From: Spirogloea muscicola
Lineage: Eukaryota; Streptophyta; Zygnematophyceae; Spirogloeales; Spirogloeaceae
Direction: 5' to 3'
Assembly: GCA_009602725.1 (NCBI GenBank)
Contig: WELB01000171.1
Location: 1-36,998 of the forward strand
DNA: 36,998 nucleotides
Of the stretch, positions 1 to 36,998 are shown piece by piece. How positions within the stretch are numbered: the stretch's first letter is position 1; the number at the start of each line of letters is the position of its first letter. Position numbers and translations under genes: made by a program. The notes beneath the pieces were generated by a model that was given only the letters and a program-made list of their open reading frames with translations, had not been told where the DNA came from and did no database searches.

Positions 1-48
1 CCTAGTCAGATCGACACAAATAGGCAGTCGACAGGATATAGCACGACA
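1..48 (+). repeat. Orphan terminal repeat of the CCTWGTCAGATCGAC family
   Basis: This 48-base stretch recurs perfectly at 5,465-5,512 in the same orientation. It is clearly related to the 48-base terminal inverted repeats of the element at 6,719-7,518, sharing CAGATCGAC, the CGAC core and the GATAT block. It is probably one end of a relative of that DNA element; the rest lies outside the window or is lost. No inverted partner was found nearby. Confidence 0.6.
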
Positions 49-807
49 GCTGTCATGCGAGATGGCGTCGATTGCGCAATGGCGTCGATAGGTCTAGAAT
101 AAAGACAAACAGTGATGTACTAGACTACACATGTAACAAACCGAATGGAAGTGTCGATCCTGTTGGCCAAACTGAAAGGAAACAGTCCAATGACAGGCCA
201 ACATTGAGAATTGTTAATAGTCTCACAACATACGAAGGAAGTACAGAATTGTCCAAATCAGAACCTGTAGTTTCCCCCCCCCCAACTGTCAGTCCTGGCA
301 CAGGATGACAAGTTGGGTAACTCACTTGAGTAAATCACACAGAGCACTCCATGCTGCGTAACAGAATCACCATCATTACATCCACAATTACTTATCTTCA
401 CTGGAGAACATGTAGTCTCAATGCTCAGTGATTTCCAAGCTTAAGGTACAACTGCAGCCTGTGCTTGATGTCAGCCTTCTGTAAGGCAAATATGTCAAGA
501 GAAGCATGCCAGTCTGACTACCTCGCAGAACTGGAACATCTCCAAATCAGAGTATATCATCAGGAACATCAAATGTAAAAACAGAAGAATCACATGCTGA
601 TAAATAGATGTATGAACCAGAGATTGAAATACAGAAACAATCTCAACAGCTATATTCAAGAAGTCCATGCAACAAACTCAAGCTCGAGAGTTCTCATAAG
701 AAGTGAACACAAGTAAACAAGTGGTGTGCCGCTGTCCACGGAATAGTTGGTCACCCGTAACCAGTATTCCAGTCACACGACCGTCCGAAGACCGGCCCTA
801 TCTAGGT

Positions 808-2385
808 TCACCACCAATATTCAAAGGGGCCCAAAGGGCGCGCCTTTTGTGAATATTGTAAAGGGGCCCAAAGGGCGCGCCTTACATGCACACAAGCAAT
901 TGGTTCAATACGTGCACTCAAACAATGAGCACAACATTCAGAGTGTAAGGACGTGCATGGAGCAGCACAATGTGTGAGACTGCTTACCATAGACTTACGA
1001 CAATGACGGCTGGCCATCGGTGTGGATCCCAAATCCGTCTTGACAGAAATCTGCACACAAGGTTGCAGCACTGCAGGCTTCTGCACCAAAGGTCTGTCAG
1101 AACGCATCATGCGTTGACCTGTCTCTGGAGTTGGTATCACTTGTTTTGATTTTCTTGGTTCGAGTGGTGCATTAGAAACATCTGCAACCATTCCACTGTA
1201 TGCTGGAATGTCAGCAGGCCGTTGCCCTTTCAGTGAAGGACACTGCTTGATGGTCAGCTGCGATTTGTCAGCCGATATTTTGCCAGTATGTACAGCAGTG
1301 AAATTGCTGTTGGCCTGTAAGTCTGCATAAGACCAATTCTTGAGCAATGGCAACTCGACTGTAGTGGTACCAGAATTCCTCCAATCAGGTCTATACCATG
1401 CACTTTCAGTGTAGAAATCCGGACCAAATCCTAATGGCACCAGAAATTCGGTCCCAAGCAAGATATCATAAGTGTCTGCGTTAGTAATGATGCATTTTAC
1501 TGACAATTACGTTCGCTTGTCAGGATCATCAGAGAACAAGATGATATGCAAAGGGTTTTTGGTAATACCAACTATTTTGTCCGTACCACCTGTCGCAGTC
1601 TTTATTTTCATGTCACTCTGGACAATGTCACAAGCCTGCAACTTCAATGCAGCTATCATTTTTCTGCCCAAAAGTACAGGTTGAGCACCTGAGTCGAGAA
1701 GAACCATTGGAGGTTGAACCGACTCAATCTTCAGGATGCCAGAACTGTTGTCCAACATTGTAACAGAAGGAAACTTTTTCTTCCGCTCTTCGGGTGACCT
1801 GCAAGGTGCAGAACCAGCACATGATTGATCTGCAACCTGCTTAGTCGTTGTTATGGCCGAGACAGCTGCAACTTGAACATCTGAAGACTGGGCTACAGCT
1901 GTGTAACTCTGGAGCTCGCTGCTCAGTTTCTCCTTTGTCCACCCCAAGTCACTGAAACTTAAAACAGGGGCAGTGTAGATCCTGTCCAACAGCTGTTCAG
2001 CCGACAACTTGCATTCAACAATCAGTGAGTTAGTGTCAGCAGCCTTCGGTTTTGTGGCCTTCACAACAACCTGTGGCTTTGGTAGAGGGAGGTCTAGTGA
2101 AATTTGCTTCAACTTAAAAGATGCAGGATATCGAGCATTGCCAGTCCTAGCAAGCTGCTGCAAAGCATGTTCACCCCGTTTCAACGGGTTTCTGCTGGCT
2201 GTGTTAGAATCAGGAACTGCAGCAACAACAACGGCAAGGTTAGCGTATTGATGAGATGTCCCTGCATCATAATGATTTACGAACATTGCTTCAAGATCAT
2301 CCTCATCCTCTTCTATGTCAGTTTGTAGTACAGCAGCTGCAGCTGACTTAGCCCTGGACTCAGCTATGTCTCTGTCAGCCAGCTG
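808..2385 (-). pseudogene. Retropepsin-like protease region, same frame as gag, broken by a TAA
   Basis: The frame of gag continues from 2,385 to 808 with one more stop, TAA at 1,509-1,507. The aspartic protease signature LLDSGAQ lies near 1,700-1,685. The partner strand motif DILLGTEFL, matching the usual hydrophobic-hydrophobic-G motif of retropepsins, lies just beyond the stop near 1,465. The stop thus falls inside the protease fold, between its catalytic and C-terminal motifs, and the enzyme would be inactive without readthrough. The linker after the protease, with PETGQ and SDRPLVQK motifs, is shared with the fragment at 10,185-10,667. Whether the last codons before 808 are original coding sequence is uncertain. 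Confidence 0.75.
816..883. repeat. Two 32-bp direct repeats 36 bp apart
   Basis: AATATT followed by AAGGGGCCCAAAGGGCGCG occurs at 816-847 and again at 852-883 with two differences. It sits at the 3' end of the protease frame, and the last residues of that frame are translated from it. Confidence 0.7.
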
Positions 2386-3609
2386 TTAGGTTAGCATTTC
2401 AACTTGTTGCTGTAATTGCTGCATTTTGTCGTTGTCAACACGACCAACATTAGAAGAAGGAATTTCCATTCCCAAGGCATTCTTGTTACGGAATTGAACA
2501 GGCAGCTTATCGGGGAATTTCTTCCAGCATTGAGATTCTACATGTCCTGTTCTAGCACAATGAGCACAAATAGCTCCAGCAGTTTGATGTCGGGCAGCAC
2601 AATTCTTAGACATATGTCCAACTTTACCACAATTATGGCATGTAATAGCAGGACGAGGGATGTACCGATCTGGTCGATTTCCTTGTACCTCAGAAGTGTC
2701 TGGAAACGCCACATGCGCTTTAGGATTCCCTGTAAAAGGCTTCTTGACATCAGATACAACAACTCTTTGATCAGATCTAAGAAAGGAATCTGAAGCAACA
2801 GAAAACCGATCATCTAAGCTTGTTAAGGTGGAATCCGCAGACTCCTTCTCCAACAGGACCTGATAGACATCATCTAAGTCATAGTGCAGTTTACCAAGCT
2901 GCCTCATACGCATTGTCAACAAATTCATCACATACCCGACCGCTTTTCCTGCAACAACTCTCAGAAATTGTGCTGCAAGGTCCTGTGAACCCATGGATAT
3001 CTTGGACCTCTCTATTAAGTCCTCATAGCGAAAATAGCATGAGGTCAGAGTCTCTCCAGCTCCTCGTTGAAACCTGAAGAGGTCCTGCTTGTACTGACTT
3101 AAATTGTCAGGAAATTGCTTAGACATTAGCTTGAACATCTCTTCTACAGGGTCTTCAATTAGTTGAGGCCCTGCCGCCTTCTCGACGTCAGATGCAGTAT
3201 CTGCAACTGGTACCGTTTTTGTCAAGACATCCTGTTTGACCTTGCGGTACATGTTTCCAGCAAAGCCTGTGAAGTACTTCGAGAGCAAAGTCATCTTTTG
3301 CTCCCGTCCCACAACATAACCTTGTATGTCTAATTCGCACAACTCTTCTACAAAGGATTGTTTTACCTCGGCCAACGAGTGCCCACCTTCCATGCCTTGG
3401 AACTTTGGGCGATCTCCCGTTGCCATGGTCTTCCGCCTTCGTACGCGCGGAATTGACAAGTGTAGAACGTCTGCAGCCCCAACAGAGTTAGGTCCAACTG
3501 CCGCCACAGCAGATTCAGGCGCTACAAACACAGATTGATTAGTGTCAACCAAATCTGTGCTGTTAGACTCTTCCAGATTGGCGACTGTCTTGCCTGACCT
3601 CAATATCAT
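2386..3609 (-). pseudogene. gag: Retrotransposon gag nucleocapsid protein, ended by an in-frame TAA
   Basis: The 407-residue frame starts MILRSGK and contains a helical capsid-like middle. It has two zinc knuckles of the CX2CX4HX4C type at about residues 324-337 (CHNCGKVGHMSKNC) and 348-361 (CAHCARTGHVESQC), then a glutamine-rich coil. Gag packages element RNA into particles. The frame stops at TAA (2,388-2,386) in the middle of the glutamine-rich coil, but the same frame stays open downstream into the protease. The stop therefore looks like a mutation (CAA to TAA needs one transition) or a programmed readthrough site. It is homologous over its N-terminal half to the gag fragments at 8,723 and 9,877 (shared PQL, DPVEEMFK and CYFR blocks). 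Confidence 0.85.
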
Positions 3610-4439
3610 GCAACAGCTGACGAGAGGTAGGTCAAATGTTCACACAACAGTTCCCGAAATAGTAAAAGCAATCTAACCCAGAAGAACAGTCACACGAGTC
3701 CCACGCTAAGACACGAGTCCCAGTCCGGGTCAGCACTGAGTCCTGATCTAGAGTCCTAGTCCAGGTCAGCACTGAATCCACAGACAGGGGTCCCAGTCCG
3801 CTTTGCAAGTTAACAAGACGAAGGACGATGGACTGTCTACCGAGTAGAGAGCCTACACAAGCAAAGGTGCAGTCCCTTGCCCACAATATGATCCTTGTGC
3901 AGGGTCAGTAAACGACAATCGATGACGACGCCACTAGGCCTCAATGCACAGCCTTAGCTGATGTGATCTGAGAACTAGTGCTCAAGTTAGTGTAAAGCTG
4001 GTGATACACAGCACAACACACAAAACTGCTCACCACAGAATCACCTCGACTTCTCATAGTCGGGACACGGGTCCGTGCTTCGGCTCACTAGCTGCTGCGG
4101 CTCCTTGCCCTAGGCTCTACGCTTCTATGGCGCGGCGTTGGCGCAGGCGTGGCTCGCGGCAAGAGGGTGAAATTTGCAAAGCGGACTGCTTTGCAAGGGC
4201 TGCTCGCCCCGACTTGGGCCGGGCGCGGCGAAATCCTAGCGCTACCTGATAGGCCACAGGTGCGGCCGTTGGCTACGCTGGTTGGCTAAGCTGGATGGTC
4301 GGCTGTCGTGGGCCGTCATCCGTCGCAGGGGCTGGCTCGACCGTAGGATGGTTATCTTCAGCCGTCCGTTCCACGATCGCCCCGCCACCGCTTCTGTAGC
4401 GCCCACCTTCACGGACTTGTGAGTGGTCGAGGTACCTTC
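3610..4439 (-). other. Retrotransposon leader with imperfect short repeats; otherwise unassigned
   Basis: This segment lies 5' of gag. Between 3,690 and 3,800 it has several imperfect copies of a roughly 45-base unit containing GAGTCC, AGTCC and GGTCAGCACTGA. The related copy at 8.35 kb likewise carries tandem repeats before gag. From 4,050 to 4,440 I see GC-rich sequence without a gene I can support. Confidence 0.4.
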
Positions 4440-4505
4440 AGATGAAGAATTTCGTGTATTTGAAACAATCGAAGGCCAGTATGGCCAAGTACAAAGGAAA
4501 GCACA
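4440..4505 (-). repeat. LINE 3' untranslated region fragment
   Basis: On the minus strand this matches the sequence after the LINE frame at 16,350-16,400 and 17,770-17,820, sharing CCTTTGTACTTGGCCA and ATACACGAAAT. It is a short 3'-end relic of the window's LINE family. Confidence 0.5.
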
Positions 4506-4544
4506 TCTTATGACGTAGCAGCTAGCATCTAGCAGCTACTGGAG

Positions 4545-5105
4545 CTGCTAGTGGAGTGAGGCAGCAGCAGTGCCAGGAGGAATGGAGGGGTGGGGGGGCG
4601 AAGAGGGCTGGAAGTGCCGATTGAGGCCTTGACGACCTGTCCTGCTGGAGCTGCTAGAGGAGGAGTGGGGCAGCAGCAGTAGCAGGAGGGATGGCAGGAG
4701 GGGGGAGGATGGCCGAAAGTGCCGGTGAGGGCATTGTCGANCTAGAGGAGAAGTTGGGCAGCAGCAGTAGCAGGAGGGATGGCGGGGGTGGGAAGGAGGG
4801 CCACAATTGCCAATGAGGGCCTTGTCGATCTGGCCTGGCAGCGGTAGCAGGAGGAGGGATGGCGGGAAGGGGAAGGAGGGCCGGCTGCTAGAGGAGTGAG
4901 GCAGCAGCAGTGCCAGGAAGAAAGGGCTCGCCCATTGAGGATAGGGGCTGGAATGGAGGGGTGGGGGGGAAGAGGGCTGGAAAAGCCGATTGGGGCCTTG
5001 ACGACCTGTCCTGTTGGGGCTGCTAGAGGAGGAGTGGGGCAGCAGCAGTAGCAGGAGGGATGGCAGGAGGGGGGAGGAGGCCCGGAGGTATTGCTGAGGG
5101 CCTTG
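4545..5105. repeat. GC-rich minisatellite with an undetermined base at 4,741
   Basis: Modules of roughly 100 bp built around GGGGCAGCAGCAGTAGCAGG, AGGGATGGCNGG and a GACGACCTGTCCTGYTGG block repeat about five times with indels. Open frames here are composition artefacts. The same modules occur in inverse orientation inside the 6,719-7,518 element (about 7,020-7,270). A LINE 3' end in minus orientation is embedded near 4,918-4,960. The N at 4,741 marks uncertain assembly within the repeat. Confidence 0.75.
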
Positions 5106-5204
5106 TCGCCCTGGCCTTCAGATGGGGTTCCCTCGTTGCGCCTCGAACGGTCTTCTGACGGTAGGCATCGCGTGTAGGCCTGGGCCCTTGTAGTCGCTCC
5201 GTTG

Positions 5205-5450
5205 TTGTAGTCGTCCGCATTTGATGAGCGGTCGATGTTGTTGTTGTCGTCCGCATTGAGGAGCGGTCGATGTCGTTGGCGTCGCCGAAAGAGAGGATCA
5301 AAGATGGGTGGTCCTCTATTGTTAGCGTGAATCACACACAAAAGTGTATGGCCCAGCCTAGGAGCCACATAGGGAGAAAAGTGGTCCTTCATCCTCAGCG
5401 TGAATCACCCACCGAAGTGGATGAGTCAGCCTAGTAAGGCCACGAGTGAA
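5205..5450. repeat. Short imperfect tandem duplications
   Basis: Two copies of a unit of about 36 bp (GTCGTCCGCATT, GAGCGGTCGATGT) lie at 5,208-5,280. Two diverged copies of a unit of about 77 bp (GGTCCTY, GCGTGAATCACMCAC, CAGCCTAG) lie at 5,312-5,445. No gene is visible. Confidence 0.6.
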
Positions 5451-5464
5451 GCCCACTCAGCTGT

Positions 5465-5512
5465 CCTAGTCAGATCGACACAAATAGGCAGTCGACAGGA
5501 TATAGCACGACA
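5465..5512 (+). repeat. Second orphan copy of the 48-bp terminal repeat
   Basis: It is identical to 1-48 and directly precedes family X copy 1 with only four bases between. Family X copy 2 at 20,339 lacks it, so it is not part of X. Its inverted partner could be the end at 7,471-7,518, which would make a larger nested element, but the ends differ (CCTAG against CCTTG). Confidence 0.6.
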
Positions 5513-6055
5513 AATCACCAAGCAATCAACAGTAATGCGAGGACCAGATCCGGGACTGATATCCAGTAATCGTCACAGTAAGAGTAATGGTAACATTATG
5601 AATTCTTAATGGTGACTGGAATATCTAATAGCGCCCAAGTATAGGGTCTTCGAACCAGTAATCAGTATTGCGCCCAAGTATAGGGTCTTCGAACCAGTCA
5701 CCAGTATCGCGCATAAATATAGGTCCTCTTGTAAGATCGATGCGTGCAAGATTAGAAGCACTCAATACAATGCCTTTCGGGACTACGTGGAGTCTTAAAT
5801 TGAGCAAGAGCAAGCGTGCCATGCCAATAACTGTTGACGTACCGGTCAAACGGAGTTCGTCGGTGATAGGTTCTTTGGCAGACGACCTAGCACGCCAGCC
5901 CGTGCCTTCCTGGCACGTCCGGAACGCTCGTTTGATGTCCGCTGGTGTATCAGCGGTGGTGGCGACAGCGGCGACAGCGACGACGACAGCAGCGGCGGCG
6001 ACGGCAAATCAGCTTGGAGGAAGAAACTGGACCAAGTTAACTGCTCGGTCTCAGC

Positions 6056-6260
6056 GGGGAAAGGGCTCGCCTAATGAGGATTGGGGCTGGAAAAGCCAGC
6101 CCAAAGAAGAATGAACAAAGTACGAGAAGGGGGCCAAGGGAAGCGCTAAGGAATACAAGCACACAAAGAAAGAAATCAGCTACGTATCCCTCAGTAACCC
6201 CTGCTAAGCAGCCTCAGGTCAGAGACGCTAGGCTCCTGGAAGTGGGTCCCCTGGCCAGAG
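6056..6260 (-). mobile_element. 5'-truncated LINE insertion (205 bp)
   Basis: It is absent from family X copy 2, which gives the empty site. The four-base CAGC flanks it on both sides (6,052-6,055 and 6,261-6,264) as a candidate target duplication. On the minus strand it contains the last codons of the LINE frame (LRLLSRGY-like), a stop, the 3' untranslated region with the hairpin GGGCTGGCTTTTCCAGCCC, and the 3' terminus GGCGAGCCCTTTC. Confidence 0.8.
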
Positions 6261-6417
6261 CAGCCCTCCGCTCGCTTATCTTCGGTCGGAAGAATGGAAT
6301 GTCTTCTTTGGAGCTGGCTCTTTGGCCCATCTAGCTCTCCCTCCACCCTCGAACCCAAGGCTAATGTAGCCTGAGACCTGTATTTCTGCCCTGCCCCTCC
6401 ACCCTTAATCCACAAGG

Positions 6418-6446
6418 AAGTGAAAGTGCGCGCCCATAGAGAAAGG
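6418..6446 (-). mobile_element. Minimal LINE 3'-end insertion (29 bp including one target repeat)
   Basis: Compared with family X copy 2, 29 bases are added here, flanked by AAGG on both sides. The minus strand reads CTATGGGCGCGCACTTTC, the LINE 3' terminus, with nothing upstream. It looks like a retrotransposition event that stopped after about 25 bases. Confidence 0.65.
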
Positions 6447-6718
6447 GGCAGTGTAGCCTGGGATTGCTATTCCTCACCCCCTTCACTTGTACCCGCCGCT
6501 AGCCTGGCCGGGTTTAGGGCTTTTCGGCTTCTCTTCGGGTGTTAAGAGCGGTTTCGGGCGGTGCTATGGGGCTGCTCCTCAGATGCCAGATCGGCTCAGC
6601 GGCAGATACGCACGTCGTTTGAGTGGTTGAGACGGTAAGATGGGGTTGGCCCGCTGATGCGAGATAGACGATCTAAAGACGAATACGCAAATGTCTTAGT
6701 GTACAGCCACCTCACATG

Positions 6719-7518
6719 CCTTGTCAGATCGACGTCAATAAGCCATCGACGCGATATCTCGTGACAACCTTCTTGGCACCGGCCACTGCAGTAGTGGCTG
6801 TCCCATCGTTGGCAGTGAGGCCGCCTTTGGCAACTCTACATTGAGCGCTCTGCTCTATGATGATGCCGGCAACCAGGATAGGGGCCTCCCAGACTTCGTT
6901 TCTGTTGTGACTTCGTTTCTGCTGCTGCCTTACTCGCCTTCAGACCTTGTCCATTCCTTTGGGCTGGCCTCTCCCAGCCACCAGTCAATCTGGCCGCGCT
7001 TGCTTCCTAGTGGCTCCAGAAGTGGATGAAGGACAGGTCGTCAAGGCTCTCGTCACGTTCACAGCCCTCCTTCCCACCCTCAGAGTTATTCCTCCTGCCA
7101 CTGCTGCTGCCGCCCTCCTCGAGCGGCTCCAGAAGTGGTTGAATGACAGGTCGTCAAGGCCCTCATCAGCATTTTCGTCCCTCATTCTAACCCCTGCCAT
7201 CCCCCCTGCCACTGTTGCGGCCCCACTCATCCCGCAGCTCCAGCAGTGGTTTTTGGGCCGGGTAGACAAGGCCCCATGTTATTTGTGCTGGTTTTTGTCT
7301 GGACAATGTATTGGCTTGCACTGGCCACGCTTTGACTTCAAGCGCAAGGCGAGCTTTTTTCTCTGTGAGAGGTCTGTGAGACTCTTGCTCTTGCTAGCTC
7401 GTATGATCTAGGTTCTAGTACTGTGTGTGGAGCGCGCGGTACCACCTCCATGCGCTTGCGCATCATGAGGTGTCATGAAATATCCCGTCGGTGGCCCATT
7501 TGTGTCGATCTGACAAGG
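6719..7518. mobile_element. 800-bp non-autonomous DNA element with 48-bp terminal inverted repeats
   Basis: The ends 6,719-6,766 and the complement of 7,471-7,518 match at 39 of 48 bases, beginning CCTTGTCAGATCGAC. ATG is repeated on both flanks (6,716-6,718 and 7,519-7,521), suggesting a 3-bp target duplication. No transposase is encoded. The interior holds the GC-rich minisatellite modules and a segment (6,937-7,009) that recurs at 21,869-21,940. A 3-bp duplication would fit CACTA or PIF/Harbinger-like elements, but the termini match neither consensus, so the superfamily is open. Relatives of its right end lie at about 16,440-16,560. Confidence 0.75.
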
Positions 7519-7778
7519 ATGGTGACGTGGAAGTATGCGTGGACATCACAGGTGGACTCACATTTGCTCTAGTGTGAATGAGTCGCAACCAGGTCACCTC
7601 CGGCTCCACGTCAGTCAGGAAAGATTCGCACCAATCCGGTTCGGTGTCGGAGCACCATCCGATCCGCCGCCGTGCCTTCCCCCATCAACGGCAAGCAGCC
7701 CTTTCCTGCCGCCCGAACCGCTCAAATTAAGCCCGAAGGAAGCCGAAAAGCCCTACGTCCACTTCGATGGGTGTGCCC

Positions 7779-8165
7779 CCACCTTGACGAGTGCTGGCGG
7801 GTACCGGCCAGGCTAGCGGCGGGTAAAGGTAGGTAGGGATAGAAATTTACAGTCTCGGGCTACACTGGCCTTCGAGACGGTCTCAGGCTACACTGGCCTT
7901 GAGACCTGGGGTGCCAAAAGGCCAAATGGCCAGCCCCCAAAACCCACGTAATTCTTTGCCTGACCAATGATAAGGGGTGCGGAGGGTCGGGGCCGAGCAG
8001 TCCACTCGGCCCAGTCTTTTGCTCTTGCCAGAACTGCCCCCAGCGCCGCCGCCGCCGTCGCATTGCCGTCGTCGCGTCTTCGCTGCTGTCGAGCCACGCC
8101 AGGAAGGCGTGGGCTCGCAGAAAGGGCAGCCGCGCTGCTAAAAAGCCTTACCCCGGGGGACTCCG
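7779..8165 (-). repeat. Dispersed repeat family X, copy 3 (diverged, inverted)
   Basis: On the minus strand it follows the order of copy 2: the GACGAC-rich tract, a TCGG-CCCTCCGC block, the GGCCAGTGTAGCCTGAGACC block (duplicated here at 7,858-7,908), then TTTACCCGCCGCTAGCCTGNCCGGTACCCGCC and CGTCAAGGTGGG. It lies opposite copy 1 across the 800-bp element, so the two X copies flank that element as an inverted pair. Homology with copy 1 extends outward to about 7,690. Confidence 0.65.
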
Positions 8166-8324
8166 CTGCCGGTCGCGACAGAATCGTTGCACAGGTAAGC
8201 CACGAAACATCGTGACCTTGTGCGTGAGGTGCAGATATCGGGTATTGTCTCGGTCTGCTCTGAGGCTGTCGTACACAGGCTTGCGTCGTATACTTGTTGA
8301 AGGTTCCATCGCTAGACCTTGTGG

Positions 8325-8492
8325 CCGGCGACTGGTTCTTGCACTGCGGTGCCGGTTACGGGTTACTTGGAATTTGCACTGAGTTGCCGGTTACCGTTAC
8401 TTGAGATTTGCACTGAGTTGCCGGTTACCGTTACTTGAGATTTGCACTGCGGTGCCAATTACGGTTACTTGGAATTTGCACTGCGGTGCCGG
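8325..8492. repeat. 34-bp tandem repeats in the gag leader
   Basis: About four to five units of a 34-bp repeat (GGTTACCGTTACTTGAGATT followed by TGCACTGAGTTGCC) precede the gag fragment. The mirror arm at 10,106-10,184 holds one unit fewer. They are part of the leader of the LTR element. Confidence 0.8.
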
Positions 8493-8722
8493 TCACAGTG
8501 AACGGGAATCTGCGCTATTGCTTGACTTGGGTTTCGCTACATTGAGTACCTTGTGTCTTGTTCTCAGCATCCGCGTTTTTACTGGGCCGAGTGGGCTCTC
8601 TTTGCATAGAACGTGTCCTTGATGTGAAGATTTGACCTTTGAGTGATCACATTTGCTTGGAACGTTGCTTGCTCTGAAGACACTCCGTGTTTGTTGTGGA
8701 CAAGTCGCATTGTACACAGTGA

Positions 8723-9262
8723 ATGTACTTGAGGTCCGGACGTAGCCTGGAGTCTGGCATCAATCCATCGTACATTGCTCCTGAGGTTGACGTTAATTCA
8801 TCAGAATTTGTTCCTGTGCCCATTGACGGTGTCGCAGATTCTTCCGAGGCAGTGATTCCGCGGAGGAAGCAAGTATTCACCATGGCTCAGAAACCAAGAC
8901 TCCAATATCAAGGTATTCCCGGTGGTGCTTCTTTGGCCGAAGTCAAAAGTAACTATGGGGCGGAGATGTGTCAATTGGAAATGCAGGGATGCACGATAAC
9001 CAGAAAATCTGCCATGACCCTGCTGAGTCCGTATTTGAGTGAAGCTGCCGGTGATGTCTATAGAAGCATAAAGGATTCAATCCTGGAACAGACCAAGCCC
9101 ATCCCAGCTAATGCGACTGCTGCCGAGAGAGCATTAGGTCCTCAGCTGTTAGATAACCCAGTAGAAGAGATGTTCAAGCGTCTCGCACAAGAATTCCCGG
9201 TCAACACTACATTGTACAAGCAAGAATTGTTGAAGTTCGACCGCAGGCAGGATGAGTCGGTA
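8723..9262 (+). pseudogene. gag: gag N-terminal fragment, left arm of the palindrome
   Basis: The frame begins MYLRSGRSLESG and shows about 180 residues homologous to the gag at 3,609, with the shared motif PQLLDNPVEEMFKRL. It ends when the sequence turns back into the opposite strand at about 9,262; residues after DESV come from the palindrome loop and are not gag. The middle, the zinc knuckles and the rest of the element are missing. A methionine inside (8,882) opens the MAQKPRLQ segment, comparable to MATGDRPKFQ in the first element, and may be the original start. Confidence 0.85.
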
Positions 9263-9877
9263 ACTGTACTGCCAATTCCTTCACTTATTTCAGTTTTTGA
9301 CTGTTCAACGAGTTTCTTGAAACGGAAATAGCAGACAGCGACCGACTCATCCTGCCTGCGGTCGAACTTCAACAATCTTGCTTGTACAATGTAGTGTTGA
9401 CCGGGAATTCTTCTGCGAGACGCTTGAACATCTCTTCTACTGGGTTATCCAACAGCTGAGGACCTAATGCTCTCTCGGCAGCAGTCGCATTAGCTGGGAT
9501 GGGCTTGGTCTGTTCCAGGATTGAATCCTTTATGCTTCTATAGACATCACCGGCAGCTTCACTCAAGACGGACTCAGCAGGGCCATGGCAGATTTTCTGG
9601 TTATCGTGCATCCCTGTATTTCCAATGGACACATCTCCGCCTCATAGTTACTTTTGACTTCGGCCAAAGAAGCACCACCGGGAATACCTTGATATTGGAG
9701 TCTTGGTTTCTGAGCCATGGTGAATACTTGCTTCCTCCGCGGAATCACTGCCTCGGAAGAATCTGCGACACCGTCAATGGGCACAGGAACAAATTCTGAT
9801 GAATTAACGTCAACCTCAGGAGCAATGTCCGATGGATTGATGCCAGACTCCAGGCTACGTCCGGACCTCAAGTACAT
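9263..9877 (-). pseudogene. gag: gag N-terminal fragment, right arm of the palindrome plus loop
   Basis: On minus it starts MYLRSGRSLESG at 9,877. It runs parallel to the left arm and continues about 20 residues further through CYFRFKKLVEQSK in the loop, which is real gag by comparison with CYFRYEDLIERSK in the first element. Two single-base deletions, near 9,570 and 9,386, break the frame. Below about 9,263 the sequence becomes the left arm. Confidence 0.85.
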
Positions 9878-10184
9878 TCACTGTGTACAATGCGACTTGT
9901 CCACAACAAACACAGAGTGTCTTCAGAGCAAGCAACGTTCCAAGCAAATTTGATCACTCAAAGGTCAAATCTTCACAGCAAGGACACGTTCTATGCAAAG
10001 AGAGCCCACTCGGCCCAGTAAAAACGCGGATGCTGAGAACAAGACACAAGGTACTCAATGTAGCGAAACCCAAGTCAAGCAATAGCGCAGATTCCCGTTA
10101 ATTGTGACCGGCACCGCAGTGCAAATCTCAAGTAACGGTAACCGGCAACTCAGTGCAAATCTCAAGTAACGGTAACCGGCAACT

Positions 10185-10667
10185 TTGCTCCAAGGGAAAC
10201 AGTCTTCTGGCATACCAGCGTATAGTGGCATTGTCACAGGTGTTTCCCCAACACACAACAGCAAACCAAGAAAAGCTGATACTCTTATTTCATTGATTCT
10301 CACTCCGGAGACAGGTCAACACATGATGCATTCTGACAGACCTCTGGTGCAGAAGCATGAAGTGATGCAATGTTGTGCGCCAATTTTTCCAAACAAGGAC
10401 TTGGGCACTCCATCGATGGCTGGTCAAGCACTGCAGGTGATGAAGCCAAAGTTTGGCTCGGGTACATTACTCACAGTTGCCAAACCTGTTCCATTGCTGC
10501 CACATTGTCAGCAGGCGTGTTTTGCTCCATCATCTTATCAACACGATGGAGTGGACAAAGTGACACGTATCAAGCCAACTCGAAAGAATATCCCACAGGT
10601 ACGAACACCAGGGGGGGTAATTTGCAATCATCCATCACAAGCTCAAAGTCTACTATTGTACCATTAA
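10185..10667 (+). pseudogene. Post-protease fragment of the same LTR family
   Basis: In plus orientation it resembles the linker downstream of the protease in the first element, with shared motifs IPAYSG, PETGQ and SDRPLVQK. It begins exactly where the palindrome ends. A run of seven G at 10,611-10,617 followed by TAATTTGC could be the polypurine tract and start of the 3' LTR. The piece shows that gag middle, protease and polymerase were deleted between the palindrome and this segment. Confidence 0.7.
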
Positions 10668-10699
10668 TAGACTATCTTTTCAGCAATGCTTGCAAATAG

Positions 10700-11786
10700 A
10701 ATTACTTTATTTCGTGAGTTTTACTTTTATTCACAATGTGTTGCGCTACCTGCCACGTAGACTCCAACAATCTCACTTGAACTTCTGACCGATCTGTTGT
10801 ATCGACGTTATATGGCACTCAACACTCGGTGGCACGACAGAGGCCCACACCCAGTGGAGCGTCGGCGGGGTACTGAGGGGTCTGGGGTTTATCCATGAGC
10901 TAGGGAGTCCGGTGGTGGTCTCAGGGGTTGGTGGATCGATCGGGTTTGAGGGGCTGGAGGGGCTGGTCCCCCTGCACTCACTAGGGCGTACGCCGCCGAG
11001 CCCCGCCAAGTCCAGCTCGCCGCCGCTGCTGCTGTTGCCGTCGTCGCCGCTGTCCTTGTTGCATTTGGAGTTGCCACGATGACTGCGCCATCCTCTTCAC
11101 CACAACATGCTGCACTTCCGGCTGCGTCATCCTCTGTACAGTCACAGTTTCCCACTCAGCCACTGACACAAGCGCCTTGCTGTCTGACATCATCGGCTTG
11201 GCCGTAAAGGCTGCCGAGCTTACCACCACGGACAGCAAGCCTGCATCGACGGCCCTCTTGCCGCCGCGTGGCGACGCCGCTAACACTCTGCTGGGTTCCA
11301 ACTCGGCCAGAGGGCAAGGCGCAACTATTGCTGCCACAGCCATTGGCTCCTTGCCCGCGCTCTCCAGGTGACCAGCTGCCTCCCGTAATGGCACATGAAT
11401 AGAGCTTGCCTTGTTTCGTCTCCATCGCTACTTTGCACTCTAACCGCTCTGCCCCCCCCCTTCTAGTTGGTGTACCTTCACTGTGCATACACATGTGCGT
11501 GTGGGATGGAACACACCACAGCCCTTCAATAGTGAGTGGCAGCTACGCGTTCTCAGCAGAGCTTGCTTCTGTAACCTTGCAGTAGCCATCCGTAGCTGTG
11601 GGTGAGCGATGCTCGGGCGGGGAATCAGCACAGCACAGGCAGCCCAGCGAGCCAGACGACATTGTATGACAGGCTCGCTTGCAACTGGGTGGAGGGCGGC
11701 AGCATGGCCAGGGGGGAGTGCAAGGAGGACTTGATTAGGAGCACGATGATGAGGATGAGGAGGGAGACTTCGCAAGCAGCGAGAAA
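10700..11786. other. Unassigned GC-rich region upstream of the bHLH relic
   Basis: No gene is firmly supported. On plus, 11,040-11,370 has amino-acid composition typical of low-complexity activation regions (Ala, Ser, Gln, Pro) but changes frame near 11,175. It could be upstream sequence of the bHLH relic, or nothing. Confidence 0.3.
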
Positions 11787-12304
11787 GTGAAGGTAGCGCA
11801 GCATGACGGCGGCAGCTGTGGCAAAGGAGGTACCAGCGGTTGCAACGGCGCCAGGAGGAAAGAGGTTGGTGGGCCCACCGGCTTGCCAGGATCGGCCATG
11901 GAGCCTTCCGCAAAAAGAAGAGCCATTGCCTCCATAGCAGCAGCAGCAGGCAGTATGCAGGAGGGCGCCTTGGCCGTCAAAGTAAACAGTGATCAAAGCA
12001 AACAAGCTCCCATTACTACCGTAGCAAGTCCTGCAGCCCAGGAGTGGCATGCCGATAGCCCCAGGTGTTTGATGGCGGCAAGTTTCGGCCGGCAGAAGCA
12101 GGGCATGGCTACTGACCCGCAGCCTGTCGCAGCATGCAAGTGACGGGAGCGCATCAGCAAGCGCATCCAATTACTACAGCAGCTCGTGCCGTCAGGCAGC
12201 AAGCTGGACACGGCGTCAATGCTTGACGAGGCAATTGATGATTACATCAAGTTTCTGCAAGCCTGCCTGCACCTAGTGGAGGCTGCGGCCAAGGCTGCCA
12301 GCTG
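11787..12304 (+). pseudogene. Plant-type bHLH transcription factor relic with a stop in the basic region
   Basis: One frame runs from 11,787 to 12,710 and is interrupted only by TGA at 12,141-12,143. Just before the stop is TDPQPVAACK and right after it [16 protein letters not shown]. Helix 2 follows as [11 protein letters not shown] and YIKFLQ. Plant HEC/IND-like bHLH proteins have a DPQSVAA motif, a basic region ending RRERI, then this helix-loop-helix. The stop sits where an arginine of the basic region is expected, so CGA to TGA is the likely change. The cysteine in VAAC stands where these proteins usually have arginine. An extra Asp (codon GAT duplicated) lies in helix 2. Such proteins dimerise and bind E-box DNA; this copy should not unless the stop is read through. 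Family identity is strong, gene boundaries are not. Confidence 0.75.
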
Positions 12305-12466
12305 CCACTGCTGCGCACAGGGGTTGGCGTGCACTTTCCCGAAGAGTCGGTCAGCAGTTGGCAATGGAGCTGGAAACGCTGGTGGTGCCGAGAAAGGACT
12401 TGCACAGGCGAGGGGGGTGGCGGACAGCGAGTCCGCAGTGGATGAGGACGCAGAGGCAGCAGAGAT

Positions 12467-12667
12467 ATGGCGCTGGTGGCGAAGGTGGCCTTTCACAAGA
12501 CGGTGGGGCTCATTCCTCAGCTCGACCTTCGCGGGCGTGCCCGGCTCCTGTTGGCCTCATCCCACGGGGCGGCGGCGTGGTCAATTGCGCTTACCCTTTA
12601 CGCGGCGCTCACCATGCCCGACGCAGTCCTCCGCACGGCCGTTCTGCGGCTGCTGGAGAGAGGATGA
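12467..12667 (+). CDS. Possible C-terminal exon of an unknown protein
   Basis: A 66-residue leucine- and alanine-rich frame with coding-like GC bias ends at TGA (12,665-12,667), exactly where the left arm of the copia-like palindrome begins. It is in a different frame from the bHLH relic. I do not recognise it. It may be the truncated end of a gene interrupted by the insertion, or a chance frame. Confidence 0.25.
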
Positions 12668-13132
12668 ATCTGGAAATGCTGATTACAGTAGACAGGAGCA
12701 GCGGACGTAGGCACAGGAGCGCCCAGAGCAGGAAGTCTTTCAGGTCATGGGCCCACCGGGCGGCTCGTTTCCTGTGCTCAGTCCCAAACTATCTCGTAAC
12801 ACGAAGTGGCTAGTCTGGAAGTTCAAGATGAGAAAGTTGCTCCAGTCTCAGAACGTTTGGACTGCTGTAGAGCCCACAGCAGATCGAGGGCTATGTCGGC
12901 CCTTCTCTCGAGAGAACATTACTGCCTCAGCGAATCGTGTGGCAGATCTGTCTGATGAGGAACTGATTGGAGTTGTCAACAAGTCTCTGGCAAGCAGGAT
13001 CTGGGAACATCTGGAAAGACAAGTTTGAAAGAAGAGGAACTCAGGGCGTACTATCTCAGCATGAGATTGCAGGAATGCAGAAAGGAGGCGGATGAGCCAA
13101 TACGAGAATTTGTGAACAGAGTGGAATCAATG
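12663..13132 (+). pseudogene. gag: Copia-like gag (UBN2/Retrotran_gag type) fragment, left arm
   Basis: The frame contains LSRNTKWLVWKFKMRKLLQ, the substrate-like start typical of copia gag, then VADLSDEELIGVVNKSLASR. After a frame change near 13,020 it continues with LRAYYLSMRLQECRKE and EFVNRVESM. It stops at the palindrome turn, and the protein N-terminus seen on the other arm is absent. Confidence 0.8.
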
Positions 13133-14209
13133 ATCTCTCCTTATGTAAGAGACGAGCCAGCACATAATCTACAGTCAGATCACCCTTGTTGACCATTCGA
13201 GAAGAGTCTTGAAGGGCATCGTACTCCCGTGGAAGTCCCATCAGAAAAGAGAGGACCTGATGTCATGCTGGGACCTCCTCTCCAATGTGCTGGAGCTGAA
13301 GAGCCAATGATTCCACTCTGTTCACAAATTCTTGTATTGGCTCATCCTCCTCCTTTCTGCATTCCCGCAATCTCAGATAGTACGCCCTGTTAATTTCTCT
13401 GCTTTCAAACTTGTTCTTCAGATGTTCCCGCCACAGCCCGCTTGCCAGAGACTTGTTTAATCACTCCAATCACTTCCTCATCAGACAGATCCGCCACAAG
13501 ATTCGCTGAGGCAGTAATGTCTTTCGAGGGAAGGGCCGACATTTGCCCTCGACCTGCTGTGGGCTCTATAGCATTCCAAGGGTTCTGAAACTGAGAGAAA
13601 GCGGCTGCTGATATGAAAGAATCGGCTGTGAAATGCCAGCCAGATGCATACAGGTGTTCATGACGGAGCCAAAGGCTAGGCAGACAGGGCGCCCTCAATA
13701 CCCCCGTGTCAGCAGTAGGAAGTCAGATGAGCTGAGGGGAGGAAGAGCAACCCCGCTGCGCAAGCCAGAGGCTGCTGCAAGGGCGCGACCAGCGCGGCGG
13801 TGCAAAGCAAGCGCTTGGGAGCGCTGCAGGGACATAGACAGTCGCATACGGTAGCAGGACACCAGACCCAAAGGCACCGAGCCACCGGGAAGGGCAGCAC
13901 CCCGCCGGGTGGTCCTTGTACTTGTGAAACTGGAGCAACTTTGTCCTCTTGAACTTCCAGACTTGCCACTTCGTGTCACGAGATAATTTGGGACTGAGCA
14001 CGGGAAGCGAGGCCGCCCGGTGGGCCCATGACCTGAAAGACTTCCTGCTCTGGGCGCTCCTGTGCCTGCGTCCGCTGCTCCTGTCTGCTGTAATCGGCAT
14101 TTCCAGATTCACTCGTTCTCCAGTCGGATGCCTCCATCGGACGGTTGCCCTTGTCCACGGGCCCAGCAGACCGCCCTCGTCGCGGCGGCACAGATGCAGA
14201 TGCGCTCAT
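13133..14209 (-). pseudogene. gag: Copia-like gag fragment, right arm and loop, split by a LINE insertion
   Basis: On minus a start at 14,209 (MSASASVPPRRG) leads into the segment shared with the left arm. The 331-bp LINE piece interrupts it at 13,594-13,924. It resumes at ITASANLVADLSDEEVIGVI, and in the loop reaches LMGLPREYDAL and DYVLARLLHKE, hallmark motifs of copia gag. Several frameshifts are present. No zinc knuckle, protease or integrase follows. Confidence 0.8.
13594..13924 (-). mobile_element. LINE 3'-end insertion with an 8-bp target duplication
   Basis: TGAAACTG flanks the insert at 13,586-13,593 and 13,925-13,932. On minus it holds the C-terminal tail of the LINE protein (MRLSMSLQRSQALALHRRAG, ending FLLLTRGY and TGA), then a 3' untranslated region with a GGCTGGCATTTCACAGCC hairpin and the terminus GCCGCTTTCTCT. 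The left arm of the palindrome lacks it and serves as the empty site. Confidence 0.8.
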
Positions 14210-14349
14210 GGCGGCAGATAGATTCAGGTCTCAGGCAGTCAGTCAGACAGCACAGGCTCCGTCCTCGCCAAGGTGGGGTGGCAGGCATGGCTTGGGAGCA
14301 CGGAAGCACCGCATGGCCTCAGATGTTGAGAGTGAGCCCGATGGGTGCC

Positions 14350-16303
14350 CGAGGCCTCCCATACCCATCACACATGATCCTCGGGCTGTACATCAGGAAT
14401 GCTTTCTCAACACAGTGGAGCGCAGCGTCATCATGGAGGAGCTGCGCGACCAATTCTCTTCTGTTGTACCCATTTTCCTCATGGCCTATGGCAGGGCGGC
14501 TGCTGTGGCAAGCCGGAGAGTCGTGGAAGACGCTGTGGTCATCTTCTGGCACACGCCAGGGGGATCCCTTAGCCCAATCATGTTTGCCTTGGCTCATGCC
14601 GGGTTACACGGCGCACCCAGAGCCAACACCCAGACCTCCTCTTCCCCTCCTACGCGGATGATACAGACATCATTGGACCTCCAGCTGAAGTCATGCCGGC
14701 TTACCCCTTGCTCGTTCGTGAACTGGACCTGATAGGACTGCGGGTTTGCCCGTCCAAGAGCGTGGCATGGTCCCCACGCGGTCTTCCTTCAGCCAACCTT
14801 CAGCTCCCTCACGGCTGTCAGACCCCTGCCAATGCTGGCCATCCTCAAGGTCCCCCTCGGCACATCAGCTCACCTGGCGGAGAACTTGCGGTAACGCCTA
14901 CAAATACACCTCGACCGCCTCCCTGGGGACTCACAGCTGGCGTTGGCCACACTCACCCGCTGCATCGGCCAACGGGCATGCTACCTGCAACGGAAGTCGC
15001 CCCAATGGGCATCGTGGGCGAGCTTTAAGGGATACGCCAACTCCCTTCTGCAGTCCCTGGCATCCCTACTACACTCTTCATCTTTCCCCTCAGCTTCATC
15101 TTCCTCCAGGCTTCCCCCACACTCGCATGGGCGGCCTTGGCTGCCAGTCGCTGGAGCAGACGGCGCAAGCAGCCTCCCTGGGCGCTGCTGGCACCAGATC
15201 GCCTCTCTGCTTCCCATGCGCTTCCCTTGCCTCCACGAACCCGTACGCAATGTGCAGAAAGGCTCCTTCCGCTTTCAAGCGGGTCTGAGGAGCAAACGCA
15301 ACTCAGCAGTCGGCGCTTTTCCCTCTATTACCCCTACTCACCCCATTCTCCTCCCTCGCCCAAGATTCTGATAGAGGGGCACAATTTAGACTGGTTACGG
15401 CATTGGAAGACGAGCGCCGCAGGTTGAGGAGGCTGTCAGAGATTCAGAACTGAACAATCCAAGGAGCCTGGCAAGACCTGCTTCTTTAGCCACACCTGGT
15501 TCCACCAACTGGATCACCACTCACGCCGTTGCCAGTGCCTTCAGCATCAGCTCCGAGGCCTTTCGGACGCTGCTTCAACTTTCCCTCGGCCTCCCACTTG
15601 ACTGTCTGATTTGAGTGCGCTAGTGTGAGTGTGGCTTCCGTGCAGAGGGTGTTGAGCTCGCCACTCATATGCTGCGATGCCCCACTGGACCGGAAGTGGT
15701 GGGCATCCACAACCTCCTCCGCGATGCCCTGGCGGGTTTGATGCGCGACGCCGATTACCATGTGGTCTTGGAAGTGAACAATATCACGCCTATCACCACG
15801 GACGGCAAAGGACGTCAACATCGCCGCACACTTGAGATTGTGGGCGTGCAATCTGGTGGAGGACCACGGGCCTTGGGTGATGTTGTTGTCACGGAAGCTT
15901 ATAAAAGGTCCAGCATCGACGCACATCACTGGCCACGCAGTGGGCAGTGCAGAACAAAAGAAAGCTGCAGCAGTACTTCAGATTACCCCAATGCAATCAG
16001 CTCCTGCCAGCTGCAGTCGACATCTTTGGCTGTTTAGGTCCTCATTTCCACACTTCCTTCAGAATTCTGCCAATCTAGCTACGCACGACGTGCAGATGTC
16101 TTTCCGGCTGCAATAAGCTTGCCAGCTGCATATCTGCCGTTCTTGCGACGACGAGTTTCGGTCTGCTTGCAGCGTGCTCAGGCTATTGCTTTGCACCAGA
16201 AAGCTAGGCGAGCTCTACTTGGTGGCAGAAGGGCTTCGTATCTGCCATCTAGTATTCAGGCATCGATCAGCGACCTTTATGTATTGACCCGTAATTACTG
16301 AGC
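14350..16303 (+). pseudogene. LINE reverse transcriptase with C-terminal nuclease and tail, frameshifted
   Basis: Conserved blocks of a non-LTR reverse transcriptase appear in changing frames: YIRNAF (near 14,391), ERSVIMEELRDQF, SSGTRQGDPL (near 14,550), and the catalytic YADD at 14,651-14,662 followed by TDIIGPP. Thumb-like KVPLGTSAHLAENLR lies near 14,850. A nuclease-like segment is at 15,669-15,910, with LEIVG and LGDVVVTEA matching the D-containing strand of restriction-like endonucleases. The tail with CLQRAQAIALHQKARRAL ends LYVLTRNY and TGA at 16,301-16,303. At least four frameshifts make it dead. LINEs of this build insert by target-primed reverse transcription. The 5' end and any first frame are missing. 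Confidence 0.8.
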
Positions 16304-16429
16304 GGGTCATTATGCTGTTGGTGATTTATGTCTTTAGATGTGGATGCCTTTGTACTTGGCCATTTGGTCTTCGTTTGTTTTACATACACGAAATCTTGCC
16401 TAGCTCAGGGACAAATCCTGAGCCCCTCA

Positions 16430-16570
16430 GTACCCCGCTGACGCTGCACTGTGTGTGGGCCTCATAATGCGCAAGCGCATGGAGGTGGTACCGCGCGGCT
16501 CCACACACAGTACTAGAACCTAGATCTACGAGCTAGCAAGAGCAAGAGTCCCATAGACCTCTCCGAGTAA
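16430..16570 (-). repeat. Fragment related to the right end of the 800-bp element
   Basis: It matches the reverse complement of about 7,365-7,475: CGCAAGCGCATGGAGGTGG, TACCGCGCG, CTCCACACACAGTACTAGAA and GAGCTAGCAAGAGCAAGAGT. The outermost terminal repeat is not present. It is joined to a LINE 3' end on its right. Confidence 0.65.
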
Positions 16571-16573
16571 TTG

Positions 16574-16953
16574 CAGAATTGCGCGCCCATAGAGGGAATG
16601 GGCTGGAAAGTCCAGCCCATAAAGAATGTTGGAAAGCAGCTACAAACAAACAAAGGAAAGCAGCTACAAAAGACTCAGTAACCCCTGCTAAGCAGCCTGA
16701 GGTCAGAGAAGCTGGGCTCCTGGAAGTGGGTCCTTTGGCCAGAGCCAGAGGCAGCAGCGCGGGCTCTGCCGGCACGCAGGTGCAGCGCGCGGGTCATAGA
16801 CCTCTGCAGCGAGACGGCCAAGCGCATACGGTACACCTGCGCCAGCGACCCGGCTGCAGGAAAGTCCACCGGCTCCCCATGGAAGCGGCGGACGATGGCG
16901 TGGCGGACGAGCTGGTTGAGCAGCTCGAGCCACCGAGCGCCGAGCGCGAACAA
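16574..16953 (-). mobile_element. LINE 3' fragment, head-to-head with the next copy
   Basis: On minus it begins in the protein tail (LGARWLELLNQLVRHAIVRR), has the VYRMRLAVSLQRSM block, ends LRLLSRGY with TGA, and runs through the hairpin GGGCTGGACTTTCCAGCCC to the terminus TATGGGCGCGC at 16,582. The frame is open for 92 residues. With 16,963-17,110 it forms an inverted repeat with only a few bases between the arms. Confidence 0.75.
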
Positions 16954-16962
16954 AAGCCCTTC

Positions 16963-17110
16963 TCAACAGGGCGGCTCGAGTTGCTCAACCAGCTCGCCCG
17001 CCACGCCATCGTCCGTCGCTTCCATGGGGAGCCGGTGGACTTTTCTGCAGCCGGGTCGCCAGCGCAGGTGTACCGTATGCGCTTGGCCGTCTCGCCGCAG
17101 AGGTCTATGG
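16963..17110 (+). mobile_element. LINE tail segment, right arm of the head-to-head pair
   Basis: It encodes LELLNQLARHAIVRRFHGEP up to QRSM and ends at GAGGTCTATGG (17,100-17,110), where it joins the upstream nuclease segment instead of the tail. The same segment occurs again at 17,425-17,555 in its proper place. Confidence 0.7.
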
Positions 17111-17680
17111 CATCCTGGTGGAGGCTGGCTTCACCTTGGCAGCAGAGCACTCCGGCGTCATGCCGCTCCAGGAAAGGGCCGACGGTCTCCACGCACGTCG
17201 TGTCGACCTTGTGGCCACCCCACAGGCCGGTGGGCCACGTCTTCTCCTGGACGTGGTGACTACCGACGCATTCGACCGCTCCCACCCAGCCCAGTGTGCC
17301 ACCAAGGCTGGGTATGCAGTCGCCTGCGCCGCTCGGGCAAAGAGCTCAAATATGCTGACCATCCGCCGGCAGACGACTTCTTCCCGTTGGCAATGGACAC
17401 TCATGGGGCGCTGGGCGCTCGGTGGCTCGAGTGCTCAACCAGCTCGCCCGCCACGCCATCGCCCGTCGCTTCCATGGGGAGCCGGTTGACTTCCCTGCAG
17501 CCGGGTCGCTGGCGCAAGTATACCGCATGCGCCAGGCCGTCTCGCTGCAGAGGTCTATGGCCCGCGCGCTGCACCTTCGTGCCGGCAGAGCCCTGGCTGC
17601 TGCCTCTGGCTCTGGCCAAGGGACCCAATTCCAGACGCCTAGCATCTCTGACCTGCGACTGCTTAGCAGGGGTCACTGAG
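17111..17680 (+). pseudogene. LINE restriction-like endonuclease domain and C-terminal tail
   Basis: The domain order fits LINEs of the R2/NeSL/Dualen type. It starts with ILVEAGFTLAAEHSGVMPLQ and continues with RRVDLVATPQAGGPRLLLDV, the R-x-D then D-V-V-T-T-D pattern of a PD-(D/E)XK nuclease. KYADHPPADDFFPLAMDTHG is followed by the tail from VLNQLARHAI to LRLLSRGH and TGA at 17,677-17,679. Two frame changes, near 17,340 and 17,420, inactivate it. The enzyme would nick the target DNA to prime reverse transcription. The 3' untranslated region with hairpin GGGCTGGCTGTTCCAGCCC and terminus GGGCGAGCCCTTTC reaches about 17,898. Confidence 0.75.
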
Positions 17681-17898
17681 TAACTCGTAGCTGCTTTGTA
17701 TCTTTTTGTGCTTGTCTTTCTTAGCGCTTCGCCTGGCCCCCCCCTTCCCCTTCTTTCTATTTGTCCAATGTGCTTGCCTTTGTACTTGGCCACACATGGC
17801 CTCCCCATCTCTTAATATACACGCATTTCCTTTCACTCTGCTCAATCTTTTTTGGGCTGGCTGTTCCAGCCCATATCCTCAATGGGCGAGCCCTTTCT

Positions 17899-18115
17899 TT
17901 CTTCTATGGCCCGCGCGCTGCACCTGCGCGAGAGCAGAGCCCTCGCTGCTGCCTCTGGCTCTGGCCAGGGGACCCACTTCCAAGAGCCTCGCTTCTCTGA
18001 CCTGCGGCTGCTTAGCAGGGGTTACTGAGTGATTCGTAGCTGCTTTGTCTCCTTTTGTACATTGTCCATTCTTTTTGGGCGGGCTTTGCCAGCCCCTCTT
18101 CTCTATGGGCGAGCA
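17899..18115 (+). mobile_element. LINE 3' fragment inserted at the 3' end of the previous copy
   Basis: The tail (MARALHLRESRALAAASGSG to LRLLSRGY, TGA near 18,026-18,028) is followed by a 3' region and terminus CTATGGGCGAGCACTTTC. It starts directly after the terminus of the preceding copy, so two insertions stack head to tail. Confidence 0.75.
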
Positions 18116-18600
18116 CTTTCAGTTTTCTTCCCAACAGGGGCGAGACCCCCGGGGCTCGTCGCCACGCGGCAAGCAGCTGGGGCGCCCCCAGGCCGCGAGG
18201 CACGTTGTCGGCGCAGGCACCACGTGGCACTCTGCGGCCGGCAGCCCGCCGCACTTGAGCCAGCCGCAAGGCTGGGCCGGGCAGGCGGCCGCAAGCTTCG
18301 GGGGGCCCCTGCCCCGCTAGGGGCGCCTGTCAGGCTCCACCCCCCCGCCCGGCGCTGCCGACGGGAAGATGTGTACACTGGATTCCTGATTGCGCCCATG
18401 GCGGAAGCTGCTCCTTCTTTCCGGCAGCTAGTCTGTCGGATTTGAGGCCCCTCACTCGTCAATACTGAGTGATCCATCCTTCCCCCGTTCTGCCATAGCA
18501 TCTTCAGGCCCCTTCGTAGCTGCTAAGTGCTTTCAGGCCCCTCTGAACCTTCGTCAATGCTCTTCGGGCTGGCTTGTCGCAGCCCAAAGGCAGCCCTCGG
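18116..18600. other. GC-rich segment without a recognised gene
   Basis: The sequence is very GC-rich to about 18,370, with a LINE-like hairpin GGGCTGGCTTGTCGCAGCCC near 18,567-18,586. Several frames are open on both strands because of composition. I see no domain. Confidence 0.4.
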
Positions 18601-18615
18601 CCCTTTGGAAGAGAG

Positions 18616-18683
18616 AAGTGGCACTCCCAATGGGGGCAAGGGCTGTGGGAGGCCAGCCCTTGCCCCCATTGGGAGAGCCACTT
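18616..18683. repeat. Near-perfect 30-bp inverted repeat with 8-base loop
   Basis: Arms 18,616-18,645 and 18,654-18,683 pair at 29 of 30 positions around TGGGAGGC. It differs from the short LINE hairpins and does not encode protein. Confidence 0.85.
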
Positions 18684-18689
18684 CTTCTC

Positions 18690-18757
18690 ATAGCCATTGC
18701 CTAATACGGGAGGGACTCTTTCTCGTGGCCCCCTTTTTCTATGAGCGAGCACTTTCT
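18690..18757 (+). repeat. LINE 3' terminus
   Basis: CTATGAGCGAGCACTTTC at 18,739-18,756 matches the LINE 3' end seen at 18,098-18,115. The 50 bases upstream have no clear match. Confidence 0.5.
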
Positions 18758-19256
18758 TTGTGAGAGGCCAGCCCGGCAAGAATTGACGAGGCCCCAAGAG
18801 GCCGCAAGCGCTGGTTCACACGGCTGTGCAAGCACCCACGAAGGATGATCACTTGCTCAGTAATCCCTGGGAGGTGCATCGAGTGGTGGGCGGCCGGAGC
18901 CGGCAGGTGCGGAGGCAAGCACATCCCTCGTGGGCAGATAGAGGGAGGGGGGCCCCACAAGCTGCTGGGGACGTGTCAGGAGTGCGCCGAGGGTGCCCCT
19001 CCGCTCACCCCGGGCCAGACCACCCCGGCAGCACCACCTCCGCCGCCGCGCCGCGCCTCGTCCCTGACACCGTTCCCCGCCCCGCTCCTCCTCCTCCCTC
19101 CGCGAGCGCTCACCAGCTCCACCATCACTGCCTCGACCCGCCGCCACGCCCGCGGCCGGCGCCGCCGCCGACGGCCCAAGCCACCACCCCCGCGCCACGG
19201 CAGCAGCTGCGGCTCCGGCCTCGCCTCTCGCATTCTTCGTCGCCGCCTTTTGCACC

Positions 19257-20154
19257 ATGCTCGACGGCAGCGGCGCCGCATCCGCCGGCACTCCGGCCTT
19301 CCTGCCTCTCCACTACTTTCACCAGGTAGCGGCTGCTCGATCGCCCTCGTATCGAAGCCACTAAGTCGTGGCGATCAAGTCGTCGCCCGCCGCATGCACA
19401 TGCACGGCCGAGCTCGTCAACAGAGCAGCTGATTCCTGTGGTGCCGTGTGCCGCTCCTGGTGCAGGCATCAGTGGCCGCACCATCTCGGCCAGCGCAGTC
19501 CCGAGCGCTGGCCGCCCTACACAGCTTGCTGGGCGAGCTCCTGGTCCCCAGCGTGCCCAACTGGTGGCCCCTTCCGCTGACTCGCGAGCAGGCCGCGAGA
19601 GTGCTCATCGACGACTTCGCGCAGCGGCTGCTGACCGCTGCGCATGTGTATTGTAATACCTCTGCCGCAGAAATGTCACCACTGTGTGCGCTGCTCGGGT
19701 CCTTCCTCGGAGAAGGAGCGTTCGCCTTCCTCGGAGAGGGCCGCCAGGAAAGCCTCAGCAGCTGCATCACTGCCGAATCGCTGCCAGCCCCCCAGGCCCT
19801 GCCACTCTTCCCGACGTCACCGTTCACCCTCGCGCAGCGGCTCGGAGAAGAAGAGCTTGCTTCCTCGGAGAGGGCCGCCAAGAAAGCTTCAGCAGCAGCA
19901 GCACTGGCGGGTCGCTGCCAGCCCCCCAGACCCTGCCACTCTTCCCGTCACCGTTTACGCCCGTGAGCGACGAGCATCCTTTCGACGTGATGTTGGGGTC
20001 GCCGTTGACCCCTGTATTCACACCTCCAAAGCTACTCTCTCTTCTCTCGGAAAGCTGGCGCGGGGCTGGCCCGTGGCAGGACTTCCTGGACACGGACCTT
20101 GTCGTGCCACCTAGTATCGATTGCCAGGAGACGTCGATAGGGCAGAATTGGTAG
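19257..20154 (+). CDS. Unrecognised gene, at least two exons, frame broken by a tandem duplication
   Basis: The first exon is 19,257-19,325 (MLDGSGAASAG to LHYFHQ) with a GT donor. A second starts after CAG at 19,466 in the matching phase: ALAALHSLLGELLVPSVPNW, then LTREQAARVLIDDFAQRLLT, a helical segment. It continues to FLGEGRQESLSS and LPLFPTSPFT. The last part is in another frame (HPFDVMLGSPLTPVFTPPKL, GPWQDFLDTDLVVPP, ending IGQNW and TAG at 20,152-20,154). The frame change coincides with a 134-bp tandem duplication, which is not a multiple of three. Either the duplication disabled the gene or one unit is spliced out. There is no signal peptide or clear membrane segment. I do not recognise the family; composition suggests a soluble, partly disordered protein. 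Confidence 0.45.
19726..19993. repeat. 134-bp tandem duplication inside the unknown gene
   Basis: CTTCCTCGGAGAGGGCCGCC starts at 19,726 and again at 19,860; both units include CGCTGCCAGCCCCCCAG and CCTGCCACTCTTCCCG. The second unit is diverged by about ten percent. Both units would translate alike (LGEGRQES, PLFP) but in different frames. Confidence 0.8.
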
Positions 20155-20338
20155 CGTTTAGGTGACATATTAAAGTCCACGTGGTCGGCAACGCCAACAC
20201 ATTGTATAAGAAAGTAGAAAACGAGGATATAGGTATTGCTCGGTTGAAGATGAGATAGATACGTCTAGATAGTGTGGTATTCGAATGAGGCGGAGCTTGT
20301 GATGGATGATTGCCTGTTATAATGAAAGCGACGGAAAC

Positions 20339-21164
20339 ACCAAGCAATCAACAGTAATGTGAGGACCAGACCCGGGACTGATATCCAGTGATCGTCCTAG
20401 CAACAGTAACGGTGACATTATCGATTCTTGAATGGTGACCGATCAATAGCGCCCAAGTATAGGGTCTTCGAACCAGTATCCAGTATCGCGCCCAAGTATA
20501 GGGTCTTCGAACCAGGACAGTATCACGCCCAAGTTTAGGTCCTTTTGTAAGTACTGATGCGTGCAAGATAGAAGCACTTGATACTATGACTTTCGGGACT
20601 TACGTGGAGTCTCTGATTGAGCAAGAGCAAGCGTGCCTTGCCAAAACCGGTTGACGTACCGGTCAAATGGAGTTCGTCGGTGGTAGGTTTTTAAGCAGAC
20701 GACCTAGCACGCCAGCCCGTGCCGTCCTGGCACGTCCGGAAGGCTCCCTCGATGTCCGCTGGTGTATCAGCGGTGGTGGCGGCAGCGGCGACAGCGACGA
20801 CGACAGCAGCGGCGGCGATGGGCATCGACAATGGCAGCGACGACGACAGCGGCGGCGGCGACGGCAGATTGGCTTGGAGGAAGAAACTGGACCGAGTTAA
20901 CAGCTCGGTCTCAGCCCTCCGCTCGCTTATCTTCGGTCGGAGAGAATTGTATGTTTTCTTTGGACCAGGCTCTTTGGCCCATTTCTAGCTCCCCTCCACC
21001 CTCGATCCCAAGGCCAGTATAGCCTGAAACCTCTATTTCTGCCCTGCCCCTCCACCCTCAATCCACAAGGCCAATGTAGCCTGGGATTGCTATTCCCTCA
21101 CCCCCTTCACCTTTACCCGCCGCTAGCCTGACCGGTACCCGCCATCGCTCGTCAAGGTGGGTTA
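20339..21164 (+). repeat. Dispersed repeat family X, copy 2 (uninterrupted)
   Basis: This copy lacks both LINE insertions seen in copy 1 and so defines their empty sites. It has an extra duplication of the GACGACGACAGC tract (20,790-20,865). It runs through TTTACCCGCCGCTAGCCTG and CGTCAAGGTGGG and is cut on the right by a LINE 3' end at 21,184. No 48-bp terminal repeat precedes it. Confidence 0.75.
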
Positions 21165-21183
21165 TCCATATCGAAGCAGAGTA

Positions 21184-21203
21184 GTGCTCGCCCATAGAGA
21201 GAA
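21184..21203 (-). repeat. LINE 3' terminus fragment
   Basis: The minus strand reads CTATGGGCGAGCAC, the LINE 3' end, directly at the right edge of family X copy 2. It is joined to a GAAGGCGCGCGG repeat on the right. Confidence 0.5.
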
Positions 21204-21480
21204 GGCGCGCGGGGCGCATGAAATGATAGGGAGGCCAATACAAGCCGATACAGTGCTCAGGCAGAGTCTAGTGCAAATTAAACAAGGCTACATGACACGG
21301 AGACCTATACTAATGTGCCTAAGGTGACACTAGTGCCCACTGGTGAGCACAAACAAATCCAACAAGCTGACTTGGGGAGCTGGAGCGCCGCCACGAATGC
21401 CGGAGGCCTGACTTAGAGCGCGCCCTGCTCGTTGATGAAGAGCCAATGCTTGCGAGTGCTGCAGACTAAGCGAAAGCCGC
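21204..21480. other. GAAGGCGCGCGG repeat and unassigned sequence
   Basis: The block GAAGGCGCGCGGNGCGCATG, AAATGA, then GGCCAAT and CAGTAC/CAGTGCTCAG recurs at about 21,963-22,040 and, shorter, at 31,157-31,187. No gene is seen. Confidence 0.45.
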
Positions 21481-21600
21481 ATTCTACAATAGAGGATAGG
21501 GGCTGGGAACGGCCCATAGAGGATAGGGACTGGGAACGGCCTAAACCCTAAACGCTAAAAGAATGAACAAGGTTCGAAGGGGCCAGGGGAATGGGCTCTC
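21481..21600 (-). repeat. LINE 3' region with duplicated hairpin segment and two telomere-like units
   Basis: CATAGAGGATAGGGRCTGGG appears twice in tandem near 21,488-21,541. It is followed by CCTAAACCCTAAACGC and by AGAATGAACAAGGTTCGAAG, which matches the LINE 3' region at 6,107-6,130. It is a minus-strand relic. Confidence 0.5.
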
Positions 21601-22216
21601 CTGTGCCTGCGTTTGGAGCAGATCTTCCAGTCATCCCTCTCATCCCTGTCCATCGCTCCTTATCCTGCTCCTGGGCAGCCTGGATGCGGAGCCACTCAAT
21701 GGAAAGCTTATCGATGCGACTGGATGTCCCAGTTGGCCTGCTCGCAGGGTAATGGCAGCAAGCATCATGCGTAGACGAAATATGCCCACCATGCTAACAC
21801 CACAGTGAATGGTGGCCTTTTTAGACGCTGTCTCACTGTTGGTCACCGTTCTAAGCTGCACTTCGGCTCCTTCAGATCTTGTCCATTCCTTTGGGCTGGC
21901 CTCTCCCAGCCACCTAGTCAATCTGGCCGCGCTTTCCTCTACGTTGCAGCAATGTGGTGAAGAGAAAGGCGCGCGGTGCGCTTGAAATGAAAGCGTGGCC
22001 AATTCGAGCCAGTACAATGTTCAGACGAAAACTAGCGCAAAGATAAGGTGGCCTTGTCGACCCGGTGAAGGCTTGCCACAAGCTATCTTACGCATAAGGA
22101 GCACATCGCCAATGTGGGCGGCGGGTACGCCGCGTCGTGCGCCGCCGATCCCGGCGCGCTTCGCGGTGGAGCCCGCGGGGCTGCACCCCCCAGCGCCCGG
22201 CCGCCCCGCCGCCGCC
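21601..22216. other. Repeat pieces upstream of the VTT gene
   Basis: The segment 21,869-21,940 matches 6,937-7,009 inside the 800-bp element (CTTGTCCATTCCTTTGGGCT, GGCCTCTCCCAGCCAC, CAATCTGGCCGCGCTT). From 22,100 to 22,216 the sequence is GC-rich and may hold the 5' end of the VTT gene, but the gap prevents joining. Confidence 0.45.
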
Positions 22217-22217
22217 N

Positions 22218-22247
<30 letters not shown>
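22217..22247. other. Assembly gap: one N and 30 A
   Basis: An undetermined base is followed by exactly 30 A and then directly by coding sequence of the VTT gene. A long A run on the 5' side of an exon is not expected biologically here. It looks like a read or scaffold artefact. Confidence 0.75.
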
Positions 22248-22250
<3 letters not shown>

Positions 22251-23840
22251 CCGCATCCCCCACAGCCTCGACGACGTGCGCGCGCTCAGGTGCGCCCCCG
22301 CCGCCGCCGCCGCCGCCGCCGCCGTCGCTGGTCGGGCCGCCGCCGGTCGGCCTCCGCCAGCTGCCGACCGCGGTCGCTACAGCAGCTCGCAGCGGCCCTG
22401 CGGCGATCCACCATATTGGCCGTCAAAACCGATTTGCCACGTTTGCCATCGGAAAATATCTAAGTCATTCCGCTCGGAGCTGGGAGTCGAGAGCCAGGGC
22501 TCTTCCCGTGCAGCGCCCACGATGGCTGTCGAGTCCGTCCTCGCCCTCCTGCATTGCTCCGCTGACGCGGCTCTGGACGTGGGAATGCTGCTTCTGCGCA
22601 GCGCCCACCTGGGCGCCTACGCGGATGACCACACCCCGCAGGCCGCGGCGACCTTCGTGGCGGCCTACGTGTTCATGCAGGTGCGCCTGTCTCACACCCG
22701 CTCACCTTGGCGGCCGCTCGCGCTCTTAGTGGGCTGGCTGCCTGCCTTGGCCTCACTCGCCGGCCTGCCAGGGAGCCCCCTGGCTCCCTGTGACCCCGCT
22801 GAAAAATTGCGGCTGCTGATAACAATAAAATATGTATGTACACGCATTTCAAATACATATCTGATACATACATATATATGTACATATGGATATCAAAAGA
22901 GCAGCTGATCTGCGGCCTCCTTGCAGACCTTTGCGCTGCCCGGAACGGCGTTCCTGGCGCTCCTGGCGGGCTCGCTGTTCGGCCAGGTGCGCGGCGTGGC
23001 GCTGGTCGTGTGCACGGCCACGCTGGGGTCGTCGTCCTCGTACCTCCTCTCGTGCCTCGTCAGCCGCCCGCTGGTCGCCTGGCTCTGGCCCGGCCGCCTC
23101 GAGGCCTTTCGGATGCAGGTCATTGCAGCGACTGCCATTTGCCGCCTGGTGCAGCAGCTGATCAGCTACCGCGCTGGTGCCCTCTGCCTGCCTCCAGTTT
23201 TGTGTGACAAGTGGTGGAGCTTCGACTAGGTCTCACAAATCAGCTAGTAGCCATCAGCTGCTATGCAATCCACTTCCACTATTGCCGCCCTTGAGTAATG
23301 GATGTGCTGGCCGCGCTCCAGCTTTTCTGAGCCCCACCACCGTCTACCTCATCAGGTGAAGCAGCGGCGGGCCAGCCTGCTGTACTACATGCTCTTCCTA
23401 CGCGTTACGCCCGCTTTCCCAAACACCTTCATCAACGTCGCATCGCCCATTGTTGATGTCCCATACCCAATTTTTGCCATTGGCACCTTCTTTGGCCTCA
23501 TGCCCGGGGCCTTTGTCGCTGTGCGGGTGAGGTGGTCTCCATCTGTCTTCCTTTGCCACTTCTTATCATATACATTTTTTTCGTGCCCGCGAAGCACATG
23601 CTGCAGCCATTTTTCAGCAGCATTTTGCAGCTTGCGCAACCTTGTGCTGACCAAGCATTTGGGCCCCTGGCATGGTGACAGGCGGGATCCACAATTGCAG
23701 ATATCCAATCTGTGTCTGACCTATACGACACCCAGACTCTGGCTACTCTGCTTGTCATTGCCGTTGTGTCTATTGCACCTACATTACTGGCAAAAAAGGA
23801 GGAGGTGTCAAAGGAGGGAAGCGACTCAAAGTCAGAGTGA
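22248..23840 (+). CDS. TMEM41-like VTT-domain (DedA superfamily) membrane protein
   Basis: Exons: up to 22,289 (5' end lost in the gap), 22,602-22,680, 22,927-23,118, 23,356-23,526 and 23,682-23,840, all with GT-AG borders and matching phases, ending TGA. The visible protein runs from RIPHSLDDVRAL through YVFMQTFALPGTAFLALLAG and FG, a membrane segment VALVVCTATLGSSSSYLLS, then LLYYMLFLRVTPAFPNTFIN and ASPIVDVP, a GTFFGLMPG turn and a last helix LLVIAVVSIAPTLLA before a charged tail. These are the VTT-domain hallmarks (re-entrant loop with LPG, FLR-TP-PN-NVASP). In animals TMEM41B is an ER lipid scramblase needed for autophagy and lipoprotein export; plants have several homologs. A similar role in ER membranes is inferred. 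The true start is not visible. Intron 1 is rich in CCG repeats. Confidence 0.9.
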
Positions 23841-24243
23841 TGTCTTTGGCAGGAGACTGCTCCACATGGAGGGAACTTATTTAACAGGCCTGTTGGCTGA
23901 TCAAGCATGTCATTGATAGTGTGAACCTGGAAGCCGCTTGCCAGTTTCTTACGTGGTGCATACCTGTTGGCTAATGCCCAGATGCATCAGGCCAGTCAAT
24001 TTTGCCGTATGAATTTTCGGAGCCTATATAAGGCTTGCCACATTGTGCACATTAGCCAACGTTGAGATTGCCAACTGCTCCATTTGTATAGGTCCATTTT
24101 GCCAGCCTTTGAAGCGGCAGCTTGTAGGAAGAGGGTACACCATTATTCAGTTCACGAGATCACAAGCAGATGCTCAAAGGTGTGCTGCTGGATTGCAGGC
24201 CTGGGTGCACATCAGTATAGCAAAGATGAAAGGGAGACCAATC
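23841..24243. other. Intergenic region, 3' of the VTT gene
   Basis: This holds the presumed 3' untranslated region. A TATATAAGG box lies near 24,025-24,033 on plus, followed by a plus frame of 164 residues (24,043-24,537) that I regard as antisense to the channel relic. No other feature was seen. Confidence 0.4.
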
Positions 24244-24752
24244 TTAGGAGCAAGTAAAGGCCAGTGTGGCAATCAGAAAATAAAGCGCCGCGAGCAGGAC
24301 CACGCAGGTCGTGGTGATGAGGCTGGTCACTCGGAATGCAAGGGCCAAGTTTTCGCCATGACCGTCTGGTGCCATCGGGGTGTCTTCCACGACCGGCCAA
24401 CGCTCCATACAGCTCTTGAAACATCCTGTTGCAGCTTCCTGCTGGACGACTGCAACCGGGTAGATCGGGCTGATCCAGTATCCACTCCAATCTCCTGCTC
24501 AGCAGCCATGCAAATCCACGAGTCACGCATCTGTTGAGAACTGAGAGTTGCCACCTTGTAAGCATCAGCCACCTTAGCAGTCAGCAAGGCTTCACAGCTC
24601 TCTAGCTGTCCATCAACCACAACTTGAGTGGCTGTGAGGGCAAGGAACAGCGTCCTTCCAACATTGAGCCCGCAGCTCAAGCTTCACTTCAAGGAGAAAC
24701 AAAGAATACTTTGAAGGCCAGGCAAACTGCTGTGATAACCGTACAGATTATA
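24244..24752 (-). pseudogene. Decayed partial copy of a pentameric ligand-gated ion channel
   Basis: Two blocks resemble exons 10 and 13 of the gene at 26,379-30,677. At 24,752-24,606 the M1-M2 exon is recognisable (TLFLALTATQVVVDGQ against TLFLALTATQFVVDGQ). It carries a 2-base and a 1-base insertion with a TGA, and both splice sites are altered (no AG before it, CT instead of GT after it). At 24,494-24,244 is a last-exon-like block of 83 codons ending LAFRVTSLITTTCVVLLAAL, YFLIATLAFTCS and TAA, parallel to FRLASLIDTCFLVLLPLLYF in the intact gene. The M3 exon and the M3-M4 loop exon between them are missing. It is the relic of a tandem duplication downstream of the intact gene. The TM4 block itself is undamaged, so use as an alternative 3' exon cannot be excluded. 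Confidence 0.7.
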
Positions 24753-24779
24753 TGCAGCAATTGGCAGCATGGATCACGT

Positions 24780-25108
24780 GTAAGTCCTCATTGTTGACTA
24801 GCTGCCAGTCAGGCATGTCAGCATGTTGGTGAATGTACGACGCTGTTGGGGGACCTCTGTGCAGCTATCGCAGGAAGCAGCTGCAGTACTACCCGTCTGG
24901 CTTGCTCCATGCTCTATTTGTACTTACTAGCGGGCATTGCCAAAGCTAAATCCAGGCTGGCATCACTCAATGCTACTATACCTTCTTGTATTGGGTTTAT
25001 CCAGCCAAATACAAGAGGGGACAGCCTAGAGTCCACTGCTAAGCTGACCCGCTTAGTATACACGAGTCCTCGAAAGAGCTGTATCTTCGATTATTTAGTG
25101 GCGGGCTT
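24780..25108. other. Region between the channel relic and a LINE fragment
   Basis: An 88-residue plus frame (24,846-25,109) has no recognised motif. GGCGGGCTTTTGACAGCCC near 25,099-25,118 resembles the LINE 3' hairpin, so part of this may be LINE-derived. Confidence 0.35.
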
Positions 25109-25330
25109 TTGACAGCCCTCGCCCGCTTTCCATCACTCAGTACACGCTGCTTCTCTCCAAGGAGCCGCAGCTCTCTCCAGCCATCCGATTTGCTTGATAA
25201 GCACCGCCATACCAGTCTCGCTCTTTACAGCAGACTCTCGCTTGCGCAGCGGGGTTCTCTACCTATCCTCAGCTCATATGACGTCCTACTGCTGACAGGG
25301 AGATGCTGAGAGGACTCTATTTGCCGAGCA
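25109..25330 (+). repeat. LINE tail fragment
   Basis: It encodes LYSRLSLAQRGSLPILSSYD and VLLLTG, matching the tail at 13,700-13,760 on minus (CTTGCGCAGCGGGGTT, CCTCAGCTCATMTGACKTCC, TACTGCTGACA). It is heavily diverged. Confidence 0.55.
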
Positions 25331-26378
25331 TGCGGCTACACAAAGTGTAGATGCACTCTCCATGCCCTCTGATGCATTGGCTGGCTCTGCAGCCACCCCT
25401 GAGGCCCGCCAGCTTGCAAGTTGCTGGCGGACCTTTGCATGCCCCAAATGTCCTGCGCAGCTGTACTGATCATGGCTTGGGCTTCATCTAGCCTCTGGCC
25501 CTTGCTTTCCTGCATTCTTGTCTGCGTTGCCACTTCATTGACATCCTATTGCTGTGGTTCCTCACAGAACTCTCCTGCACCAACTCCTTCATCAACTCTC
25601 CCTGCAAGTCTCCAAAGCGCACTTGAAGTTTCACATACATGAAGCTGCCTGCCTGCTTCTCCTCCTCCCCAAACTGCTGGGCTCAGTTCCTGACCGTGTG
25701 TGTCCTGGGCGCTGCGAAAATCAAGCCATGCAGCTTATGTTTGTGTCCCTGACGATGATTGGGGCCTCTTCCTCTCAATGCTGCAGCAGCTGTCAAATGA
25801 ACTCGTTTGTCAGGCTGCCAGGTTGCAGGCTTCAAGTATAAGCTTCGGTTCTTGCAAACTGGGAAATGATGCAAGCAGCACATGTCGGAGTGGGATCGGC
25901 AGACCACTAAGCAGTAGCATCCACATGGCAGTAGCTTGTCAGAACACTCACTGCTGCCGCAGAGAGCGGCTCAGCTCTTCGGAGGGGACATTGTCTGCTC
26001 GTGCAGACATTGCTAGCTTGCTCCTCATGGCTGTCATCAGGGATTGCTTGATGCCTCGGGGAGCTCAAGACTGACAGCTGCTGCTAGCAGCAGCCAGCTA
26101 GACGTGCTCCTTGACGGCAGCCGTTGATCCTTTTGACCTATTCTTGTGCTGACCCATATACCTAGCAGAACTGCATGTCAATGCTACCTCCTTTCTTGCA
26201 GGCAGGGCTTCTTAAGTAGTCTGGCACGACCACAACGGCCTAGCTCTGCTGCAGTAACAGCAACCTCAGACATGGCCAACATTGCATACATGGCAGAGAG
26301 CTCGGTATCATGAGCAAGCAGTGCTGCAGGACCTTCTCGGTCATGTTGACAGCATTCTTGGGTAAGTCGCCTCCACAA
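25331..26378. other. Region 3' of the channel gene; one possible minus-strand coding stretch
   Basis: On minus, 25,690-25,540 translates as FGEEEKQAGSFMYVKLQVRF then a charged helical stretch. A neighbouring frame at 25,533-25,336 (MATQTRMQESKGQRLDEAQA) is also helix-like. They could be pieces of a coiled-coil protein relic, but I cannot name it. No M3 or loop exon of the channel copy was found here. Confidence 0.3.
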
Positions 26379-29300
26379 TCAGGAGCAGGCAAATATTAGT
26401 AGGGCACCCACGAAGTAGAGCAGTGGTAGGAGTACAAGGAAACAGGTGTCTATCAGGCTCGCTAATCGGAACGCCTGAGTCGAACTTGCAGCCAAAGACG
26501 TTTGATGCCGCCGGATGGTTCTCCATGTCGTGCTGATGGCCGGCCCCACGCTACAGAATGTCCGCCTCAAGCTTCTTGATCTCCTCAACTTGGTGCCCTT
26601 TGCTGCGGAAGGCCCTCCTCCATCACCCTGATTGGATAGCTGGCAATGTCAGGCACACTGCCACCTCAACTTCACATTGACCACATATACTCTTGAGGGC
26701 TGGCCTCTGCTGAGGACAAAGACCAAGGTCAACAAATAAGAACAGCAGAAGCCTTGTTTCACATCCTGCAATGTTTACCTTGGGTTTGCTAACAGAACCA
26801 CCTTCCAACTCTTGATCCTCATCAACCAGTGGCATGCTGGCCTGCCTAGAAGATCCACCTTGAATGCTACTGCTTGTAGCAGCACTTTCCATCATGCCAA
26901 GCTTCTTCAGCACCTCTTTCCCAAGCCTCGTCCTCTTGACATCCTGAAGACAATTCCAGCACCTAGCTAGTTTTGAGCAGGATTTGGTTCAAATATGTCT
27001 TGCATGTAGACAACACAAAGGAAAGATAGAGAGTATTCAAGGCTCACAAAAACTTCCTCTATTGCAACAACAACAAATGTGGCTGTCCACAACAACATAT
27101 GCTGAGAAGTCAGCTGGCAGACTCATATGACCTTACAGAGCAGGGAAGCGCAAGTTCGTGGCTTGAATTGCCAGATTGATGGCCTCAAAACAGAAGTGCC
27201 CTACCACTCAGGATGTAAGGGATGCATATGAGCCTACCAGGGTAGTTATGTAGTGTACAAAGGTGCACTCGCACACAATGAGCACAATAATTATATATGA
27301 TAGTAACACCATCTTGTGAAAAGCTGTCAGATAAGATGTCTTCGGCACCTGCCAGCAACTTGTCATCCTGATTGTTAGGCATGTCAGAAAAATCAATGCT
27401 ACCAGCAGTCATGCCACTTACATCATCCTACTTAAGGTTTACTGAGCCCTGATGGGAAAGTGTGATAGACCTGTCTTCTACATCAAGCAAGCATGGAATG
27501 ATGAGAAAACTGCTGAGGAGTAGGTGCAGGAGTGCTGCGAGGCCCTTGGTCGGCCCAAGCCACCTTCAACAACAGCCATCTTCAACTACAGTAGGAGGAG
27601 CCCAGTTTACTAGATGACCGACCTGTCCATCAACGACAAACTGGGTGGCAGTAAGGGCAAGAAAAAGTGTGACTGTAGTGTTCAGCCGCAGCTCGAGCTT
27701 CACTGGGGAAGCAAAGAATGCCACAAATGCCAGGGCAACTGTGATCATAACTGGGAATATTATCTGCAAGAGAAGCAGCAAGGGAGGGTCAAATTGAAAA
27801 TATTCTCCACCAGTGGTCACAAACTAGGAACCTTAAGCACATTCACAAGTGCCACAATAAGGGTCAAAGACAACAAAACACTTGTAGTTTACCATCCCTG
27901 TGGTAAATCTTCAGCATGTCTGCAGAGGCCAGACAAATACCCTAGGTGATTATTATACAATCTACTGTAGTGACGACATGAGCCTGCATAACAGAAACCG
28001 AACTTACATTCCAGATGTAGAAGTAGCTAAGGCGCTCCACGACGATGACAATCTCGCAAGATGTGGGCTTGATTGACAGTTGCTTGCCACACTCCTCACT
28101 TTGGGCCTTCAAGATATCAACCAAAGGATCATCTGCATGAGCAATAGAAAGAAGATCAGCGCATAAGTGCAAATGGAAGTCTGTGCCATGAAGGGTAGCC
28201 CAACTCTTTTGCCAGCAAGAGGCACTGCTCCTATCAAATTTGCCGGCCTGAGAGGTTCATACTCTTCTTGCTACATAATCTCAAACAGAATCAGAGATGT
28301 GAAAGGGCCAAGCAGTCTGCTCACCTGGATCAGCTTTCTGCCACAACTCTGACGAGTTGCAATCAAGTTGCGGGTCGCACTTGAGATATATCTGCAATAT
28401 CTTCCAGCCTGCAAGGTCATCGCTTGGGTAACTCTTGCCTGCCCCTTTGAGGCGTCGCCCAGCCACACTCAAAGCTTGATCCTTGGCAGTGATGCTTGGC
28501 ACAATATAATAGTCTGAGTCTGTTGTCTGAATTTGCATGATAAGCTTCTGCTCCCATCTCATGCAGGTGGAGAGGAGAAAATAGACAAATGGACAAATAC
28601 AGTCTTCCATTTAGTACTGCCCATGCAAAGAATGGCTAGCTTTCACCTCTTGTCTATTGCAAGGATTGCTATCTTGAGTACTTGTCTGGAGGCTGAATGC
28701 ATCCAGACAAAACATCATGTAGGTATATGCCGACAAATGTCAAGCTGACAACAAGTGTCAACTATGCATAATTTGCATGCCTCCAGACAGAACATTGTGA
28801 AGGCATTTATATGTCCAAGACATCTATGCTGCAAGTTGAAGAAGTGTCCTCACTTGCGCTTAGTTTACTTGTGAAATGTTCACCTGTTTATCAAAAGGAA
28901 AACGTTGAAAGGACAGTGGTGTTGAAAAGAGACCTGCATTCAAAGGAATGGTTGAGCTCTTTGCTGCTGTACAGATGCAAATGCATAGCCTAACTGATAT
29001 GCTGATTGCTGCCAGCTGTGTCAGCTTGACTAGCACCTCTGTATCTCATGCAAATGTCCAAAAAGCGTTCTGCCTATCTATGCAGAATAGAAGGCTCACT
29101 TACCTTGCACCTGAGTCTGACGTATGCCAGCATTGGGTGTTGCTCCCGGATTCAGCATGTCTGCAGCAAGCAAGGAGCTACATGATCCAGAAGTTTAAGT
29201 CCGTCACCATAGCTCCACCTGATTGAGATACGCTCTCAAAAAGCTCAGATTTACAGTGCAAAGTCCTATTAACGTGCTTCTCAAATGTTCAGCACAATTT

Positions 29301-30677
29301 ACCTTCGACATATCGATCTTGGGAATAGGCAAGAACATTCCCAAATCTGAACCCAGGTACCCATACAGCATCGCAACAGACAGTCTGATCCCACGGAAAG
29401 CAGTACCGATCGCATGGAACGCTGCAGGCCAGTTTGACAAAGGTCATCAAGAACACATCCATGATTGTCACTTCTCTTGCCCTGGATCAGGCGAACAGCA
29501 GACAAGAGAATGGCAGATGCCTGCTGAATTGGAAGCTATGCAGTACTTGCAGTGAACCTGTTGACTTTCTCGGTGGCCGCGTTGCAGGTCGTATTGGTGG
29601 AGTTGAAGGACATGCCATCTGTATAATTATAATTACTCTCAGCAATGTAGGCGCTGCATTGTGACTGCTTGGACACGGCTATATTCTGTTTGACGACGGA
29701 ACTCAGTACGAGGCCATTGATGAGCTCTTCAGCTGCAACACAGGAGCAGTCAGCCCAAAGTGAGCCCTTGTAAGTCCTGCCATAATTCCTGATCACAAGT
29801 ATGCAGAGCACAAGTGCTTGCCAAGAATTGGAGTTCAGCATCTGGCAAAGGCAGTGGATCCCTTGTGCGTCCACCTCTAGGATCCCTCCAAGTCGTCACC
29901 ACGGTCATAACAACCTCGAAGGAATAATTTATCTCTGCAAAATATACAACGAGGCCTGTGATGTTCTTTGCTGTAAATCGAAAGACTAAACATTGTGCTG
30001 GCAGCATGAGGCCTGTAAGCCCTGAATGCTTTCCAGGAATGGAGGTATGCAAATTTGCTTTGTTTATCTAAATAATATTAGGGCGTCCACTGCACGTTTC
30101 TTGCTCACCTCAACCTGATTGTTCGATAAGATGCAAGCATCCAGCTGGCGGTGCAAATGTGGTGCAAAAGGTGCCGTCAAGTAGTAGCACATCATGCGAC
30201 TCGGAGATCACAACAATCGCTAGCGAGTAGGGTTCAGAGAAGCAGGAATGAGCTCACCATCTACTTTGAACAGCTTCTCAAGGACAACTGACATGTACAC
30301 GGGCGTCGCATTTCTGCAGTAACGGATACAGCAGCACATTTACCGATGTACTTTCCAGGCGCAGCACATGAGGCACTGCAGCAGCATGAAGATCTCAAAT
30401 CCATCCGGTTCCAGGGGACCTCGCAACGTGGAACACTGCGAACACGTCGCAGGCAGCGTTCCCAGCAGATGGCGCTTTAACTTGTGCAAGGACAGACGGC
30501 CTTGAGAGGGAGCGGCGGACCGTACGTGACGAGGCCGGCGCCGAAGGGGGACACGCCCTGGCCAAGCAGAGGCGTTTGCTGCTGCGAGGTGGCGGCGCCC
30601 GCGAGCGCGGCTAATAGCGCCGCCGCCAGCAGCGCTGAGGCCGGCAGGCGGCGGCGGCCGCTGCCGCCAGCTCTCAT
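26379..30677 (-). CDS. Pentameric ligand-gated ion channel subunit (Pro-loop receptor), 13 exons
   Basis: Exons: 30,677-30,526; 30,313-30,258; 29,934-29,875; 29,732-29,558; 29,421-29,303; 29,160-29,104; 28,933-28,884; 28,547-28,325; 28,132-28,008; 27,763-27,623; 27,348-27,238; 26,943-26,779; 26,627-26,379. All borders are GT-AG, phases agree, and the sum is 1,683 bases, 560 residues plus TGA. A signal peptide (MRAGGSGRRRLPASALLAAA) precedes the extracellular domain: TPVYMSVVLEKLFKVDEINY, VVTTWRDPR, the WVP motif in CCDAVWVPGFRFGN, and TPLSFQRFPFDKQ at the Cys-loop place but without its cysteines. M1 follows ERLSYFYIWN; M2 is TTVTLFLALTATQFVVDGQ; M2-M3 is VPKTSYLTAF; M3 is MVLLSYIIIVLIVCE. A cytoplasmic loop of about 100 residues, serine-rich, then basic, leads to M4 (LIDTCFLVLLPLLYFVGALL). 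Five such subunits form a ligand-opened pore in a membrane. Ligand and ion are unknown. Confidence 0.85.
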
Positions 30678-31030
30678 GTCCCCGCACTGGACTGCGCACC
30701 GATTAGCAGAGGCCGCCATCTCTTGCTCCAGCAAGGCGCACTGCGACGGCCGACTGAAGGTCGCGGCTGATCGACGCCAATTAGTGGCAATGGTGCCGTC
30801 GACGCCGCCGTCGCCGCCGTCGCCGCCGCCGCAGCCGCCGCCGCGGCGGCGCGGCGGCAATTTCGCGCGAAGCGACGCGAGTTGCCGACCGTGTGGATCG
30901 AACCCCGGACGCCCTAAACGGCAGGGCACATAAGCTTTCCCGCAGCGGACCGCACCAGTCCAGACGCCCCGCCGCTACGTGCCCAGAAGGAATGCCCAGG
31001 GTAGCCCTGTGGGCGGAGGCCCTTCTTACC
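30678..31030 (-). promoter_or_regulatory. Presumed 5' region of the channel gene, CCG-rich
   Basis: Upstream of the ATG lies a GC-rich stretch with a GCCGTCGCCGCC repeat (30,795-30,860). An in-frame reading with no stop continues upstream to 30,929, so a longer N-terminus is possible. I chose 30,677 because the signal peptide starts there. No TATA box was recognised. Confidence 0.35.
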
Positions 31031-32171
31031 ATAAGCCGCAGAAGTTATGTCCCCCATTGGCTGAATAATATGATTTCGTCTGAAGAAGGAGTTGTAAGTT
31101 GTAAGTTGCAAGTCCCAACAAACCAAGAAGTAAGATGTAATTACCAAGAAAGAAAGAAGGCGCGCGGTGCGCATGGAATGAAAGGGAGTCAGATTTGCCA
31201 ATTTATGCAGATTTGCTTACAGAGTTAGCACCCTACCCTCCTCTTCTCCTTATACGCCTTGTTGAAGTACGACACGGCGACAGTCTGTGTGTCCTCATTG
31301 ATGTGATTATAAGGAAGGCAATCAGAGCTTGTAATTGGCCTCCACAGATGGACTTGCATTGGGCATTGCTAAGCGGAAGAGATTGTCACCTTATTGTCCC
31401 GCGCAGTGCTCCTCCTTCCGACTGCTGTCAACATGATTGGCGTTTAAAAAGTCTTGCCTTCACACACTGCTTGAGAGGATGACTAGCCCTTGGTGTGTCC
31501 GCTGCAAGAGTTGCACTGCAAGCTGTATGGGCTTGCCAGCAGCTTTAATTTGGCTGCATCACGCTTTTGCCTGCTTGCAGTGCGCTTAAGGCCAATGCCC
31601 TGTACCAAAAAAGCTGCGCCCAGAACCTACTGCCTTTTCATCTAGCCAATCTGGCCTACTGTCATCAATAACTGCATATCTTCTGTATCTCAACCTTGTC
31701 ACAAGACCCTGGCCTCTCCAACTATCACTGTACAACAAGATCAAAGGGCTGCAAAAGTTTCAGTACGCTATTAATGGCAGTCGCAGCAAAGCGAAGGCTG
31801 CGGGCGCCAGCACCATTGCACAGGTCCGAATACTGCACTCCAAGCTGCTGGCTGTCGGTGGCTGAGCTACCTTCAGTTCTCGCTGGTTTGGAAGCCCAAA
31901 CAGTGCAGACTCTTGGACTCAAAATGCGTGGATGATCTGCAGCCAGCTCTCCAAAGGGCCAGGGTGCGACCAGCTCGGTAGACGATGTTGTCAGTGCGAG
32001 GTAGAAGGCCCGCAGCAAGCAAGCCGGAGCTGGCAGGAAGAGGTCGCATAGCATGCTGCAGGAGGTTGGGAAGGAGTGCGCCACACTAGAGCGCCACAGC
32101 CTTGCTGCAAGCTTGTGAACCAGCACATCTTCCCAGGAGAGATATACACGTGTAGGGCGGCAAGGAGCCTC
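31031..32171. other. Intergenic region between SEC15 and the channel gene
   Basis: It contains the 3' flank of SEC15 and the 5' flank of the channel gene. GAAGGCGCGCGGTGCGCATG at 31,157-31,176 is a third copy of the short repeat seen at 21,200 and 21,966. Frames on minus at 31,725-32,126 lie in the SEC15 3' flank and show no domain. No gene is supported. Confidence 0.5.
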
Positions 32172-35100
32172 CTACATCCCGCTTTCACGCAGCTTCTTGA
32201 GGAGTGTGTCGAGTGACTTGCGCTTGTTCGCCTGCTGCGGGCCTGGCCGCCCAAACAGCTTCCCATCTGATGCGTCCTTGCACTTCTCCGCAATAATCAG
32301 AACCCTGTCTGGCCGCAGCGCGAAGTAGTTCTTCTCTCTCACCGCTGCATTAAGGTACAGCTCCGGCTACAGCATGATTTCACCAATAAAGTCAAGTCAG
32401 TCGCATTGACCAGATTATGTATGGGGCTGAATGAATGCACTTCTTTGCAGCCATTAGTTAGCTGGCTGGAAACCTACCGTGTTACTGAGGAGGAGGTTGA
32501 CCATCTGCCGTGCTTCAGCAAGACACAACCGGAGTGGCGTGGCGCCGGCCAACTTTTGAAGCCCGCTCTCTCGATACTGCGAAAGAGGACGCCCAGTGAT
32601 GTGAGGGTTGAGGCGAAAATTCAAGTGCAAGAACAAGGAGAAATCAAGGAGCTGATCCAACCTGGCTATGCCGTCAAGCCACAGCACCTGCTCATCCGAG
32701 AAGCTCTCAAGCACCCGAAGGTCTGCAGAGATGCCCTCAAGCGCGTACACGTTGAAGCGCTTGACCTCATCACTACACAGCGCGCCGATGATGCAGTCGC
32801 TAATGTGCCGCATGATACCCGCGCTGACCTGGGGTAGCAACAGCCCACGATGGTGTCAAACTTGCAAAGGCTGCGTGTCGACATAACCTTGTCAAATACT
32901 GACATGCATAGTACAATGAGCTGGAAGTGTCATACGAGTCTACGAATTGGAAGCGCACTTTCCCAAAGGCCTCAATGGGCAGTATCTCCTGTGCAGTCTC
33001 CATCATCGTGTCCAGGTAGATGAAGAGGTCATTCAGGTATTCATTGCCGCCCTGTTTAGCATCGAAGCAGCACCTCATTAGCCTCGTATCCTTAATTCGT
33101 GAGTGCAGGACAACCCCTTGGCTGGCTTTCAAGAAACAAATCTGGCACCGCATTAACTAATCTACTGTGACAAATTTTACTAACGCTTTGCTCCCAAGTC
33201 ACAGTGCACCCAAATTACGTGTCTTTGTGTATCAATTGTATTATCCAAATAGCGCAACTTTGTGCATCAGTTGTACTATTGCATAGCGCAACACTATCAG
33301 AGCTGCTGCATCTTGCAAGTGCAACTCCAGATTGGACAGCCAACCTGCGGGAGCTCGTCGGGCATCCATACGATGCTATGGCTCAGCGTCATAAACTCGT
33401 CAATCTTGGACTTGACCAGCCGCAGCATCTGCTCATGTGCTGCCGCCTGCACCAAGTGATGGGAGCATGAGGATAGCAGCCTTCTCATGCGCACTCAATC
33501 CTAGTGCTTATTGCTGCGCATTCAAAAGAATGCTGGCGAAATATGTGTGAAGAACAACCGTTAGCTTGAAATCAAATACTGGGAGCCACTTAAGCATCAC
33601 AATCTTCTGCTTTGTAGGGCTGACTTAACCCACTGGCTTGTACCTGCGACTGCCGCAGGACGGCTCGCGAGGCAAGGCTTCCATGCGTGCCATCGACGAG
33701 CCGCACTGGGATGCCGCACAGCTTGGCGGCGTGCTCAGCAAAGAATCCACATGCCCGCTCTAGGACTGTCATGTTCGCGGCTATCTGCAAGACAAGATCA
33801 GAATCAAGCACCACGTGTGAGCGATCAGGTGCTCTAAGCAAGGGTGCCCTGGCAAGGAGACATGCTAAGACGTGACTGATATCATGTCTTTCTGCGATAA
33901 GGTTCTGAGAGAGAGAATGTAATTGCAGCGGAGTCAAAGCCCGTCGGATGTAGTAGGATCACCTGCATGGCATGCGAGACGGCCAAGGTGGGTGTGTGGA
34001 TCATGCGGAGGAGCGCCTCGTTCAGCACGCCAGTCAGCAGGCGGTCAAGATATTTGCGCACGGCTTCGTAGTAGTCCATCTGCCCGCTGTAGGAGAGGAA
34101 GCTGACTGAGTCCATGATGAAGCTCCGCACGATACGGCAGCACTCTGGGACCGTGGCTGAGAAGGGGGCGATGAAGGGGAAGGCTGGCATGATGTCGGTG
34201 CTCTGCAATGCCAGCCCCAATGCCGCGCTCAATCAGCTGTCTGGCCAAGTCAGTGCTCCGTCAAAGCAGATGCTACACAGCAGCACAAATTACCAGGTAT
34301 AACCACGGCATTGGAGCACTCATGCAACTGCTGGGGCTTAGCTTACTTTCATTGCAGAGCACGGTTGAGATAATGCCATGTCAACGGTCTAGCAACAATT
34401 CCCTCATGCTTGCTGTGTTCATACTACACCCTCCTGCATACCTGAAGGTGGAAAGCAAGGACGTTCATCGAGTACTCATACTCCTTCTTCATGAGCATCT
34501 TCTCGTACTTGTCATTGGCGAGAACGTCGTTGATTTGCCGGCGACAGTCACTCAGCAGCAAATCGTGATACTTGTCTCTCATCAATTCTAGGACCTCAAG
34601 AAGCGGCGCGACCTGCAAGGCACGATAATCTCTTAACCTAGACATAGTACCAGGATTTTATATTACAGTATCCACTTGAAGGCTACTTTTGTCCCATCCT
34701 TCATTGAAAATCAGAAACGTGCTGATAAGGCAGACGACGATGCAATTTGCAAGTACAATGAACCCAATGCAAGTCATGTCAGATCATGGCTCTCGGGAGT
34801 CCAATAGGTATGCAGGGCTCATTGTGTCAAAGCACCAAGGGCTGACCTGGTAGCCAAAGCGCCGGAGCGTTGAGCAGAGCAGGCTGACATAGTCCTTAAC
34901 AAGCAAGAGGTGAGAAGCGGAGCCCATCCTTGTGAATTGCTCCTCAATCACCATCTTCATCTTGCTGATGGCGCCCTCCCAGAGACTGTCAACCTGCAAT
35001 CCAGCTCACTGTTAGCAAAATACGCCTGCTTGCTCGAAGCAGAAGTCAAATTTGTCACTGTCACATGGCATGAATAAAATGACAACAACAATGATGTCCC

Positions 35101-36998
35101 AGCTATCTCTCAGCACCTACTTGAAAAGTCGTAATGAGGCCGCCGCTGGTCCTCCTCACACGGTCCTCCACAATGAAGAAGCCTGCAGCTTGGGAGAAGT
35201 AGGTCTGGAACGCCTCCAGAAAGCTCTGCCCGGCCCCGAATTGCAGGTCTGAGTTCAGCTGCACACACACAAACAGCACAGATGAGACGACAGTCAGACA
35301 AAGCAGGGTTTGAGTAACGAGATTGCTGGCACTGCCCTCTTTGCAGGCTTGGGGTTATCGGGTGCAGCAGTCTCAGATGCCTGACTGCAGATTGATGAAC
35401 TTGGTCTCAGAGCCAGGGCTGAAGGGACCTGCAGCATGCGGTTCTTGAAGTAGAAATCCCGGAACTGGTCTTGGAGGCCCAGGCACGTGTTGATGTAGAA
35501 GGCTCGGTGCACCGGCGTGAGGTCAAAAGCAAAGGCGACATTCTCCTCCTCCTGGTCGTCTACCTCAAGCAAGTACACAGGATCTTTGGAGTTTGCTCTC
35601 TGCTGCTCCTCTGCTTGACGCCTGCACACGAAGTAGCAACACAAACCTGCAAGCTGGTGATCACATAGCAGATGGAAAGACCCATCATCTGCATATGCCA
35701 GGGGCAGACGTTCCCCAGAGACAGACAATACCAGTTACCAGTCTGTGTATAGACGTCACAAGTCATTTGCAATCGACTGGCAACCTACTTGAATCGAATC
35801 TCCTCCTCCCGTTGGCGGCGCGAGGAAGCCTGCCCAATAGACAGGCGGCCAATCTCTCGCTCGAGCCCCCGAATGTTGACAAGCCAGTCAGTGAATTCCT
35901 CGTTGACCTTGCGCTCGATGTAGCCGCGGCACATTGGTATCTGGCGCTCCAGGTATGCTTGGAGTGCCCGTGATGGCACCTGCGCAGGTCAAGAGTTGCC
36001 TTGCAGTCAGTCAGTAGTAGCAACAACTCATATACCGTCTGCTTCACGAGGTTGACTGCTCCACTAAGAGCTGCACCCCGCTAAGGTCGAGGCCCAGCAA
36101 GTCAGCTTTCAAGGGCTGTGCTGACAGTATGAAGCGACGAGGAGGAGCTGCAGGACAGGCCTGCTTGATGTGGTCGCGCTCAATGATGTCCAGCGTACGC
36201 AGGACTGAGTAGTGGCTGTCAGTGGCCAGGTAATCATTGACCCTTTGGCAGAGTTCGACGACCGCCTTGCACTTGTGCAACGAGCCGACTGCTTCTACGA
36301 TGTTGCGCTTGATGGCCTGAGCCTCCATGAGCTCCTCCAAGCGCGTCAGCAGGCCACGTCCGACGCCCTGCAAGCGCAGTCCAGGTCGCCACGGTGCCAA
36401 CGAACGCGGCTCTTAGACCAACGTGTCTACAACCCTTCTGCCCAATGGGAGGCAAACTGGAGTCACACGTGGCCCACCTTGATTGGGATGCCTGACCGCT
36501 ATCCTTAAGTATGTGAGCTACAGAACCCTAATGCAATCCCGTTACCGCCTGAGCCCCAAGGACGATCTCAAGGTAATGCTTCTCAAGGTGATGCGTCCCC
36601 TGGAGCGAGGCTGGCAGCTGTCGTCACGGCAGCTCACGGAGGTCAAGCAAGTGCTCTGCTATTACTGTGATGGACAGATCCTTTTGGAAGCAGAGCTTTA
36701 CAATCGTGGGAATGCGACGTGCACACGGCGTACCTGGAGCTCGGAGTTCTGGATGGCGAGGCCGGACTTGAGCTCGTCGGCGTCGACGATGACGTAGCGC
36801 AGCTCGTCGACGGCGGCGATGAACTCCTCGTAGTGCCGCTTGCACAGGTCCTCGATCTCGCCCTCCTTGCCGCGCGCCAGCGCCCGCAGCGCCCCCACCA
36901 GCGCCTCCGGCCGCCCGGCCTCGAACGCCGCGCGCACCAGCGGGCCCGCGTCCTCGCCGTTGGCCACCACCGCCGCCACCGCCGCCTCATCCACGCCG
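32172..36998 (-). CDS. SEC15: Exocyst complex subunit SEC15, 14 exons, N-terminus beyond the window
   Basis: Exons: 36,998(partial)-36,734; 36,367-about 36,161; 35,979-35,789; 35,621-35,429; 35,258-35,121; 34,993-34,847; 34,612-34,442; 34,202-33,963; 33,784-33,644; 33,446-33,345; 33,051-32,959; 32,828-32,688; 32,576-32,478; 32,366-32,172. All introns but one are phase 0. About 772 residues are visible, close to the roughly 790 of plant SEC15. Markers include [108 protein letters not shown] and the basic end [17 protein letters not shown] with TAG. SEC15 links the vesicle Rab GTPase to the exocyst (via SEC10) and tethers secretory vesicles to the plasma membrane. No ATG is in frame before the edge, so 15 to 20 residues are probably missing. 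The exon 2 donor is unclear: the best fit to the family needs a GC donor. Confidence 0.95.

Follow-up and report, generated by a model that had tools for sequence, protein, structure and literature searches.

In the PDB, the best full-protein matches to the product of the gene reported here are bacterial. GLIC is the proton-gated pentameric channel (pLGIC) of Gloeobacter and has a short M3-M4 loop, and ELIC is the corresponding channel from Dickeya/Erwinia. To our knowledge, pLGICs are lacking in land plants. Jaiteh et al. (2016, PMC4795631) listed seven residues that are conserved over 561 channels, and gave a rule for the Cys-less group, with a polar residue in place of the first Cys-loop cysteine and a hydrophobic residue in place of the second. 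The passages of the same paper on distribution place Cys-less channels in Chlorophyta but report none for multicellular plants, and its statement on function, as of 2016, is that a biological role was known for none of the channels of this family in unicellular organisms. For the streptophyte lineage, extensive loss of such channel types is proposed in the relevant part of a 2024 paper (PMC11085791).

The chlorophyte channels described by Jaiteh et al. (2016, PMC4795631) are also green algal and Cys-less with the same conserved core, but belong to a different division from the most likely host of our gene. Since Cys-less channels of green algae are in print, the family is a known one in an unexpected lineage, and the view of the initial annotation that algal genes are little studied has to be narrowed, as those of Chlorophyta were already published in 2016 (PMC4795631). 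Searches of the open-licence PMC literature returned no report of these channels from Zygnematophyceae. The new points are the lineage, the paired channel types and a cluster of cysteines in the extracellular domain.

Gene model and conserved features of the subunit

The window, by which we mean the whole stretch of 36,998 nucleotides that was analyzed, carries a gene at 26379-30677 on the minus strand. Judged from its sequence, it very probably encodes a Cys-less (Pro-loop) pLGIC subunit and belongs to a streptophyte alga, for which the zygnematophyte Spirogloea muscicola is the likeliest candidate. The coding region extends from an ATG at 30677 to a TGA at 26381-26379, and removal of 12 introns with GT-AG ends joins 13 exons into a single frame of 560 residues with no internal stops. 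The gene had been proposed in this form at the outset, and it was rebuilt here from the sequence, with the same splice structure in further copies on contigs C8 and C42 (C-numbers are contig labels). Together with the match to Neur_chan_memb, the match to GLIC and the splice sites recurring in two copies, the gene model lies far above chance.

Exon 1 (30526-30677) contains the start codon and a hydrophobic stretch found by hydropathy at residues 10-31, which is read as a presumed signal peptide. The extracellular domain begins in exon 2 (30258-30313; TPVYMSVVLEKLFKVD), which is followed by exon 3 (29875-29934; EINYSFEVVMTVVTTWRDPR) and by exon 4 (29558-29732), an extracellular insert with N-glycosylation sequons that is largely a gap in the paralog. 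Exon 5 (29303-29421) encodes four cysteines and loop A (VWVPGFRFGN), and exon 6 (29104-29160) was placed by the spliced frame. The Pro loop RFPFDKQ is found in exon 7 (28884-28933) together with T211, and exon 8 (28325-28547) contributes L225 and the core tryptophan W271. The extended loop C region ends in exon 9 (28008-28132), which also encodes the pre-M1 arginine R331. M1 and the pore helix M2 are encoded by exon 10 (27623-27763; E363 at -2', R365 at 0' and L374 at 9'), the M2-M3 loop with P388 and M3 by exon 11 (27238-27348), the cytoplasmic M3-M4 loop by exon 12 (26779-26943), and the end of this loop, M4 and the stop codon TGA by exon 13 (26379-26627). The last acceptor admits variants. 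The acceptor at 26627 gives 560 residues, an alternative at 26639 gives 564, and two more in-frame acceptors give 550 and 547. The 560-residue form is preferred over that of 564, because in the C42 copy an ATAG immediately upstream of the acceptor corresponding to 26627 places a stop within the longer form.

Pfam scans took in the window, C42 and C154 proteins, i.e., three of the six channel copies that are described below. Neur_chan_memb (PF02932) matched residues 340-557 of the window protein at E 1.1e-13, with a score of 52.4 bits where the cut-off is 28.1, and the C42 and C154 proteins with 48.9 and 44.3 bits. The match to Neur_chan_LBD (PF02931), with a cut-off of 26 bits, is marginal for the window copy at 24.0 bits; C42 scored 27.5 and C154 15.8. 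Both domains had been expected, and it is the membrane domain that was clearly recovered. When the two profiles were run directly on the genome no match was returned, yet protein queries recovered the genes. An ERG4_ERG24 match (16.4 bits, cut-off 27) was dismissed as a membrane-helix match, and a TraI_C match on one ORF, being below cut-off, was rejected. Four membrane helices had likewise been claimed; M1, M3 and M4 correspond to hydrophobic stretches at residues 332-364, 391-425 and 530-560, while M2 falls below the hydropathy cut-off and its position was assigned by homology alone.

All seven superfamily-wide residues in Table 1 of Jaiteh et al. are present in the window protein (F218, P219, D221, W271, R331, P343 and P388), and they are invariant across five of the six gene copies, the alignment having been made without C8. 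F218, P219, F220 and D221 form the [F/Y]PxD motif of the beta6-beta7 loop, of which F, P and D are invariant in the five aligned copies; the RFPFD loop noted initially lies within RFPFDKQ. W271 is the beta9 core tryptophan, R331 the pre-M1 arginine, P343 the proline at 14' of M1 and P388 the proline between M2 and M3. Within M2, the arginine at 0' and the leucine at 9' are kept. The two cysteine positions of the Cys-loop are occupied by T211 and L225, and thus the protein is Cys-less, as the first reading of the sequence had held; the pair of loop-flanking cysteines that characterizes animal Cys-loop receptors is missing, and the polar T211 and hydrophobic L225 agree with the rule for the Cys-less group. 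As far as can be read from sequence, the predicted protein combines a hydrophobic leader, an extracellular domain, the [F/Y]PxD loop, the pre-M1 arginine, helices M1-M4 and constraint across three copies.

In a PDB search with the window protein, GLIC was the best match (E 1.1e-11), in two stretches, one from loop A to the Pro loop and the other from pre-M1 to M3. The Cys-less loops are similar (SPLDFRRYPFDSQTL in the alga, TPLSFQRFPFDKQKL in GLIC), and the 12 residues from R331 to P343 equal the distance from R192 to P204 in GLIC. In contrast, GLIC has two fewer residues between M1 and M2, and the spacing from the Pro loop to the tryptophan is 52 in the window protein but 40 in GLIC, and that from the tryptophan to the pre-M1 arginine is 60 but 32. 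The extracellular domain is hence bigger in the window protein. A profile of the five aligned copies matched ELIC best, with E 5.8e-5 for the extracellular domain and E 1.4e-8 from loop C to M3, although loop C differs. With these PDB and Pfam matches and the splice structure conserved in two copies, the earlier assignment of the gene to the Cys-less (Pro-loop) pentameric channels, as an algal subunit, was upheld.

Copies in the genome and a second channel type

The genome, 153 Mb in 471 contigs, was searched with protein queries. Two extra copies of the window-type gene were found, on C8 and C42, in which all 12 introns have GT-AG ends and every exon from 2 to 13 has the same length as in the window. 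Identity among the three copies is 94.2-95.8% in exons and 85.0-91.8% in introns, with 0-5 gap columns in exons and 89-158 in introns. The window is collinear from 22.4 to 30.9 kb with both stretches around the C8 and C42 copies, and the three copies may be homeologs of a genome triplication.

Weaker matches in the same search revealed a second channel type, also in three copies, on C23, C154 and C62. The second-type model has 12 exons and is open in all three copies, which encode 519-521 residues when counted from the aligned start region. The start modeled for C154 has no ATG in C62 and C23; C154 and C62 have an in-frame ATG farther upstream, where C23 shows an N. The two types are 32% identical, and nine of the 12 introns of the window type and nine of the 11 of the second type match in place and phase, the second-type model having been drawn with the first in view, though from its own GT-AG sites. 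Based on the shared introns, both types probably come from a single intron-rich ancestor that was duplicated before the threefold multiplication. A genome search with the C154 protein gave 39 matches, all within the two trios save one, a match on C52 at E 0.6 that was taken as chance.

These data bear on a recent transfer, or contamination, by which a bacterial channel gene would have entered the algal assembly. The best full-protein PDB matches, GLIC and ELIC, are indeed bacterial, but the 12 introns, the three copies in collinear surroundings and the second type sharing nine introns contradict such an event, and we regard it as scarcely credible. An old bacterial origin, well before the duplication of the two types, may nevertheless lie behind the family. 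Relatives were sought in viral contigs, with none found, and twice in prokaryote genomes, also with none. The second prokaryote scan, confirmed against a GLIC fragment, did not recover even a relative of GLIC, and these scans are given no weight as negatives.

Synonymous and nonsynonymous changes (NG86) gave dN/dS values of 0.22, 0.36 and 0.23 for the three window-type pairs, with 0.09-0.19 over M1-M3, the lowest among the larger regions tested, and values of 0.29-0.42 across the second trio. Within this range of 0.22-0.42, purifying selection on both channel types is indicated by the sequence comparison, and it is from this selection alone that we infer the gene to be functional. It is quite unlikely that the genes are relics of disused channels in a decaying family. 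Such decay would fit an apparent tandem relic beside all three copies, a shift in exon 1 of the C8 copy and, in the second trio, one pair whose dN/dS reaches 0.42; however, five of the six copies are open from the modeled start region to the stop, C8 is open from exon 2 onward, and dN/dS lies well under 1, with the minimum in M1-M3 given above. The shift in C8 (L001) leaves exon 1 net one base short, with changes of -3 and +2 against the window copy, and this copy may be dead, begin elsewhere or contain an assembly error.

What appears to be the relic of a tandem channel copy was found in the window by tblastn with the C8 relic fragments, at 24354-24760 on the minus strand; similar fragments lie at 1957-2352 (-) of L001 and at 7055-7733 (+) of L002, and the first protein search of the genome had also shown such fragments on C8 and C42. 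The matches cover only M1-M2 and the M3-M4 loop, and those of L002 contain stops. The relic adjoins the gene in all three places, and if it is real, the tandem duplication predates the threefold multiplication.

Cysteine cluster, pore entrance and proposed mechanism

Directly before loop A, both types possess four cysteines (C151, C155, C163 and C164 in the window protein), which are invariant in the five aligned copies. Compared with ELIC, the cluster flanks an insert of seven residues, in which C163 lies, and ELIC lacks both the insert and the cysteines. The four residues could form a disulfide-braced cap.

The pore entrance differs between the types, being Glu-Leu-Arg in the window type and Ala-Ala-Arg in the second type. 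A glutamate of GLIC, presumably at position -2', aligns with E363 of the window protein and with alanine in the second type. The second type is near the Pro-Ala-Arg of GABA-A receptors at this place, and aligns without gaps through M1-M2 with GABA-A gamma2, Ala-Arg against Ala-Arg. The best PDB match to its M1-M3 region was also GABA-A gamma2 (E 2.6e-6). The preference for animal anionic receptors is slight, as the bacterial chain 6v4a (E 4.6e-6) follows closely, ahead of the glycine receptor (E 6.9e-6). Unlike GABA-A gamma2 and the glycine receptor, which are animal Cys-loop receptors, the algal proteins are devoid of the Cys-loop cysteines, and the entrance of the window subunit reads Glu-Leu-Arg. 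The entrance sequences suggest one cation-type and one anion-type subunit; the pre-M2 motif is, however, no general predictor of selectivity in protist and prokaryotic channels, according to the section of Jaiteh et al. (2016, PMC4795631) that deals with it.

In the mechanism we propose, five subunits, of a single type or mixed with the second type, would make a channel, located either in the plasma membrane or in an endomembrane. Once a ligand or a pH change has acted on the extracellular domain, the movement would reach M2 by way of the D221-R331 pair and the M2-M3 loop, and the pore would open. The window subunit is predicted to favor cations, because it has a glutamate where GLIC has one, and the second type may favor anions or serve as a modulating partner. 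By this means the cell would convert a chemical cue fast into a membrane-potential or calcium signal. It is unlikely, though the divergent extracellular domain, its long inserts and the four-cysteine cluster would allow it and the sequence names no ligand, that the fold was kept without a channel opened by ligand or pH, the protein being instead a receptor that does not conduct, an accessory partner or a channel that responds to tension or lipid; the arginine at 0', the leucine at 9' and the residues coupling the extracellular and transmembrane domains are all kept, which speaks against this.

More tentatively, and with rather less than even confidence, we suggest that the algae sister to land plants could have a working two-subunit system with cation-like and anion-like entrances and a shared cysteine-cluster brace, which would have been present in the common ancestor and lost only at or near the origin of land plants. 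If the genes are intact and constrained in this sister lineage, the loss moves to the land-plant stem. A green organism without nerves would then be available for asking what such receptors do, and two pore types in one genome would allow rules of ion selectivity to be tested beyond the animals.

Host lineage and neighboring features

The assignment of the host comes from marker families in the same genome. A total of 92 exon-level matches to GRAS were found. Sorted by eye, these make up five or more sets of three contigs, besides some pairs and a single one. NAM (NAC) gave 38 matches, partly in threes. Many weak NAM (NAC) matches are clustered on C21, C264, C348 and C9, separate from the strong sets. 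According to TAPscan v4 (PMC11712027), the suggested origin of GRAS lies in the ancestor shared by Zygnematophyceae and land plants (Anydrophyta), and among streptophyte algae a whole-genome duplication, a triplication, has been detected in S. muscicola only. The triplication is also mentioned in PMC7994812. The presence of GRAS genes, of which several form sets of three, therefore points to a zygnematophyte or a land plant, and the triplication to Spirogloea muscicola.

A chlorophyte host, with which the gene would merely extend the known chlorophyte distribution, is very improbable. XET_C is a wall family of streptophytes. Its profile search of the genome gave no match, as did those with Dirigent and IFT57, and a lack of XET_C would fit a chlorophyte, though these searches are uninformative as negatives. 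Against such a host stand the GRAS matches in threes and the origin of this family as suggested in PMC11712027, the NAM (NAC) matches partly in threes, and a bHLH domain in the window with a sub-threshold LHW match. The zygnematophyte host is preferred. A land plant is a less likely host, with which the gene would be an even greater surprise.

The bHLH exon is located at 12144-12710 on the plus strand, with an HLH match of 24.3 bits, above cut-off, and an LHW-type match of 22.1 bits against a cut-off of 28.5. The homolog nearest to it in sequence is found at a distance of about 6 kb from the channel copy on C8, and a bHLH neighbor looked for near the C42 channel copy was not found. Genome matches to the bHLH frame (150 scored of 439 candidates) fall mostly within residues of about 108-175 and look like a repeated or mobile segment. 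At 2386-3639 on the minus strand, an ORF of 417 residues with a CCHC zinc knuckle is possibly a gag-like retroelement frame. Near the channel gene, the region 23299-23916 on the plus strand gave a VTT domain match of 33.1 bits against a cut-off of 33.9.
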